Under the pieces are notes generated by a model. That model was not told the DNA's origin. It was given only the letters and a program-made list of their open reading frames with translations, and searched no databases. Source: Candidatus Micrarchaeum acidiphilum ARMAN-2 (GTDB lineage: Archaea > Micrarchaeota > Micrarchaeia > Micrarchaeales > Micrarchaeaceae). From it: a stretch of 64,000 nucleotides of DNA. The translations under genes and the position numbers were made by a program. Positions 1 through 64,000 of this stretch are shown here, piece after piece. The stretch lies in assembly GCA_009387755.1 (NCBI GenBank), contig GG697241.1:258921-322920 (forward strand), written 5' to 3'. Every line of letters begins with the position of its first letter. The first letter of the stretch is position 1.

Positions 1-208
1 GATAAAAATAGAGATGAGCATAGAAATGCACCATCTTTCCGCGCATGCTGACAGGAAGCAGCTTGAGCAGATACCGCAGAGGATAGCCGGAATTAAAAAG
101 ATATTCATAGTGCACGGGGAATACTCAAAGGCTCTATCCCTGAAAGAAGAGCTTTCTAAGCGCTTCGAGACCGAAATCCCGGAGCTGGGCCATGAATACC
201 TTGTATAA
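1..208 (+). CDS. Beta-CASP metallo-beta-lactamase RNase, C-terminal end (partial)
   Basis: Only the last ~69 residues are present; the frame is open to the left edge, so the gene starts outside the window. The visible part carries the HLSAHADR segment followed by a KIFIVHGEYSKA strand-helix. This is the typical end of archaeal beta-CASP nucleases (RNase J / aCPSF2 family), where the SAHAD and VHGE histidines help bind the two catalytic zinc ions. The family processes or degrades RNA. Which subfamily this is cannot be told from the tail alone, and an internal ATG at 14 is not a real start. Confidence 0.8.
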   Translation, partial: IKIEMSIEMHHLSAHADRKQLEQIPQRIAGIKKIFIVHGEYSKALSLKEELSKRFETEIPELGHEYLV

Positions 209-314
209 ATCCGGGCAACTTCAGCAAAACGGCATCTGAAAGCCGCTCTGCGCTATTTACAGTAAGGCATAAAAATGATTGGGCTAAAATAAAAGAGGAT
301 GCGCGGGTGTCTAA

Positions 315-722
315 ATGTCATCAAAAAAGGACCCAAAAAAAGTACGCAAGGAGATCGAGGAAATAAAAATGCTGAAGGACCTCGACATGCTGCTGAAGAA
401 GAACACAATGGAAAATGCATTCTTGTCAAACCCGTCAAAGGATTCAGAGACAATAAATAGCAATGTCGCTGACAATATACTTAGCGAGCTTGACAAGGAG
501 ACCATAAGCCCAAAAGAGCTCGAAACCATAGAACGCCTGACCTCTGTAAACTCTTCTAGCAAGGTACAAAAAAGCGTAAGGGCAGTGAAGGGCAAGACCG
601 GAATCAAGATAACCAAGAAGACCCTACCAAAAAAGACGCTTATCAAGAAAAAGAAACCCGTTCCCAAAAAATCTGCCCGCCCAAAAACCAGGCAATCAAT
701 GAAGAAGCATAAGGGAAAATAG
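315..722 (+). CDS. Hypothetical lysine-rich protein
   Basis: 135-residue protein I do not recognise. The first ~85 residues are charged and probably helical (repeated Glu/Lys/Leu/Asp). The last ~45 residues are a strongly basic, low-complexity tail rich in KK, KKK and PKK, ending KKHKGK. There is no signal peptide or membrane segment. Basic tails of this kind usually bind RNA, DNA or the ribosome, but that is inference. The gene ends 4 nt before the tRNA-Ala gene, so the two may share a transcript. Antisense ORFs over it are shadows. Confidence 0.6.
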   Translation: MSSKKDPKKVRKEIEEIKMLKDLDMLLKKNTMENAFLSNPSKDSETINSNVADNILSELDKETISPKELETIERLTSVNSSSKVQKSVRAVKGKTGIKITKKTLPKKTLIKKKKPVPKKSARPKTRQSMKKHKGK

Positions 723-726
723 CAAT

Positions 727-798
727 GGGCCCATGGCTCAGGAGTAGAGCGTCCGCTTTGCAAGCGGAAGGCCGCGGGTGCGAATCCCGCTGGGTCCA
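727..798 (+). tRNA. tRNA-Ala (TGC)
   Basis: Complete cloverleaf of 72 nt. The 7-bp acceptor stem GGGCCCA/TGGGTCC has one G-T pair. The anticodon stem is TCCGC/GCGGA around loop TTTGCAA, giving anticodon TGC at 759-761. The T-loop is TGCGAAT and the discriminator is A at 798. No intron; CCA is not encoded. Confidence 0.93.
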
Positions 799-846
799 CT
801 AAACATACAGATTAAAAAATACAGGTCAGCAATTTTTGTGGTGTCT

Positions 847-1392
847 ATGAAACTGGTGCTAATTTACGGTCCGCCCGGTGTCGGGAAGCTGACCGTTGCA
901 TCCAAACTCGCAAAGATGACCGACTACAAACTTTTTCATAACCACCTTTCTATAGAATTCGTAAAAAGCATATTCGAATTTGGGAGCAAGACGTTCAATA
1001 GGCTTGTCATAAAATTCAGATATGAAATGCTCGAAAATGCGGCCAAGGATGGCATCAATACAATATTCACATTAGTATACCGTAAAGACTATGATGACAA
1101 ATATATCAGGAAGCTCACGAGAATTATAGAAAGCCACGGCGGCGAGATGGTCTTTGTAAGGCTGTACTGCAGTGACAAAAAGCTTCTGGAAAGGATAAAA
1201 AGCCGCAACCGCAGCAAGTATTCGAAAATAAAGAATCCAGAGAAATTTAAGGAATTAATCTCAAAAAACGATCTCAAATCGGCCATAAGCTTCGTAAAAA
1301 GTCTTGCCATAGATACGGGAAGGCACACGCCTGAAGAATCAGCCAGAAAAATAAAGGAATACATACGGTCTATGGATGGCAAGTCCTATTGA
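847..1392 (+). CDS. P-loop nucleotide kinase-like ATPase
   Basis: 181-residue soluble P-loop protein. Walker A is GPPGVGKLT at residues 8-16, with Leu directly after the Lys as in a family of small shikimate-kinase-like AAA/kinase proteins of unknown substrate. It is followed by the conserved FHNH segment (~32-35) and a basic LID-like stretch (RIKSRNRSK). I chose ATG 847 because it directly precedes the beta-strand leading into the P-loop; the longer reading frame begins inside the tRNA-Ala gene and is not credible. The next gene follows after 3 nt, so they are probably co-transcribed. Phosphate acceptor unknown. Confidence 0.75.
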   Translation: MKLVLIYGPPGVGKLTVASKLAKMTDYKLFHNHLSIEFVKSIFEFGSKTFNRLVIKFRYEMLENAAKDGINTIFTLVYRKDYDDKYIRKLTRIIESHGGEMVFVRLYCSDKKLLERIKSRNRSKYSKIKNPEKFKELISKNDLKSAISFVKSLAIDTGRHTPEESARKIKEYIRSMDGKSY

Positions 1393-1395
1393 AAA

Positions 1396-2592
1396 GTGGT
1401 TGCCCTGGCGCAATATCTAGCAATATGCGACAAACGATTTTTCAAGTCAGCCATAGCCGAACTACGCAAATCAGAGCTGGTCGACACGGGCAGCATAAAG
1501 CGCATTTATGATCGCGAAGTTTTCCTAGTAAATTCGAAAGACAACCAAAAGACAAACCCAGATCTGGCTCTCGAAGATTTCGAATTTTTTGATTTTGTGG
1601 TCAAAATAGACAAGGCAATCGTATTTAGCAAGAACTACGCAGAGATAGCCAAATCCGTATCCGAGGCAGTGGATAAAGGCAAAAAGTTCAAAATTTACGT
1701 AAAAAAATACGAATCCGAGTCTGCAGAAAGGGCCAAGGACATAGAAGTGGCAATCGGCACCGAAATGGAGCGGATGGGATTCCTTGCAGATTTAAAAAAA
1801 CCCGAAATAGCAATATTCCTTGTTTTTTTAGGGGATAAGATATTTATCGGAAAAAGCGCAGTGGGAGAACTCGAAAGACCAAAGATAATAGACTGGTTCA
1901 GGCCCTCAAACGTGGATGACAAAGACATAGGCCTGAACCGCGCGTCTTTCAAAATCGCGGAGGCATTCAACTATTTCAAGGTGAATCCAAGCAAAATAAA
2001 GGTGGCGATAGACATAGGCGCAGCTCCAGGCGGTTGGAGCTACTACTTGGCTTCAAAAGACATAAAAGTAATCGCCATAGACAACGCCCTGATGGACTAT
2101 GAAACGCTTTGTGAAAAGTTCAAGGTTATTGTCATAAGCAAGATAAGCCGAGGGAGCGCAGAGTCTATCCAGAACACCATTATCGGAAACGGTCTAAAAG
2201 ATGTTCACCGCAAAAATCTATCCGTATCAAATATCGAAATCCATCAGGCCCAGACAATGGCAGATTTATTGAAATCGTATGACATTGTCCAGATAAAGGC
2301 CCCGGCTGAAGAAGCGGAAAAATACATGGCATACTTGAAAGCTTTGCACCCCGGATTGCTAGCAATAGATATAAATGTAAAGCCCAAGTACGGTATCGAA
2401 ACGGCAAAAAAATTTTCCCAAGCGCTTGATCCAGAAGGTATAATTATAACCACGCTGAAATTTGCCACGATGGACACTGCGGGAACGATTTCATATGCGA
2501 AAAATAGCATGGAAGACGTAGCCAACGCAATAAAAATAAAGAAGCTCCCTCACAATAGGAAGGAATTAACTTTATTTGCTTATAAAAAATAA
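1396..2592 (+). CDS. FtsJ/RlmM-like ribose 2'-O-methyltransferase with N-terminal THUMP-like region
   Basis: 398 residues with a GTG start 3 nt after the preceding stop. The C-terminal half is a Rossmann methyltransferase of the FtsJ/RrmJ class: the SAM motif AIDIGAAPGGW lies at 204-214, followed by an acidic AIDN strand end (~227-230). The N-terminal ~170 residues alternate beta and alpha and resemble a THUMP RNA-binding domain, the domain order of RlmM. Expected reaction: 2'-O-methylation of a ribose in rRNA or tRNA using S-adenosylmethionine. The K-D-K-E catalytic set could not be assigned securely by eye, so the substrate is open. Confidence 0.72.
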   Translation: MVALAQYLAICDKRFFKSAIAELRKSELVDTGSIKRIYDREVFLVNSKDNQKTNPDLALEDFEFFDFVVKIDKAIVFSKNYAEIAKSVSEAVDKGKKFKIYVKKYESESAERAKDIEVAIGTEMERMGFLADLKKPEIAIFLVFLGDKIFIGKSAVGELERPKIIDWFRPSNVDDKDIGLNRASFKIAEAFNYFKVNPSKIKVAIDIGAAPGGWSYYLASKDIKVIAIDNALMDYETLCEKFKVIVISKISRGSAESIQNTIIGNGLKDVHRKNLSVSNIEIHQAQTMADLLKSYDIVQIKAPAEEAEKYMAYLKALHPGLLAIDINVKPKYGIETAKKFSQALDPEGIIITTLKFATMDTAGTISYAKNSMEDVANAIKIKKLPHNRKELTLFAYKK

Positions 2593-2603
2593 TATGTGAT
2601 TGC

Positions 2604-2957
2604 ATGATGCCCAACATAGATCCAAGAACACTCAAGAGTATGATGGCAAAAATGGGGATGAAGTCTACCGACATAAATGCCAATTCTGTGACCATAGAAT
2701 GCCCGGACAAATTAATATTAATAAGCAACCCGCAGGTAATGAAGGTCGAGACACAAGGGATTGTAACATTTCAGATCTCCGGAGAGGTATCTGAAAGCGA
2801 TAAGACTGCCCAGCCAGCTGAAATAAACGAGGATGACATCAAATTGGTAATGGAAAAGTCCGGCATAGACGATGCCGACAAAGCGAGGAAGGCGCTGGAG
2901 AAAAGCAACGGGGATATCGCCCAGGCGATACTTGAACTTACCGGTAGCGGCCAATAG
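2604..2957 (+). CDS. nac: Nascent polypeptide-associated complex protein (NAC alpha)
   Basis: 117 residues, the usual length for archaeal NAC. The N-terminal NAC beta-barrel (Met-rich PNIDPRTLKSMMAKMGMKS, then the VTIECPDKLILISNPQV strand) is followed by a linker and a C-terminal UBA domain (about 75-115, DIKLVMEKSG and ALEKSNGDIAQAILEL). It homodimerises, binds the ribosome near the exit tunnel and shields nascent chains. It follows the methyltransferase by 11 nt on the same strand. Tandem ATGs at 2604 and 2607 leave a one-residue start ambiguity. Confidence 0.93.
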   Translation: MMPNIDPRTLKSMMAKMGMKSTDINANSVTIECPDKLILISNPQVMKVETQGIVTFQISGEVSESDKTAQPAEINEDDIKLVMEKSGIDDADKARKALEKSNGDIAQAILELTGSGQ

Positions 2958-2967
2958 CTCAGAAGTA

Positions 2968-3279
2968 TTACTGTTTTTTGACTTTGTACGATTGTGCGTA
3001 TGGCACTTCTCCAACCATCTTAACGTTATCCTTGCCAATAAGAAAGTTTTTTATCGCAAAGGCCACAGACTCGCTACCAATCACATTTGCAGAGTCAAAT
3101 TCCCTCAGGTTTAGCTTGACCTCTGCATTGGGATCTATAAGCTCGCCTTTGTAAAAATCAGAATAAGATGCTACGTCAATGAACAAATCTCCATCCTCCA
3201 AGACCTTATCTATGAGGTTTTCGTCGCATATTGCTATTATAACGCCTTCTTCCAAGACGTGCTCCTTGTAATATATCAT
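2968..3279 (-). CDS. DUF424 family protein
   Basis: 103-residue archaeal protein of the DUF424 family: N-terminal YKEHVLEEGVIIAICDENLIDK, then the acidic EDGDLFIDV and the central SANVIGSESVAFAIKN block. These small proteins are widespread in archaea and often sit next to translation genes, but their function is not established. It follows the glycosyltransferase by 4 nt, so it is probably co-transcribed with it. It is convergent with NAC, 10 nt away. Confidence 0.8.
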   Translation of the reverse strand: MIYYKEHVLEEGVIIAICDENLIDKVLEDGDLFIDVASYSDFYKGELIDPNAEVKLNLREFDSANVIGSESVAFAIKNFLIGKDNVKMVGEVPYAQSYKVKKQ

Positions 3280-3283
3280 TTAT

Positions 3284-4852
3284 TCATCCGTATTTATAGA
3301 GAAATATTGTGGTAAACAGGTACATAAATCCGTAAAGCAGCAGCCATAGTCCACCGGTAAAGTGGTTGTTCATAACCGCGAACAGGCTAAGCGTAAATAT
3401 CAGCCCGGAAAACATAACCTCAATCTTAGTATTCATTATTGAAAATAGCAGTTTCTTCAGTCCCTTCAGGTTTGCGCTTGCATTATTCCTGTTCCAGTGT
3501 ATGGCAGGGCTCCTCTTGAGCACGGCTGCAATAGCTGCCTTGGCCCTGACGAATGCAAGGGCGAAGTTGAGCGCAAAAAGCATGAACCCCTTTGTAATGG
3601 AATTGAAGTAAATCTTGGTTAGTATGACTGGGACCATGAACGACAATAGGAATGCAAGCGATCCGAATATCTCAAGGTCCAGTCCTATATATTTGCCGCT
3701 TAAAAGCTGCTGTGCGGTAAGATTTACAAACGGAGCGGCAGAAAAGACTATGAGTATTGATATGACCGTGAACATTATCAATACTACTGAAAGGTAGTTG
3801 AGCCCGAGCCCATGCACTAGGTAATCCATCTTCTGAACCGAGGTGCTCCTGTCCTTGTTAAAGTACTTGTTGTTTTTGAAGAAATATTTCAGGAACTGGG
3901 TATCTCCGTAGTTGTACCTCCATTGCTGCTTGACCAGTTCGGTAAACGTCTTTATAGGCTTCCCGAGCGCGTACACCTTCGGTACATATATGCTCTTGTA
4001 ATCAGATATGTCGGACTTGAAGCTGAAGAACGTATCCTCTATCACGTATTCGGGGAACCCGCCCATCTTCTTAAGGTACTGCATGCGTATTATGCCGCAG
4101 GAGCCGGCAAATATGGCAGTGTTGTTCAGTGCTCTCGCGGGCTCTATGAACTTGAAAAAGAATGCGTCAAACATTTTGACCGAGTCTGAAAACAGGTTGC
4201 CCTTCGAATGGGTTTTTTCAGTTTGCAGGTATGACATCTTTTCGTCCTGGAAGTAGGGAAGCAGATCCATAAGGAAGTTTTTGTTGATCAATTTTTCATC
4301 ATAGTCAAATATTGCCAGAAACTCCTCCTTCGAAGCCTTCAGCATTTTATTCAAGGCACCTGCCTTGTACCCCTTCCTATTGCGCCTGTGCATATAAACG
4401 ATGCCTTTCTGAAGGGCGTAGCTTCTGAGCTCCCTTACCACATCACTTTTTGTAGAATCATCCAAAAGATAGAACCTGATCTTGTCCTTCGGATAATTCA
4501 TGGTCAGTATCTCATCAAATGTCCTTTTTACTATGTCTGGATTCTCATTGTATACCGGCACTGCCAAGGCAACCGTGGGGAATGACTCCATAGGCTTGAG
4601 CGTCTGCTTTATTTTTTCAAGGTAAGTTCCGTAGTAGTACGACCTATAGTACATTATCGAAGCAGAAATATTGAACAAACCTGCAATTATAGAAAGAGCA
4701 AGGAACATTATCGATATAATGTACATGTAGAGGCTCTTTGATACCACGAAAAGATAAGCTGAAAATCCGAAGCCCGCAACAGCCAGCAATATGAATAGGG
4801 CCACGGTCAGCAATCTAAGGGTAAAGCGCGTTCCAAAGAATTTATTCTGCAT
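3284..4852 (-). CDS. Processive family 2 glycosyltransferase (cellulose/hyaluronan synthase-like)
   Basis: About 522-residue inner-membrane glycosyltransferase. Two N-terminal membrane helices (~15-65) are followed by a cytoplasmic GT-A domain with VPVYNEN (~98-104), LLDDS (~129-133), the DYD metal-binding motif (~183-185), an ED pair (~272-273) and the QQWRY motif (~309-313) that marks processive enzymes. Four or five further membrane helices complete it. It should extend a polysaccharide from a nucleotide-sugar while exporting it; sugar unknown. I prefer ATG 4852 over GTG 4858 because GGGGAT sits 6 nt upstream. An intergenic TATA-rich stretch separates it from the divergent tRNA-Ser. Confidence 0.88.
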   Translation of the reverse strand: MQNKFFGTRFTLRLLTVALFILLAVAGFGFSAYLFVVSKSLYMYIISIMFLALSIIAGLFNISASIMYYRSYYYGTYLEKIKQTLKPMESFPTVALAVPVYNENPDIVKRTFDEILTMNYPKDKIRFYLLDDSTKSDVVRELRSYALQKGIVYMHRRNRKGYKAGALNKMLKASKEEFLAIFDYDEKLINKNFLMDLLPYFQDEKMSYLQTEKTHSKGNLFSDSVKMFDAFFFKFIEPARALNNTAIFAGSCGIIRMQYLKKMGGFPEYVIEDTFFSFKSDISDYKSIYVPKVYALGKPIKTFTELVKQQWRYNYGDTQFLKYFFKNNKYFNKDRSTSVQKMDYLVHGLGLNYLSVVLIMFTVISILIVFSAAPFVNLTAQQLLSGKYIGLDLEIFGSLAFLLSFMVPVILTKIYFNSITKGFMLFALNFALAFVRAKAAIAAVLKRSPAIHWNRNNASANLKGLKKLLFSIMNTKIEVMFSGLIFTLSLFAVMNNHFTGGLWLLLYGFMYLFTTIFLYKYG

Positions 4853-4982
4853 TAGCACATCCCCTGCCCCAAGTCAGGTATTTGATATAAATATACACAT
4901 CAATAATTATATCAAATATTTATAAAATATTGCAACAGAATATAGTTAATGGCCATATATATTAATGTTTACCTTAATCGCT

Positions 4983-5080
4983 GCCGGGATGGCGGAAACT
5001 GGTAACGCGCCAGAAAAATTTGGCGAAACTCGAGATCTGGTTTCCTTCGGGAAGTTTGGGTTCAAATCCCAATCCCGGCG
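4983..5080 (+). tRNA. tRNA-Ser (CGA) with a short intron next to the anticodon loop
   Basis: Class II tRNA: acceptor GCCGGGA (4983-4989)/TCCCGGC (5073-5079), discriminator G, D-stem GCG/CGC, long variable arm TTCC-TTCG-GGAA, T-stem TTGGG/CCCAA. The anticodon stem is CCAGA (5010-5014)/TCTGG (5036-5040), and the 7-nt loop nearest the 3' strand is CTCGAGA, giving anticodon CGA at 5031-5033. Fourteen extra bases (about 5015-5028) lie between the 5' stem strand and that loop, so the intron is on the 5' side (31/32 or 30/31) and not at the usual 37/38. Without them the tRNA is 84 nt. The exact splice sites are uncertain. Confidence 0.85.
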
Positions 5081-5223
5081 CATCATACACGCAAATGTCA
5101 GTACAAGTATGGTGCTTTTAGATAAAGTTATGGCCTGCAACGATAACTGAGATTGGCATCCTTAACAATGTGGGCGGGAAATCCCCACCCCATTTATGGA
5201 TTGAAAGATGTCACAAGTCCAAA

Positions 5224-5973
5224 TCAATGCTGTTGAGGTTTACCTTTTCCTTCAACGAGTATGTCGAAGCCCTTCGAAGTTATCATATAGGGTGCAGTAA
5301 CCGTGCTATGTTCTGTCCTCCTGAACTTCGGTATGTTTATCACATATTGGTACTCACCACCAATGTCCTTCAAGTTTAAATCTACTATGCCATCGAACAT
5401 TGAAGTGGTATATAACCCGCCAAGCTTTTGGCTGCTTTCTTTACCAAGCATCTCCAGTGTTGCAATCCCGGTTATGTTCAAGCTTCGCCCAAACTCTGAG
5501 ATATACGCAACAGCTCTAGTATATGTCCTATCATTTCTAAATCTAGAACGCAAATTACTTACCGAATCAAGAACTACAATCTTTGCCTTGTTAGATTTTA
5601 TAATTTGGCCCATTTTAGAAAGCGTTTCTTCGAATTCTTCCCTACTCTTTATCGCGTCTATCCCTCTCAGGTACTCAACATTTATGATTTTGTCTTGAAA
5701 AAACCTATCCAAATCTTCAAAACTAGAGAACACCTCCAAGGAGTTCCTAATAAGGTCCTCTTTGCGTTCCTCAGTAGATATGAACACGCTAGGTATACCA
5801 AATTTGGCATTACGGTAAAGCAGCTCCATGCAAAACAGGGTTTTTCCCGCACCTGGCATTCCATACAAAAGGACCTGAGAACCTAACGGTATTCCACCCC
5901 CGCAAAGCCTGTCAAATCCGGGTATGCCAGTTTTAATAAATTCAACAGGATAATAAGGATCGAAGTTTTCCAT
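5224..5973 (-). CDS. KaiC/RAD55-like RecA-superfamily ATPase (second of tandem pair)
   Basis: 249 residues, a single RecA-fold domain. It has the N-terminal signature TGIPGFDRLCGGGIPLG, Walker A GMPGAGKT (38-45), the STEER strand end (~66-70) and Walker B IVVLDS (132-137). Archaeal single-domain KaiC-like proteins (arCOG RAD55 group) act as ATP switches in signalling, motility or gas-vesicle regulation; the target here cannot be deduced. It lies 9 nt downstream of a paralogue on the same strand, so the two probably form one operon and may assemble together. The region downstream of its stop contains only a short G/C hairpin and then tRNA-Ser. Confidence 0.85.
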   Translation of the reverse strand: MENFDPYYPVEFIKTGIPGFDRLCGGGIPLGSQVLLYGMPGAGKTLFCMELLYRNAKFGIPSVFISTEERKEDLIRNSLEVFSSFEDLDRFFQDKIINVEYLRGIDAIKSREEFEETLSKMGQIIKSNKAKIVVLDSVSNLRSRFRNDRTYTRAVAYISEFGRSLNITGIATLEMLGKESSQKLGGLYTTSMFDGIVDLNLKDIGGEYQYVINIPKFRRTEHSTVTAPYMITSKGFDILVEGKGKPQQH

Positions 5974-5982
5974 AAGATCACA

Positions 5983-6714
5983 TCAATCAAGATCAAGATT
6001 TTCAAGCACTACCCCATCCTTCGTTATCTCGTAAGGCACTGTAGATGTGCTATTTTCAGATCCCCGGTTTTTTATTACTTCCAAGCTCTTTATCCTGCGA
6101 TTATTTGACGCCGTAGAAAGATAAAGAATAATTATTCCATCGTATATAAAAAATTCCGGTTCAAACATTAACCCAATCCTATTCGTAGAATTCATTTCTG
6201 CAGTAATGATTGTCGTGGCGTTAAGCTTCCTCAGGGTATTAATCATGTTTATTGATAGGTTTCTGTAATCTAACGGATCTTTTATAAGCAGTTTCAAGGC
6301 TGATATCGAATCTATTGCCGCAGTATCAATCTTTTCTGCTTCAATTATTGAAGCCATGCCACCAAGCCACTCGTTAAACGCATAACCTCCCCGGCCCTCC
6401 TTGTTATCGCCAAGATACTGCCTTTCCTCTTCAAGCCCTTCAATTATGAGCTTTTTGGACTCTATCAACCTGTCAATGTCATTAAAATTCGAGAATGCTT
6501 CCTTAGCGTTTTCAATTATCATTTCAGAAGTCTCTTCAATGGAAAACATTGCAGATTTCTTACCTGCCAATGCATTTCTATAGATATATTCAAAAGATAT
6601 TAGCGTTTTTCCCGCGCCGGGACCTCCTGCAAGCAGCATCTGGTTCCTTTTTGGTATTCCTCCTCCAAGCAAGGAATCTAGGCCGTCTATCCCTGTTTCA
6701 ATCTTCTCCCTCAT
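5983..6714 (-). CDS. KaiC/RAD55-like RecA-superfamily ATPase (first of tandem pair)
   Basis: 243 residues with the same layout as its downstream neighbour: TGIDGLDSLLGGGIPK, Walker A GGPGAGKT (30-37), SIEET (59-63) and Walker B TAAIDS (131-136). Overall similarity to the neighbour is clear but low, so the duplication is old or the genes arrived separately. AT-rich sequence (6720-6760) upstream carries the likely promoter. Possible partners in a hetero-oligomeric ATPase; function unknown. Confidence 0.85.
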   Translation of the reverse strand: MREKIETGIDGLDSLLGGGIPKRNQMLLAGGPGAGKTLISFEYIYRNALAGKKSAMFSIEETSEMIIENAKEAFSNFNDIDRLIESKKLIIEGLEEERQYLGDNKEGRGGYAFNEWLGGMASIIEAEKIDTAAIDSISALKLLIKDPLDYRNLSINMINTLRKLNATTIITAEMNSTNRIGLMFEPEFFIYDGIIILYLSTASNNRRIKSLEVIKNRGSENSTSTVPYEITKDGVVLENLDLD

Positions 6715-6798
6715 TAAAATCCACCAATAGCTTCAATTAGTAATAAAATTATATAAACCTTCTACATGCACACCAATGACCTTATAATCCGCGTAAGG

Positions 6799-8028
6799 CT
6801 ATAGTTCAAAGAACTCATCTACCATCGTCGTTGCATACGAACCTGCAGGCAAAGAAAATCGCATAGTGCCATCTTCGAAAGAGAAATCTTTGAAAGGCGA
6901 AAATAAAACCCGAAATGTGCCTTTGCAGTTTATCTCGGGCATCTTCTTGAGCCTGAAGTCCTCAAGCGTTATCCCAAGTTCGTCAAGGCGCGCCGACTCG
7001 AAATCCGTGAGCTTTTTGGTGTCATAGCCGACTATGTTGCTGCAAGCGAAGGATCTGCCGGCACCACTCCAGCCCTCGGCTTGCACAATGGTTTCATAAT
7101 CCGGAAAACCGTAAAAATTCTCCAATACTGCAACGTCTTCGCCTTCCGGCTGCAGCCTGTGCTCCTTTATCCTGTGCTCGACTTCCTCGTTGAATATCTG
7201 GCTCTCTACCGAGTGCGCAAACATGAGCAGAAGCTGCCTTGGCAATTTCCTTAACGCATTGGCGTAGTTTCCGGGGAACTTGGCAAGATAATCGATCACC
7301 ATGCGTTCATACTTCAAATACCTCGGAAAATAATTCATTGCTTCGGCAAAGTCCATATGTTCAGCAAGCTTCTCCCTGGCAGCCACCGCGTCCTGGTTTA
7401 TTTCATTTGAGGTATCTGTAAGAAAGGCCATCGCGGCCCTTTCAAAGTCGCCTCGCAGAAGGCAAAGGCCCACTTCGAAGTTGTTTTTTCTCTGGCCGAA
7501 CCTCTGCTCGCCAAAATAGTTTGGGAACACTCCACCAAGCTCTTCGCAAACTTTTTTTATGTGGTCGCCCAGCCTATCGTCATCAATGTCTGTATATACC
7601 TTAATCGAGAAATTGTTTCCCAAGAGGTCGCCCATCCTGACCTGCGAGTCTGAATACCATGCAGCGTTTACCTTTATGTCTTTCAGCCTTGCAGAGGCAA
7701 CTCTGGCCCGCGCGGCTCCGAAAATGCTGCAGAGCTGCGTTGAAACAGAGACTCTGTCCTTTGTGCCAGCAAAAGAGACTGATTTCCTGCCCCGCCCGAG
7801 CGTCTTTGCCAGGCTAATCAGGGCCTGGGCGGTATTCCAATCCCTTTTTTGCAGGACAAACGCCACGAATTTTCCGCTTTCCTGCTCCGCAAAGCCCAAC
7901 TCGCCCGGGAGGTACGCCCTGTCCAGTGACAGAACGGTTCCGTTAGAGGTTATTTCCTGGACCAGAAAATCTTCTGGAGCCCTTTTTATCTCAGCCTTTA
8001 CCTTTTTTACTGTTGACAAATTTTCCAT
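6799..8028 (-). CDS. truD: tRNA pseudouridine(13) synthase TruD
   Basis: 409 residues. It contains the TruD catalytic motif SFAGTKDRVSVSTQ with catalytic Asp at ~91, and the later NYFGEQRFG block (about 170) that is specific to this family. It isomerises U13 in tRNA to pseudouridine. The start at 8028 overlaps the upstream HPP-family gene by 38 nt but is supported by a GAGGAG ribosome-binding site 6 nt upstream, so translational coupling is likely. Confidence 0.93.
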   Translation of the reverse strand: MENLSTVKKVKAEIKRAPEDFLVQEITSNGTVLSLDRAYLPGELGFAEQESGKFVAFVLQKRDWNTAQALISLAKTLGRGRKSVSFAGTKDRVSVSTQLCSIFGAARARVASARLKDIKVNAAWYSDSQVRMGDLLGNNFSIKVYTDIDDDRLGDHIKKVCEELGGVFPNYFGEQRFGQRKNNFEVGLCLLRGDFERAAMAFLTDTSNEINQDAVAAREKLAEHMDFAEAMNYFPRYLKYERMVIDYLAKFPGNYANALRKLPRQLLLMFAHSVESQIFNEEVEHRIKEHRLQPEGEDVAVLENFYGFPDYETIVQAEGWSGAGRSFACSNIVGYDTKKLTDFESARLDELGITLEDFRLKKMPEINCKGTFRVLFSPFKDFSFEDGTMRFSLPAGSYATTMVDEFFEL

Positions 8029-8629
8029 TCTTGCTCCTCTTTGTGCTCTTGCCCCCGAGTCCGTGCATTATCTGCGCATCAAATTTTTCAAGGTCTTTTA
8101 TCGCGAACACAGATTCCTCAAGCAGTATCCTTATGCCTATTATCGCTATCAATATCGCTATTACTTCGAATACGCCGTAAAATCCTACACGGTATATAAC
8201 GAATGCGAAAGCTATTCCGACTGCGGGAGGATGCTCGCTCTTTGTGGCGACCAGAAGCACTATCAGTGCAAATATCGTTATGCCGATAGCTATTGCCGTT
8301 GGTATATGCATAGACAGGAGGAAGCCCAGATACCCCATTATGGCCGCCATAAAATAGCTTTTGGCAAACTTCGGCACCCTGGCAGCCCTGGACCTGGGCA
8401 TCATGAACAATATGAACACGCTCGCTGCAAAAGAGGCAAATATCACCTCGGAAGATCCAGCTCCGTATAACCTGTCAAATCCCCCGGAAATGAATATGTA
8501 GTATATGGCTGACACTGTTATCGAAGCGAAAAGTGCAGGCAAAAGGCCATTCCTAAGCGGATGCTCCTTGTATTTGCTGCTGAGATTTACAACGTGAAGC
8601 TCTTCGTTTTTTCCCTTTCTATATGCCAC
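7991..8629 (-). CDS. HPP family integral membrane protein
   Basis: 212 residues with four or five predicted membrane helices (about 28-50, 62-76, 92-130, 140-172) and the diagnostic SEHPPAVGIAFAFV motif (~129-142). The HPP family includes a chloroplast nitrite transporter; the archaeal members have no proven substrate. The start is a GTG at 8629, chosen because a strong AGGAGGT lies 4-10 nt upstream, one of the best Shine-Dalgarno sites in the window. The C-terminal ~25 residues are basic and cytoplasmic, and their codons overlap the start of truD. Confidence 0.78.
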   Translation of the reverse strand: MAYRKGKNEELHVVNLSSKYKEHPLRNGLLPALFASITVSAIYYIFISGGFDRLYGAGSSEVIFASFAASVFILFMMPRSRAARVPKFAKSYFMAAIMGYLGFLLSMHIPTAIAIGITIFALIVLLVATKSEHPPAVGIAFAFVIYRVGFYGVFEVIAILIAIIGIRILLEESVFAIKDLEKFDAQIMHGLGGKSTKRSKNGKFVNSKKGKG

Positions 8630-8657
8630 TGAACCTCCTCTGTATATGCCTCAAATT

Positions 8658-9269
8658 TCAAATACCAATCATAATAAAAAACATGATTACAAACCCTGCC
8701 CATATTACATATTCTACGATTATGCTTGCAAGAGCTTTCCAGGCGCTTATGTCATTCTGCCCGGCCAGCCCAAATATAAGCACTAAAAGAGCCCAAATTG
8801 ATATTATCAGAGCCAGTGCCTCGCCTGCCAAAGTGCTTCCAAGAAGGACTACCCAGAAAAACATCGAAAATGGCAGGCTAGCCAGTATGCTGGGTCCTAC
8901 TACTGTATCATATTCGTCGTAAATATGCACAACCTTGCCTGTTATGAAATAAAGCAGAGAACCTCCAATCAATCCTGATAAAATCGGCAGCAATAAAAAG
9001 ACAATGACAAGCATGTTGGCTATGTAGTTTAAGTAGGCATTGCCAATGTTTATGTTGAGATACTCTGCAAACTGCGAAAAGATGGAATATGAACTGGCGC
9101 TTATAGAATATCCCGAATGCACAGCCACAATCCCTATAATTATGTTTAAAGCCAAGGGCAGCAGAATGCCAAGATAGTATATTTTAAGCGATTCAAAAAG
9201 GCTGTACTTCGAACTCTGATATGAGGGGCTTAGCATGAAACTAAGAGCCTTCTTCGAATATTTGAACAT
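8658..9269 (-). CDS. Yip1-like polytopic membrane protein
   Basis: About 203 residues with five hydrophobic helices (approximately 28-50, 75-100, 105-125, 140-165, 175-203). The N-terminal MLSPSYQSSKYSLFESLKIYYLG and overall layout fit the YIP1/YIF1 superfamily, whose archaeal members are uncharacterised. ATG 9269 is preferred over GTG 9278 because the GTG is part of a GGTG ribosome-binding element. It lies between the HPP gene and a small membrane protein on the same strand, so probably an envelope operon. Confidence 0.6.
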   Translation of the reverse strand: MFKYSKKALSFMLSPSYQSSKYSLFESLKIYYLGILLPLALNIIIGIVAVHSGYSISASSYSIFSQFAEYLNINIGNAYLNYIANMLVIVFLLLPILSGLIGGSLLYFITGKVVHIYDEYDTVVGPSILASLPFSMFFWVVLLGSTLAGEALALIISIWALLVLIFGLAGQNDISAWKALASIIVEYVIWAGFVIMFFIMIGI

Positions 9270-9288
9270 TATATACACACCAAGTTAT

Positions 9289-9543
9289 CTAAAACAAATT
9301 TGCCAGTATCAGCACGGTTGGAATAAGGGTCTTAAAAATGTTGAAATAGAAGGCCAGCGCTACAAGTATGGAGAATGCTATGTAAATATATAGAGCATTT
9401 CCATCCTCATCACCAGTAGATGCCTTTACCGTCCCTGCAGGGCCGGTATTTCTGTTTGCAGCCTGCGAAGAGTCCAAGGCTTTCTTTATCCAAGCGTCAG
9501 CGTCTACTCCAGGATCTCCATACGTACCCAAATCGTTCGGCAT
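9289..9543 (-). CDS. Small C-tail-anchored membrane protein, hypothetical
   Basis: 84 residues: a soluble acidic/polar first half (PNDLGTYGDPGVDADAW) and a C-terminal stretch of ~30 hydrophobic residues that would form one or two helices. No family recognised. I chose ATG 9543 because the only good TATA element on this strand lies at 9575-9583, about 32-40 nt upstream; the alternative start at 9570 would lie almost on the TATA box. First gene of the leftward group 9543 to 6799. Confidence 0.6.
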   Translation of the reverse strand: MPNDLGTYGDPGVDADAWIKKALDSSQAANRNTGPAGTVKASTGDEDGNALYIYIAFSILVALAFYFNIFKTLIPTVLILANLF

Positions 9544-9574
9544 AAGCTCCACTACAAATATATAGAGCAAAACG

Positions 9575-9583
9575 TTTATAAAA
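9575..9583 (-). promoter_or_regulatory. TATA box for the leftward small-membrane-protein operon
   Basis: TTTTATAAA on the minus strand. Archaeal TATA boxes are centred about 26 nt before the transcription start, which places the start near 9553 and gives a leader of about 10 nt before ATG 9543. Confidence 0.5.
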
Positions 9584-9790
9584 TGGAACTAGAAACTGCG
9601 CACTAATCACCGGCTCTGCTGCAGCGAACTCATAGCGTCGCAACACATAAAATTCCAAGGTGCAGTGCAGTCGATTGCCTGCATAATACTCGCACATAAT
9701 GGCAGCAATTATGGAAATGCGGCATGCCTGACTAGGGCGTCCTACGCCGGCGGGCCGCGGCCCCCAAATACCTTAAAATCCAAATCCTTT
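9584..9790. other. Gene-free stretch between the leftward operon and the 23S promoter
   Basis: About 210 bases (about 440 from ATG 9543 to the 23S 5' end, including two promoters and the rRNA leader) hold no credible ORF and no cloverleaf. There is a G/C-rich patch at about 9735-9765 with CCGGCGG and GCCGCGGCCCC. I see no 16S or tRNA-Ala fragment, which would be expected in a conventional archaeal rRNA operon. Confidence 0.6.
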
Positions 9791-9810
9791 CAGAAACATA
9801 TTTAAATCTT
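9791..9810 (+). promoter_or_regulatory. Putative 23S rRNA promoter (BRE/TATA)
   Basis: CAGAAAC followed by ATATTTAAAT at 9798-9807 has the form of an archaeal BRE plus TATA box. It predicts transcription starting near 9828-9835, leaving a leader of about 140 nt before the processing helix. It is the best promoter-like element upstream of the 23S gene, showing that the gene is transcribed on its own. Confidence 0.5.
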
Positions 9811-9966
9811 TACGGCTCAAATATAGCTGGTGTCTTTATGGCAGCATGAGCTCTTATAGGCTCCCGTATTTGAAGGCTTATTTTGCTTCGTGAAAATACA
9901 AGTCCTAGAATCTATGAGCTATGTTGTTGACGCTTATGAAATTGCACGTTTGTGCAACGGATATGA

Positions 9967-9982
9967 GGGGAAGTAAGTTTGC
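9967..9982 (+). other. 5' strand of 23S rRNA processing helix
   Basis: The 16 bases GGGGAAGTAAGTTTGC pair with 12825-12840 (GCAAACTTGCTTCCCC) across the whole 23S gene, with only one G-T wobble. Such helices flank archaeal 23S rRNA and host the bulge-helix-bulge cleaved by the splicing endonuclease. It also shows that both ends of the rRNA precursor are inside this window. Confidence 0.8.
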
Positions 9983-9987
9983 TTAAA

Positions 9988-12818
9988 TTTTAAACCACCT
10001 AGCGGATGGCTAGGCTATAGCAACGATGAAGGCCGTGGCAAGCTGCGATAAGCCCGGGGTAGCCGCATGTCAGGCTTTGAACCCGGGATTGCCGAATTGT
10101 ACGTAGCAATACGTATGTGTACGCGGGGAACTGAAATATCTTAGTACCCGCAGGAAAAGAAAGCGAGAGCGATGCGGTAAGTAATGCGAATGAAAGCCGC
10201 GCAGGGCAAACTGAATCCCGCCTTGCAAAAGGTGTGGAGATGTGGTGCAGCGCCGATCCAGGACATGAGCCGAACGTTATGGAAAGAGCGGCCATAGAGA
10301 GTGACAGCCTCGTAGGTTAAGTGCGATGGACCTGCTGCAAAAGAGTAATTCCGCCTTAGTATGTGGAGTGAATACGGGGGCATTAAACCCCAACCCTAAA
10401 TATTGGCTATAGACCGATAGAGAACAAGTAGCGCGAGCGAAAGCTGAAAAGAACCCACACGCGTGGGATTGAAAAGATCTGAAACTAGGTGGTGACATGC
10501 AGGTAAGGCACGAAAGGAATGATGCGCGCCGAAGCTATGCCGGAAACGGCTATGCGAGGATGCGCGGAGCAGTGTCTTACCATTCTTCTTGAAGCAAGAG
10601 CCAGGGAGTGTATAGGCGTGGCGAGCCGAAAGGCGCAGCGAAAGCGAGAGCACGCAGCATTGCGAGGTGCGGGGTATGAAAATGCCCAAGTCACGTTTAT
10701 ACGACCCGAAGCCATTGTGAACTACGCGCGCCCAAGACGAAGCTAGGTTAACGCCTGGTGGAGGTCTGCAACCTGTCATGGCATGCCCTGTTGGGTGAGG
10801 CGCGGGTAGCGGCGATATACCTTTCGAACATGGCAATAGCGGGTCCCTTCTGAAGTATCTTTAGGATAGCTCTGGGCGAGCTTGCATATGCGGTAGAGCA
10901 ACCGATTAAGGGGCATGGAGCCGAAAGGCTTCACCTCTTCGTCAAACTCCGAATGTATATGCTGTGTAGACCCCAGGAGTCGGCGATGTTGGGTAAGCTA
11001 GCATCGCGAGACTGCAAAGATAGTGACCGGGGTTAAGGTCCCCAAATCCTAGTTGAGTGTATCAAAGGCGAGAAGTACCATAGACAGCTGGGAGGTAGGC
11101 TCAGAAGCAGCCATCCTTCAAAAAACGCGTAATAGCGTACCAGTAGAGGTATTCCTTACCGAAAATATACGGGGCTAAGCTAGGTACCGAGACCTCGGAG
11201 TGCGATAAGCACTGGTAAGAAGGCGTGCGGCATGGCAAGAAGTATGTCCGAAAGGACATATGGACCGTGTCGCAGAGAATATCCTGGTGTTAGTATCATC
11301 AAATATGGGTGAGAATCCCATACACCGTAAGCACACGGGTTTCTTCGCAACGCTCGTCAGCGGAGAGTTAGGCGATCCTAAGCCGCAGGCCAATCACCAT
11401 GCGGCAAAAGGGAAGCTGGTTAATATTCCAGCCCCTAACAGGTAGGCGTGGCAACACAAGGCAGATTTCTGACGCTTGGGGATAGGTCCGCAAGAAAGTG
11501 CAAAGGGCTGCAGAGTCTCGTTATGAGGAGAAGCAGCTAAATGAACTGTTGGACTGATTTCTTGAGCCCGTGAAAAGGGAATCTGCAACGATCCTGTTAG
11601 ACCGTACCTAGAACTAGTACAAGTGTTGCTGGCTTAAAAGGCCAAGGTGTGACGGAGTAACCTAGGTTAGGGAATTCGGCAAAATAGTGGCGTAAGTTTT
11701 CGACAAGCCATGTCTGCGTATAGTATGCGCAGATAGCATTAACAAGGGAACAACGACTGTTTATCAAAAACACAACTCACCGCAAAGCCGTAAGGCTTAG
11801 TACAGTGGGTGACGCCTGCTCACCGCCAGTACGTGAACACCCTTTTCAAGGGGGATAAGCGCTGGCAAAGAGCGGGAGTAACTCTGACTCTCTTAAGGTA
11901 GCGTAATACCTCGTCACTTAATAGGTGACTTGCATGAATGGCGTAACGATTGTTCCACTGTCCCAACCTAGGGTCCGGTGAACTCACTGCGCGGTGAATA
12001 TGCCGCGATCCTCCAGTGGGAAATGAAGTCTCTATGAAGCTTGACTACAGCCTGTAGTTGTTGTGTAGTTAGTTATGCATAGCGTAAGTGGGAGCGTCGA
12101 TGTCTGGGCTTAGGCCCAGGCGGAGCGACAATGTAACACCACTCATAGCTTGCTCCACAGCTAACCCGAGAGGGAACATCTGCAGGTGGGTAGTTAGACT
12201 GGACGGTTACTTTCGATAAGGAAACGAAAGCGACCAACGCTCTGCTTAAGCGAGTTGGAAACTCGCTGGTAAGTGAAAAGGCAAATGCAGGGCTGACTGT
12301 GTGCTGAAAAGCGTGGCACGCAGACTGGAAACAGGGGCTTAACGAACGTTGGTAGCTCTTTTAATGGGGCTCCAAGCTGTCAAACAAGTTACTCTAGAGG
12401 TAACCGATTCGTCGCCGGTGAGAGTCCGCATCGACCTGGCGCATTGATACATCGATATGGGCTTGGGTTATCCTGGCAGTGTACAAGCCGCCAAGGGTTG
12501 GGCTGTACGCCCATTAAAAACCCACATGAGCTGCGTTCAGTACGTCGCGAGACAGTACGGTAATATCTACTGGAGGTGTTAGTGCCGGAGGATAAGATCC
12601 CTTTAATACGAGAGGAACGAGGGATCGGCGCCACTGGTGTACCGGTTGTGATTGCATTGCCGGGTAGCTACGCGCCAAATGGATAAGTCCTGAAAGCATC
12701 TAAGGACGAAGCTATACCCGAAACGAGGCACTATGGGCGGTCGCAATAGACGACTTCGATAGGACGGGTGCGTAAGCAGAGAGCTCACGCGATCTGTGAA
12801 CATTCCGTTACTAAAGCC
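9988..12818 (+). rRNA. rrl: 23S ribosomal RNA
   Basis: Archaeal large-subunit rRNA of about 2.83 kb; the ends are estimated from the flanking processing helix (plus or minus ~10 nt). Landmarks: 5' CCACCTAGCGGATGGCT, the thiostrepton/GTPase-centre region near 11100-11150 (CAGAAGCAGCCATC, CGTAATAGCG), the domain IV TAACGATTGTTCCACTGTCC block (~11944), A-loop hairpin GGGCTGTACGCCC (~12500), GCGAGACAGTACGG (~12547) and sarcin-ricin loop TACGAGAGGAAC (~12607). No intron is apparent. Several positions that are almost universally fixed are changed (see findings). There is no 16S, 5S or spacer tRNA next to it, so the gene is unlinked. Reading frames inside it are meaningless. Confidence 0.96.
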
Positions 12819-12824
12819 TAATTA

Positions 12825-12850
12825 GCAAACTTGCTTCCCCGCTTTTTTTG
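12825..12850 (+). terminator. 3' strand of 23S processing helix followed by T-run
   Basis: GCAAACTTGCTTCCCC (12825-12840) pairs with 9967-9982. It is followed at once by GC and a run of seven T (12843-12849), a plausible archaeal termination signal for the rRNA transcript. Confidence 0.7.
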
Positions 12851-12931
12851 TGTTCATAAAATGCAGCGCGAGCCATGCTTGGCAGACTCGATACAGGAGT
12901 TCAAATGTCGAGAGAGAAATAGAAAATCCAT

Positions 12932-12961
12932 TGCCAGCACAGGCAACGGCCTGCGCTGGCA
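12932..12961 (-). terminator. 13-bp hairpin between the 23S gene and the leftward small genes
   Basis: TGCCAGCACAGGC / GCCTGCGCTGGCA with a 4-nt loop. Read on the minus strand the single mismatch becomes a G-T wobble, so all 13 pairs form, and T-rich sequence (TTTTCTATTTCT) follows. It sits 23 nt after the stop of the 52-residue minus-strand ORF and is best read as that operon's terminator. Confidence 0.5.
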
Positions 12962-12984
12962 GAAGTCGGGTAAGGGAATAAGCG

Positions 12985-13143
12985 TCAGATCCTTTTTTCC
13001 TTTTCGTCGGTCCATTCGAGATGCCACGAGTACGGACCGTCGATAACAGATACGAAGGCCCTGTCCTTGAGCGGATCCTTTTCAAGGAGGGCGTCAAGCT
13101 TCCTAAGCCTAAGTTTCAGCAGCTTTCTTGACAGCGGATTCAT
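12985..13143 (-). CDS. Small protein of 52 residues, hypothetical
   Basis: Short reading frame of 52 codons starting ATG 13143-13141, which overlaps the TGA of the upstream gene (ATGA at 13140-13143). This is the classic translational-coupling arrangement and the main reason to believe it. The N-terminus is basic (SRKLLKLRLRKLDALLEKDP) and the end reads AFVSVIDGPYSWHLEWTDE. No family recognised. Co-transcribed with the RAM-like gene upstream. Confidence 0.55.
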   Translation of the reverse strand: MNPLSRKLLKLRLRKLDALLEKDPLKDRAFVSVIDGPYSWHLEWTDEKEKRI

Positions 13144-13457
13144 TTTTTCACCCTATTGCCGTTCTTTGCAACGTGCTTTTTGAGCCTGTAGTAGCTTATA
13201 AGGGTGCCGAATTTCGGGTCCACATGCTGCGATATGTACTTTTCAACTGTTTCAGAATCAGCCTTGTTGTACAACGAGGTCTTGAGCATAAAGCCGTAAT
13301 CGCCCTCTGTCACGTAAACCTCCTTCACGTCCTTGAGGTTTATCATGTCCATGGCGAGGTCGTTCATGTCTGCATTCTCTTTTGGTTTCAGAAGATAGAA
13401 CTTGTGCGATGCCATCTGCATGCACGTAGATGTTTTGGCATTGTTATTTGAATCCAT
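13140..13457 (-). CDS. Lrp/AsnC effector (RAM)-like domain protein without HTH
   Basis: 105 residues. The core (KFYLLKPKENADMNDLAMDM, INLKDVKEVYVTEGDYGFMLKT) has the beta-alpha-beta pattern of the RAM domain of Lrp/AsnC regulators, but no DNA-binding helix-turn-helix precedes it. Stand-alone RAM proteins bind amino acids or modulate full-length Lrp partners. ATG 13457 is favoured over the upstream codon at 13475 because GGGTGAAAT lies directly before it. It faces a large double-Lrp gene at 13702 across a 244-nt divergent promoter region, so a regulatory relationship is possible. Confidence 0.55.
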   Translation of the reverse strand: MDSNNNAKTSTCMQMASHKFYLLKPKENADMNDLAMDMINLKDVKEVYVTEGDYGFMLKTSLYNKADSETVEKYISQHVDPKFGTLISYYRLKKHVAKNGNRVKK

Positions 13458-13635
13458 TATTTCACCCACCAGCAAAACAAAAGCGTTAATGTTATTACTG
13501 CGCCAGGCTTATAAATTAGGTAACGGCTGTAAAATGAGGCTAATAAGTTTAATAGACGTATTGCCGGTGCTAAAATCTATCGGATTACATATTTCAATAT
13601 ATATAAAATTATATTACGACGGATAATTGTAAGGC

Positions 13636-13689
13636 TATTACAATATATATAATTAAAAAATAATAGAAATGCTTAAATATTACAATATA
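13636..13689 (+). promoter_or_regulatory. Direct repeats and TATA box upstream of the double-Lrp gene
   Basis: The 12-mer TATTACAATATA occurs twice, at 13636-13647 and 13678-13689, exactly 42 bp apart (about four helical turns). The inverted core ATTGTAA lies at about 13625-13631. The second copy abuts the TATA-like CTTAAATAT (13672-13680), whose position predicts transcription at about 13702, the chosen ATG. This is a good candidate operator for autoregulation by the Lrp-like protein. Confidence 0.45.
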
Positions 13690-13701
13690 GAAATAAATAT
13701 T

Positions 13702-15042
13702 ATGCAAGAGGTTCCCGAAGCAGTAAGGGCCGCCCTGGAAGAGCTTAAAAGCAAGCACAGGCACCATCTTCAGCTGAGGAAGTGCGAGGGCGGATACTAC
13801 GTATCCGAGGCAACTTCAAAGTGGGATCCGGAGAAGGGCAGGAACAGGGCAATCTCAATATACGTGGGCAAAATAACCGATAGCGGAGAATTTATAGGGC
13901 CGGTAAGGAAGCGCAGCTCCACAAGGGGAATCGACAACCTCGACCAGTACATGAAAATAGGAAAAGAGCGGTCAAAGGCAAAGGAGAAGCAGCAGTTCGA
14001 AAGCGAATACGAGCCGCTAATATTGAAGGAGCTAAGCACAAATCCGAGGGACGGCATAGCTGCGATAAGCAAGAGGATTGGCCTGCCATATTCAACCACG
14101 CAGTACTGGATAAAGAAGCTCGAAAAGAAATACGGAATACATTATACTATTGAACACTGGTTCCTAAGAAACTTGGGTTTTGACAGATATATTGCAATTG
14201 CAAAGTTTAAGGACAAAAGACCGAATGCTTCAGAATTAAAAAAGGAAGTAGAAAAGAACCCATATATACAACTTGCTGTTTTGACCAGGGGAGCATATGA
14301 TCTTTTCTTGTTCATGGTTGCTCCAGACATAAGATTTGCCGAAGATACTGTGTATGACCTAAGGTCAAGCCCTGTATTTGAAAATTGCCCAGGAACATGG
14401 TATTCAAGCTATTACCAACAAGGCATAGGCCACATAATGCTAAGAGACTCCTTCTTTGACATATTAAAGAACAAGATATGGCAAAGAACAAAAGAAACGC
14501 CAAGAAAACAAAAAGACCAGTTATTTCTAAGAGAATACGCGACGTTGAAGGAGCTAAACAACAATGGACTTATAGAGTTCTCAAAAATAGACGAAAAATA
14601 TAATCTTAAAGAAGGCTCTGCTCAATACACCTACCACAAGCTTATCGCAGAAGATATGATGAAACGGATTACAATAGCAATGGATAAGCCGCCAATAAAA
14701 GATACAGCCATAATAATAGCCGAGCAGCTGGATGTCAACAAGTTCAACGCACACAAAAAGGATTATTATATAGAAACGCTGTCAGACTCGAACACACCAC
14801 TTAACAAGTATATATTCGCAGGCGATATTGGCTCCCCCTATGGAATAATACTAATAACAACAACATATAGCGACGGCGAAATAGAAAAAATAGAAGAAAG
14901 TTTAATTCGTAGCATGCGCGGGTGCACTTTGCGCACTTCAATTGTATCAAGTATATTAACTGGAAATTTAGGATTTAGAAAAATAGACACAAGTAAAACT
15001 TGGATATATGAAAAACTACTCAAAGAATACAATAAGCAATAA
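13702..15042 (+). CDS. Large regulator with two Lrp/AsnC-type modules
   Basis: 446 residues. Residues ~1-95 are a charged N-terminal region including YYVSEATSKWDPEKGRNRAISIYVGKI in two strands, reminiscent of N-terminal parts of some transposase-like proteins. At ~105-150 there is a winged HTH like Lrp (LILKELSTNPRDGIAAISKR, then LPYSTTQYWIKKLEKK), then a RAM-like domain (~155-230). A second HTH (~275-325, LFLREYATLKELNNNG) and second RAM-like part (~335-435) follow. ATG 13702 is chosen from the TATA position. Base composition shifts sharply to AT-rich after about 14140, suggesting a mosaic origin. DNA-binding regulator by inference; ligand unknown. Confidence 0.6.
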   Translation: MQEVPEAVRAALEELKSKHRHHLQLRKCEGGYYVSEATSKWDPEKGRNRAISIYVGKITDSGEFIGPVRKRSSTRGIDNLDQYMKIGKERSKAKEKQQFESEYEPLILKELSTNPRDGIAAISKRIGLPYSTTQYWIKKLEKKYGIHYTIEHWFLRNLGFDRYIAIAKFKDKRPNASELKKEVEKNPYIQLAVLTRGAYDLFLFMVAPDIRFAEDTVYDLRSSPVFENCPGTWYSSYYQQGIGHIMLRDSFFDILKNKIWQRTKETPRKQKDQLFLREYATLKELNNNGLIEFSKIDEKYNLKEGSAQYTYHKLIAEDMMKRITIAMDKPPIKDTAIIIAEQLDVNKFNAHKKDYYIETLSDSNTPLNKYIFAGDIGSPYGIILITTTYSDGEIEKIEESLIRSMRGCTLRTSIVSSILTGNLGFRKIDTSKTWIYEKLLKEYNKQ

Positions 15043-15080
15043 TCAATATGCAAAATATATAAAATACCTACAAACTAATA

Positions 15081-15188
15081 TTAAGATCCGCTAGAGCCTC
15101 CCATCATATCACCAATCATCATATTTTCAATCCACAATTGAATAGCAGAATTTAAATACCTTATCCCTATTTTTGTATACACAACTCT
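15081..15188 (-). pseudogene. 3'-end relic of an unknown gene, copy 1 (facing the Lrp-like gene)
   Basis: On the minus strand a frame runs from a TAG to TAA at 15081-15083 and ends AIQLWIENMMIGDMMGGSSGS. It has no proper start. It is the partner of the second copy at 15362-15445, which has the same 12-codon tail length after the MIGDMMGG motif. I read it as the degraded C-terminus of a gene convergent with the Lrp-like gene. Confidence 0.4.
15097..15159. repeat. 63-bp direct repeat, copy 1
   Basis: Matches 15378-15440 at 61 of 63 positions (differences at the CATCAT/CATTAT and GCAGAA/GCATAA sites). The 3' end is TTTAAATAC, which would also serve as a TATA box on the plus strand. Confidence 0.9.
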
Positions 15189-15210
15189 AAACTAATTTAA
15201 GGCCCAAAAC

Positions 15211-15315
15211 ATGCGTATAATAACAAAGTTCTTGGTTGGCACTTTCAGTTATAGGAAAATAGAAATAAAAGAATCTGCAACATATAAGATTTATCAAAAA
15301 GACCAAATACAATAG
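15211..15315 (+). pseudogene. Relic of the double-Lrp gene 3' end
   Basis: A 34-codon frame (ATG 15211 to TAG 15313-15315). Its protein end LVGTFSYRKIEIKESATYKIYQKD aligns with the C-terminus of the intact gene (LTGNLGFRKIDTSKTWIYEK): same LxG, [FY]RKI[DE] spacing and same distance to stop. It is therefore a truncated diverged copy of that gene's end rather than a new small gene, although translation from the copy-1 TATA box cannot be excluded. Confidence 0.45.
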
Positions 15316-15361
15316 CAACTAACTTAAAAACTAAAAATCATACTAAAATATCTATTAATTT

Positions 15362-15445
15362 TTAGTATCCCCCTGCTCCTCCCATCATATCACCAATCAT
15401 TATATTTTCAATCCACAATTGAATAGCATAATTTAAATACGTTTT
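15362..15445 (-). pseudogene. 3'-end relic of an unknown gene, copy 2
   Basis: Minus-strand frame ending AIQLWIENIMIGDMMGGAGGY at TAA (15362-15364), preceded by an in-frame stop about 28 codons upstream. Same motif and tail length as copy 1, with a different last four residues. Confidence 0.4.
15378..15440. repeat. 63-bp direct repeat, copy 2
   Basis: Second copy, 281 bp downstream of the first. Its terminal AATTTAAATAC (15430-15440) is placed to act as TATA box for the downstream Cgi121-like gene, with a predicted leader of about 35 nt. Confidence 0.9.
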
Positions 15446-15499
15446 CTTTTACCTTGATATATGACTTATGCCATATCCTGCCTCCATGGCGCTGATTAA

Positions 15500-16003
15500 A
15501 TGCAAGACAAAGAACTAATGCGTTTGCTTGGCCTAGGCAGCCTCATACCTTCTTCAATAGTGCGCCTCGCATCTTCGAAAAAGGACCTGAAGGAACTGCT
15601 TCCGGTTCTCAACAGTGCATGTCGCGGCCGCAGTTTCTGCCAGGTATTTAACCCAGAAGCAATAATAGACGAAGCGCACCTGCAGCTTGCATACATAAAT
15701 GCAATGGCTGCATTTGATGAGAAGCGAAACATGTCTAAAAGCATGCAGATAGAAATGCTCCTTTTTGCGGCAATGACACGGCAGATAAACGAAGCCATAA
15801 AGGCCGTAGGCGCAAAATCGAGCAGAAGGCTGCTGCTCTTCTGCAGCGATAAAAAAACCTTCGATAAAATCAAGTCAAACTTCTCCGCGTTTGAAGAATT
15901 CAGGCCAACTCCAATGCATTCCAAATCTGCCATGGCTGCCCTCGGAATCAAAAGCATGGAGCAAATGAGCAACGCTATAGCCGTTACCGGCCTTCAAGTA
16001 TAA
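15500..16003 (+). CDS. KEOPS complex Cgi121-like subunit
   Basis: 167 residues matching the Cgi121/TPRKB pattern: CQVFNPEAIIDEAHLQLAYINAMA (~47-70, the conserved A-x-x-A helix), SKSMQIEMLLFAAMTRQINEAIKAVG (~79-104) and the following LLLFCSD strand. Cgi121 binds Bud32 and helps position tRNA in KEOPS, which makes the t6A modification at position 37 of ANN-decoding tRNAs. It stands alone here; no Kae1, Bud32 or Pcc1 is visible in the window. It is separated from the convergent peroxiredoxin by a hairpin terminator. Confidence 0.72.
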   Translation: MQDKELMRLLGLGSLIPSSIVRLASSKKDLKELLPVLNSACRGRSFCQVFNPEAIIDEAHLQLAYINAMAAFDEKRNMSKSMQIEMLLFAAMTRQINEAIKAVGAKSSRRLLLFCSDKKTFDKIKSNFSAFEEFRPTPMHSKSAMAALGIKSMEQMSNAIAVTGLQV

Positions 16004-16035
16004 CTATAACTAAAATAGAAAAAAAGAGGATCGTA

Positions 16036-16055
16036 CTGCAGGCACCTGCCTGCAG
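16036..16055 (-). terminator. Hairpin terminator between Cgi121 and peroxiredoxin genes
   Basis: Perfect 8-bp inverted repeat CTGCAGGC/GCCTGCAG with a 4-nt loop. On the minus strand it is followed by CTCTTTTTTTCTATTTT, a good T-rich terminator for the leftward peroxiredoxin gene. It may stop rightward transcription too. Confidence 0.65.
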
Positions 16056-16069
16056 CCTTGCTTGCCGGA

Positions 16070-16663
16070 TCAGAGCTTTCCTATGTCCTTTACAACGTCA
16101 ATGTCGAGAGCTTCCTTGCCCTTCCTCCAGTTTGCAGGAATTGCGCACATATGGCCTTCCTTTGCCGGGTGGTCCCTAAGGTACTTTAAGCCCAGGAACG
16201 CGTTAAGTACATGCTCCGCATCCTTGCCAAGGTTGTTGTTGAATGCAGAAATGTACTGCACGTTGCCCTCTGGGTCAAGTATAACCACAGACCTCCTTGC
16301 CTGTCCAGTGCTTTCATTAAGCAGGCCAAACTTCCTGGCAATGCTTTTGTTGAAGTCTTCTACCATCGGTATGGAGCTCTTCTGCACCCTTGGGCTTGTC
16401 TGCGCCCAACCCTTGTGCGAGAATATGCTGTCTGTGCTTATTGCGTAGACGTCCGCGTCGTTGCTCTTGAATTCATCATACAGCTTCATGAATTCCTCTA
16501 TGTCTGTCGCGCATACAAATGTAAAGTCGCCAGGATAAAAAGTCAAAACCGTCCATCTGCCCTTCTTAGGTATATCAACAGACTCTATCTTGTCTTCCTT
16601 TGGGAAATAAGCCTTTGCCTTTATCTCTTCTATCTTTTCTTCTACTGGTACTGCTGCTTCCAT
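16070..16663 (-). CDS. 2-Cys peroxiredoxin (AhpC/TSA family)
   Basis: 197 residues, typical AhpC/Prx1 length. The peroxidatic Cys is C51 in FYPGDFTFVCATDIEEF (usual FVCPTE, here Ala replaces Pro). The resolving Cys is in EGHMCAIPANWRKGKEAL near residue 173. It reduces hydrogen peroxide and organic peroxides with thioredoxin-like electron donors. It is divergent from an Lrp/AsnC regulator 70 bp away, a common arrangement for a stress gene and its regulator. The product should be a cytoplasmic decameric enzyme. Confidence 0.92.
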   Translation of the reverse strand: MEAAVPVEEKIEEIKAKAYFPKEDKIESVDIPKKGRWTVLTFYPGDFTFVCATDIEEFMKLYDEFKSNDADVYAISTDSIFSHKGWAQTSPRVQKSSIPMVEDFNKSIARKFGLLNESTGQARRSVVILDPEGNVQYISAFNNNLGKDAEHVLNAFLGLKYLRDHPAKEGHMCAIPANWRKGKEALDIDVVKDIGKL

Positions 16664-16733
16664 AATATCACCACTAACCTTTTGTACATTAAGATATTTA
16701 ATATTTGTATTTTAAACTATTTAAACTGATAAA

Positions 16734-17150
16734 ATGGCTAAAAATATTGACAAAATGCTTATATCGCAGCTGATTGAGGACTCTGATATCCATATTGCAG
16801 AGCTTGCAAAGGCTCTTGGCGTAAGCCGCGGGACTGTGAGAAACCGTCTGATGAGCCTAAAAAACAGCAAGGTTGTAATAGGATACAAGGCGCGCGCCAG
16901 GCTGAAGCAGATTGGAATGGACGAAGCTCTGGTGGGCATAGACATACTTCCAGAGAAATACCTTGACGTAATATCCAAGCTGCGCGATACCGAATCCGTG
17001 AAGGAGCTTTACAGGACCAGCGGAGACCACTCTGCCATTGCGCTAATGGTTGCTGATTCAGAATCAATAGAATCAGAGATATCGAAACTCAAAAGCATAG
17101 ACGGAGTGCGCAACGTTTATCCCTCTTTTGTGCAAGAAACGGTCAAATGA
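16734..17150 (+). CDS. Lrp/AsnC family transcriptional regulator
   Basis: 138 residues, the standard length. N-terminal winged HTH (~8-55: DKMLISQLIEDSDIHIAELA, ALGVSRGTVRNRLMSL) and C-terminal RAM domain (~65-135: EALVGIDILPEKYLDVISKL, VKELYRTSGDHSAIALMV). It acts as dimer or octamer sensing amino acids or related metabolites. It is divergent with peroxiredoxin, sharing an AT-rich 70-bp promoter region, so it may control that gene and itself. Its stop touches the stop of the convergent xthA-like gene. Confidence 0.88.
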   Translation: MAKNIDKMLISQLIEDSDIHIAELAKALGVSRGTVRNRLMSLKNSKVVIGYKARARLKQIGMDEALVGIDILPEKYLDVISKLRDTESVKELYRTSGDHSAIALMVADSESIESEISKLKSIDGVRNVYPSFVQETVK

Positions 17151-17900
17151 CTAATCCTTTAGAGTCACATATATCGGCGCGTGGTCCGAGCCTCTAATCT
17201 CGGAAAGTATTCCCGCATTGACTATCCTGCTGCGCATCTGCTTGCTCGCCACGAAATAGTCTATGCGCCATCCAATGTTCCTGTCCCTTGCATGGCTGAA
17301 ATAAGCCCACCACGTGTAATGCTCTGCACCTTTGTTGAAGATCCTGAAGGTGTCCAGCCTGCCTCCTCCAAGGAATTCCGTCATCCACTCTCTTTCCTCG
17401 TCAGTAAAACCTGCGTTTCCCCTGTTCTCCGCCGGCCTTGCTATGTCTATATCCTTATGTGCCACGTTGAAGTCCCCGCACACCAGCACCGGCTTCTTTG
17501 CCTCAAGCCTTCCTATATACTTTTCGAAATCCCTGTCGAACTTGATCTTGAATTCCAGCCTTGAAAGGTCTCTTCTCGAATTCGGAAAATACGCATTTAC
17601 AAAATAATAATCGTCAAACTCCAGACGCTGCACTCTGCCCTCGTCATCCTCGAATTCGGTGGAATACGAAATCGGCTTGATCTTTGTCATGACCATGGTG
17701 CCGCTGTACCCCTTCCTTGCAGCCGAGTTAACATACATCGCATATCCCAGGCTCTTCAGTCCTTTAGGTATGCTTTCCTCACCTGCCTTTATCTCTTGGA
17801 ATGCAATAATGTCCGGCTTCTCCGATTCCAGCAAGCCCACTACGCTCTTTTCAGCTGCCCTGATGCCATTGACATTCCAAGATATCAAGCTTATTGCCAT
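17151..17900 (-). CDS. xth: Exodeoxyribonuclease III / AP endonuclease
   Basis: About 249 residues of the ExoIII/APE1 EEP fold: ISWNVNGIRAAEKS at the N-terminus, IIAFQEIKAGEESIP (metal-binding Glu), YFVNAYFPNS, VLVCGDFNVAHKDIDIARP, and the C-terminal GWRIDYFVASKQM with SDHAPIYVTL (catalytic Asp-His). It incises DNA at abasic sites during base-excision repair. ATG 17900 is preferred to the upstream GTG 17909. The GNAT gene upstream ends at 17909, so they are co-transcribed and sit in a DNA repair cluster with EndoQ and Nth. Confidence 0.93.
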   Translation of the reverse strand: MAISLISWNVNGIRAAEKSVVGLLESEKPDIIAFQEIKAGEESIPKGLKSLGYAMYVNSAARKGYSGTMVMTKIKPISYSTEFEDDEGRVQRLEFDDYYFVNAYFPNSRRDLSRLEFKIKFDRDFEKYIGRLEAKKPVLVCGDFNVAHKDIDIARPAENRGNAGFTDEEREWMTEFLGGGRLDTFRIFNKGAEHYTWWAYFSHARDRNIGWRIDYFVASKQMRSRIVNAGILSEIRGSDHAPIYVTLKD

Positions 17901-17908
17901 GCCTTTCA

Positions 17909-18397
17909 CTACAGCTTCATCTCCATCTTTATTACTTCATAGCCGTCTTCATTGACGCGCCCGGTTTCTACAAATCCTGCCTTTGCGTACATCTTCAGGC
18001 TCCTGGCATTGTATTCGTAAATTCCGCTTACTTTTAGCACTTTCATGCCGCGCTCCCTGGCTCGCCGTATAAGGATGCCCAGCACGCGCGTTCCTATTCC
18101 CTTGCCCCAATACTCCTCGTTTCCTATGGCTATCGGAGTTTTGTCATTTGTTATGCTTGCGTCTCCCAGCGGCTTCCATGCGCCTAGTTCGGCAATTTCT
18201 ATTATGTAGCATTCGCCGATTTCTGAAAGGCTCTTTACCATCCTCTCAATGGTGTCCGGCCCGTACGGCGGCATAGCCTTTGGTCCCTCCGAATAAAAAA
18301 GCAGGTCCGGATTCGAGTACCATTCAAGGAAAAGCCCCATATCTTCCTTTAAATTTACCGGCCTGAGCCTTATGTTTCCGTCTTCCAGCACAGCCAT
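17909..18397 (-). CDS. GNAT family N-acetyltransferase
   Basis: 162 residues. Acetyl-CoA binding motif A is GNEEYWGKGIGTRVLGILIRRARERG (~91-116, the R/Q-x-x-G-x-G/A loop as GKGIGT), then NARSLKMYAKAGFVETG (~130-146), typical of RimJ/RimL-like enzymes that acetylate protein N-termini or small amines. The substrate cannot be inferred. It lies 4 nt after EndoQ and runs directly into xth. Position inside a repair operon may be incidental. Confidence 0.82.
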   Translation of the reverse strand: MAVLEDGNIRLRPVNLKEDMGLFLEWYSNPDLLFYSEGPKAMPPYGPDTIERMVKSLSEIGECYIIEIAELGAWKPLGDASITNDKTPIAIGNEEYWGKGIGTRVLGILIRRARERGMKVLKVSGIYEYNARSLKMYAKAGFVETGRVNEDGYEVIKMEMKL

Positions 18398-18401
18398 AAG
18401 A

Positions 18402-19673
18402 TTACCCTGAGAAGAAGTCCGACATGCTCTTCTGCTTTACTGCATACGGCTCCTTGCGCTCTGCCCTGCTCGTGAGCAAGTCAATTTCTCCATACACTCC
18501 CGCATAGCCTGGCTTTATGCTTATCCTTTCATTCCTCACGTTGTCTACGCACTCGGCTATATCTTCGCCTGCAACCTCTCTTATCTTGTCCACTGCAATG
18601 CCGGCCAATATGTCAAGTTCGTTGCCAAATGCATTTATTAGTGCCAAGTATTCCTTCTTTACAACTGGCGAATATCTGTCCTTTTTCAGAGCGTAAGCTA
18701 TGACCTCCAGGAGCGGCACAGCATGCGTGTACGGTATGGCGTTTTTGGGCTTGTAGCCAATTGGCCTGTCCGCAAGATCGTTTATCCTGTGCAGCACCCC
18801 AACAACCAGCCTTTTGCCGCATACCTTGCAGTTCGTCTCTGCGCTCTGCTCCGGATCCACCGAGTAGTGGCAGTCCCTGTGCCCGTCGTAATGGTATTTG
18901 CCCTCCTCGGGATAGTATTCTATAGTTTCGTTGAACTTCTTCACATCCTTTGCCTTTATTGCGTCTATCATACCTGCATAGGTTAGCTTCTCGAGGTCAA
19001 ATACGTTGGCTTCCCTGCCCATGTTCGGCAGGGAATGCATGTCGCTGTTAGATATGAGCGCGTACTTGTCCAATGCGCTTATCCTCCAGTTCATCTTCGG
19101 ATCAGAGCTAAGTCCGCTTTCGTACGCATGTATGTTTTTTTCTTGGTCGCCATAGGCCTCTTTTATGGAATCGAATCCTGAAAGAGCCCCCAATGCGCCG
19201 AAATACGGAGTCCATAGGTGCGCCGGAAACACAAAAGCGCCTTTGTCTGCCGATAGCACTTCCTCTACCAACTCAGCAGCAGACATCTGCAGCTGCGGTC
19301 TTCCGTCTCCGGAAAGGCTTCCATGTTTTGAAAGTATCTCAGCTGCACCAGAAGCGGCTTCGATGCTGGAAAACAGTATGCAGTTGTGGATCTTTTTTAT
19401 CGACTTGTCAGACCCTTCGAATATGGTGGATACCTCGGCACTCGGCACGAACCATACACTACTTTTTGCGTCTATTCTGTACATTCCGGAATCCACATCG
19501 AAACTGAGGTGCTTGAGCATTTCATTGCGCCAAGCTTCATGCAGTATGTCCCCGGTGCCCAAAACGTTTATCCCCTTCTCAACCGCGGTTATCTGCATAG
19601 AAAGCGGGTTTATTGCAGGGCTGCATGCCATTGCGAATCTTGAATGTACGTGCAAGTCTGCGACAATTTTCAT
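18402..19673 (-). CDS. Endonuclease Q (PHP-domain deaminated-base repair nuclease)
   Basis: 423 residues, matching EndoQ length. PHP domain metal ligands: DLHVHS (6-11), GTGDILHEAW (~39-48), PSAEVST (~77-83), FPAHLWTPYFG (~149-159) and SNSDMHSLPN (~208-217). A C-terminal zinc-ribbon-like segment has C268, C282 and C285 (CHY, CKVC) and the HRINDLADRP motif. EndoQ cleaves DNA 5' of hypoxanthine, uracil, xanthine or abasic sites and is found in some archaea and bacteria. It is grouped with xth, GNAT and nth in one leftward repair operon. Confidence 0.88.
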   Translation of the reverse strand: MKIVADLHVHSRFAMACSPAINPLSMQITAVEKGINVLGTGDILHEAWRNEMLKHLSFDVDSGMYRIDAKSSVWFVPSAEVSTIFEGSDKSIKKIHNCILFSSIEAASGAAEILSKHGSLSGDGRPQLQMSAAELVEEVLSADKGAFVFPAHLWTPYFGALGALSGFDSIKEAYGDQEKNIHAYESGLSSDPKMNWRISALDKYALISNSDMHSLPNMGREANVFDLEKLTYAGMIDAIKAKDVKKFNETIEYYPEEGKYHYDGHRDCHYSVDPEQSAETNCKVCGKRLVVGVLHRINDLADRPIGYKPKNAIPYTHAVPLLEVIAYALKKDRYSPVVKKEYLALINAFGNELDILAGIAVDKIREVAGEDIAECVDNVRNERISIKPGYAGVYGEIDLLTSRAERKEPYAVKQKSMSDFFSG

Positions 19674-19694
19674 AATACCATCGTTAAGTAATAA

Positions 19695-20351
19695 TCATGC
19701 GCTTTCGGTGACACCGTTCTTCGGGCAGTGCGCTTTTATAGGACAAGCGCTACATTTTGGTACTGCGCCGCACACCTCCTTGCCATGGGCCTTCAATACA
19801 TATGCGATGTTCTTCCAGTACTGTTTGCTTATCTTTGCCTCAAGGTCCTTTTCTATCGAATCTGCATTCTTTGCCTTGCTCAGCCCTATCCTGTAAGAAA
19901 GCTTTATGACCCAGGTGTCAACAGGTATGCCCTCGACTTTGCCATACGCGTTTATGAGTATGGTATTCGCGGTTTTTCTTCCAATGCCCGGTAGCTCGAC
20001 GAGGTCTTCCATCCTGTCCGGAACTTTGCCCCTGTATTTTTCGTCAATTTCCTTGCACGCGCCGATTATGTTTGCAACCTTGTTCTTTGCATAGAGCACG
20101 CCCCCGACATAGCCCATCAGCTCAGCGGGCTTGGCATCTGCATAGTCCTTTGCGGTCTTGTACTTTCCAAAGAGTCTGGGCGTAATTGCATTCACCTTAG
20201 TGTCCTTTGTCTGGGCTGACAGTATCGCGGCAACCAACAGCTCAATAGGGGTGCTGAAGTTCAAATAGTAATGAACGTCCTTGTAGTGCTCTTCGAGCAT
20301 TCCAACTACCGAATTGGCCTTTTTGGCATCCAATTCAACGAAAGCCGTCAA
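19695..20351 (-). CDS. nth: Endonuclease III-type DNA glycosylase (Nth, first copy)
   Basis: 218 residues, HhH-GPD family. It has hairpin-helix-hairpin LPGIGRKTANT with Lys126 and catalytic Asp145 in GIPVDTWV, plus a C-terminal [4Fe-4S] loop. The cysteine spacing is C-x5-C-x2-C-x5-C, one residue shorter in the first gap than the usual C-x6. It removes oxidised pyrimidines and nicks the strand. The start is a TTG at 20351 overlapping the idi stop (TTGA), so coupled translation; an internal Met18 is the alternative. A second Nth is encoded at 21556. Confidence 0.9.
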   Translation of the reverse strand: MTAFVELDAKKANSVVGMLEEHYKDVHYYLNFSTPIELLVAAILSAQTKDTKVNAITPRLFGKYKTAKDYADAKPAELMGYVGGVLYAKNKVANIIGACKEIDEKYRGKVPDRMEDLVELPGIGRKTANTILINAYGKVEGIPVDTWVIKLSYRIGLSKAKNADSIEKDLEAKISKQYWKNIAYVLKAHGKEVCGAVPKCSACPIKAHCPKNGVTESA

Positions 20352-21475
20352 ATCACCTTTTTGTCAAAGTAGTCCTTCCATATCGCCAGATCCCCTGTTA
20401 TAACGAACGGGCATTTCCCGAGCTGTTCTATGTTTTTGGCTCCCAGCAGGAACATGGTGCTTTTGAGTTCAAGCAGTATCCTTTCAATGAAATCCTTCAC
20501 GGCGTCTGCAGAGACCGTTGCAGGCCTGAGCACTGGCAGCGCCATAGCGGTCATTGACGCGCCCAGGGCGATCGACTTCGCAATATCCAGCCCGGTCCTA
20601 AGGCCTCCGGATGATACCACCGGCAGTTTTACGCTTCTCGTTGCCATATACAACGACGCAGCGGTAGGTATGCCCCAATCCCAGAAAAGATTGCCCAGGT
20701 CTGCCTTGTCATTCATCTTGAATGCCTTGGCCCTATACCATTCCACCGCCGCGTAGCTGGTACCTCCCATGCCAGCCACTTCTATCGCCTTGACGCCGGC
20801 CTTTTCAAGCTCCTTTGCCACCTTCGGAGATATACCGAAACCTACCTCCTTAGCTATGACAGGCCTGTCTATGCCTTCGACAATCTCTCTTATCCTGGAA
20901 AGCACATTCCTATACTTGGGCTCTCCTTCCGGCTGTACTATCTCCTGCGTGGGATTGAGGTGAACGTAAAGCGCGTCGGCCTTCAGCATCTCCACAAGCT
21001 TTCTTATGCTTTTCAGGTCCATGCCCTCGGACAGTTGCGCGCCTCCTATATTTGCGCCTATGAATATATGCGGCCCATTTTTTCTGGCTATGGTATACGT
21101 GTCTTCCAATATCTTATCGTACAGCGCCGCCCTCTGGCTCCCGACCGCCATCCCAAGGCCGAGCTCCTCTACGGCAGATGCTATGTTAGCATTTATCCTT
21201 TTAGCCATCTCTGCGCCGCCTGTCATGGCGCCAACCATAAACGGTGCAGAAAAGCGTTTTCCAAGAAAAGAAACAGAAGTGTCTATGTCGTCAAAATCTA
21301 TCTCCGGCATGGAGTCGTTCATCAGCTTGACGTCCGAAAACAGTGTCCTCACATTTCTTGCCTGCACCGGTTTGTCCAAGCATATCCTTATGTGTTCCTC
21401 CTTTCTTTTCATTATCAGGTTTATCCTTTTCAGCTTTTCAGGATCTTGTGCCCTTCCAGACTTAGCTTTTGCCAA
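20348..21475 (-). CDS. fni: Isopentenyl-diphosphate delta-isomerase, type 2
   Basis: 375 residues, FMN-dependent TIM barrel. Signatures: SFLGKRFSAPFMVGAMTGG (~68-86), GMAVGSQRAAL, YVHLNPTQEIVQPEGEP (~170-186), VIAKEVGFGIS, VAGMGGTSYAAVEWYRA and SSGGLRTGLDIAKSIALGA. It interconverts isopentenyl and dimethylallyl diphosphate, needed for archaeal isoprenoid lipids. The start is TTG 21475 with GGGGT upstream. It heads the leftward group idi-nth-EndoQ-GNAT-xth and is divergent from the second nth. Confidence 0.93.
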   Translation of the reverse strand: MAKAKSGRAQDPEKLKRINLIMKRKEEHIRICLDKPVQARNVRTLFSDVKLMNDSMPEIDFDDIDTSVSFLGKRFSAPFMVGAMTGGAEMAKRINANIASAVEELGLGMAVGSQRAALYDKILEDTYTIARKNGPHIFIGANIGGAQLSEGMDLKSIRKLVEMLKADALYVHLNPTQEIVQPEGEPKYRNVLSRIREIVEGIDRPVIAKEVGFGISPKVAKELEKAGVKAIEVAGMGGTSYAAVEWYRAKAFKMNDKADLGNLFWDWGIPTAASLYMATRSVKLPVVSSGGLRTGLDIAKSIALGASMTAMALPVLRPATVSADAVKDFIERILLELKSTMFLLGAKNIEQLGKCPFVITGDLAIWKDYFDKKVI

Positions 21476-21555
21476 AATTACCCCCTAACAATTAATAAGT
21501 ATCACCTAAAAACTATTTAAAGGCAACACATAAACACACGGCTCCTGATGGTAAA

Positions 21556-22221
21556 ATGCACGAACCAAAACCTGCAAAGCGCTTTGAAGCCGAAGTCCTT
21601 TCAAGGCTTAAGGCTAGGTACGGGGATTCGATGAAAAGCGCGCTCGAATACTCAAACCCATGGGAAATGCTTGTTGCAACCATGCTTTCTGCTCAGTCTA
21701 CAGACCGGCAGGTCAACAAGGTAACCAGGGAACTGTTCCGCCGCTATAACACACCAAACCAATTCGCAAGACTTAAGCCGCAGACACTGCAGCGTCACAT
21801 AAACTCCCTAGGCCTTTACCGAAACAAGTCCAAGAACATAATTGCGTCCGCGAAAATGATAATGCACCTGTACGGCGGAAACGTTCCTGACCGAATGGAC
21901 GAACTGGTAAAACTGCCGGGGGTGGGCAGGAAAACCGCCAATGTTGTGCTCTCAGAAGCCTTTTCCGCAAGCGAGGGCATCGCAATAGACACGCACTGCA
22001 TTACGGTCGCAAACCGTCTGGGGCTGGCAAATTCCAAGGACCCAGAAAAGATTGAAAGAAAGTTAATGGAAAAATTTCCAAAGAAGGAGTGGCGCAACGT
22101 TTCCAATCTGCTCATAGCGCTGGGCAGGGACACGTGCACTGCCAGAATAAAACACTGCGAAAGGTGCGTGCTCAATGACATATGCCCGTCCAGCAGCGTA
22201 AAAAAGGTGGTCAAACGATAG
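21556..22221 (+). CDS. nth: Endonuclease III-type DNA glycosylase (Nth, second copy)
   Basis: 221 residues with the full family set: SNPWEMLVATMLSAQSTD, LPGVGRKTANV with Lys126, catalytic Asp145 in GIAIDTHC, and a regular C-x6-C-x2-C-x5-C iron-sulfur loop at the C-terminus. It differs widely from the divergent nth 1.2 kb away, so the two are old paralogues likely with different lesion ranges. It ends inside the start of dph6 (40-nt overlap). Confidence 0.92.
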   Translation: MHEPKPAKRFEAEVLSRLKARYGDSMKSALEYSNPWEMLVATMLSAQSTDRQVNKVTRELFRRYNTPNQFARLKPQTLQRHINSLGLYRNKSKNIIASAKMIMHLYGGNVPDRMDELVKLPGVGRKTANVVLSEAFSASEGIAIDTHCITVANRLGLANSKDPEKIERKLMEKFPKKEWRNVSNLLIALGRDTCTARIKHCERCVLNDICPSSSVKKVVKR

Positions 22222-22910
22222 CATGCCTTTACAGTGGCGGAAAGGATTCAACGCTTGCGATACACAGGATGCACGAGCTAGGCAAGGACGTAGACCTTCT
22301 AATAACGTTGAAGCCAGAGAATCCGGACAGCTACATGTTCCATCGCCCGAACATAGAATTTACTACGATGCAAGCCAAGGCGCTAGGGATCCGCCAGGAG
22401 CTCGTGGCCACAAAAGGCGAAAAGGAGGCAGAGCTAGCAGACCTTGAAGAGGCCCTGCGCGCCAACGGCGTAAGCGGCGTAGTGACGGGCGCCCTGGCAA
22501 GCCGCTATCAGAAGGACAGGGTGGACAGAATATGCGAGAGGCTGAAAATAGAGCACTACGCGCCGCTCTGGGGCATAAATCCTTTGTCAGAGCTAAAGGA
22601 GATAAGCCAGAAATTCGAAGCCATAATAACAAAGGTGGCTGCCTATGGCATGGATTACAGTTTCCTAGGCGCAAGGATAGACGAAAGCACAATATCAAAG
22701 CTGGAGTCGCTCAACAGGAAATACGGGATAAACATATCATTCGAGGGCGGCGAAGCCGAATCGTTCGTTCTCAACGCTCCGCTCTTCAGAAGCAGGATAT
22801 CCATAGTAAGTGCCAGCAAGGAATGGCATAACGATTCAGGCACGTATCTCATAAAAGAGGCCAAACTCGTGCCCAAAAAAGGTATTAATAACATTGATGC
22901 ACAAATATAA
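22182..22910 (+). CDS. dph6: Diphthine--ammonia ligase (Dph6-like)
   Basis: 242 residues of the adenine-nucleotide alpha-hydrolase fold. PP-loop IACLYSGGKDST (~13-24), VSGVVTGALASRYQKDRVDRIC (~95-116), APLWGINP (~126-133) and the C-terminal NISFEGGEAESFVL (~188-201) are characteristic of the MJ0570/Dph6 family. It amidates diphthine on elongation factor 2. The only good upstream start is ATG 22182, giving an unusually long 40-nt overlap with nth. Confidence 0.88.
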   Translation: MPVQQRKKGGQTIACLYSGGKDSTLAIHRMHELGKDVDLLITLKPENPDSYMFHRPNIEFTTMQAKALGIRQELVATKGEKEAELADLEEALRANGVSGVVTGALASRYQKDRVDRICERLKIEHYAPLWGINPLSELKEISQKFEAIITKVAAYGMDYSFLGARIDESTISKLESLNRKYGINISFEGGEAESFVLNAPLFRSRISIVSASKEWHNDSGTYLIKEAKLVPKKGINNIDAQI

Positions 22911-22919
22911 TATGGTGGC

Positions 22920-24155
22920 ATGATGGAAGAAGGATTGCTTTCAAAGAGAAGCAAATACGTCTATAATATACTCCTCGAGGAGGAGGGCCTGGCATCAAAT
23001 CTCGCAGAAGCCGGGAAAAAGGTGGTAAAGCTCAACCGCGGCGACCCCGCAGTGTATTTCAAAACACCAAAATACATGATAGACGCCTATGTAAAGGCGC
23101 TTAGGTCCAACCAAACCTATTATTCAAGGGCAGAAGGCGCAAAAACGCTCATAAACGCTGTTATAAAAAGGTACAAGGAGTTTTACGGTTTGGCGCTTTC
23201 TGAGGACAGCATAATAACCACGGAAGGGGTATCTGAGGCGCTTTACTTTATAAACAGCAGCCTGATAAATACAGGCGACATGGCAGTCATATTCAGGCCT
23301 TACTACAACCAGTACATGACAACACTAGAACTTCATGGCGGAAGACCGATATTTGCAGACTACGACGAGAGAAACATGTGGGCTGTAGATCTTGATGCCC
23401 TGCGCAAAAGCCTAAAGTCCGCGAGGAGCAACGGCCAGATAAAAAGGGTAAAATACATGCTGGTCACGAACCCGAACAATCCTACCGGCACAGTACTTAG
23501 CAGGCGCATACTGTCAGGCCTTGCCGATATTGCGAATGAATACGGAATATTCCTGATAAGCGACGAAATATATGACGAGATAATATTCAACGGGGCTAAG
23601 TTCACTTCAATAAGCGAGGTTGCAAAAGGCATGCCATACGCGATACTGAACGGCGCATCGAAGAACTTCGACGCCACAGGTTTCCGCATCGGATTTATAA
23701 TAATTCCTGAGCACGATCGCCTGTCTTCAGAGCTGAAATCCAAAATGTCAGATTATGCCAGGATGCGCCTTTCGGTAAACACTCCGGCGCAGTATGCTGT
23801 CGCAGAAGGAATCTCAAACTCAAAGGAACATGCCAAGGCGATAAAGGAAATGGTCTCTGAGATAGAGAAGAGAATCAACTCATCAGTCCGCATCCTGCGC
23901 GAAAACGAGTACTTGGACGTGGTAAGGCCAAATGGAGCATTCTACATATTTCCGCATATAGATATCAAAAGCCTTAAATTCAGAAATGACAAGGGATTTG
24001 TTGAAGGTCTGCTCAAAGAGAAGCTGTTGCAGACTGCAAGGGGCTCGGGATTCGGATCCCCGGCGCATTTCAGGATAGTTTCGCTTGCAACCGAAAGCAT
24101 ATTAACTGATTCGATGAAAAAGATAAACGAATTCTGCATAAAACACGCAAGATAA
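22920..24155 (+). CDS. Class I/II aminotransferase (Asp/Ala type)
   Basis: 411 residues, PLP fold type I. LNRGDPAVYFKTP, YYSRAEGAKTLINAV, TEGVSEALYFINSSL, VTNPNNPTG (substrate/PLP-binding Asn), LISDEIYDEI (Asp-x-x-Tyr holding the cofactor) and NGASKNFDATGFRIGF with the Schiff-base Lys in SKNF. Closest in feel to archaeal alanine or aspartate aminotransferases, where F/Y substitutions around SK[NT] occur. It lies 9 nt after dph6. Start ATG 22920 or 22923. Confidence 0.88.
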   Translation: MMEEGLLSKRSKYVYNILLEEEGLASNLAEAGKKVVKLNRGDPAVYFKTPKYMIDAYVKALRSNQTYYSRAEGAKTLINAVIKRYKEFYGLALSEDSIITTEGVSEALYFINSSLINTGDMAVIFRPYYNQYMTTLELHGGRPIFADYDERNMWAVDLDALRKSLKSARSNGQIKRVKYMLVTNPNNPTGTVLSRRILSGLADIANEYGIFLISDEIYDEIIFNGAKFTSISEVAKGMPYAILNGASKNFDATGFRIGFIIIPEHDRLSSELKSKMSDYARMRLSVNTPAQYAVAEGISNSKEHAKAIKEMVSEIEKRINSSVRILRENEYLDVVRPNGAFYIFPHIDIKSLKFRNDKGFVEGLLKEKLLQTARGSGFGSPAHFRIVSLATESILTDSMKKINEFCIKHAR

Positions 24156-24161
24156 ATGCAA

Positions 24162-24236
24162 GGGCCCGTAGTCCAACGGTCAAGATGCCAGCCTTACACG
24201 CTAGAGATCGGAGTTCGACTCTCCGCGGGCCCACCA
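24162..24236 (+). tRNA. tRNA-Val (TAC)
   Basis: Acceptor GGGCCCG (24162-24168)/CGGGCCC (24226-24232), discriminator A and an encoded CCA (24234-24236). T-arm CGGAG-TTCGACT-CTCCG. The anticodon stem CCAGC/GCTAG has one C-A mismatch, with loop CTTACAC and anticodon TAC at 24195-24197. No intron. Confidence 0.92.
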
Positions 24237-24261
24237 TTATACGGAAGCCCAACTGCATTGC

Positions 24262-24276
24262 CAATATTTAAATATC
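24262..24276 (+). promoter_or_regulatory. TATA box for the deoxyribosyltransferase-like gene
   Basis: AATATTTAAATATC at about 24262-24275 predicts transcription at about 24295 and a leader of ~25 nt with GGGGAT before ATG 24320. It supports that ATG over the TTG at 24296. Confidence 0.5.
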
Positions 24277-24319
24277 TAAAAGTGAAATACCCCAATTGAG
24301 AACTTTATTTGGGGATCCT

Positions 24320-24742
24320 ATGGAAAAAAGCAAACGTCTTGCCATATACGTTGCCGGTCCGTATACGCCGCAAACAAACGATATACATGATGCTGCAAGG
24401 ATAGCAAACATAAACACTGAAAATGCCATACGCGCAGGCATCGAGGTATTGAAGAAAGGCCACTTTCCATACATACCGCACCTGTCGCACTATGTACACC
24501 TGCGCATGAAGGACGGCGAAGCCCTGCCAAAGGAGGCATGGTACTCGTTAGACATGACTTGGCTGGCAAAATGCGACGCGCTGCTTTACCTGGCGCCGTC
24601 TTTCGGTGCAGATGCGGAGCTGAAGTGGGCAAAGGAGCACGGCATGGAAATATTCCTCAGGACTGAAGATATACCTGATGTTTCAGAAACAGCCACAAAG
24701 GAAAAGGCGCATCACCCCCAGAAAGTCCAAATAAGACGATAA
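24320..24742 (+). CDS. Nucleoside 2-deoxyribosyltransferase-like (DUF4406-type) protein
   Basis: 140 residues. RLAIYVAGPYTPQTNDIHDAARIANI (N-terminal Rossmann-like strand with the AGPYT loop), then PYIPHLSHYVHL and DMTWLAKCDALLYLAPSFGADAELKWA, the layout of small nucleoside deoxyribosyltransferases and DUF4406 proteins where the Asp of the CDAL segment and a nearby Glu bind the sugar. Likely nucleotide salvage or a nucleotide hydrolase; not proven. The C-terminus is a polar tail. Confidence 0.7.
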   Translation: MEKSKRLAIYVAGPYTPQTNDIHDAARIANINTENAIRAGIEVLKKGHFPYIPHLSHYVHLRMKDGEALPKEAWYSLDMTWLAKCDALLYLAPSFGADAELKWAKEHGMEIFLRTEDIPDVSETATKEKAHHPQKVQIRR

Positions 24743-24779
24743 TCATACTCCTATTCTAGCGCCGCGTGCACAACTTTTT

Positions 24780-24799
24780 AAGAGCAGCTGCGCTCTTTT
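24780..24799 (+). terminator. Hairpin with T-run after the deoxyribosyltransferase-like gene
   Basis: AAGAGC (24780-24785) pairs with GCTCTT (24792-24797), loop AGCTGC, followed by more T. Plausible intrinsic-like terminator. Confidence 0.45.
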
Positions 24800-24823
24800 C
24801 ATTAAAAATTAAAAAGCAGAAAA

Positions 24824-24836
24824 GAGGCAAAGCCTC
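24824..24836 (-). terminator. Hairpin with T-run at the end of the rhodanese-like gene
   Basis: GAGGC-TTT-GCCTC on the minus strand, overlapping the stop codon and followed by TTTTCTGCTTTTT. Terminator for the leftward gene. Confidence 0.5.
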
Positions 24837-25197
24837 AATCTCCTCCAGCAACTACGTTCTCGAGGCCTCCTCTGAGTCCATAAACTTCAAGCCCATGTCT
24901 CCTGTTCAGAAATTCGGAGAGAAAGCCCGATGTATTCCCATGGTAGCATATAAGCACTGAGTTCTCGAGGTCCTTGAGTTCATCTTTATCCGAATATATT
25001 ATTGCTTCAGGATCGAGCTTCTTTATGCTCTCACTTTCAATGTTGAGTATCTCAGAGACTTCCTTAACCGGCTCGTTTCCAAGCCATACAAATTTGGTGT
25101 TCTTGCTCTTTACAAGCTTTATAGCATCCTCTACATCCAAATCGTATTTCGGATTTCTCTTAAACCTTTTTTCAAAAGAAACTTCATCTTCTTTCAT
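24835..25197 (-). CDS. Rhodanese-like domain protein
   Basis: 120 residues. The C-terminal half reads SVLICYHGNTSGFLSEFLNRR and EVYGLRGGLENVVAGG, which is the rhodanese active-site loop (Cys in CYHGNTS) followed by the conserved GLRGG. The N-terminal half has the alternating strand-helix pattern of the same fold. Probable persulfide or sulfur-carrier function. The loop's usual Arg/Lys is missing, so activity may be altered. Confidence 0.72.
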   Translation of the reverse strand: MKEDEVSFEKRFKRNPKYDLDVEDAIKLVKSKNTKFVWLGNEPVKEVSEILNIESESIKKLDPEAIIYSDKDELKDLENSVLICYHGNTSGFLSEFLNRRHGLEVYGLRGGLENVVAGGD

Positions 25198-25334
25198 TGT
25201 CCCCGACCCGTTACTGGTTATTACATATCCTATCTAAATATTTATATGTTTTTGAATTTTGACAAGGCTACAAAACAACAAAATAAAAAGCGTTGAATAT
25301 CAGATATTTATTATTATGCAGGCCGCAGCAGACC

Positions 25335-28091
25335 TCATCTCTGTCCGTATTTGGCCAGAAATGCAAGGTATACACTCAGTGCGGATTCTGGTGCCGAAGG
25401 CTTTATGGTCTTCAATACGTTTTCTATGTCTTCAATGCCTATGACTGACTCCTTAGACGTCTTAATGTGCGATTCTAAGGCGTGCATCTTGACCTCCCTG
25501 CAGACGTTTGCTATGTCTGCTCCGGTAAATCCCTTGGTCTCTGCGCCAAGTTTCTCGAAATCTATTGACTTGTCGTAAGGTGCGTTCTTTATGTACTCCT
25601 TGAAGAGCAAAGCCCTCTGGTGCGCATCCGGGGGCTTTATGAAGACTATCTTGTCAAACCTCCCCGGCCTGAGCACCGCCTCGTCCAGCGCTTCGGGTCT
25701 GTTCGTTGCCCCGACCACTATTATCTGCGACATCCTTTTTATCCCGTCCATGTCCTTCAGGAGTTCGGTAGTCACCTCTATATCCTTCTGCGCCGAATTC
25801 CTCCTCTTCGGGACAATTCCGTCCACTTCGTCTATGAATATTATTGCAGGCTTGTTCTCATATGCCCTGTAAAATATGTTTTTAATCACGGTCGCGGCGC
25901 TTTCGGAATCGCTCTGCTGCATTATCACGTTGTCTATCTCAAGCATAGTCACTCCGGTCAGCTCGTTTCCTATGGCCCTCATGAGCATGGTCTTGCCGGT
26001 TCCGGGCGGTCCGAAGAGCAAAAGTCCGTTTATCGTCTTTATATCATACTTTTCTATAAGTTCCGGGTGCAGAAGCGGCACTTCTATCGCGTCTATTATG
26101 GCCTTCTTCGCGTCGTCCAGCCCTATGACATTTTTAAGCATGATCTTATCAGATGCGCTCTCCTGTACCCTCTGCCCCTTTTCTCTTCCAAAGTCTATCC
26201 TGAATGTGTTGTATGCCTCCAACTGGGCAAGTGACGTCGACGGCTTCGTTGCACTTATAACATTCATTATGTCGCTCTGCGTTATCTCCAGAACTTTGTG
26301 CTCGCTGAGCGCCTCTTGTGCAACAGTCTGTCCTACTGCTTCGCACACTGCCTTTATGTCGGCTCCGGAATACCTGTCGCTGGCCTCTGCGATCTTATCA
26401 AAGTCGATGTCGTCTGAAATCGGAAATTTTTTGAGATATATCTTGAATATCGCCTTCCTCGCATTAAGGTCTGGCAATGGCATGTATATGCTTTTGTCAA
26501 ACCTCCCCGGCCTAAGTATTGCAGGATCCAACATGTTCGGCACATTGGTTGCCCCGACTATAATTACCCCATCCATCTTTTGGAATCCGTCCATTTCGAC
26601 CAGAAGCTGGGACAGCGCATGCCTGTGTATTTCGTCTATGCCTTCGTAGTTCCTGTTTGTTGCTATCGAGTCTATTTCATCTATGAACAGCACGCACGGG
26701 GCATGCTTCTTCGCTATGCTGAATATGTCTGATATCAGTTTCTCGGACTCGCCAGGATACGAAGATATTAGGTTTGTCGCCTTTACATAATAGAAGCCCG
26801 TGTGTATCTCATTCGCCAGCGCCCTCATTATCATGGTCTTGCCAGTTCCGGGCAGGCCGAAGAAAAGTATGCCTTTGGCCGGTTTTATGTTGTATGCCCT
26901 GGATATGCCGACGTTCTCGAGTGGCGATATCACGGCCTCCCTAAGCTCCTTCTTTATCGCGTCATAATCTCCAATGTCGTCGAACTTTTCCGAAACGTTG
27001 CCCGCCTGCAGATCCTCAAAGGCTTCCCCGAACTTCATCCTTATATCCTGTTTCTTTACCTCCATGGCCTTGACAACATCTATGTTATAAAACTCCAATA
27101 ATCCGACAAAAATTACCACAATTATAAAGCTTACGAACGGCGCCACGTAATTGATCGGATAGAATTTCAGTCCGGTTCCAAGCCCAACATAGATTACCGG
27201 ATAGCACACGCCTATCAGGCTAGCCCTTGTGCCTTTGAATTTTGATCTCGTGTTAAGGGCCATGTACTCTATCGCGAACGCCACTGCTATAAACGCCGCT
27301 ATCTGTATCAGGTAATAAAGCTGCAGATAAAGCGCATTTACCAGGAAGCCCGATACAACATCTATCTCTCCTGCGCTTTGAATGCTGGCAAAATTCGAGA
27401 ATGCAGCAGAACTCTGGTTAACAATATTAGAGAAATGAAGCTGCGGCTTGTTCATAACAAGAAATTCGGATATGTTGCCTATCGGCAGGCCTATGCGCAC
27501 CCCGGTCCCGTTATACAGTATATATGAGGAGTTTTGTACTCCGAAAACGCCAGAAACCGCCACTATCCCGATTATTGCTATTGTCGTTATTATTGCCGAC
27601 CTCTTAAATCCGCTTACGAGCACAGCAAGCACCAGCACCGGTATTTCAAGCACCAGCCCTACAACTGAAAATGCGAGAAAGAACATAGTGTACCCGAAAA
27701 CGATTGTCCTGTAGTGCATGTATCCGTAGATTAGCGACACGCTTATTACGAAAAGGAAAATCCACGCAACATACGAAATCTGGTATATCAGAGCCGGAAG
27801 AGCCACAATCATAAAGACTATGAGGCCCAGGAATGGATGGTAAAGTGTTATCACAAAAAGCAGTATAAGTATGAGTGCCGCTATTACCAACGGATAATAT
27901 GGGAATCCTGCCACGAAGCTTACAAACATCAAGGCTACAAGCAAAGAGTCTATGAAGTATTTGTTAGTCCTTACCTTTATCAGTATATCCTTGAGCCTGT
28001 ACACTAGAATGGGGAACTTGCGCCTTTTCCTGATAAGCTCCCGGGTTATATTCTTGCCGGCCGGCCTTGCCGGCCTATCCCCATCTTGCAT
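25335..28091 (-). CDS. Membrane-anchored double-AAA+ ATPase (Cdc48-like)
   Basis: 918 residues. The N-terminal ~335 residues form eight or nine membrane helices with one ~60-residue external loop (about 186-246). Two Cdc48-type AAA modules follow: D1 Walker A GLPGTGKT (~412-419), FIDEIDS, arginine-finger region ILRPGRFDK; D2 Walker A GPPGTGKT (~694-701), FIDEVDG, VLRPGRFDK. Both look active. The usual Cdc48 N-domain is absent and there is no protease domain. ATG 28091 is chosen over TTG 28103. By analogy it should unfold or extract membrane proteins for a cytoplasmic protease; this is inference. Confidence 0.88.
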   Translation of the reverse strand: MQDGDRPARPAGKNITRELIRKRRKFPILVYRLKDILIKVRTNKYFIDSLLVALMFVSFVAGFPYYPLVIAALILILLFVITLYHPFLGLIVFMIVALPALIYQISYVAWIFLFVISVSLIYGYMHYRTIVFGYTMFFLAFSVVGLVLEIPVLVLAVLVSGFKRSAIITTIAIIGIVAVSGVFGVQNSSYILYNGTGVRIGLPIGNISEFLVMNKPQLHFSNIVNQSSAAFSNFASIQSAGEIDVVSGFLVNALYLQLYYLIQIAAFIAVAFAIEYMALNTRSKFKGTRASLIGVCYPVIYVGLGTGLKFYPINYVAPFVSFIIVVIFVGLLEFYNIDVVKAMEVKKQDIRMKFGEAFEDLQAGNVSEKFDDIGDYDAIKKELREAVISPLENVGISRAYNIKPAKGILFFGLPGTGKTMIMRALANEIHTGFYYVKATNLISSYPGESEKLISDIFSIAKKHAPCVLFIDEIDSIATNRNYEGIDEIHRHALSQLLVEMDGFQKMDGVIIVGATNVPNMLDPAILRPGRFDKSIYMPLPDLNARKAIFKIYLKKFPISDDIDFDKIAEASDRYSGADIKAVCEAVGQTVAQEALSEHKVLEITQSDIMNVISATKPSTSLAQLEAYNTFRIDFGREKGQRVQESASDKIMLKNVIGLDDAKKAIIDAIEVPLLHPELIEKYDIKTINGLLLFGPPGTGKTMLMRAIGNELTGVTMLEIDNVIMQQSDSESAATVIKNIFYRAYENKPAIIFIDEVDGIVPKRRNSAQKDIEVTTELLKDMDGIKRMSQIIVVGATNRPEALDEAVLRPGRFDKIVFIKPPDAHQRALLFKEYIKNAPYDKSIDFEKLGAETKGFTGADIANVCREVKMHALESHIKTSKESVIGIEDIENVLKTIKPSAPESALSVYLAFLAKYGQR

Positions 28092-28228
28092 TTGAATCAG
28101 CAAAATTTTTGTAAGCTTATATTGAAAATAATCTAATTTATACCTTTATATAAACTAGTGCAGTGCGCAGGCCGTCGAGCATGCAGTATTTAAGAATTAA
28201 TAAATATTTTTATGCGCAATTGCTTATA

Positions 28229-28329
28229 CCCGTTGTAGCTCAATGGCAGAGCGGCCGGCTGTAGTTTGCTGACAATAAAAGTCTCATTGAGATACCGGCA
28301 GGTTGGGCGTTCGACTCGCCCCAACGGGA
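28229..28329 (+). tRNA. tRNA-Tyr (GTA) with a 29-nt intron
   Basis: Acceptor CCCGTTG (28229-28235)/CAACGGG (28322-28328), discriminator A. D-arm GCTC/GAGC, T-arm GGGCG-TTCGACT-CGCCC. Anticodon stem GCCGG (28254-28258)/CCGGC (28295-28299); the loop begins CTGTAG, giving GTA at 28261-28263. The interval is 36 nt instead of 7, so an intron of about 29 nt lies at about 28265-28293, the canonical 37/38 site. Confidence 0.92.
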
Positions 28330-28389
28330 TCATCTTCCGGAAAGATTTTTATAATGTCACAATAAAATAAGCTTTGTACAGGTGTTAAA

Positions 28390-28854
28390 ATGGCGAACAA
28401 GAAGAAGCAAGCACAAGCGCTGTACGGCAATCAGCAGACCAGCAGCTCAGCTCCACCTGTTCCAAGTTCAAATCCGCCCACTGCTGCTTTCGTGTTGCTG
28501 CTCATCGGCGGAATAATCATAATGCTTTTCGGTTTTGTAGCAGTGCTGGGCGCATCACTTATAAGCTCTCTTCCAACCAACGCGGCAGTTTCCGGCGCTC
28601 CGATAATAAATGCCACCGAGCAGGCGCAGCTTCAGGCGTCATCCGGTGCAATAGCCGCGGAGGGCGCCCTCGGAATAGTGTGCGGAATAGTAATAATAAT
28701 AGCTTCGATAATGGTGCACAGGCAGTCAAAGATAAAGACATGGTCGATAGTTGCACTGGTGTTCTCCCTAGTCAGCATATTCGGCGGTGCAGGCCTAATA
28801 ATAGGATTCGTACTTGCGCTGATAGGGAGTGTACTGGGGATAATGCACAAGTAG
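28390..28854 (+). CDS. Small four-helix membrane protein, hypothetical
   Basis: 154 residues. A short basic, Gln/Ser/Pro-rich cytoplasmic N-terminus (MANKKKQAQALYGNQQ) precedes four hydrophobic helices (about 31-58, 85-107, 115-134, 136-152) with many Gly/Ala/Ile. A region of ~25 polar residues between helices 1 and 2 is probably outside. The pattern resembles small DUF4190/DUF4064-like proteins; no function known. Own TATA-rich promoter between tRNA-Tyr and the gene; ATG 28390 with GGTG upstream. Confidence 0.65.
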   Translation: MANKKKQAQALYGNQQTSSSAPPVPSSNPPTAAFVLLLIGGIIIMLFGFVAVLGASLISSLPTNAAVSGAPIINATEQAQLQASSGAIAAEGALGIVCGIVIIIASIMVHRQSKIKTWSIVALVFSLVSIFGGAGLIIGFVLALIGSVLGIMHK

Positions 28855-28941
28855 TGCCAAGGTCCTGCCGAGTGCACATGCGCACAAGGCAAACGGCACC
28901 CTGCATATTATTTATATATGTCATGTAAAACTACTGATTAA

Positions 28942-29013
28942 GCCTTGGTGGTGTAGTGGTTAGCATACGAGCCTGTCACGCTTGCGACCCGGGTTCGAAT
29001 CCCGGCCAAGGCG
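28942..29013 (+). tRNA. tRNA-Asp (GTC)
   Basis: Acceptor GCCTTGG/CCAAGGC, discriminator G, anticodon stem CGAGC/GCTTG, loop CTGTCAC with GTC anticodon, T-arm CCGGG-TTCGAAT-CCCGG. 72 nt, no intron, CCA not encoded. Confidence 0.95.
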
Positions 29014-29029
29014 CTTCTTTCTGCGCTTT

Positions 29030-29581
29030 CTACTCTGGATAAGTTATCTTAGTGCCGTCTACTTTTGCAAAATAGGTAAGTTCGTGCTTCTTTTGGGAAG
29101 AAAGCCCGCTGATGTGGTAGACATATTTGTGCCTTACGGTTAGCGCATCCGCAATTAGAGATCTGTGGCATCTGAACGGATTGCCTTCCGCGCACATGAT
29201 TGCCAAGTTGTATCCCTTGCTAATCTTAATCAATTTCGCTATTGCCGTGGCAAATTCCCTCTTCTGCATATAGTCCGCAAAGCCCCTAAAGCTACTGTTT
29301 CTCCAGCCTTTATTTATTGAATCTTTTGACGGCTTGCGCAGTCCGCCGAGTTCTGGAAAATGCATATACTGTATGCCGTTCCTTTTCAACCTTGCCGCAA
29401 GCGCAGGCTTGTTGAAATCCGGCTGGTGCCTGGATTTTGGGATGGTTCTCACATCAACCAGCATGGTGACTCCGTGCGCCTTGAGAATTTTGATGAACTT
29501 GCTTACCGCATAGTTTGAGTACCCTATTGCAAATATAGGGTTTTGCTTGCCAGGCATATGGATACTCATCTGGAAATCCAT
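29030..29581 (-). CDS. DUF488 family protein
   Basis: 183 residues with the DUF488 hallmarks: FAIGYSNYAVSKFIKIL (~17-33), MLVDVRTIPKSRHQPDFN (~42-59), YMHFPELGGLRKPSK (~74-88) and the CAEGNPFRCHRSLIADAL segment (~134-151) with conserved Cys and His. Widespread in bacteria and archaea with no proven role; the Cys/His/Arg set suggests a nucleic-acid or nucleotide enzyme. Convergent with tRNA-Asp. Confidence 0.85.
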   Translation of the reverse strand: MDFQMSIHMPGKQNPIFAIGYSNYAVSKFIKILKAHGVTMLVDVRTIPKSRHQPDFNKPALAARLKRNGIQYMHFPELGGLRKPSKDSINKGWRNSSFRGFADYMQKREFATAIAKLIKISKGYNLAIMCAEGNPFRCHRSLIADALTVRHKYVYHISGLSSQKKHELTYFAKVDGTKITYPE

Positions 29582-29676
29582 AAAGCCTTTTCGAAGGCAA
29601 TCGATACCTACCCGGTGCTGCTAGTAATCCGCAACTGTCTTAATTCTTGCATGCGATTAAATGGCGGGGCGTAATA

Positions 29677-29847
29677 ATGAAAGATTATGACAAGGAGTTT
29701 CTGGACTACATGAAAAAGAAGTATAAGATAACTTTAGAGAATGCAACAAATGGTACGGAAAGGGAGATAATAACATTTGCAATAGCGTGGGACATTTGGA
29801 AGCAGGCAAAGAAGACGTATTTGCATGATAAGTCCGCTGACCTATAA
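29677..29847 (+). CDS. Small hypothetical protein (56 residues)
   Basis: Helical, highly charged 56-residue protein (MKDYDKEFLDYMKKKYKI, then EREIITFAIAWDIWKQAKKTY). No family recognised. Start ATG 29677 has GGGGCG upstream. It ends 6 nt before the convergent Mug-like gene. Coding probability is moderate. Confidence 0.5.
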   Translation: MKDYDKEFLDYMKKKYKITLENATNGTEREIITFAIAWDIWKQAKKTYLHDKSADL

Positions 29848-29853
29848 TACCTA

Positions 29854-30423
29854 CTAGACTCTTGCCCTTGCATCTATGCCACGTGCAGCTTTTATAAGCG
29901 CTTTTAATTCCTTTATCCTGTCAATTGCAGGGCCCCTTATCGGAAAACGGCACACGTACGTGCTTATGCCATATATTGGCTGCTTGTATCCATAATCTGT
30001 GTGCTTAGAGCCGGAGAATTTCTCATAAGTGATTTTGCCTATAAAGCAAACCAGTCTGGGCTTGTAAATCCTGATAGAATCAAAAACCCTCGCAGCGCCA
30101 GGTCTTTCCTCGCCTTTCCTAAGCTTTGACACATCTGAAGTGGGTCTGTCAACCAGATTGATGAAATTCAGTCTGTATTCTTGTACGAATTTGCCTTCAT
30201 ACATTTGAACGAGCTTTTTATCATTCATAAGATATTCGGTTGGCTCTTCTATAATGTGGGCCCTGCTGAGCAGATACCAAAACATCTTGTTGTTCGAAAA
30301 AGGGACCTTTCTTTTGTATGATCCTGGGTGCGGATTGATTCCTACAAACATTATGAGGGCGTTTTTGGACAATTTGTACTTTATATTACTATATCTCATA
30401 AGAACGCCGCTTGGTTTGTGCAT
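29854..30423 (-). CDS. Mug/TDG-family mismatch DNA glycosylase
   Basis: 189 residues of the uracil-DNA glycosylase superfamily, Mug/TDG branch. LIMFVGINPHPGSYKRKVPF carries the GINP motif with the catalytic-type Asn, FSNNKMFWYLLS the substrate-pocket helix, NFINLVDRPT and KPRLVCFIGKITYEKF the middle strands. It removes uracil or thymine opposite guanine. Start GTG/ATG choice is open (30423 or Met9 at 30399). A TATA-like AAATTTACA at ~30447-30457 lies between it and the divergent hydrolase. Confidence 0.8.
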   Translation of the reverse strand: MHKPSGVLMRYSNIKYKLSKNALIMFVGINPHPGSYKRKVPFSNNKMFWYLLSRAHIIEEPTEYLMNDKKLVQMYEGKFVQEYRLNFINLVDRPTSDVSKLRKGEERPGAARVFDSIRIYKPRLVCFIGKITYEKFSGSKHTDYGYKQPIYGISTYVCRFPIRGPAIDRIKELKALIKAARGIDARARV

Positions 30424-30486
30424 ACCTTCATCTATTTCTCAGAAAAATGTAAATTTATTTGCTGCGATAAAAGACTGGTGTGTAGG

Positions 30487-31164
30487 ATGGTGGAGCTCAA
30501 GTGGCTGAGCCACGCTGGATTTAAAATAAACTTCAAAAATGAAACGGTTTTCATAGACCCTTTCCTTTCAAAAAATCCAAAAGCAAAAACAAAGGTATCA
30601 GAAATTAGGAATGCAGATTACGTAATAGTATCTCATGACCATTTTGATCATACTGGAGGAAATGACCAAGGCATACCTGATGCATTTGCCATAGCTAAAA
30701 ATACCGGGGCGAAACTTGTTGGCATGTTTGAGTTTTCTCAGAAAGCCAATTCCCTTGGCATAAGCAATGCAGTAGGCATGAACATCGGCAGCATGTCTAG
30801 TTTTGGAAGCATAGAAATAGGATTTACCCAGGCTGTACACTCCGGAGAACCCCACGGAATACTGTTACGCGGCGACGGAGTTACAATATACCATGCAGGG
30901 GACACTGCACTGTTCGGCGACATGCGTCTTATAAGCAAAATGTACAAGCCGGATATAGCTCTGCTACCAATAGGTGGATTTTTCACCATGGGTCCAAAAG
31001 AGGCGGCTGTTGCTGCAGACATGATAAAGGCGAAGATTACCATACCTATGCATTACAACACCTTCGATCAGATAAAGCAGGATCCAAAGAAATTTGCAAG
31101 ACTGGTAAGACATTCTAGGGTTAAAATACTTGACATAGAAGAATCTTTCGAATACACCAACTGA
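30487..31164 (+). CDS. UPF0173 metallo-beta-lactamase-fold hydrolase
   Basis: 225 residues. LSHAGFKINF, VFIDPFLSKNP, the zinc motif SHDHFDHTGG (~41-50), AVHSGEPHGILLRG, YHAGDTALFGDM (~138-149) and PIPMHYNTFDQI-type end (ITIPMHYNTF) define the UPF0173/UlaG-like group. Metal-dependent hydrolase with unknown substrate. Start ATG 30487 rather than the long upstream extension, supported by a TATA-like GTAAATTTATTTG at about 30449-30461. Confidence 0.88.
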   Translation: MVELKWLSHAGFKINFKNETVFIDPFLSKNPKAKTKVSEIRNADYVIVSHDHFDHTGGNDQGIPDAFAIAKNTGAKLVGMFEFSQKANSLGISNAVGMNIGSMSSFGSIEIGFTQAVHSGEPHGILLRGDGVTIYHAGDTALFGDMRLISKMYKPDIALLPIGGFFTMGPKEAAVAADMIKAKITIPMHYNTFDQIKQDPKKFARLVRHSRVKILDIEESFEYTN

Positions 31165-31216
31165 AGGCAAGCAAACATCTTAATAATCGGACGTTCAATT
31201 TGAATGGGGTGCTAAA

Positions 31217-32134
31217 GTGGACAAATCGAATCTCAAGGTATGGCTTAATGGCAAGATACTTGACTACGGGGGTGCGAAGGTGCCAATACTCACACACTCG
31301 CTACAATACGGAAGCGGCATATTTGAAGGCATAAGGGCATACAAGACCGAATCGGGACCGGCAATATTCAGACTGTCCGATCATGTAAGGAGATTCATAG
31401 AGACTGCAAAAATATATTCGATAAACCTGGGATACGGAGCAAAGGAGATAGAAAACGCAATAATCGAAGTGGTTCTGCAGAACAAGCTGGACTCATGCTA
31501 TATACGCCCATTCGCCTTTTATGACGACGACGACATCGGCATAAGTGTTGCAAACAAGCACGTCAGTGTTTATATTGCGGCCATACCTTTTGGAAAGTAC
31601 TTCGGCAGCGCCAAAGATGCAGGAATACGCTGCAAGATATCTTCATGGAAGCGCATAAATTCAGACATACTCCCAATCCGCGCCAAGGCAAGCGGCAACT
31701 ACATAAACTCAATAATTGCCGGCAACGAAGCCAGAGCATCAGGATACGACGAGGCAATACTACTATCACATAACGGGTACGTTGCTGAGGGCCCCGGCGA
31801 GAACATCTTTATAGTAAGAAATGGAAGGTTGCTGACTCCTGGAGCAGACTCTGACATACTGTTCGGAGTGACACGCGACACCATAATAAAAGTTGCGCCC
31901 AAGCTCGGCATTCCGGTAATGGAAGGCAATATACACAAGGAAGAGCTGTACATTGCGGAAGAAGCATTTTTCTCAGGCACGGCTGCAGAAATAACCCCCA
32001 TAATAAACATAGATGGCATTAAAATTGGGTCGGGTTCTTCAGGTCAGATAACAAAGAAGATATCCGAATACTACGAATCTATAGTGTCCGGAAAGGCGCC
32101 AGAGTCCAAGGACTGGCTTACAAAAGTCCAGTGA
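31217..32134 (+). CDS. ilvE: Branched-chain amino acid aminotransferase
   Basis: 305 residues, PLP fold type IV. KVWLNGKILDYGGAKVPIL, HSLQYGSGIFEGIRAY (~27-42), DSCYIRPFAFYDD, IRAKASGNYINSI with the PLP-binding Lys, EAILLSHNGYVAEGPGENIFIV and EEAFFSGTAAEITPI are all conserved. It makes Val, Leu and Ile from their keto acids and vice versa. Start GTG 31217 with GGGGTG upstream. It stands alone; other branched-chain genes are not in the window. Confidence 0.93.
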   Translation: MDKSNLKVWLNGKILDYGGAKVPILTHSLQYGSGIFEGIRAYKTESGPAIFRLSDHVRRFIETAKIYSINLGYGAKEIENAIIEVVLQNKLDSCYIRPFAFYDDDDIGISVANKHVSVYIAAIPFGKYFGSAKDAGIRCKISSWKRINSDILPIRAKASGNYINSIIAGNEARASGYDEAILLSHNGYVAEGPGENIFIVRNGRLLTPGADSDILFGVTRDTIIKVAPKLGIPVMEGNIHKEELYIAEEAFFSGTAAEITPIINIDGIKIGSGSSGQITKKISEYYESIVSGKAPESKDWLTKVQ

Positions 32135-32153
32135 TAAAAGAAGCGCAAGTTAG

Positions 32154-32516
32154 TCAAAGAAGCTTGAGGCTCTTTGTAAACTGATCTATGTCCTTTGAAT
32201 ACCACGGCCCTATTCCAAGCGCAGTTTTGCTCCCGGGCGGTATCTCGGTAAGTCCAGCGTCTGAAACAAGGGCGCACGGGACCTTCTTGAATTCAAATGC
32301 TTTGTAAAGCTTTATAAGAGAGTCTTCGTCGCTTACCTTGAGCACTATTTTCTTCTCGCCGTTCTGCAGCCATCTTTTTGCAACTTCTTTGTCGAATTTC
32401 TCTGAATCAAAATAACTCATCAACGAGGCGTGCGCAACCTGTGCAGCAATTTTTCCCCTGCTCATTTCAAGATCCGTCCTGACTATTATTACCTGCTTGA
32501 TTTCGTCGGCGTCCAT
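32154..32516 (-). CDS. pth2: Peptidyl-tRNA hydrolase 2
   Basis: 120 residues, the archaeal/eukaryotic Pth2 type. IKQVIIVRTDLEMSRGKIAAQVAHAS (the Pth2 K-x-x-A-Q-x-x-H-A signature), KVSDEDSLIKLYKAF, ALVSDAGLTEIPPGSKTALGIGP. It recycles peptidyl-tRNA released from stalled ribosomes. ATG 32516 chosen instead of TTG 32531. TATA-like sequence at ~32541-32550 on the minus strand. Convergent with ilvE. Confidence 0.93.
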   Translation of the reverse strand: MDADEIKQVIIVRTDLEMSRGKIAAQVAHASLMSYFDSEKFDKEVAKRWLQNGEKKIVLKVSDEDSLIKLYKAFEFKKVPCALVSDAGLTEIPPGSKTALGIGPWYSKDIDQFTKSLKLL

Positions 32517-32561
32517 AAAGAAGATTGGCAATCAAGGTTTTTATTATTACCTAACCCTGTT

Positions 32562-33158
32562 TTATGAAATGCTTTTCAGATTCTCGAGCCTTGCCCTGAC
32601 ACTTTTTCCAAGTTCGTCAGGCCTTACTACCTGTATCCTGTGGTTGAGCTTTGCAAGCACCCTGCCGAGGAATCCGTTATAATCCTTAAGCATCAGAAGC
32701 ACGTTGATTCCGTTCCTTGCAGCGTTTATCGCAACTTCGGGATTGTCTTCTATGAGCAGGGCAGGCTTTTCGCCGTTATACATGCCGTGCTTCAGCCTGT
32801 TCTCCGAGTACGAGAAATCAGCATCTACGTTAAATTCGTTCCTGAGCTGCGCTTTAATGGCATCTGTGCTGCCCGAAACCTTGAAATCTGGATTGGCCGT
32901 TCTTATTATACTATTGTACCCCTTTTCAAATGCAGTCTTGATTGCATCTACTACATTACTGTCAAGATCTATCCGCATTTTTATTGATTTAGAAGCTGCA
33001 TGCTTGGGCAGCTTGGTCATTGCCGCGAATATGGCTTCCTTGAAGGCCTTTTCGACGAACTGGGAAGGCGCGTCTAGCGGCTTTCTAAACAGCCTGTCAA
33101 ACGCGGCGTTTATATCGTCTATTAGACAACCGTCTAAGTCAACTACGATAAATGGCAT
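32562..33158 (-). CDS. HAD-superfamily hydrolase
   Basis: 198 residues. Motif I VDLDGCLIDD at ~5-14 supplies the nucleophile Asp; SIIRTANPDF has the motif II position; the Lys in RLKHGMYNGEKPALLIEDNPEVAINAARNGINVLLM covers motifs III and IV (IEDNPE). Cap region between. Likely a small-molecule phosphatase. ATG 33158 follows a TATA box CTTTAAATATT at about 33185-33194, giving a short leader. Confidence 0.8.
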   Translation of the reverse strand: MPFIVVDLDGCLIDDINAAFDRLFRKPLDAPSQFVEKAFKEAIFAAMTKLPKHAASKSIKMRIDLDSNVVDAIKTAFEKGYNSIIRTANPDFKVSGSTDAIKAQLRNEFNVDADFSYSENRLKHGMYNGEKPALLIEDNPEVAINAARNGINVLLMLKDYNGFLGRVLAKLNHRIQVVRPDELGKSVRARLENLKSIS

Positions 33159-33322
33159 ACTAATCTGTGAGTTAATAAAATGCAATATTTAAAGCACATG
33201 CCCAGGCATACGCCAATTGTCAATAATTCGCAACTGCCCGCATTTACCTTCTCTGCCGACGCAAAGCAAGCAAATATTAAACCATTCCGCCATAATAAAA
33301 TAATGCAGCAAAGTGCTTAGAA

Positions 33323-34468
33323 ATGGAGAACGCAAGCCTAGATTTTGCCAAATCCTTATTCAAGGACTACTATTCATCCCATCCAATAGCTGTGGACAAA
33401 GTGGCAAACAGAGAGTTTGGATTCGGAGATTTCGAAAGGAAAATAAAATACAGGCACTATGCATTCGGCTCAAATGCAGATCTCAACAAGTTTATAGTTG
33501 AGAATGTGCCTCCTTTCATATCATGCTCCTCTTCTTTCTACGAATACCCGGCTGCAAGGCCCATGGAAAAAAAGGTCTGGAAGGGCTCCGAGATGGTATT
33601 CGATCTCGATGCAACTGATTTAAAGCTGCCGTGCCAGCAGGTCCACGGTACCAGCTGGGTATGCAGCGAATGCCTTTCAGGCATAAAGGCTGAAGCAATA
33701 AAGCTTATAGAAGATTTCCTTGTCCCTGATTTTGGTTTCGAAGAAAAGCGCCTCCATATAAACTTCAGCGGCAACCGCGGCTACCACATCAGGGTCGCAG
33801 ACGAAAGAGTAATAAGCCTAAACTCGGCAGAAAGAAAACAGATCAGCGATTATATTACCGGAAACGGAATAAACGCGTTATCCTTCTTTCCATCCATATC
33901 CGAGCGTGGCGCACAGCTGCGCGGCCCCAGGCCAACAGACGGCGGTTGGGGAGGCAGGATCGCGCGTGGAACTATAAACGCTCTTAATAAAGGCGCAGGA
34001 GAGCTTGCCCTGCTCGGGATTGAGAAAAAGGAGGCAAGGCTTCTAGAAAAGCACAGGGCCGACATAATACTGGGAATAAGCGTAGGCAACTGGGACAAGG
34101 TAAAAATAAGCAAGAAATCGCAGCTTTGGGCAAACCTCATAAAAGGCATGACCGTAAGGCAGGGCGATTCGATAGACAAGAATGTCACAGATGACACTCA
34201 TCACCTGCTTAGGGTTCCTGATACTCTTCACGGAGACACCGGCCTCGTGTCAAAAACCATAAATTCGCTCAAGGGCCTTTCAGAATTTGAGCCGATGCGC
34301 GATGCGATAGCAATGAGGGCAGAAAACATAAAAGTGCATGTGGCGTCTTCGTACAAATTTACCATGGGCGGCCAGGAATTCGGCCCCTACAAAAACGAGG
34401 ACGTGAAACTGCCCGGCTATGCAGGCATATACCTTATACTCAAGCGCGTTGCGTACCTGGTGCAGTAG
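33323..34468 (+). CDS. priS: DNA primase small (catalytic) subunit
   Basis: 381 residues. Catalytic DLD at 94-96 within SEMVFDLDATDL, zinc knuckle C104-x3-H108-x5-C114-x2-C117, INFSGNRGYHIRV (147-158), GGWGGRIARGTIN, and the third catalytic Asp region DDTHHLLRVPDTLHGDTGL. It makes RNA (and DNA) primers with PriL. PriL is not nearby. Start ATG 33323 follows AT-rich sequence. Confidence 0.93.
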   Translation: MENASLDFAKSLFKDYYSSHPIAVDKVANREFGFGDFERKIKYRHYAFGSNADLNKFIVENVPPFISCSSSFYEYPAARPMEKKVWKGSEMVFDLDATDLKLPCQQVHGTSWVCSECLSGIKAEAIKLIEDFLVPDFGFEEKRLHINFSGNRGYHIRVADERVISLNSAERKQISDYITGNGINALSFFPSISERGAQLRGPRPTDGGWGGRIARGTINALNKGAGELALLGIEKKEARLLEKHRADIILGISVGNWDKVKISKKSQLWANLIKGMTVRQGDSIDKNVTDDTHHLLRVPDTLHGDTGLVSKTINSLKGLSEFEPMRDAIAMRAENIKVHVASSYKFTMGGQEFGPYKNEDVKLPGYAGIYLILKRVAYLVQ

Positions 34469-34555
34469 CCTCCATGCATGCAAAGCCAATAGTTCCGCTA
34501 TTGCGGGTTTAAGCATAAATTTTTATTGTATTGGTATACTATTTATAACGATATA

Positions 34556-35770
34556 ATGCCAGAAAGGCTATTGGTGCTCGCGGTAGACATAGACAACGAC
34601 CTTTTCAGGAAGACAAAGATAACGGGCCCTGTGATAGGCAAGAACGAGAACATAAAGGCCGCTACAAAGCTAGCCTTAGCAGACCCGCAGGAGACCGACG
34701 CGAATACGATGTTCGAAGCAGTAAGGAAGTACGACGAGCTCAAAAAGGCAGGCTACAGCGTTTCCATTGCCACGGTAACCGGTGCCGAGCACGAAGGCTA
34801 CGTTGCAGACGCAGAGCTTTCCAGGCAGATAGACCTTGTGCTTGACAGGTTCAAAGTCGACGCATGCGTTCTTGTTACGGACGGCGCTAGCGATAACCGA
34901 GTGCTACCGATATTGAAGACTAGGGTAAAGGTCAACAGCGTGGACATGGTAAGGATGAAGCAGGCGGAGGAATTCGAAAACACCTACTTTACGCTCATAG
35001 AAAAGCTCAAGGAGCCCCACTATGCCAGAATAGTGTTCGGCATACCTGCCGTGCTGCTGCTGCTTTTCGCAATAAGCTACTACTTCAATTTCGGTTGGCA
35101 GCTGCCAGTGGCATTAATCGGCCTGTACTTGATATTCAAGGGCTTCGGGGTCGAGGACATATTCGTAGAATACGCCAGGGGATTCGGGATAAGCACAAAC
35201 AGGGTCAGCTTCATATTTTACACCGGATTCATACTATTCTTCATATTGAGCATAATAATAGGTGCCGGCGCCTATGCCTCTTTTGCGCCATCCGGTCCGC
35301 TTACCGCAATTTCTTACGGGCTCGAAAGCTTTCTGCTTCTGTTCCCGGTCAGCCTAGTGCTTTACCTGGTGGGCAGGATAATAGACCTTGAGAACAAACG
35401 CCTCCGCTACCGGGCCATAAACCAGGGCACCTACACCGGTTATGCAATAATATCAATAATGCTGCTGTACTTGGTAGCTGCATGGATTATAGGGCAGATA
35501 TACTTCTGGCAGCTGCTGGCATTCAGCATAGTCGCCATAATTCTGGGTTACCTGGTATCAATACTTAGCATGTCCCTGAAGAAGCGCGCGATAGACAAGA
35601 TACCGCTCAAGGACAAAAACGTGGTGAACGAAATCGGGGCATACATAGGCAAGATAATAAACGTGGACAAGAAGCGCGGCATGCTCGTAATAAAAACTGA
35701 CTACGGAAACACAATAAGATTTGACATAGACCGCATAACCAACGTGTCTGACAGAGTGATGGTAAGGTAG
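34556..35770 (+). CDS. DUF373 membrane protein
   Basis: 404 residues. The N-terminal ~150 residues are a soluble domain (LVLAVDIDNDLFRKTKITGPVIGK, DANTMFEAVRKYDEL, ACVLVTDGASDNRVLPIL), typical DUF373. Six membrane helices follow (about 160-180, 188-200, 215-245, 255-275, 290-315, 325-345) and a ~60-residue C-terminal cytoplasmic tail (GAYIGKIINVDKKRGMLVIKTDYG). Conserved in many euryarchaea and DPANN; function unknown. ATG 34556 chosen over the upstream frame. Confidence 0.85.
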   Translation: MPERLLVLAVDIDNDLFRKTKITGPVIGKNENIKAATKLALADPQETDANTMFEAVRKYDELKKAGYSVSIATVTGAEHEGYVADAELSRQIDLVLDRFKVDACVLVTDGASDNRVLPILKTRVKVNSVDMVRMKQAEEFENTYFTLIEKLKEPHYARIVFGIPAVLLLLFAISYYFNFGWQLPVALIGLYLIFKGFGVEDIFVEYARGFGISTNRVSFIFYTGFILFFILSIIIGAGAYASFAPSGPLTAISYGLESFLLLFPVSLVLYLVGRIIDLENKRLRYRAINQGTYTGYAIISIMLLYLVAAWIIGQIYFWQLLAFSIVAIILGYLVSILSMSLKKRAIDKIPLKDKNVVNEIGAYIGKIINVDKKRGMLVIKTDYGNTIRFDIDRITNVSDRVMVR

Positions 35771-35813
35771 TAGTGCGTGCGCCTCGGTTTCAAAAATAGA
35801 AAGGTTTAAATTT

Positions 35814-36131
35814 ATGAGCTATAAAAACACTTATATTAAAAACTATGACAATAAGAACATAGTGCTGCATGAGCTCATAGGGCTCAGGGCAAAGGTGCTC
35901 AAGAGTTCAGACGAGTACAAAAAAGGCATGACTGGCCTTGTGATAAACGAGACCAAGAATACGCTGGTGCTTAGGACAAGCAGCGGCGTAAAGACGATAC
36001 CCAAGCTGCAGTCTGTGTTCAAATTCAACGTATCCGGAAAGGCCTTTGTAGTAAGGGGCAAAGAGATAAATTTTAGGCCCTACGAAAGAACCGAAAAGGC
36101 CTTGAAATACTACATTTCAAGGGTCAGATAA
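35814..36131 (+). CDS. rnp1: RNase P protein component 1 (Rpp29/Pop4)
   Basis: 105 residues. IVLHELIGLRAKVLKSSDEYKKGMTGLVINETKNTLVLRTSSGVKTIPK is the core of archaeal Rpp29 with its Sm-like barrel. It binds RNase P RNA and helps mature tRNA 5' ends. It lies directly before uS17, its usual archaeal place in the spc operon. A TATA-like TTTAAATTT sits immediately before ATG 35814, too close for standard use; the initiation site may be downstream of it. Confidence 0.93.
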   Translation: MSYKNTYIKNYDNKNIVLHELIGLRAKVLKSSDEYKKGMTGLVINETKNTLVLRTSSGVKTIPKLQSVFKFNVSGKAFVVRGKEINFRPYERTEKALKYYISRVR

Positions 36132-36133
36132 AA

Positions 36134-36144
36134 AAATTTAAATA
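36134..36144 (+). promoter_or_regulatory. TATA box of the ribosomal protein operon
   Basis: AATTTAAATAGG after rnp1 predicts a start near 36166 and a leader of ~40 nt before the TTG of uS17. Confidence 0.45.
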
Positions 36145-36205
36145 GGTTCTCGATGCAAAGGTAAAAATCTAAACTGCGAATTTAGCGTTTAAACAGAGTG
36201 ATTTA

Positions 36206-36499
36206 TTGGAATGCAAAGATCCGAAGTGCCCCGTACACGGGAACCTTAAGACTAGAGGAAGCGAACTTGTCGGCGTAGTGGTCAGCGACAAGGCAGCGAA
36301 AACCGTAGTCATAGAAAGGCCTTACACTACATATCTAAAGAAATACGAAAGGTCGCTAAGGAACACATCCAGAATATCGGCATATAACCCGCAATGCATT
36401 GCTGCAAAGACTGGAGACACTGTGGTAATAAGCGGCTGCCGACGCCTGAGCAAGACCAAGGCATTTGTGGTAACTAAAGTCGTCAAGAAGGAGGAGTGA
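36206..36499 (+). CDS. rps17: Ribosomal protein uS17
   Basis: 97 residues. The N-terminus CKDPKCPVHG is the archaeal uS17 signature, then LVGVVVSDKAAKTVVIERPYT, KYERSLRNTSRISAYNPQC and GDTVVISGCRRLSKTKAFVV. Binds 16S rRNA in the 30S body. The start is TTG 36206; no ATG fits. First of 12 contiguous r-protein genes. Confidence 0.95.
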   Translation: MECKDPKCPVHGNLKTRGSELVGVVVSDKAAKTVVIERPYTTYLKKYERSLRNTSRISAYNPQCIAAKTGDTVVISGCRRLSKTKAFVVTKVVKKEE

Positions 36500-36500
36500 A

Positions 36501-36899
36501 ATGAAGGGCATATCTTCGCATATATCAAAAACCCTAATACCGGGCACCATCCTCACATGCGCTGACAACAGCGGCGCCAAGACCCTCATGATAATAAACA
36601 AGATAGGAAAATCTGGAGCCCACGGACGTCTTGCATCCGTAGGAATAGGAGACATAGTCATGGCAAGCGTAAAGAGCGGCTCGCCGCAGTACATAAAAAA
36701 GAAAGTCAGGGCCGTCATAATAAGGCAAAGATCCCCGGTGCTCAGGGCAGCCGGCATGAGGCTCAGGTTCGAGGACAACGCCGCCATATTGATAACTGAT
36801 GTAAACCTGCCTGTAGCGACTGAGGTGAAGGGCGCGATGGCAAGGGAAGTGATAGAAAAATACATAAAGCTGGCCGGCATAGCCTCCAGGGTGATATAA
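36501..36899 (+). CDS. rpl14: Ribosomal protein uL14
   Basis: 132 residues. TILTCADNSGAKTLMIINK, GIGDIVMASVKSGSPQYIKKKVRAVIIRQ and RFEDNAAILITDVNLPVATEVKGAMAREV are the uL14 core. It sits at the subunit interface. It starts one base after the uS17 stop and ends in a TAATG overlap with uL24. Confidence 0.96.
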   Translation: MKGISSHISKTLIPGTILTCADNSGAKTLMIINKIGKSGAHGRLASVGIGDIVMASVKSGSPQYIKKKVRAVIIRQRSPVLRAAGMRLRFEDNAAILITDVNLPVATEVKGAMAREVIEKYIKLAGIASRVI

Positions 36900-37270
36900 T
36901 GATATACAGCAGCAAGCCAAGAAAGCAGAGGTTGTACCGAAACACCGCCCCACTGCATGCCAGGCAGCACTTTGTCCATGCGCACATAGACAAGTCGCTA
37001 AAAAGCAAGCTGAAGATAAGCAAGCGCGCAATCCAGATATCAAAGGGCGACACCATAAAAGTAGTAAAAGGTTCCAAGCGTGGGACAACCGGAAAGGTGA
37101 CAAAAGTAGATCTCAGGCGCGGCTTCGTGTTCATAGATTCGCTCGTCAGGAAAAATGCAAAGGGCAAGGAAACAAGCATACCGATAAACGCGAGCAACGT
37201 CTACATAACTGATCTTAACATGTCGGATAAGCTCCGCGCTGGCAAAATAGGCGCAAAATCAAATAGTTGA
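36899..37270 (+). CDS. rpl24: Ribosomal protein uL24
   Basis: 123 residues. SSKPRKQRLYRNTAPLHARQ, then the KOW motif ISKGDTIKVVKGSKRGTTGKV (~47-67) and archaeal C-terminal tail. Initiator of 50S assembly on 23S domain I. TAATG start overlap with uL14. Confidence 0.95.
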   Translation: MIYSSKPRKQRLYRNTAPLHARQHFVHAHIDKSLKSKLKISKRAIQISKGDTIKVVKGSKRGTTGKVTKVDLRRGFVFIDSLVRKNAKGKETSIPINASNVYITDLNMSDKLRAGKIGAKSNS

Positions 37271-37275
37271 TGCTC

Positions 37276-37962
37276 ATGGCAGGAAAAGGAAACAAAAGGC
37301 ATATGAAAACCCTCAACGCGCCAAAATACCTTGACGTGCACAGCAAGGAAAGCGCATACGTTGTAAGGCCCAACCCCGGCAGGCACGAGCTAAAAAGATC
37401 CGTGGCACTTCTGCTGGCACTAAGGAAGCTGGGCGTAGTCGAGGAATCGTTCCTTGCGACGAAGGTGCTAAATTCAGGCAAGGTAAAGGTAAACGGCAAT
37501 GCGGTCAAGAATCCAAGATACCCTGTTGGCCTGAACGATGTTATAGAAATAACAGACGAGGGCAAGGCGTACAGGGTCGGAATAAGCAAGAAGGGCAAGG
37601 TGTCATTTGAAGAAGCAAAGCCAGGAGAGGAAATGCTTTATAAGGTAATAGGAAAGTACAAGGGCAAAAAGGGCCAGCTGATGCTGCGCGTGCACGACGG
37701 AAGCAACATAAAAGCCGACAAGGGCAATGAAATAAGCACCGGCGACAGCGTAGTGCTCGACAAAGACGGCAAAATAGCCAAGGCCATACGCCTTGCGGTT
37801 GACGCAGACTGCAGGATAATCGACGGCGTCCACGTCGGCGAGCAAGGTAAGATAATAGAGATAAAGAAGGCCGACCAGCACAAGGAGCAGTCGGCCACCA
37901 TAGAAAGCAAGAGCGGAGAAAAGTTCGAGACCGTGGTCAGGAATCTAATAGTTACGGGATAA
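37276..37962 (+). CDS. rps4e: Ribosomal protein eS4
   Basis: About 228 residues. N-terminal AGKGNKRHMKTLNAPKYLDV, S4-type RNA-binding domain (~40-100, ALRKLGVVEESFLATKVLN), KOW-like segment GEQGKIIEI. Archaeal/eukaryotic-specific 30S protein. Three possible starts (TTG 37267, ATG 37270, ATG 37276); 37276 gives the family-like N-terminus, 37270 forms a TGATG overlap with uL24. Confidence 0.95.
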   Translation: MAGKGNKRHMKTLNAPKYLDVHSKESAYVVRPNPGRHELKRSVALLLALRKLGVVEESFLATKVLNSGKVKVNGNAVKNPRYPVGLNDVIEITDEGKAYRVGISKKGKVSFEEAKPGEEMLYKVIGKYKGKKGQLMLRVHDGSNIKADKGNEISTGDSVVLDKDGKIAKAIRLAVDADCRIIDGVHVGEQGKIIEIKKADQHKEQSATIESKSGEKFETVVRNLIVTG

Positions 37963-37964
37963 AC

Positions 37965-38507
37965 ATGGCTGCTAAGAAGGACAAGCAAAAAAACCACATG
38001 CGCGACATACGCGTGGACAAGCTGGTGCTAAACATAGGCACAGGCAGCGAGTCTCAGCCTCAGGAAAATGCAAAGAGGCTGCTTACCCTGATAACCGGGA
38101 GGAAGCCTGCAGACAGCATAGCAAAGCGCAGGAATCCGACGTTCAAGATATCCAAGGGCAACAAGATAGGCGCGTTCGTGACCATAAGAGGTTCGGCGGC
38201 AGACGAGCTGTTCAAAAAACTAGCCGGTGCGGTGGACAACAAGGTTAAGGAATCAAGCCTTACTAATAACACTCTCAATTTCGGGATAAAGGAGTACATA
38301 GACATAAGCGGCATAAAGTACGACCCTAAAATAGGCATGCTCGGCATGAACGTCAATGTGGCATTCAGAAGGCGCGGCGGGGCAAGGGTCGCCATCAAGA
38401 AACGAGCCAACGGCAGGATAAAGGCCAGCCACAAGATAATAGGGCCGAAAGAGCTGGAGGAGATGCTAAAGGAAAAATATAACATTCAAGTAGGTGCAGT
38501 GCAATGA
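37965..38507 (+). CDS. rpl5: Ribosomal protein uL5
   Basis: 180 residues. HMRDIRVDKLVLNIGTGSES, RLLTLITGRKPADSIAKRRN, GNKIGAFVTIRG and FGIKEYIDISGIKYDP are conserved. Binds 5S rRNA and the P-site tRNA side of the central protuberance. Ends in an ATGA overlap with uS14. Confidence 0.95.
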   Translation: MAAKKDKQKNHMRDIRVDKLVLNIGTGSESQPQENAKRLLTLITGRKPADSIAKRRNPTFKISKGNKIGAFVTIRGSAADELFKKLAGAVDNKVKESSLTNNTLNFGIKEYIDISGIKYDPKIGMLGMNVNVAFRRRGGARVAIKKRANGRIKASHKIIGPKELEEMLKEKYNIQVGAVQ

Positions 38508-38662
38508 AGGTACGCCAGGAAGAAAAATTCAAGGGAAGAGGCATACGCGTGTGCAGGATATGCGGCTCGAGCAGGGCCCTGATACGCTCGCACAGCCTGT
38601 ACATATGCAGAAGATGCCTCAGAGAAGTCGCCCCAAGCCTGAATTTCAAGAAGTATGGATGA
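38504..38662 (+). CDS. rps14: Ribosomal protein uS14 (zinc-binding type)
   Basis: 52 residues, shorter than many gene finders report. Zinc ligands are C17-x2-C20 and C35-x2-C38, followed by LREVAPSLNFKKYG, the invariant uS14 C-terminus. Starts in an ATGA overlap with uL5 and ends in an ATGA overlap with uS8. Confidence 0.96.
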   Translation: MKVRQEEKFKGRGIRVCRICGSSRALIRSHSLYICRRCLREVAPSLNFKKYG

Positions 38663-39048
38663 TATTGATGGACAGATTCGCAGATGTTATAAACACCATA
38701 AAAACCAACGAAAGGATTGGCAGAAGGGAGTGCACGGTATATTCAACCGGGCTTGTAAAGGCAACATTGGACCTCATGAAGAAGGAAAAGTACATAGAAG
38801 ATTATTCTGAATTCAGCGAAAGGTACGTGAAAAGGCTGAGAGTCGTGCTGTCCAACCGTATAAACGGGATCGGTGTAGTAAAACCCAGATTCTCAATATC
38901 CAAGAATGACATACAGAAATATGAGGAGCGCTACATACCCAGCAAGGACTTTGGCATACTAATAATCTCAACCCCTAAGGGCCTCATGACAAACAAGGAG
39001 GCAAGGGCCGCAAACCTCGGAGGTAGACTGATAGCATACGTGTATTAG
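38659..39048 (+). CDS. rps8: Ribosomal protein uS8
   Basis: 129 residues. RFADVINTIKTNERIGRREC, STGLVKATLDLMKKEKYI, and the C-terminal ISTPKGLMTNKEARAANLGG, a hallmark of uS8. Binds the central domain of 16S rRNA. ATG 38659 overlaps the uS14 stop; ATG 38668 is the alternative. Confidence 0.96.
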   Translation: MILMDRFADVINTIKTNERIGRRECTVYSTGLVKATLDLMKKEKYIEDYSEFSERYVKRLRVVLSNRINGIGVVKPRFSISKNDIQKYEERYIPSKDFGILIISTPKGLMTNKEARAANLGGRLIAYVY

Positions 39049-39057
39049 GCTGAGCAA

Positions 39058-39582
39058 ATGGCTGAAATAGAAATACCAAAAGATGTAAACGTCTCAGTGG
39101 AAGGCAATACGGTCACTGTCAAGGGAAAGCTCGGCAGCAATACAAGGCCGTTCAATGACGCCTTGCTTAGCGTCGCCATCAATCAGGGAAGGCTAAAGAT
39201 CGAGAGTGTAAAATCAAACAAAAAGCTCGCCAAGAAGGCGCAGAATGCCATAACCTCGTTTTCAAAAGAGGTTCAGACCGACATGAAAGGGACCAACGAA
39301 TACTTCGAAGTCAGGATGGAGGCAATCTCAGCGCACTTTCCTATGTCCCTAGAGACCAAGGGCGACACGCTACTGATCAAAAACATATTCGGCGAGAGGG
39401 CTCCAAGGCCTGCCAAGATAGCTGGCTCTACAAAAGTGGAGATAAAGGACAAGGCTCTGAGGATATACGGAACCAAGCTCGAGGACGTGATGCAGACATC
39501 CGCAAACATACGAAAGGCATGCAAGGCCAGAAACAAGGACGAGAGGATATTCCAAGACGGGATATACTACTCACTAAACTGA
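39058..39582 (+). CDS. rpl6: Ribosomal protein uL6
   Basis: 174 residues. EIPKDVNVSVEGNTVTVKGKLG N-terminal repeat, second domain around LLIKNIFGERAPRPAKIAGS and TSANIRKACKARNKDERIFQDGIYY, as in archaeal uL6. Lies near the GTPase centre and sarcin-ricin loop, which is of interest given the odd loop in this genome's 23S. Confidence 0.95.
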   Translation: MAEIEIPKDVNVSVEGNTVTVKGKLGSNTRPFNDALLSVAINQGRLKIESVKSNKKLAKKAQNAITSFSKEVQTDMKGTNEYFEVRMEAISAHFPMSLETKGDTLLIKNIFGERAPRPAKIAGSTKVEIKDKALRIYGTKLEDVMQTSANIRKACKARNKDERIFQDGIYYSLN

Positions 39583-39589
39583 TGATATT

Positions 39590-39967
39590 ATGTCAAAAGC
39601 ACGCGTAAAGATAAAAAAGAGGCATCATCCGAAGTTCAACGTGCCAAACTACGGCACAAAAAAAAGGAGCAGGGTCAAGGACAGCTGGCGCAAGCAGCGC
39701 GGCATAGACAACAAGAAAAGGATAAAAAAGGACTTTATGGGGGCTGAGCCGAACATAGGCTATGGAAACCCGAAGAAGCTGCGCGGCGTAAGGAGCAACG
39801 GAAAGAAACTGCTTCACATAAGCAACACTTCGCAGCTTTCTGCCATGAGTGCAGAAGCGTCCAAGGAATTTGACGTCGTAATCGCCAGGTCCGTCGGAAG
39901 GAGGAAAAGGGAGGAAATGGCCTCAATAGCAAAGAGCAAGGGAATAAGAATAATAAATGGTGTATAA
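39590..39967 (+). CDS. rpl32e: Ribosomal protein eL32
   Basis: 125 residues. KRHHPKFNVPNYGTKKRSRV, DSWRKQRGIDNKKR, PNIGYGNPKKLRGVRSNGKK are the eL32 core (rock-solid WRKPRGxDxR equivalent). Archaeal/eukaryotic 50S protein. Its TAA-ATG junction with eL19 is direct (stop 39965-39967, ATG 39968). Confidence 0.95.
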   Translation: MSKARVKIKKRHHPKFNVPNYGTKKRSRVKDSWRKQRGIDNKKRIKKDFMGAEPNIGYGNPKKLRGVRSNGKKLLHISNTSQLSAMSAEASKEFDVVIARSVGRRKREEMASIAKSKGIRIINGV

Positions 39968-40441
39968 ATGGGAGTAAAGCTTGTAAGAAGAGTCGCTGCC
40001 GATCTGCTCGGAAGGGGAGAGAGCAGCATTAGGCTTAAGGGGGCTTCCATTGAGGACATCAACAAGGCAATAACGCGCGACGACGTAAGGGAGCTGATAA
40101 AGAGCGGAAAGGTCTATGCGTTAAACGAGAAGCACAACCTGAGCGCTTACGGCAAGGAAACAAGGAAGAAAAGGCTAGAAGGAAGAAAGCGCGGACCCGG
40201 AAGGAAGAAAGGGACCAAAAAGACGCGGGCAGGCGTCGAGTACAAGAAGAAGATAAGGGCCCAGCGCAGGATAATAAAGGACCTGAAGGAAAAGGGCGTG
40301 ATAGACAACTCCATGTTCAAGCAGTTCTATAGGCTGGTAAAGGGCGGCACGTTCCAGACAAAGGTTTCCTTAATAAACCACATAAAGGGCACAGGCGTAA
40401 GCATAAGCGAAGACGAATTCAAAAGGTTAAAACACATATGA
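39968..40441 (+). CDS. rpl19e: Ribosomal protein eL19
   Basis: 157 residues. LVRRVAADLLGRGESSIRL, then DVRELIKSGKVYALNEK, GRKRGPGRKKGTKKTRAG and the long basic helix. Archaeal/eukaryotic 50S protein making an intersubunit bridge. Confidence 0.95.
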   Translation: MGVKLVRRVAADLLGRGESSIRLKGASIEDINKAITRDDVRELIKSGKVYALNEKHNLSAYGKETRKKRLEGRKRGPGRKKGTKKTRAGVEYKKKIRAQRRIIKDLKEKGVIDNSMFKQFYRLVKGGTFQTKVSLINHIKGTGVSISEDEFKRLKHI

Positions 40442-40449
40442 TGATCTGA

Positions 40450-40998
40450 ATGCATAAGACTATAAGAAGAAGGAGGGCATCTGCACTGACGAACTACGCC
40501 AAGCGCCTGGCCCTTGTAAAGAGCAGGCTGGACAGGCTGGTTATAAGGAAGACCAACCGCGGCATAATAGCGCAGGTTGTAAGGTATTCGGAAGACGGTG
40601 ACAAGGTGCTGGCTCATGTCAATTCATCTGCGCTCAGGCAGTACAAGTGGGAGCCCAAATGCAACATACCGACTGCATATCTGACAGGCATGCTGCTTGC
40701 AAAGCAGTCGAAGGGCAAGGTAACTGGCAAGCTTGTACTTGACAACGGGCTATACCGGCCGATAAAATCTGGAGTCATATTCGCAGCGCTCAGGGGCTGC
40801 GTCGATGGCGGCTTGGAGGTACCAAACAGCGTAGAATTCGACGAATCTAGGCTTTCCGGAAAGCATATAGCGGAGTTCGCGAAGAACACTGACAAGGCAA
40901 AGCCCGGCCATCAATTCTCGTCGTACGAGAAATCCAAATTCGACGTAAAAAATATCGAGTCCATATTCAACGAGGTAAAGAAAAATATAAAAACGTGA
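40450..40998 (+). CDS. rpl18: Ribosomal protein uL18
   Basis: 182 residues. RRRASALTNYAKRLALVKS, RLVIRKTNRGIIAQVV, NIPTAYLTGMLLAKQ and GLYRPIKSGVIFAALRGCVDGGLEVPN. Binds 5S rRNA together with uL5. Confidence 0.95.
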   Translation: MHKTIRRRRASALTNYAKRLALVKSRLDRLVIRKTNRGIIAQVVRYSEDGDKVLAHVNSSALRQYKWEPKCNIPTAYLTGMLLAKQSKGKVTGKLVLDNGLYRPIKSGVIFAALRGCVDGGLEVPNSVEFDESRLSGKHIAEFAKNTDKAKPGHQFSSYEKSKFDVKNIESIFNEVKKNIKT

Positions 40999-41005
40999 TT
41001 CAACT

Positions 41006-41674
41006 ATGCCAAGACCACAAAGGCGAAGCTACGAGCCCGTTAACAGGTTCGACATAAATGCATGGACACCAGCTACAGAGCTCGGGAGAATGGTAAAAAA
41101 CCATGAAGTCACCTCTATAGAGCAGATATTTGCGATGAGCAGGAGGATAGAAGAGGTCGAGATAGTCGACGCTCTGCTGCCCAACATAAGGAGCGAGGTG
41201 ATAGACATCGCCAGCGTGCAAAGGATGACAAGGAACAACAGGAAGCAGAAATTCAGGGTGGTCGTAGTTGCGGGCGACGAGAAGGGCCACGTCGGCATCG
41301 GCGCAGCCAAAGACATAGAGGTCAAGGCTGCAATAGAGGGCGCTGTCAAGAATGCAAAGCGCAACATCATACCGGTCATGTTCGGATGCGGATCATGGCA
41401 GTGCACATGCGGCCAGGAACACAGCCTTCCATTTACTGTGAAAGGAAGATGCAGCAGCATAGAGGTCATACTAAAACCAGCGCCCAGGGGTCTGGGAATC
41501 GTAGCCAGCAAGCCGGTAAAGCTGATGCTTGAACTCGCCGGGCTCAAGGATGTATGGAGCTTCTCGCGGGGCAGGACAAGGACAAAGTACAATACCCTGA
41601 TGGCGGTCTACAACGCGCTCGGCAACATAATAAGCATGAAGAACGTCAGCTCTGCGATAGTGTCAAAGAACTAG
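41006..41674 (+). CDS. rps5: Ribosomal protein uS5
   Basis: 222 residues. Archaeal N-terminal extension, then the double-stranded RNA-binding fold with RMTRNNRKQKFRVVVVAGDEKG and GHVGIGAAKDIEVKAAIEGA, and the C-terminal GRTRTKYNTLMAVYNALGN. It is the last r-protein here: uL30, uL15, SecY and adenylate kinase, which normally follow in archaea, are absent. Confidence 0.95.
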   Translation: MPRPQRRSYEPVNRFDINAWTPATELGRMVKNHEVTSIEQIFAMSRRIEEVEIVDALLPNIRSEVIDIASVQRMTRNNRKQKFRVVVVAGDEKGHVGIGAAKDIEVKAAIEGAVKNAKRNIIPVMFGCGSWQCTCGQEHSLPFTVKGRCSSIEVILKPAPRGLGIVASKPVKLMLELAGLKDVWSFSRGRTRTKYNTLMAVYNALGNIISMKNVSSAIVSKN

Positions 41675-41712
41675 CACAATTTGTAGCTCAATCTAACTGT
41701 TGTTCGCTATGG

Positions 41713-41722
41713 TTTTAAATTG
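41713..41722 (+). promoter_or_regulatory. TATA box of the ferredoxin gene
   Basis: GGTTTTAAATTGG predicts transcription at about 41744, ~18 nt before ATG 41762. It shows the ferredoxin is not simply the tail of the r-protein operon. Confidence 0.45.
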
Positions 41723-41761
41723 GTTTACTAAAAATAAAGCTTGCAATAATGTGTGATTTGA

Positions 41762-42121
41762 ATGAAAGTTTATGTAGACAAGCCTTTGTGCACCGGATGC
41801 CAGCACTGCAAGGACGTTTGCCCGGTCGCGGTATTTGAAATGAAGAAGAGGAGCGCGCCAGAAGAGGTGAACACGGACACCGCACCGGAGTCTGCGCAAT
41901 GGAAAGGCCAGAGCGATCCCGCAGTAGTCGAAAAGTGGTCGAAGGTGGAGGACGGACACAAGCACTTCGCCGACGAGAATGATGGAACAAGCGGTGGGAT
42001 TTCAGTGGGCGTGAACGGCGAAGCGTGCATACTATGCCAGGCGTGCCTCATACAGTGCGAGGGCGAATGCATACATATAATAGACGACACAAACACCGAA
42101 TACAAGTCCATATACGCATAA
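41762..42121 (+). CDS. 2[4Fe-4S] ferredoxin with a long insertion
   Basis: 119 residues. First cluster C10-x2-C13-x2-C16-x3-C20-P; second C89-x2-C92-x2-C95-x3-C99, with a further Cys at 103. Classic double-cluster ferredoxins have about 25-30 residues between clusters; here 68 residues separate C20 from C89, acidic and Ser/Gly-rich. Low-potential electron carrier or a subunit of an oxidoreductase. T-rich sequence follows the stop. Confidence 0.88.
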   Translation: MKVYVDKPLCTGCQHCKDVCPVAVFEMKKRSAPEEVNTDTAPESAQWKGQSDPAVVEKWSKVEDGHKHFADENDGTSGGISVGVNGEACILCQACLIQCEGECIHIIDDTNTEYKSIYA

Positions 42122-42224
42122 ACGCAGATTTTTATTTGATTTTTATAATTTGGCTTCTTATTTTAATTGTTTCCTGGACCGAACTAGGCTGACCAGCGGC
42201 TGCGATAACCGGCAGGTAATATCC

Positions 42225-44921
42225 ATGATAGAATTCACGAGCACGCCCTTTGAGGACAGCAAAAGCCTAGGGGTACTTAACACTTATACAAGAAAGTGGT
42301 TCCTCGAAAACTTCAAGGAACTTACTCCTCCTCAGAAGTTCAGCTTCAAGCTGATAGCCGAGAAGAAGAACGTGCTCATAACTGCGCCTACCGGAAGCGG
42401 AAAGACAATGTCCGCATTCGTTTCAGTGATAAGTGCCCTGTTCGACAAGGCATTGAAAGGCGAACTTGAGGATACTGTCTACTGCATATACATATCCCCG
42501 CTGAAGGCGCTCAACAACGACATATACAGGAACCTGGTGAAGCCGCTTACAGAAATATACGAGACCATAAAAAAGGAAAAGGGCGTTGACCTGATAAAGG
42601 AAAACATACGGGAAGTGACCATAGGAGTAAGAACGGGAGACACGCTCCAGAGCGAGAGGCGCAAGCAGCTCATAAAGCCTCCAAACATACTTGTTACAAC
42701 CCCTGAAAGCCTTGCAATACTGATAAATTCGGAAAGGTACGTGGAGAACCTGAAGCATGTCGAATACATAATAATAGACGAGCTGCACGAGCTGGCAAAC
42801 AACAAGCGCGGAGTGCATCTTTCGCTTTCGGTAGAGCGCCTACAGGAACTGATAGGCCATAATCTAATAAGGATTGGACTGGGCGCCACGCTATATCCGC
42901 TTGAAGAGGCTGCGAAGTTTCTAGTCGGCTACGACAACGGGGCTCCGCGAGACTGCACCGTAGTCGACGCATCGTGGAGCAAGAGCATAGAAATAAAAGT
43001 GATGAGCCCGGTAGTAGACATGATAAACGTCCAGGAGAATGCGATAGAGGATTCGATGTACAAGATGATAAACGGCGCCATAGGGGCAAGCAAGTCAACG
43101 TTAATATTTACAAATACAAGAAGTGGAACCGAGCGCGTGGTCTTCAACCTTAAAAAGAGGTTCGGCTATTCCGATACAATAGCGGCGCACCACGGCTCCC
43201 TCTCAAGAGAATCCAGGCTAGAAGTAGAAGAACTATTGAAAAAGGGGGCGCTCAAATGCGCCGTGTCGTCAACAAGCCTGGAGCTCGGCATAGATATAGG
43301 CACGATAGACCTGGTCATACAGCTCGGCTCTCCAAAAAGCGTAACAAGGTCGGTGCAGAGAATAGGCCGCGCCGGCCATTCCTACAAATCTACTGCAAAG
43401 GGCGACGTAATAGTACTAAACAGGGACGACTTGGTCGAATGCACCATAATGGCGGACGCCGCCCTAAAAAAGCATCTCGACTCATTTTCCACGCCTCAGA
43501 ACGCCCTTGACGTGCTATCGCAGCATATTGTTGGCATGTCGATAACTAGGAAGTGGAACGCCGACGAGGCGTACGCCCTCGTAAAAAGGGCCTATCCGTA
43601 CCATAATCTTGAAGAAGGCGATTTCTACTCTATAATAAAATACCTTTCAGGTAGCTACGTTGACCTAGAAAGCAGGAGGGTATACGGGAAAATATGGTAC
43701 GACGAAAAGGAAAACATGTTCGGCAGGAGGGGCAAGTATGCGAAGCTGATATACATGCTGAATCTCGGGACTATACCTGATGAAGTCGCCATAAACGTGT
43801 TCCTTGCCGGGACAAACAAGTGGATCGGCAACATCGAAGAAGAATTCCTTGCGAGAATGAAGCCTGGAGACATATTCACCTTGGGCGGCAGGCTCTATAA
43901 GTTCTCTCATGCCAAAGGCACAAAATGCTACGTCGAAGAAGCAAAAAGCGCATCGCCAACCATACCGCCATGGTTTTCAGAGCAGCTTCCGCTTAGCTAT
44001 GAGCTGGGAATAGCAATAGGGAAATTCAGGAAGGAAATGTCTGGCATGATACGAGAGGAGATCGACAGAAGGCACAAGAAGGGCGCTCTGTCTGGTTCAG
44101 GCATGCTGAGAAAGGGCAGCATCCCAAAACGCATTGACTCATACCTGTCGAAGCTTCCGATAGACAAGAACGCCAAAAGCGCCATATACGCCTACTTTGC
44201 CGAGCAGGAACTGTTCTGCGGGTTAGTTCCCAACAACGAGCTCATACTCGTGGAATACACAAGCGACAACCTAAAGGATTCTAGCTACCTTGTATTCCAT
44301 TCGCTTTTCGGCCGGAGGGTCAACGACGCCCTCTCGCGCGCCTTCGCTGTCAAATTCGGCAAGATGACAGACGAAGACATAAGTATAATGGTAAACGACA
44401 ACGGTTTCGTTCTTTTCGTAGACCATGCCATGTCGATGAGCGAAAGAAAGGTAAAAAAATTGTTTGAGGAAGTACTGTCTTCGGATCTCTCCAAGCTGCT
44501 TAAGGAGAACATAAGAAAGACCGAGCTGATGAAGCGCAGGTTCAGGCACGTTGCAGCCAGGAGCTTCATGATATTAAAGAACTACAAAGGCTGGAAGCAG
44601 CCGATAGGGAGGCAGCAGGTAAATGCCCAACTTCTGCTCAACGCAGCCGAAGAGATAGATCCGGATTTTCCGATAATACGCGAAACATACCGTGAGATAT
44701 TCGGGGACCTGATGGACATAAACCGGGCAAACGAAGTGCTTTCCAGGCTAAAGGACGGAAAAATAAAATACCAATTCATTTCGACCGACTCGCCGTCGCC
44801 GTTTGCGCATTCGATGCTTACCTTTGGCCATGCCGATGTAGTCATGATGAAGGAGCGGCAGCAGTACCTGAAGTACCTCCACAAGATGGTTCTAAAAAAA
44901 ATAAAATCGGTTGGAAAATGA
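42225..44921 (+). CDS. lhr: Lhr-type superfamily 2 helicase
   Basis: 898 residues. Walker A APTGSGKT (54-61), SPLKALNNDI (~91-100), TTPESLAILI, DExH box IIDELHEL (183-190), motif VI QRIGRAGHS, then winged helix and the long C-terminal Lhr core. Homologous to archaeal Lhr core helicases (ATP-driven 3'-5' DNA/RNA-DNA unwinding, linked to repair). ATG 42225 chosen because AGGT lies 9-12 nt upstream and the conserved N-terminus begins there. The stop overlaps the next gene by 4 nt. Confidence 0.9.
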   Translation: MIEFTSTPFEDSKSLGVLNTYTRKWFLENFKELTPPQKFSFKLIAEKKNVLITAPTGSGKTMSAFVSVISALFDKALKGELEDTVYCIYISPLKALNNDIYRNLVKPLTEIYETIKKEKGVDLIKENIREVTIGVRTGDTLQSERRKQLIKPPNILVTTPESLAILINSERYVENLKHVEYIIIDELHELANNKRGVHLSLSVERLQELIGHNLIRIGLGATLYPLEEAAKFLVGYDNGAPRDCTVVDASWSKSIEIKVMSPVVDMINVQENAIEDSMYKMINGAIGASKSTLIFTNTRSGTERVVFNLKKRFGYSDTIAAHHGSLSRESRLEVEELLKKGALKCAVSSTSLELGIDIGTIDLVIQLGSPKSVTRSVQRIGRAGHSYKSTAKGDVIVLNRDDLVECTIMADAALKKHLDSFSTPQNALDVLSQHIVGMSITRKWNADEAYALVKRAYPYHNLEEGDFYSIIKYLSGSYVDLESRRVYGKIWYDEKENMFGRRGKYAKLIYMLNLGTIPDEVAINVFLAGTNKWIGNIEEEFLARMKPGDIFTLGGRLYKFSHAKGTKCYVEEAKSASPTIPPWFSEQLPLSYELGIAIGKFRKEMSGMIREEIDRRHKKGALSGSGMLRKGSIPKRIDSYLSKLPIDKNAKSAIYAYFAEQELFCGLVPNNELILVEYTSDNLKDSSYLVFHSLFGRRVNDALSRAFAVKFGKMTDEDISIMVNDNGFVLFVDHAMSMSERKVKKLFEEVLSSDLSKLLKENIRKTELMKRRFRHVAARSFMILKNYKGWKQPIGRQQVNAQLLLNAAEEIDPDFPIIRETYREIFGDLMDINRANEVLSRLKDGKIKYQFISTDSPSPFAHSMLTFGHADVVMMKERQQYLKYLHKMVLKKIKSVGK

Positions 44922-45667
44922 AGCTTACCGAAGACGTCGAGCTTATTGAAGGCATGCCAATAGCATACATAAAGAGCATAAATGCCATAGCGGTATCAGA
45001 CCTGCACCTTGGGTATGAAGGCGTGATGTCCAAGCGCGGCGCTTTGATACCAAAAGTCAACTTCAGGAAGATAAAGGACATGATAAAGTCAGCAGTCGAG
45101 GCCACAAAAGCCGATTCAATAATTGTTGATGGCGACATAAAGAACGAATTTTCGAGCGTGGATGTGGAGGAATTCAACGAACTTTATGATTTCATAAACT
45201 TTGCAAAGGAAATCAAGATACGGCCCATCCTGATAAAAGGCAACCACGACAACTTTGTAGAGAGATACAGCATACCTTTCAAACTTGCCGTGCACAGGCA
45301 GCAGGCAACTATTGGGAAATACCTTTTTTTCCATGGCGAGGAGTTGCCAAAGATAGAGAAAAAGGACACCGCCATGCTCATAATGGGCCACGAACACCCG
45401 GCAATAGGCATATACTACGAAAACGGGAGAAAGGAAAAGATAAAATGCTTTCTTTACGGAAAATACGGGGGCAGGAGGCTCCTAGTGCTCCCGGCCATGA
45501 GCTATTTTGCCGGCGGTACTGAAATAAACCTCGAAAGCAGGAAATCGCTGCTCTCACCAATATTCAGAAAAACCGATATAGACGAAATGCATGCGATAGT
45601 TGTGGGCTACGGCTCTACTATGGATTTCGGAAAGATCTCAGAGCTTAGAAAAATGACCGCGCAGTAG
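44918..45667 (+). CDS. Lhr-associated metallophosphoesterase
   Basis: 249 residues, calcineurin-like fold. VSDLHLGYEG (26-35, D28 and H30), SIIVDGDIKNEFS (GD motif), ILIKGNHDNF (GNHD motif), IMGHEHPAIG (metal His), all in order. ATGA overlap with lhr makes translational coupling and functional pairing very likely; in many archaea an Lhr gene is followed by this phosphoesterase, so together they probably process nucleic acid ends. Confidence 0.9.
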   Translation: MKLTEDVELIEGMPIAYIKSINAIAVSDLHLGYEGVMSKRGALIPKVNFRKIKDMIKSAVEATKADSIIVDGDIKNEFSSVDVEEFNELYDFINFAKEIKIRPILIKGNHDNFVERYSIPFKLAVHRQQATIGKYLFFHGEELPKIEKKDTAMLIMGHEHPAIGIYYENGRKEKIKCFLYGKYGGRRLLVLPAMSYFAGGTEINLESRKSLLSPIFRKTDIDEMHAIVVGYGSTMDFGKISELRKMTAQ

Positions 45668-45676
45668 CCGAGCCCG

Positions 45677-47152
45677 CTATATCCACGGTATTATGTTTAT
45701 CAGCAGCGTTACAACTACGACAGCAGCAAGGAAGTTTGTAATCCTCTTGTCTTTCACGCTTGCATCGTATATCCTTTTGCCGTCAAAGCCCGGTAGCGGC
45801 AGAAGGTTTACCACTGCAACCAGAAAATTGAACATGAACGAGAGGGCAAAAACCGTATACAAAAAGTACTCCGTGCTCTTGAGCGGAGTATTTACAACAG
45901 GAGAGGAAACCTGCCCTACATCGACGCCTATAAATCCGCGCGAAGAGCCGTTCTCTGGCTTTGCTATAAACGAATGGCCGCCCTGGTTGGTCAAGACAGT
46001 AACAACGCTGCCAGGCACGTCCTTCGCAGCGGCTGCCTCCAGCTGGGACAACGTGCTTACGTTTACGCCGTCCCAGGAAAGTATCTGCGCCCCCGGCGCT
46101 ATTACGCCATTGGCAGGAAATCCTGGGGTAGTACTTTCCACAATCAATTTTTGCACGTAGATGTGCGGCAATGCGAATACGAGCAGCAGCAGCATCGGCA
46201 CAAAGAAAACGAACATCAGCACAAAATTAGCGGATATGCCGGCGGAAAATATCTTGTTCTGCGATATGGCGTCAAGCTTCTTCACCTTTTCCTCATCCGG
46301 CTCTACGAACGCGCCTATGGGTATTATGCCGAACAGCAGCAGTCCTACGGATTTTATCCTAACCTTAAATATCCTGGACAGTATGCCGTGGGAGAATTCA
46401 TGCGCGACCAGAAGTATGGCAAGTGCGATGACCCCTGCTATGAGCGGTATGTCAAGCCCAGGAATTATCGGCGCGACCCCCGGTATTACGCCCTGGAGCG
46501 GTTTAGTTGTAACAATCCCATTCGCAGCGAAGTGCTGGAATATTGCAAATACTGCCAGAAGTATGCTGAATGAATTCAGAAGCAGGGAAAAGAATACGAA
46601 CCCCGAAAATCCGAAGACAACGGTTATTACAAGAGAAAGATAAGACAGAGGTGAAACCCCGGAACTAGCGGAAGCCGTTTGTGCAGAGGCTATTCTCGCC
46701 TGCAACCCCGGCAGGTCTATAAACTGTAGAGAGTAGCTAAAGTACGGGGTCACCAAGAGCAGAATGAATAGTATCGTAAATATGCCGAAGGCAAATGTGC
46801 CTTTGCTTATCTTGCCTTTAACTATCGGATAAGAAAAGATTCCAAAACCTAGAACTATGCCCCAGAGCGCCATGTTGTTCCAAAAACTTTTGTGCGACTT
46901 TGCAATCCTATTTATTGTGCCTATGCCCTTGCCTGTGCTGATCATATACACTCCGTAGCCGCCGTTCAAAGAGCCTATCTTTTTTATTATCATGCCAGAG
47001 ACGAACAGCACGACAAGCCCAAGCAGTATCTGGTTCAGGATCCCTATGGCAGATATGTAGTCGGCATAAAGGGCCAGCAGCGAAGCTACTGCGACAAAAG
47101 AAATCCGAATTTTTGCGGTAGTGCTTAAGCGACCGCCATTTTCTGCTGCCAT
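45677..47152 (-). CDS. Site-2 protease family zinc metalloprotease (M50)
   Basis: 491 residues, polytopic. Zinc motif HEFSH at 251-255, a PDZ domain roughly 330-410 (GFPANGVIAPGAQILSWDGV), and the second metal site in NLLPLPGFDGKRIYD near 455. N-terminal ~140 residues add three helices and a loop typical of archaeal S2P. It cleaves membrane-bound substrates during regulated proteolysis. Convergent with the phosphoesterase (9 nt) and divergent from MBF1. Confidence 0.92.
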   Translation of the reverse strand: MAAENGGRLSTTAKIRISFVAVASLLALYADYISAIGILNQILLGLVVLFVSGMIIKKIGSLNGGYGVYMISTGKGIGTINRIAKSHKSFWNNMALWGIVLGFGIFSYPIVKGKISKGTFAFGIFTILFILLLVTPYFSYSLQFIDLPGLQARIASAQTASASSGVSPLSYLSLVITVVFGFSGFVFFSLLLNSFSILLAVFAIFQHFAANGIVTTKPLQGVIPGVAPIIPGLDIPLIAGVIALAILLVAHEFSHGILSRIFKVRIKSVGLLLFGIIPIGAFVEPDEEKVKKLDAISQNKIFSAGISANFVLMFVFFVPMLLLLVFALPHIYVQKLIVESTTPGFPANGVIAPGAQILSWDGVNVSTLSQLEAAAAKDVPGSVVTVLTNQGGHSFIAKPENGSSRGFIGVDVGQVSSPVVNTPLKSTEYFLYTVFALSFMFNFLVAVVNLLPLPGFDGKRIYDASVKDKRITNFLAAVVVVTLLINIIPWI

Positions 47153-47234
47153 GCGCTAAACCCTATAATAAGCGCATGCTATTTCGAATTTAAGAATTTT
47201 ATACCTTTCATTGCAATTAATACCTGGTGGTTAG

Positions 47235-47690
47235 TTGGAAGAATGCGAGCTATGCGGTAAAAGCACGGATTCTGCGTACGTGGTCCTTGTCGAGGGTGTA
47301 GAATTGAGGGTGTGTGCAAGCTGTGCGAACGGTAAGAAAGTACTCTCACACAGGCCCACAGATTCCGCAAGGCAGGACTACCGGGGTGCATACCAAAAGA
47401 CGGTCAAAAAGAACATAGACGAGCCTCCGCTAGTTGATAACTATGGAAGGGTGATACGCGAGGCGCGCGAGCGGCTAAAGATACCAATAAAAGTGCTTGC
47501 AGAAATGATAAACGAGAAGGAAACATTTCTTAGCCGGGTGGAGGCCGAGAAGGCAGCGCCGCCAGCCCAGTTAATAAGGAAGTTGGAGAAAACGCTCAGC
47601 ATAAAGCTTACATCCTCAAGGTCCGAGGCGGACGACAACCAGCATTACAGGAGCGACAACGGCGTTACCACAATAGGGGATTTTGCATAG
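47235..47690 (+). CDS. mbf1: Multiprotein bridging factor 1 (archaeal MBF1)
   Basis: 151 residues. N-terminal zinc ribbon C4-x2-C7 ... C27-x2-C30, linker, then the Cro/C1 HTH (~73-125: REARERLKIPIKVLAEMINEKETFLSRVE) and a C-terminal KLTSSR tail. In archaea it associates with translating ribosomes; in eukaryotes it is a coactivator. The start is TTG 47235 with GGTGG upstream. Directly followed by fen. Confidence 0.92.
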   Translation: MEECELCGKSTDSAYVVLVEGVELRVCASCANGKKVLSHRPTDSARQDYRGAYQKTVKKNIDEPPLVDNYGRVIREARERLKIPIKVLAEMINEKETFLSRVEAEKAAPPAQLIRKLEKTLSIKLTSSRSEADDNQHYRSDNGVTTIGDFA

Positions 47691-47699
47691 TTGGTGCAG

Positions 47700-48749
47700 A
47701 TGTCGGTAGATCTGAGCAAGCTTGCAGTGCGCGAGCAGCTCGACATAGGCTCGCTCAGCGGGAAGGTAGTCGCCGTAGATGCGTACAATGTGCTGTACCA
47801 GTTCCTTTCCATAATAAGGCAACCGGACGGATCGCTGCTCTGCGACGAAAAAGGCAACGTGACGAGCCATCTCTCCGGGCTTTTCTACAGGTCTATAGAC
47901 CTGATTGCGAAAGGCGTAAACCTCGTTTACGTTTTTGACGGAATGCCATCAACCCTTAAAAAGAAGACGATAGAGGCGCGGATTTCAAGGAGGGAGAAGG
48001 CTTATGAGGCATGGCAGAAGGCGGTAGCCGAAGGCCAGGCAGAAGAGGTACGCAAGTTTGCTCAGGCGAGCACCCGCATAACGAAGGAAATAGTGTCAAG
48101 CGCAAAGGAGCTCCTAGGCTACATGGGCATATGGTATATAAACGCGCCGAGCGAGGGCGAGGCTCAGGCCAGCTACATGTGCTCCAAAGGGATAGCCTAT
48201 GCAGCAGCAAGCCAGGACTACGATACGCTGCTGTTCGGCTCCAAGAAGGTCGTGAGGAACCTGACTCTCTCTGGCCGAAGGAAGCTCCCCGGAAAGAACG
48301 TTTTCGTAAATGTAAATCCGGAAATGGTTGACCTTGATGCTACGCTCGGGTCTCTGGGTATTACGCGCCAGAAACTGATATGGATAGGCATACTGCTCGG
48401 CACGGACTTCAATGACGGGGTAAAAGGAGTAGGCCCGAAAACCGCGCTGAAGGCGGTCAAAAGCTCAAATTCCATTACCGATATCATAGAGTTTGCAAAG
48501 CAGAAATTCAACTACGAATTTGAAGTGGACCCGAAAGACGTTGAGGACCTGTTCATGCACCCAGAGGTCAGCGAGATAACCGAGGCCGAACTAGGCAAGG
48601 GCGTGTCAAAGAGTCCAGACGCAGAAAAGATAATACACTTCATGTGTGCGGAGCACGGCTTCGACGAGGCTCGCGTTAGAAAATTCTCAGATGTTCTGAA
48701 GAAAGCCCGCGGGACATCTGCCCAAAAAGGCATATCCTCGTGGATGTAA
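47700..48749 (+). CDS. fen: Flap endonuclease 1
   Basis: 349 residues. N region VVAVDAYNVLYQFLS and FDGMPSTLKKKTIEAR, I region NAPSEGEAQASYM with SQDYDTLLFG, helix-hairpin LGTDFNDGVKGVGPKTA. Removes 5' flaps in replication and repair. The C-terminus QKGISSWM is a degenerate PCNA-interaction motif (Q, I, then W in place of FF). ATG 47700 chosen over TTG 47691. Confidence 0.94.
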   Translation: MSVDLSKLAVREQLDIGSLSGKVVAVDAYNVLYQFLSIIRQPDGSLLCDEKGNVTSHLSGLFYRSIDLIAKGVNLVYVFDGMPSTLKKKTIEARISRREKAYEAWQKAVAEGQAEEVRKFAQASTRITKEIVSSAKELLGYMGIWYINAPSEGEAQASYMCSKGIAYAAASQDYDTLLFGSKKVVRNLTLSGRRKLPGKNVFVNVNPEMVDLDATLGSLGITRQKLIWIGILLGTDFNDGVKGVGPKTALKAVKSSNSITDIIEFAKQKFNYEFEVDPKDVEDLFMHPEVSEITEAELGKGVSKSPDAEKIIHFMCAEHGFDEARVRKFSDVLKKARGTSAQKGISSWM

Positions 48750-48751
48750 AC

Positions 48752-50650
48752 CTACATCTTGCTCAGCGGCTCAACCCCGAGTACAGTAAGCACGGCATCC
48801 ATCACAACCTTAAAACACGTGACAATCTCAAGGCGGGACAGCTTTTCATCTTCGTCCTGCAGCTTGAGTATGTTTTTGTGCTCATAGAACTTGCCGAACA
48901 GCAGCGCCAGCTCTCCCGCATACTCAACCAGCAGATTTGGCTTCAGCTCTCTGCACGATCTTTCCAGGACCGTCACGCATCCTGACATCTTCTTTACAAG
49001 CTCGAACTCCAGATCGTCTTCTATTCCGGAAACCTTTATGGTGCTCTTGTATAGCACGCCTTCATTTCCGTAGTTTTCAAGTATTCTGTTCGCCCTGGCA
49101 AACATGTACTGGCAATACGGCCCTGACCTTCCTTCAAAATTCAGTGCCGTAGCCCAAGAGAAGTTCAGCTTCTTTTCATTCGAAAGCCTGAGGAATTCGA
49201 ATCTTATGGCCGCAAGAGCAACCTTTGCCGCTATGCTGGCCCTTTCTTCCTGAGAAGTTTCGAACCTTGCGCCTATGAGTCCGTATGCCCTCTCTCGCGC
49301 CTCGCGTATCAGGTCGTCAGCCGTGTAACCAAGCCACGTGCCCTTCCTCCCTGCGAGTTTTGCGCCTTCTATATCAACCACTCCATAGGCAAGATGCTTT
49401 AGGTTCCTGGCCTTTTCCGGGTAGCCGATGCTGTCTATTACCAATCTGACAAATGACTGCTCAAAGCTCTGCCTAGTATCTATCGGATTCACAGCCATGT
49501 CCGCGTTCCCGAAATTCATTCTGCTGCCGTCCTCCGAGGTAGTGTACAGGCTGCTCCCGCCGGGCTGTTTGACGAACTCCCTGTACTTAAAGCTGTCTTC
49601 GAATATGCCGAACTTCCACATATGGAATGCGATGTCCTTCGCGACATAATCTGGAGTGCCATTGCTGCGCACAAGCACCTTAACGTTTTCCTTCAGATTC
49701 CTGAATTCCTCTGGCAAATCCTTTATCCTGTCAAAGCTTATTATTGCGCATCCTGCATATTTGCCCTCCTTCGGCCTGTCTATCACACCCTTGTCCTCCA
49801 TGATCTTCATTGCCTTTTCGAAAAGCTTCTCCCTTATAATGTCGCTTTCCCAAACAAGCAGGTCATGATAGATATTGAGTTCAAAAAGCGTTTCATACTC
49901 CGCCATAACATATTTTTCTGCAGAGTCCCTGCATAGCACGGATTCGTATGTGCCATCCTGCTCCATAAGGGTCAGCACTTTGGCAATATCTTCTTTTATC
50001 TCATGGGTTTCAGCGTACTTGTTTACCTCAACATAGACCTTGCCTATCTCGTGATCAAACTTGCCGTTCGGGTTTATTTCTATGCCAAGTTCCTCAAGAT
50101 GCATCAATCCCCAAACTGCCTGGGCAACTTGGAATCCAAGGTCGTCTATGTAATCCTCCCTCTCCACCTTGTATCCGCAAACTGCATAAATGTTGGCAAG
50201 CACGTTTCCGATGAGCGCATTGCGCACCTGTCCCATGTGCAGTGGATGAACGGGGTTGGCGCTCGGCGACTCTACCACTACTATCTTTCCAGATCCAATC
50301 GTGGATTTTACTGCGTTGCTCCCGCCCTTCAGCAGCCATTCCATCACCAAAGCCGTAAACTTTTTCCTGTCAAGGTAAAAATTTATAAATCCATTCTCCT
50401 CCTTTACGCTTTTTACGGCTTCGATACCCCCAATCCCGGAAATTATCGAACTTGCCACATCGGCCGGCTTCCTGCTGATTGATTTGGCTATCCTAAATGC
50501 GATATTGCAGGATATGTCGCCAAAACCATCGGACAATCCAAAGGCATTGTCAAGAGCCGATTCAAATTCTGCGTAGCCTGCTTTTCGCATCGCGGACATG
50601 GTCGCATCCTTTATTGAATCTAAAACGCCTTGAAGTGGAGATGGGTCCAT
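48752..50650 (-). CDS. argS: Arginyl-tRNA synthetase
   Basis: 632 residues, class I. Signature region ESPSANPVHPLHMGQVRNALIGN at ~127-149, where the HIGH-type motif reads HMGQ (last His replaced by Gln). Then EREDYIDDLGFQVAQAVWGL, YVAKDIAFHMWKFGIF, LAYGVVDIEGAKLAGRKGTW and the C-terminal DALR domain with GPYCQYMFARANRIL. ATG 50650 is one base after the nnr TAG; coupled translation likely. Convergent with fen (2 nt apart). Confidence 0.93.
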   Translation of the reverse strand: MDPSPLQGVLDSIKDATMSAMRKAGYAEFESALDNAFGLSDGFGDISCNIAFRIAKSISRKPADVASSIISGIGGIEAVKSVKEENGFINFYLDRKKFTALVMEWLLKGGSNAVKSTIGSGKIVVVESPSANPVHPLHMGQVRNALIGNVLANIYAVCGYKVEREDYIDDLGFQVAQAVWGLMHLEELGIEINPNGKFDHEIGKVYVEVNKYAETHEIKEDIAKVLTLMEQDGTYESVLCRDSAEKYVMAEYETLFELNIYHDLLVWESDIIREKLFEKAMKIMEDKGVIDRPKEGKYAGCAIISFDRIKDLPEEFRNLKENVKVLVRSNGTPDYVAKDIAFHMWKFGIFEDSFKYREFVKQPGGSSLYTTSEDGSRMNFGNADMAVNPIDTRQSFEQSFVRLVIDSIGYPEKARNLKHLAYGVVDIEGAKLAGRKGTWLGYTADDLIREARERAYGLIGARFETSQEERASIAAKVALAAIRFEFLRLSNEKKLNFSWATALNFEGRSGPYCQYMFARANRILENYGNEGVLYKSTIKVSGIEDDLEFELVKKMSGCVTVLERSCRELKPNLLVEYAGELALLFGKFYEHKNILKLQDEDEKLSRLEIVTCFKVVMDAVLTVLGVEPLSKM

Positions 50651-50651
50651 C

Positions 50652-52196
50652 CTAAACACCAGTTATAACGTCAAAATCCTTCAGGAACGAAGGCAAGGCG
50701 TCTATTATGTCAGTAGCAACGACGTGCATGCCCTTCTCATCAAAAAGCTTGTCACCCAGATATGAATGGACATATACGCCCGCAACTGCACTTTCGAAAA
50801 GATTTTTGTGGGATGACGCAAACGCAGCTATTATGCCTGACAGCACGTCCCCGGTGCCCATCGTTGCAAGGGCAGGACTCTTTGCCCTGTTTATCTTGAC
50901 AAGATCCCCGTTTGTTATTATGGTCTCATTCCCCTTAAGGACTAGGATGCAGCCGTTGTCCTTCGCGAAATCTATGGCTGCGTTTATCCTCTTGCCAAGG
51001 TCATATTTCCTTACATCTACCCCTGCCAGCGCCCTGAACTCTCCGTAATGCGGGGTTATGACCATGTTGCTGTCTATGAAATTCTTGTACGCAGCCATCA
51101 CCTTTATTGCAGTTGCGTCTATGACTATGGAATTGCGTTTTTCCTTCTCGTACTTGACGATCTCGGATACGACCTTGAAAGTTATGTTCGCCTCAGACAG
51201 GCCCGGACCTATAACAAGCGCGTTGTGCCTTATGTCCCTAAGCTTTTCCATGTCCTTTTCTCCAAAGTGCGCTTCGTTAAATCCCTTGGCTATTATTTCC
51301 GGAGATTTCGATGAAATGGTCTCTACTATGCCGTCAGGAGCAAAAACCGTCACATATCCTGCCCCACCGCGCAAGGCCGCAATCGTGTTGTTTGCGCCAA
51401 AAGCAGAAAGCAGCGGCGCACCGCGATAATCTTCACTCCCTCCGATTATCAGCACGGATCCCCTTTCGTACTTGTTGGTGTCCATGCGCTGTTTTTCCAC
51501 TGCAGCTCTCACATCTCCTGGCCCTGAAAAGAGTTCAATGCTTGCCGGAAGCCCTATGTCGACTATTATGCTGCTGTCAGCATTATATTTCCTCAGCGCT
51601 GTCTTCTGCTTGTGTATTACAAACACCTGCCTTGCCCTTATTGCAGCAATGTTGGGCGCGCCGCTGTCTGGGTCTATGCCTGAAGGTATGTCTATAGCGA
51701 TCACATTCCTGCCTGCCCCGTTTACCGTCTTAATTGTTCTATAAAGCAATCCAGACAATCTGCCGACAAGGCCGATGCCTATTATGGCGTCGACCACCAC
51801 ATCGCTCCATCTTAGGTGCCGCCTTATGTCATCCGGGTTGCTGTCCGTAATGCTGTCAACCTCTATCAGGTCCTTGACTATCCTGTAGTTCATCAGCATG
51901 GCCTTATTCTTAATTCCGGAAACGTCCCCGACAATAATCACCCTTACGCTTGCATGCCCTATCAGATGCCGCGCGGCAGACAGACCTATGGCACCCTTGC
52001 CTCCAACGCCGCATACAAAAAGTATTTTTTTATTTTTATACCTTCTTCGTAGCTCCTCAGATATGGCGTATCCTGCGTTTTCAACCATCAGCTTTTCCCC
52101 AAAACCTAGATGCTCCCCGTTCAATATAATATTATAGGTGTCGGCAGAGCCAAGCAGCTTCTTTGTGAATATTGTAAAATCTTTTAAACCTTCCAT
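50652..52196 (-). CDS. nnr: Bifunctional NAD(P)HX epimerase/dehydratase
   Basis: 514 residues. N-terminal YjeF_N epimerase domain (VENAGYAISEELRRRYKNKK, CGVGGKGAIGLSAARHL, AIDIPSGIDPDSG) to ~215, then the carbohydrate-kinase-like dehydratase domain (GSVLIIGGSEDYRGAPLLSA, VIGPGLSEANI, VITPHYGEFRAL, MGTGDVLSGIIAAFA). Repairs hydrated NADH/NADPH. Overlap-free junction with argS. Upstream ATG 52196 chosen; AT-rich divergent promoter to the AbrB gene. Confidence 0.93.
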   Translation of the reverse strand: MEGLKDFTIFTKKLLGSADTYNIILNGEHLGFGEKLMVENAGYAISEELRRRYKNKKILFVCGVGGKGAIGLSAARHLIGHASVRVIIVGDVSGIKNKAMLMNYRIVKDLIEVDSITDSNPDDIRRHLRWSDVVVDAIIGIGLVGRLSGLLYRTIKTVNGAGRNVIAIDIPSGIDPDSGAPNIAAIRARQVFVIHKQKTALRKYNADSSIIVDIGLPASIELFSGPGDVRAAVEKQRMDTNKYERGSVLIIGGSEDYRGAPLLSAFGANNTIAALRGGAGYVTVFAPDGIVETISSKSPEIIAKGFNEAHFGEKDMEKLRDIRHNALVIGPGLSEANITFKVVSEIVKYEKEKRNSIVIDATAIKVMAAYKNFIDSNMVITPHYGEFRALAGVDVRKYDLGKRINAAIDFAKDNGCILVLKGNETIITNGDLVKINRAKSPALATMGTGDVLSGIIAAFASSHKNLFESAVAGVYVHSYLGDKLFDEKGMHVVATDIIDALPSFLKDFDVITGV

Positions 52197-52229
52197 AATA
52201 TTAAATATAAGTTTACAAATAAAAATACT

Positions 52230-53132
52230 TTGCAAGCAACTCCGGTGATAAGAATATCAAAAGTATACAAATCAAACAATTTCCTAATTGTAAGAATACC
52301 TTATGAAGTAGTTGAAGGGCTGAACATAAAGCCAGGAGACGAAGTCGACTTCTTCAGCTACAAAAACAAGTACTACATATTTGCCAAAAAAAGCGACATA
52401 ACCAAAATACTTACTGGTGATGAAGTCGCGCCGCGTCCTACTGCTGCAAGGCCGCAGGCAAGGCCCTCGCAGTCCCAACCCACCGAAGAAGAGCTTTCAG
52501 CCCTTAAAAAGCTAGATACTATACGGTACAACGAGCGTACAAGGGAAAAGTCCGAAAGTGTAATGACGCAGGGCGAGAAGCAGGCTTTGCAGTCCTCCAT
52601 AAAAAAGGGCTATGTGGTTCCGTTCAAGGACCCCAAGACAGGTACAATAAAATACAGCATAACAAAATGGATTTATGACGAGTTTCTTATGCGTAAAAGA
52701 CCTGGCCAGCAAACTGCCCAGCAGCCCGGCGCCCGCGCGCCGGCATCTGCAGCTCCGCAAGGCAGCGTACAGCATGCCCCGGATGCAGGAAGCCAAAACC
52801 AATACATAACAAACCTGCACAAGTACGGCTACGCTGTCATACCAACTGAGGCTGAGGCTTCAGAAGTGTCGCTCATGATAGAAGACGAGATACGCCACGG
52901 CATCGTTATGGGCACAAGGGCTTTCAACAAAAAGTTTTACATAGCTACAAAGAATTTCATAATAAAGAACACAACAAAACTTCTCAACCTGATACGCACG
53001 AAACCCATGGGCGTAGGAGACATCGCCGCTGCGGCGGAACTCAACCCGGAAGGCGCTCGCGCCATACTTTATATACTTTCTGAAAGCGGAGAGGTGACAG
53101 AAGTCAGAAAAGACATATTCAAGGCAGTATAA
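52230..53132 (+). CDS. SpoVT/AbrB-domain protein with long low-complexity linkers
   Basis: 300 residues. N-terminal AbrB-like swapped-hairpin (VIRISKVYKSNNFLIVRIPYEV, LNIKPGDEVDFFSYKNKYYIF, ~5-50). Pro/Gln/Ala-rich linkers at 67-88 and 158-190 separate a middle helical segment (~90-155) and a C-terminal winged-helix-like domain (~195-300, IEDEIRHGIVMGTRAFNKKFY and GDIAAAAELNPEGARAILYIL). Possible DNA-binding architectural or regulatory protein; family unknown. The start is TTG 52230 or GTG 52245; the TATA TTAAATATA at 52201 fits either. Confidence 0.7.
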   Translation: MQATPVIRISKVYKSNNFLIVRIPYEVVEGLNIKPGDEVDFFSYKNKYYIFAKKSDITKILTGDEVAPRPTAARPQARPSQSQPTEEELSALKKLDTIRYNERTREKSESVMTQGEKQALQSSIKKGYVVPFKDPKTGTIKYSITKWIYDEFLMRKRPGQQTAQQPGARAPASAAPQGSVQHAPDAGSQNQYITNLHKYGYAVIPTEAEASEVSLMIEDEIRHGIVMGTRAFNKKFYIATKNFIIKNTTKLLNLIRTKPMGVGDIAAAAELNPEGARAILYILSESGEVTEVRKDIFKAV

Positions 53133-53135
53133 CCT

Positions 53136-53291
53136 CTATATGTATATGAAGTGGTCTATTACCAGTATTATCAGGGCAAGAGCCACTACAAAGACTATGA
53201 CAACCTTTGGATTTATCTTGGGTCCTCTGGACGGTGCGTCATAAAAGCTGAGCACTCCTGCCTGTGACTGTGGTGAGTAAAGCGACGCCAT
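53136..53291 (-). CDS. secG: Sec61 beta / SecG translocon subunit
   Basis: 51 residues, recognised from its pattern: short polar N-terminus, the conserved AGVLSFYDAPSRGPKINPK block (12-30) and one C-terminal membrane helix (~30-48). This is the archaeal Sec61beta layout (single helix that packs against SecYE in the protein translocon). Too short for default ORF cut-offs. It is convergent with the AbrB gene (3 nt between stops) and has a TAAATACTACC leader; its partners SecY and SecE are not in the window. Confidence 0.85.
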   Translation of the reverse strand: MASLYSPQSQAGVLSFYDAPSRGPKINPKVVIVFVVALALIILVIDHFIYI

Positions 53292-53398
53292 AAATACTAC
53301 CCTGTTAAGATGGCTAATGCATAAAATACTAAAAGCCAGTTAAAACTATAATATAATAACTATAAATTATTTAAACGTATTCATGGATTGGTGTTCTA

Positions 53399-54238
53399 AT
53401 GACACGACTAGCACCCTACGCAATGCTGTTGCTGCTCGGAGCGTTAATCTCAATGCCGCAGTCGTACGGCTCGTCAACTGTCACGCTTTCTAGTTCATGC
53501 AGTTATAGCAGTACGGCCCGTGGTGCTGGAATTGTAGGATTTAGCTTAAGCAACAGCGGCAATGGCCCCGCCGCAGACATACTAATAACCCCATATTCGT
53601 TTGCAGGAGACTCTTACGGCATAGCGCATTCATACAACTCCCTGCCTCCATCCAATACCTTAGAATCAAACTTTTCGCTCGGCGGCTTTAATGAGCCAGG
53701 AAGTTACGGTTTGGTGTTTCTGGTGGGATACACGCAGGGCACTACGAGCCTGTTTGCTTCATTTCCGTGTTTAATAAATACGACAAGCAATGCCACGGCA
53801 GGCCTGCTGCGCATAGAGAACGCCCAGCTTTCCTCGGGCAAGCTGGAGCTGTCGCTTATAAACCTGTATTCTAAGCCTGTAAACGCCACGATATACATCG
53901 GTTCTCCGCCGTTCATACGCACAGGATTCGGCTCAAAAAACTTTACTGCCAACCCAAGCGCCTATACCAACCTTTCTACAAGCATATCTTATGAACCGAT
54001 TCAAGGGCTTACAAACGCATCCTTTTCGGTTCCAATAATGGTATCATACTCGTACGCAGGCACGCACTACTCCTCACTAATGAATTTCATATATGGGACT
54101 TCCGCGCAGCAATCCGGCACCAGCATACTGCTGTATATCGCAATAGTGATAGTTGTGCTGCTTGCTCTGATAGGATTGTCCATTGCGCGCATGAAGCTCA
54201 AAAAGGGCAAAAAACAAGAAGTGCGTCAAAATGTCTAA
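53399..54238 (+). CDS. Exported, C-terminally anchored surface protein, hypothetical
   Basis: 279 residues. Signal peptide (~1-24, APYAMLLLLGALISMPQSYG), a ~215-residue Ser/Thr/Asn-rich extracellular beta domain with an SCSYSS/FPCLIN cysteine pair and an FSLSNSGNGPAADI strand like CARDB domains, and a C-terminal membrane helix (~243-263) followed by a basic tail. Several N-x-S/T sites. Probably N-glycosylated envelope protein. It overlaps the next GT2 gene by 8 nt, so translation is coupled. Confidence 0.65.
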   Translation: MTRLAPYAMLLLLGALISMPQSYGSSTVTLSSSCSYSSTARGAGIVGFSLSNSGNGPAADILITPYSFAGDSYGIAHSYNSLPPSNTLESNFSLGGFNEPGSYGLVFLVGYTQGTTSLFASFPCLINTTSNATAGLLRIENAQLSSGKLELSLINLYSKPVNATIYIGSPPFIRTGFGSKNFTANPSAYTNLSTSISYEPIQGLTNASFSVPIMVSYSYAGTHYSSLMNFIYGTSAQQSGTSILLYIAIVIVVLLALIGLSIARMKLKKGKKQEVRQNV

Positions 54239-54911
54239 GAACGGCAACCATCTCATAAGCATAGTCATACCCACCTTAAACGAAGCAGAAAACCTGCCGC
54301 AGCTTTTTTCCAACATACGCGCCGTGCTCTCGCAATACCGGTACGAAATAATCATTGTAGACGGGCACTCAAAGGACAAGACTGTGAGTATAGCAAGGAA
54401 AAACGGGGCGCGTGTAATATTCGAGGAAAAAGGAAAGGGCTTCGCCATACGCAAAGGCATAAGCAATTCAAGAGGGGACATAATAATATCGATGGACGCC
54501 GACATGTCGCACAGGCCGGAGGAGCTCAAGCTGCTGATATCCGGAATAGACGCCGGGTACGACGTTTGCATGGGCTCACGGTTCCTGCTCGGCGGAGGCT
54601 CTGACGACATGCCGCTTTTCAGAAAATTAGGAAACAAGTTCTTCATATTCCTTGTAAACCTGCTGTACGGCTCGCGGTACACCGACCTATGCTATGGGTA
54701 CAGGAGCTTTACACGCGATGCTGCCAAAAAGCTAGGACTTAAATCTGACGGCTTTGGGATAGAGACCGAGATCGGGATAAAGGCAGTGAAAAAAAGGCTC
54801 AGGGTCCTTGAGATACCGAGCTATGAAAAGAAAAGGAATGCAGGTCAGGGCAAGCTAAGGTCGTTCCAAGACGGATGGATAATACTCAAGACCATATTTG
54901 GAAACCTTTGA
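54231..54911 (+). CDS. Family 2 glycosyltransferase (Dpm1-like)
   Basis: 226 residues. ISIVIPTLNEAENLPQLF (~9-26), IIVDGHSKDKT (~41-51), IIISMDADMSHRPEEL (DAD metal motif, ~82-97), YDVCMGSRFLLGG and DLCYGYRSFTRDAAKKLGL. Resembles dolichyl-phosphate sugar transferases without C-terminal membrane helices. Should transfer a sugar to a lipid carrier or glycan; overlaps the exported protein gene. Confidence 0.88.
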   Translation: MSKNGNHLISIVIPTLNEAENLPQLFSNIRAVLSQYRYEIIIVDGHSKDKTVSIARKNGARVIFEEKGKGFAIRKGISNSRGDIIISMDADMSHRPEELKLLISGIDAGYDVCMGSRFLLGGGSDDMPLFRKLGNKFFIFLVNLLYGSRYTDLCYGYRSFTRDAAKKLGLKSDGFGIETEIGIKAVKKRLRVLEIPSYEKKRNAGQGKLRSFQDGWIILKTIFGNL

Positions 54912-54920
54912 GCGTCACAA

Positions 54921-56669
54921 CTAAGAATTAAGTCCAGTAATCCTGTAAAATCCGAACGTCTTCCCGTCCCTGGCGTAGAGTCCAGTCGCTATAGGTTCGG
55001 TCACGAACTGATTTTTTACAGAGCATACGCTGTTAGGTGTGTAGCACCAGTATCCGTAGTCTATGACGAGGCATCCGTACTCCTGGCTGAAATTGTAATA
55101 AGAGCTGGGGCTCAGCATGTAGAGCTGCGCGGATGCATGCCCGGTGAGCATGAACAGCGTAGGATCATAGCTGAATACAAGACACGAGCCAGGAATCTTG
55201 GAGGCGTTGGTGTATACGAAATGCTCGTAGAACCTTGCAGAACCTGCCTGGCTTATCTCCGACGCAGGCATTGACAGCGGTCCGACAAACATCCATGCCT
55301 GAACCGCGATTGCTATGATAATTAGGCTGTAAACACCTAGCCTGATCCTATCCAGTTTCTTCCTTGACTTAGTGATTCTTCTTGCAGCTTTTTCTGCAGA
55401 ATCCGATATCATGTACACTCCATAGCCTCCGAATATGCATACCGGCGCAGTAAGTGGTATGACAAATCTCCAATCCACGCCGAACGTAACCGCGCCGGCA
55501 TAAAATGAAGTGTACAGCAACCAAAGCGCCGCGAACCATACTCCTACGGCAAGAAATGCGCCTCTCCTGCCCTTTATAAAGAGCGCAGCGATTGCGCCTA
55601 CAATCGCCAGGATGGTAAAAAGCACCGGCTGCATAATATAATATCCCTTGTAGAAGTCCTGATACTGGTCAAACCAGAAATACACGTTTGCGCAAAGGTT
55701 CGATTCAAAATTCCCAAAGCCAAGCGTCTGGTTGGTAATGTGTGACGCATAGCTAGATGAGCAGCTCTCTGGCACATACGTGCCGGTGGCCCCATAATGC
55801 CCATGTAATAGCTCTCCATTGGCATATACCACTTCTGGAGTTATGACAAGCACAAAGAGAAGCACTACAACCAGCGTCCTGGTGTCGAGCACCGTGTCCA
55901 GAATTACTTCCCATCCCCTGCCCAGAAACTTTGCTACACTCTTCCAGTCGAAAATCAAGTACATTACAAATATCAGCGGTATGTAGATGAGCGCATCCAC
56001 TTTCATATAAGCGAGCATTGCAAGAGACGAGAGTGCAAATGCGAACGTGTATACATTCTTCTTATTGGCAAAGACCAGCATTGCAAATACCGCTATTACT
56101 GAATACAGCAGCATCGGCATATCCGAAGTTGTAGGGAAGGCCCACACCAGCAGCACCGGTGTCAGCGCCATGAGGATCTCGGAGAAGATTGCAGCCGCGA
56201 AGTTCCTGAACACCATGATTGAGACAAAGAACGTGACAAGCACGGCAAGCATGGTGATGAAAAGCTGCTCGTAGTATGCCACATACCTGTTCACCCCGAA
56301 AACCGCAAAGCCCAAGGCGAGATTGAACGCTTCGCCAATCGGTTCGTGGAAGACCTGTCCTGAAAAGCACGCATACGGCGTCCCGAAATTGCACATTACT
56401 GCCTGCCCGGTGTGTAGCAGCATAAGGGCCATAGACTGATATATAACGTCGTCAAAGAAAAGCTGCTGCGTAGGTTGTACAACCGCAATGGTGAAAGCCA
56501 AAAAGAATATGGCGACAGCTATTGCAGCAACAAGCTCCTGCCTTCCAAGGCCCCGCTCTGACAGCATTTTTGCTATGTCCCTGCGCAGGTAGACTAGCAG
56601 CGAAAGGAACGCGACGACTGACGCAACAATGCATATGGTAAACGAATACTCCTCTAAAGCCAGATACAC
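54921..56669 (-). CDS. GT39-type (ArnT/PMT-like) membrane glycosyltransferase
   Basis: 582 residues with ~11-12 membrane helices and large external C-terminal segment. First outer loop QQLFFDDVIYQS holds an Asp-Asp pair that fits the GT-C catalytic DD/DE motif; later GTPYACFSGQVFHEPIGEAF. GT-C family enzymes move sugars from a polyprenyl-phosphate donor to proteins or lipids outside the cell. Start GTG 56669. Just 2 nt after the carbamoyltransferase stop. Confidence 0.75.
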   Translation of the reverse strand: MYLALEEYSFTICIVASVVAFLSLLVYLRRDIAKMLSERGLGRQELVAAIAVAIFFLAFTIAVVQPTQQLFFDDVIYQSMALMLLHTGQAVMCNFGTPYACFSGQVFHEPIGEAFNLALGFAVFGVNRYVAYYEQLFITMLAVLVTFFVSIMVFRNFAAAIFSEILMALTPVLLVWAFPTTSDMPMLLYSVIAVFAMLVFANKKNVYTFAFALSSLAMLAYMKVDALIYIPLIFVMYLIFDWKSVAKFLGRGWEVILDTVLDTRTLVVVLLFVLVITPEVVYANGELLHGHYGATGTYVPESCSSSYASHITNQTLGFGNFESNLCANVYFWFDQYQDFYKGYYIMQPVLFTILAIVGAIAALFIKGRRGAFLAVGVWFAALWLLYTSFYAGAVTFGVDWRFVIPLTAPVCIFGGYGVYMISDSAEKAARRITKSRKKLDRIRLGVYSLIIIAIAVQAWMFVGPLSMPASEISQAGSARFYEHFVYTNASKIPGSCLVFSYDPTLFMLTGHASAQLYMLSPSSYYNFSQEYGCLVIDYGYWCYTPNSVCSVKNQFVTEPIATGLYARDGKTFGFYRITGLNS

Positions 56670-56671
56670 AC

Positions 56672-58381
56672 TCAGACCCCTTTCCTGTTAGTCACAAAGA
56701 AGCCGTTCAGAAACATATATTTTGTATTCGTCTTTTTCATTGTCTCTATTGCATCGGCAGGGGACATGACTATCGGGAACCCGTGCAGATTGAAGCTTGT
56801 GTTCAAAACTATGCCGTAACTCGTCTTTTTTTCGACTTTCCTTATAAGGTCCCTGTATTTTGGGTTTTCGTCCCCTACCATCTGTGGCCTGCAAGTCCAG
56901 TCAACGTTCACAACAGATTTTGTCACGTCCCTGAAGCCTTCTCTTACCTTGTAGGCCATTGTCATGTACTTGTCAATGCCTTTGTCATCATACTCGAGCA
57001 GCCTGCCGGCCTCTTCTTCAAGCATCGATGGTGCAAAAGGCTGGAACCACTCTCTTTTCTTGACATACATGTTCAGCCTGTCCTTTACTTCAACAGAATC
57101 GCTTTGCGCAAGTATACTCCTGTCGCCGAGCGCCCTAGGGCCATACTCCATCCTCCCTTGGAACCAGAAGACATAATTTCCCTCTGTTATTAGATCAGCA
57201 GCATGCCCGGGAACTTCCTTTTCTGGCTCGTACTGGTAGCGCAGCTGCCTGTCCTTCTTCAGTATCTGCTCTATCTCAGAGTCCTCGTAGCCCTGGCCTA
57301 GGTAGGCTCCAAAATCGTAGTGCGATGACCCAGAAAGCCCATAGTTTGCGTACATCGCGCTACCAAGCGCTATGCCTCCGTCACCCATATGCGGAAAGAC
57401 ATACCAGTGCTTGACGTTTTCAAGATTCCTGATCTTCATGTTTGCCTTTACGTTGGAAAGCACGCCGCCCGCAAAAACAACATCCCCTATGCCAAACCTG
57501 TCAACCGCGTTGCTGACCATCTTAACCAAAACGTTTTCAAGTAGCTGCTGCGCCATGAACGCAGTCTGCTCCCTGGGTATGTGCCAGCTGATATCCTGCA
57601 GCATCGAGAACTGTCTGACCGGCGAATACCTGGCCTTTATCTGCGTGCCATTGACTATGAAGAAGTTCTTCATTTTGTTGTCCTCAAAGTCAAAGGGGTA
57701 AGAATAATCCGCCATAGCCATTATCTTGCCTTCGTCCTCAAGTTCGCGCATGCCTAGTATGTTTGTCACCTGCTCGAAGAATACGCCTATTGAGTTTGTG
57801 GCGCTTATGGTCACGTGCCTCTCAAGCTTCTTGTTTTCGAAAGTGCTTATGGTTGCAGACACTCCGTCCCCAAGGCCGTCTACTGTTATTACCAGAGCCT
57901 TCTTGAAAGGCGATGTAAATGCAGCAGTAGCCGCATGCGCCGTATGGTGTTCTACAACATGCAGCTTGAAGTTCGTGAAGCCCATATGCTTGAGCTGCCT
58001 TGCAACAAGGTATTTGCTCAGCCCCGTGCTGAATGGAACTATGCCTATGCCGGTCATAGAATATTTCAGGTTGTGCCTGAAATCCTCAAACCTGGGCTTT
58101 GGTATCTTCCTTCTCCTGAAAAGGTAATAATATTCCTTCATGCGCATCGGCATTATCCTTTCCAAGGTCTTGGTCAGCTCTGTGGTGCTGAAGGCGACAT
58201 GCTCGACGTCGCCCGGCTTTATGCCCTCATACTTAAGCGCGGCTTCTATAGAATGGTAGGGGAACTGGACCTCAAGCTTTCTCTTGGTGAAGCGCTCTTC
58301 GTTCGCGGCGTATACGATCTTGTCGTTTTTTATAAGGGCCGCGCCCGCATCGTGGCCGTCCCATACCCCAAGAACATACAT
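56672..58381 (-). CDS. NodU/CmcH-type O-carbamoyltransferase
   Basis: 569 residues. YVLGVWDGHDAGAALIKNDK (N-terminal Kae1-like ATPase fold), VVEHHTAHAATAAF (metal His pair HHTAH), VITVDGLGDGVSATIS, VFAGGVLSNVKANMKIR, MEYGPRALGDRSILAQ, and the C-terminal ILVLNTSFN-like segment GIVLNTSFNLHGFPIV. Transfers a carbamoyl group to a sugar or other hydroxyl. ATG 58381 chosen. Paired with GT39 in a glycan-modification operon. Confidence 0.9.
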   Translation of the reverse strand: MYVLGVWDGHDAGAALIKNDKIVYAANEERFTKRKLEVQFPYHSIEAALKYEGIKPGDVEHVAFSTTELTKTLERIMPMRMKEYYYLFRRRKIPKPRFEDFRHNLKYSMTGIGIVPFSTGLSKYLVARQLKHMGFTNFKLHVVEHHTAHAATAAFTSPFKKALVITVDGLGDGVSATISTFENKKLERHVTISATNSIGVFFEQVTNILGMRELEDEGKIMAMADYSYPFDFEDNKMKNFFIVNGTQIKARYSPVRQFSMLQDISWHIPREQTAFMAQQLLENVLVKMVSNAVDRFGIGDVVFAGGVLSNVKANMKIRNLENVKHWYVFPHMGDGGIALGSAMYANYGLSGSSHYDFGAYLGQGYEDSEIEQILKKDRQLRYQYEPEKEVPGHAADLITEGNYVFWFQGRMEYGPRALGDRSILAQSDSVEVKDRLNMYVKKREWFQPFAPSMLEEEAGRLLEYDDKGIDKYMTMAYKVREGFRDVTKSVVNVDWTCRPQMVGDENPKYRDLIRKVEKKTSYGIVLNTSFNLHGFPIVMSPADAIETMKKTNTKYMFLNGFFVTNRKGV

Positions 58382-58542
58382 AGAATCAACAGAAATATGT
58401 AAATCTACAATTTTTAATGTTTGCTGTGAAGTACCAGATAGGATATGCCTGAGCATCTGCAAGGCACTATCCCGCAAAAGTGAATCTATTTAAAGCTTAA
58501 CATTAAAATTATTAACCGTGTGTTACGAATAAGGTGTGGTAA

Positions 58543-59067
58543 ATGAACAATCTGCAAGCCAAATTATTTTTAATGTCGCAAAAGTTTCAGACATACTCTA
58601 AGCTCATCCTGGTATTTCTCATGATGGGCAGCTTTTTTGCATCATCATTGGTAAGTTTTTCCTCAGCGCAACCGGCCTGTACTTATCCTGGCGGAAGCCC
58701 AAATTGTGTGTCTTCAAGCTCCGGTTCTTCATGTTCAAGTTCATCGCTAGTTTCCGAGAACTGCACGCTTGTAGATACCAGCATATGTCCATCTGGCCAA
58801 TACGCCTGCGTTCCAATAACATATCCTGTTTGCAGCATATATCTATCGGTTAAAACAGTAATATTCATTCTTGGCCTTACGCTAATGCTTCTCGGCGGAG
58901 CGCTTTATGCCGGATCGCACGTGATGCCAGGCCAACACAAGGGCTCAATGCAGGGCTATGGAATGGGAATGATAATGGGTGGCATAATAGGCGTAATAAT
59001 AGCAGTTATAGCGCCCACAATACTCGGCTTCATAACCGGGAATTCAAGCATAGCCTCAACCTGCTGA
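58543..59067 (+). CDS. VirB2/TrbC-like small membrane protein
   Basis: 174 residues. Signal-like hydrophobic stretch (~20-42, cleavage near FSSAQPAC), a Cys- and Ser-rich external segment with six Cys (~45-95), then two helices (~102-122 and ~138-165) flanking a short polar loop (HVMPGQHKGSMQGYG). Two close helices with a small loop after a signal peptide is the pilin/VirB2-TrbC architecture. Cysteines differ from typical VirB2. It heads a co-directional run of membrane proteins. Assignment by architecture only. Confidence 0.5.
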   Translation: MNNLQAKLFLMSQKFQTYSKLILVFLMMGSFFASSLVSFSSAQPACTYPGGSPNCVSSSSGSSCSSSSLVSENCTLVDTSICPSGQYACVPITYPVCSIYLSVKTVIFILGLTLMLLGGALYAGSHVMPGQHKGSMQGYGMGMIMGGIIGVIIAVIAPTILGFITGNSSIASTC

Positions 59068-59123
59068 AGGCGGATTAAATTTTTAGTTGTTGCCTTCTTA
59101 TTATCTTCATTTAGGGCGGCAGC

Positions 59124-59855
59124 ATGACTAACGTTATCTCCTATGCGGTCAGGACGTATTCGAAGCACTTGGAGCTCATAACGCTGTCATCGCTTTCTTT
59201 TGTCATATCCTTTATCATACCTGCGTTCGCGCAGTTTCCAACGTTCAACGATCTCGGTTCCATATTCGTAAGGACCGCAAGCATATACTACAACCTTGAT
59301 ATACAGAGCACAATAATAATAATCGCGGCAACGATGTTTTCGCTGCTTTTCCTAAGCTTCGCTATAGTATCCATGGCTGTGGTCGTAAAGCACAGCAGGA
59401 CAAGCACCAGGATAACCAAGGAAGTGCTGGACGGCCTTGAAAGTTATACCGGAAAGGTCTTTACCCTGCTGCTTTTGTTCACCGGCGTGCTAATGGTTGC
59501 AGACATAGGCCTGTACGGCACAGGCTATGCGGGCATACTTACTGCTGTGCTCGGCCTTGTACTTACGCCTTTCTTCATCTTTGCGCCGTCCTCCATAGTG
59601 ATAGACGAAAGCAGCGCAATCAGGGCAATAAAGCGCAGCGCAAGGTTCTTCGTAAAGAGGTTCGACTACTTCTTGCTGTGGCTGGCAATTGCGATAATAC
59701 TTCTCACCATAGTAGATGGAATAGCGATAGGCGTGAGCGGCACATTGGTATCCAGATATGCTGTGCTGGTGGTAGACTCAATATTCGTGCTTCCGTTTCT
59801 TACCATACTCATAAACGAGATGTACATGAAGCGGTTCGCCCTCTTAAAGATATAA
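59124..59855 (+). CDS. Six-helix membrane protein, hypothetical
   Basis: 243 residues with about six hydrophobic helices (~18-38, 62-88, 113-135, 138-160, 188-212, 215-235) and the cytoplasmic loop FAPSSIVIDESSAIRAIKRSARFF. The P-x-x-x-x-D/E-x-x-x-x-x-A-x-x-R-S pattern occurs in DUF975/glycerophosphoryl-diesterase membrane domains of unknown role. Placed between the VirB2-like gene and the VirB6-like genes, so possibly part of the same complex. Confidence 0.6.
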   Translation: MTNVISYAVRTYSKHLELITLSSLSFVISFIIPAFAQFPTFNDLGSIFVRTASIYYNLDIQSTIIIIAATMFSLLFLSFAIVSMAVVVKHSRTSTRITKEVLDGLESYTGKVFTLLLLFTGVLMVADIGLYGTGYAGILTAVLGLVLTPFFIFAPSSIVIDESSAIRAIKRSARFFVKRFDYFLLWLAIAIILLTIVDGIAIGVSGTLVSRYAVLVVDSIFVLPFLTILINEMYMKRFALLKI

Positions 59856-59883
59856 CTAAATAGTTTTTTTACGCAGTCTACTT

Positions 59884-61281
59884 ATGCAAAAACGGCTACC
59901 GGTTGTAGTTGCCTTGTTTGCCCTGTTAGCGGCCTTAGGGCAATCCTACGGTTCATACACGAGCCTAAGCAGCTCCCTGAACAATTCCTATTGCACACTA
60001 ACTGGAAGCTATATGACCATAGGCAACTGCATAGCTTCGTCGATACCATTGGCGCTGATAGGCATTGTCCTGTCTTTTGCAATAGTCGGAATTGCGTACA
60101 TGTTCGGCGAGATGCTAAACATAAGCAGCATAAAGGGCTGGTATAGGGGGGAATTCTGGGAGGCTGCGAAGTCTACAATGGTAATAATAATTATATTTTC
60201 GACGCTGATAATAATAGGCGGATTCGTAAACTCTATTTTCGGCAGCCCGACAGTGTACACCGGGGCGCCCAGCACCTCGAACACAATAACAGCAAACTTC
60301 GCGACACTCTACAGTTCAGACTTCACCTATTATATAAATCCGCAGGTGGAATATGTGAACAACACCTTTGCCGCGTCATTTGGGCTCGCCATAGGCATAG
60401 GCGTTATAAAGAGCCTCGAATTTTCGCTGTTCCTTCCCATACCAATACCTTTTGTAGGGTCCCTCAACTTCGGGTTTTCCGAAACGCCGCTGTATGTAAG
60501 CAGCATAATAGAGTCTAATACGCATCTGCCGACATTCTCTTTCGTGAAGGACTTAATAGAAATAATTGTAATACCCCTGGAATTCGTTTTCCTCCTTCTT
60601 CAAAATTTTTTCACGTTCATAGTAGCCTTAGGCTTTGGTGTTTTCATACCCCTAGGCATAATATTCAGGGCATTTCCATTCCTGCGCGGAATAGGCGGCA
60701 CATTCATAGGTATAGGAATGGCCTTGGTGCTCATATTTCCTTCAGTTCTGCTCCTTTTCAACACGCCAATATCAAATTATATGAACAATTCCCTTTATCC
60801 ACAGCCTTCTGGAGTTGCATACAATAACTACACGATAACCAACGACTACAGTTTCAACAGCGCATCCTGCAACATACCAGATAAATGGCACCTTACCAGC
60901 GTGACCGGCGCAGTAAAATCATTTTTCGGAAATGCCGGAGATACCATACTGTGCGGCATTGTAAACACTTGGGGTCTTCTGCTTCCTACTGGCATAGCAA
61001 AATATTTTGCAACCACTGATTTTCTGGCAGGCGCATCGTCATCCGCCTTCAATAGCGGATTCAACGCAGGCCCCCAGACCCTCTTCGGCGAGGGCGGAAA
61101 CAACTATGTTGCAAGCATCTATCCCGCGCTGAATTTCATAGACCTTTATGTTTACCCAGAAATACTGCAATTCATATTGATAATATTTGACATAATATTA
61201 ACTATTACAACAGCGAATGCAATAGCCAGGTTACTGGGCGGAAACATACGGCTCGGCATAGGGAAATTCAAAATAGCATAG
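59884..61281 (+). CDS. Large polytopic membrane protein, VirB6/TrbL-like (1 of 3)
   Basis: 465 residues. Signal peptide MQKRLPVVVALFALLAALGQ, then helices at ~48-70, ~95-117, ~222-255, ~260-290, ~415-440 and a basic C-terminus. Conserved-looking MFGEMLNISSIKGWYRGEFWEAAK segment between helices 1 and 2 recurs in the next two proteins as a GxLxxxxxxK...E.xQ-like pattern. A long extracellular Asn/Ser/Thr-rich region. VirB6-type is inferred from layout; no motif proves it. Confidence 0.5.
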   Translation: MQKRLPVVVALFALLAALGQSYGSYTSLSSSLNNSYCTLTGSYMTIGNCIASSIPLALIGIVLSFAIVGIAYMFGEMLNISSIKGWYRGEFWEAAKSTMVIIIIFSTLIIIGGFVNSIFGSPTVYTGAPSTSNTITANFATLYSSDFTYYINPQVEYVNNTFAASFGLAIGIGVIKSLEFSLFLPIPIPFVGSLNFGFSETPLYVSSIIESNTHLPTFSFVKDLIEIIVIPLEFVFLLLQNFFTFIVALGFGVFIPLGIIFRAFPFLRGIGGTFIGIGMALVLIFPSVLLLFNTPISNYMNNSLYPQPSGVAYNNYTITNDYSFNSASCNIPDKWHLTSVTGAVKSFFGNAGDTILCGIVNTWGLLLPTGIAKYFATTDFLAGASSSAFNSGFNAGPQTLFGEGGNNYVASIYPALNFIDLYVYPEILQFILIIFDIILTITTANAIARLLGGNIRLGIGKFKIA

Positions 61282-61289
61282 GCTGATAG

Positions 61290-64000: not shown

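Follow-up and report, generated by a model that had tools for sequence, protein, structure and literature searches.

Introduction

Bases of the P-loop, the peptidyl transferase centre (PTC) ring and the sarcin-ricin loop (SRL) of 23S rRNA are regarded as almost invariant across all life, and the bulged G of the SRL is a recognition element for sarcin-type toxins. In bacteria, single changes at G2251-G2253 of the P-loop are lethal or damaging (PMC4665369), and a pyrimidine at position 2655 is lethal in E. coli (PMC4176186). Structures place a Mg2+ ion between the SRL, at G2655, and the EF-G residues Asp20/Arg59 (PMC4176186). The same Asp (Asp22, Thermus numbering) is crucial for GTP hydrolysis, and a switch-I Ile forms a hydrophobic gate (PMC6562825).

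Some departures from these bases are already known. A survey of archaeal A-loops found UU to be almost universal outside Thermoproteota, where U2554C/U2555C variants are tied to heat; Micrarchaeota were not mentioned (PMC9976906). Drug-resistant PTC mutants of Thermus carry C2452U, U2500A/C, A2453G or G2505A, one at a time (PMC7345174). A PTC survey whose 118 archaea included one member of the Nanoarchaeota removed ten divergent sequences, judging them likely to be errors (PMC7459865). Our literature search, which did not extend to subscription papers or preprints, found nothing joining Micrarchaeota, 23S rRNA and peptidyl transferase; given that limit, earlier notice is not excluded.

Here we describe a 23S rRNA gene from a 64,000-nucleotide stretch of a Micrarchaeota genome (hereafter the window). 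Like other archaeal LSU rRNAs (RF02540), it is a full-length homologue with the same secondary structure, the catalytic A2451 and the tRNA-contacting G2553, U2585 and A2602. It differs in that, across its order, the P-loop is one G shorter and positions 2062, 2453, 2505, 2507, 2582, 2655 and others are altered. The order shares with Thermoproteota a natural change of the A-loop, C2554 being also its majority state, but its A-loop variants are tied to PTC base 2582 in acidophiles and come with many further PTC changes. The bases altered in the Thermus mutants are altered here too; those mutants, however, are laboratory singles in an otherwise canonical PTC, whereas the order combines many such changes, and they are fixed.

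A single, intact 23S rRNA gene

The gene lies at positions 9978-12833 of the window, on the forward strand. It matches RF02540 with 2327.5 bits (cmscan; gathering cut-off 50), complete over model positions 1-2987. By score over the full model it belongs to the family, although it departs from the canonical GGGGC P-loop and from universal PTC and SRL bases. As the family is defined by homology, its membership stands, and we regard the gene as a derived member. Its closest relative is 99.7% identical in 23S.

The first-pass annotation had noted that a second, canonical 23S gene would make this one a pseudogene. No such copy was found in the genome itself (96.6% complete, 8 contigs), where there is a single match (contig C8), and five single-contig genomes of the order (G009, G010, G021, G034 and G051) carry one 23S each. 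The gene is enclosed by a 17-nt inverted repeat, 94% complementary, with its 5' arm at 9967-9983 and its 3' arm at 12824-12840 (both given on the forward strand), which we take to be the usual archaeal precursor-processing stem. Helix pairs covary (see below), which argues that the RNA is functional. The sole copy, the covarying paired columns and the processing stem mark it as a functional gene; as far as sequence can tell, selection maintains it as a working rRNA, and its presence in active 50S subunits is inferred.

Elsewhere in the window, a 101-nt tRNA at 28229-28329 is matched by Rfam and missed by ARAGORN; it probably contains an intron.

Altered bases in the catalytic centre and the sarcin-ricin loop

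Positions were numbered with E. coli K-12 rrlB as a ruler and with the RF02540 covariance-model alignment of the 3' third. Alignments differ in the P-loop, where MAFFT sets the gap at 2258 and the covariance model, which we used, at 2250-2253; this lowers the count of deviating PTC positions from 11 to 10, and E. coli numbering within H80 depends on the placement. Folding H80 and the SRL as single strands was uninformative, both motifs being non-canonical.

The P-loop (H80, 12200-12206, +) reads UGGACGG, one G shorter than UGGGGCGG, with both tRNA-pairing Gs kept; in the DNA, TGGACGG is one base short of TGGGGCGG, and the cmscan gap falls in the same place. The PTC strand 2444-2456 (12396-12408, +) carries A2448G, A2453C (12405), G2455A and C2456U (12408), and the strand 2495-2510 (12447-12462, +) carries G2495A (12447), C2499A, G2505A (12457) and C2507G (12459). 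In the A-loop (H92, 12501-12511, +), U2555A lies at 12507 beside canonical U2552 and G2553, and the H90/PTC strand CTGCGTTCAG (12530-12540, +) has G2582C at 12534. The SRL, AATACGAGAGGAAC (12605-12618, +), has G2655A at 12606 and C2666A at 12617. The PTC/exit-tunnel base A2062 is U (12029, +). Canonical bases remain at A2450, A2451, C2452, U2506, G2553, G2583, U2585 and A2602.

An alignment made by eye had already reported G2655A, the shortened P-loop with its A, U2555A, G2505A, C2507G and G2582C, with A2450, A2451, C2452, G2553 and the A2602 region normal. Both the rrlB numbering and the covariance-model alignment bear out each of these readings and rule out an error of register. To that list we add A2062U, A2453C, C2456U with G2495A, A2448G, C2499A and C2666A, of which A2448G, C2499A and C2666A are class-wide changes and not specific to the order.

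Distribution across the order

A pattern of 22 bases, taken from the altered PTC strand, was scanned against 84,980 named genomes. Matches were essentially confined to Micrarchaeota, cultured Ca. Micrarchaeum A_DKE (NZ_CP060530) included, apart from a few mislabelled contigs. One contig filed as a Planctomycetota MAG (L158, JAGWZR010000042.1) carries a Micrarchaeota 23S and is misbinned, and 'Marsarchaeota' contigs L090, L123, L132 and L146 are likewise Micrarchaeota. A match on a Chloroflexi contig (L144) has no 23S similarity and was set aside as chance.

The order was represented by 103 unique sequences, 78 of them full-length and 69 unselected for the motif, with complete cultured genomes from A_DKE (G051) and Mia14 (G010; circular, 952,257 bp, PMC5498576). 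Among the 69 unselected sequences, C2507G occurs in 67, G2505A and A2453C in 66 each, A2062U in 54 (A in 16/16 class outgroups), U2554C in 49, and U2555A and C2452U in 10 each. Base 2582 is A in 47 and C in 20; base 2655 is A in 53, G in 15 and U in one (ATTACGAGAGGAAC in L014 of G016). The P-loop is shortened throughout, reading UGG(A/G)CGG or CGGGUGG in 103/103, against UGGGGCGG (GGGGC) in all 16 class outgroups. At nearly all positions altered in the order, the canonical bases are found in sister families as well as in haloarchaea and bacteria. Judged from these genomes, the changes define the whole Micrarchaeota order, A_DKE and Mia14 included. Because GG is always kept, we infer that the shortened P-loop is still able to make both pairs with tRNA C74 and C75; what it cannot form is the closing pair G2250-C2254, which leaves a loop of three bases.

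Several members and neighbours of the order have peculiarities of their own. The basal single-contig genome G034 (L032) combines G2447A and C2452U with an A-loop (CUGAAG) that is shorter by one base. The class outgroups (other families, L058-L076 among them) have A2503C in the PTC in 16/16, a departure separate from those of the order, and several have 23S introns. Bin G011 holds two different full-length 23S genes of similar coverage (L003 on C33, L023 on C35), which may reflect a mixed bin or two operons (MAG bins can mix species); L023 has the ancestral bases at 2505, 2507, 2582 and 2554 together.

That the altered bases are an artefact, whether of misassembly or of a decayed gene whose canonical counterpart has been missed, is scarcely credible given this distribution. 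For the window's own genome taken alone, incomplete and in contigs, a missing copy is not excluded. The same states, however, occur in about 100 species-level genomes and in the five single-contig ones, paired columns covary, the processing stem is intact, and the complete cultured genomes refute the idea. Chance and sequencing error are excluded by the recurrence of these states in the 69 unselected sequences and in two complete cultured genomes. The first-pass view that a functional RNA has here an unusually derived catalytic centre is supported by single copy, order-wide conservation, a strong covariance-model score, the processing stem and strongly covarying helices.

Covariation and linked bases within the 23S rRNA

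The clearest covarying pair is 2066-2444, which is U-A or C-G in 78/78 full-length sequences of the order and switches together in 8/8 independent tree pairs (sign test p = 0.008; trees were built with short searches). Watson-Crick pairing is likewise kept throughout at 2054-2615, 2025-2038, 2461-2489, 1388-1399 and 1316-1336. A candidate pairing of 2500 with 2455 was dropped, as it reflected only a clade difference.

The pair 2507-2582 is less simple. It had been proposed that C-G became G-C by compensation, and this is what the window has; it holds for 23/78 full-length sequences of the order. It fails elsewhere: the majority state is G.A (53/78), with A-U in one sequence (G020) and the ancestral C-G in another, so that general Watson-Crick compensation is rejected and the first-pass argument from this swap is only partly right. 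Base 2582 instead goes with base 2554. A2582 is accompanied by C2554 in 53/53 sequences and C2582 by U2554 in 20/23, and of five independent tree pairs none is opposed. By inference, positions 2507, 2582 and 2554 seem to be linked components of the A-site wall.

Rates across the rRNAs and enrichment at the catalytic centre

As a yardstick, we took the 1009 positions of 23S rRNA that are constant in E. coli, Deinococcus, five haloarchaea (represented by five plasmid-borne 23S genes) and nine class outgroups. Of these positions, 103 are altered in the order (107 before the P-loop gap was corrected). In the PTC ring with the A- and P-loops, 10 of 43 universal positions depart (odds ratio 2.8, p = 0.008). 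In 16S rRNA, for which there were fewer reference sequences, the order departs at 99 of 970. There is thus a general acceleration and, on top of it, a modest enrichment at the catalytic centre; because the 23S and 16S rates are similar and the enrichment is modest, part of the change is attributable to general acceleration. In helix h44 of 16S rRNA, 1406-1495 has gone from U.U to C-G and 1404-1497 from C-G to U-A, and G530, A1492 and A1493 are kept. The 16S gene of the window's genome (C7:315079-317081, L241) is unlinked to the 23S; it exceeds the model length by about 500 bases, likely owing to an intron, as in Mia14 and ARMAN-2.

Several altered sites (A2062, C2452, A2453, U2500, G2505, the A-loop, the P-loop, the bulged G of the SRL and h44 1406/1495, where the order's C-G replaces U.U) are sites of drugs or toxins. 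The order might therefore have escaped ribosome inhibitors or toxins of a neighbour or host. C2452U and U2500A do give resistance to PTC drugs in Thermus, and G2505A has been isolated as a chloramphenicol resistance mutation, yet G2505A and U2500C gave no tiamulin resistance there (PMC7345174). Functional centres are drug sites, moreover, so the overlap is to be expected; no producer or drug is known, and changes without a drug role (2456-2495 and many helices) arose alongside. We consider adaptive escape improbable.

Elongation factor 2 and other partner proteins

Matching changes were sought in aEF-2, uL3 and uL6, partners named in the first-pass annotation, and aEF-2 gave a strong positive. 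The aEF-2 of the window's genome, encoded outside the window (C8:60568-62706, L295), has AHVHHGKT and RRMTI. It scores 971 bits against TIGR00490 (curated cut-off 738.45) and so belongs to archaeal EF-2 by score. Proteins of the order are full-length and have the identical domain order, but they fail the motif test for the Asp of G1 DHGK and for switch-I RGITI. In 91 of 94 order genomes the G1 motif reads AHVHHGKT instead of AHVDHGKT, and in the same 91 RGITI has given way to RRMTI, RKMTI or a close variant; the remaining three have RGITI. Class outgroups have the Asp in 21/21 and RGITI in 20/21, with RSMTI in one. In terms of E. coli EF-G, as deduced from sequence, Asp20 is replaced by His, Gly60 by Arg or Lys and Ile61 by Met, with Arg59 preceding. 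The aEF-2 of the order is altered at further sites too.

In the EF-2 tree the three unaltered exceptions (G022, G048 and G127) branch together as sister to the rest of the order, which suggests that the change arose once. EF-1A keeps the Asp in 11 of 12 sequences checked and aIF5B in 3/3; its loss is accordingly, within this sample, specific to the translocase. In the EF-1A of G035 (L330, C3:215400-217000), the motif is GHIAHGKST, with Ala for the invariant Asp.

A His at the same G1 position is known from Snu114/EFTUD2, the spliceosomal paralogue of EF-2 (human GHLHHGKT). The resemblance ends there: Snu114 serves the spliceosome and not the SRL, the human protein keeps RG in switch I (RGVGI), and the micrarchaeal protein is the cell's translocase. 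A Snu114-like identity was rejected, since the best solved relatives are archaeal EF-2s. For Micrarchaeota together with elongation factor 2, only a DPANN review and a nanohaloarchaea study were found, again without subscription papers or preprints; replacement of the Asp and switch I across the order is new here, and earlier notice is not excluded.

In the His clade, every sequence with Lys at the Gly60 position has a base other than A at 2655 (8/8), and Arg goes with A2655 in 46/50 (Fisher p = 2.6e-7). On the tree this amounts to four changes, with three concordant independent pairs, none opposed and one tie, and the sign test is not significant. That the switch-I Lys/Arg tracks base 2655 is therefore suggestive only. 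A strict rule by which A2655 drives Asp20His was rejected: His stands alongside G2655 in G034, G035 and others, and Asp alongside A2655 in G127.

The tip motif of uL3, GYHxRT in the class (His in 9/9 sequences with a readable motif), is GFNYRT or a near variant, Asn replacing His, in 18/19 members of the order. In uL6 (39061-39567, +), tested as the partner on the SRL side, no order-specific change was found at a class-invariant contact.

These partner data bear on whether the changes are coupled at all. Accelerated drift in a small, host-dependent population, fixing mildly deleterious changes throughout rRNA and factors, could have altered the PTC, the SRL and EF-2 coincidentally, uncoupled beyond ordinary helix compensation. 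About 10% of the reference-universal positions are altered in both 23S and 16S, the stem branch of the order is long (0.28 in the 23S tree, 0.32 in the EF-2 tree), and aEF-2 has changed elsewhere as well, all of which such drift would produce. It does not readily explain why EF-2 has changed exactly at switch I and at the Asp that faces the SRL, with EF-1A and aIF5B remaining canonical, why Lys/Arg tracks 2655 and 2582 tracks 2554, or why PTC positions are over-represented and the derived states stable over the whole order. We regard uncoupled drift as possible but unlikely.

Discussion

As read from the alignments, near-invariant bases of the P-loop, PTC ring, A-loop and SRL have been replaced on the stem of the order and within it; the aEF-2 residues facing the SRL have been replaced order-wide, and the uL3 tip near the PTC has changed too. 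We think it probable, without regarding the matter as settled, that the window encodes the sole functional 23S rRNA, with SRL/EF-2 and PTC rewired and mutually compensated, and that this reflects compensation after accelerated evolution and not loss of function.

In the mechanism that we infer, the Asp20/Arg59-Mg2+-SRL bridge at G2655 would be replaced by cationic His20 and Arg/Lys60. Loss of the ion bridge would relax the demand for G at 2655, which could then drift to A; the preference for A or G there (53 A, 15 G, 1 U) fits the purine requirement seen in E. coli (PMC4176186). Without the Asp, the switch II His could suffice for GTP hydrolysis, or His20 could take part. The PTC changes may likewise compensate one another in a network of this kind. 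Accelerated evolution in a host-dependent lineage with a reduced genome, followed by compensation, would be the likely driver. The fuller proposal is that the whole order has swapped the supposedly invariant Asp-Mg2+ contact, through which the SRL activates the translocase GTPase, for an EF-2-specific His/Arg(Lys) contact, and that its P-loop of four bases and a remodelled A-site wall belong to the same mutually compensated arrangement; this is plausible and offered only tentatively.

An entire lineage thus appears to run a rewired ribosome, for which no structure or biochemistry exists. Conservation surveys that drop divergent PTC sequences (PMC7459865), and primers or probes designed on 'universal' sites, may miss such lineages. 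A cultured lineage with many such changes and a matching change in the catalytic motif of EF-2 is a natural experiment in what the ribosome core really requires and in how its parts can be exchanged together.
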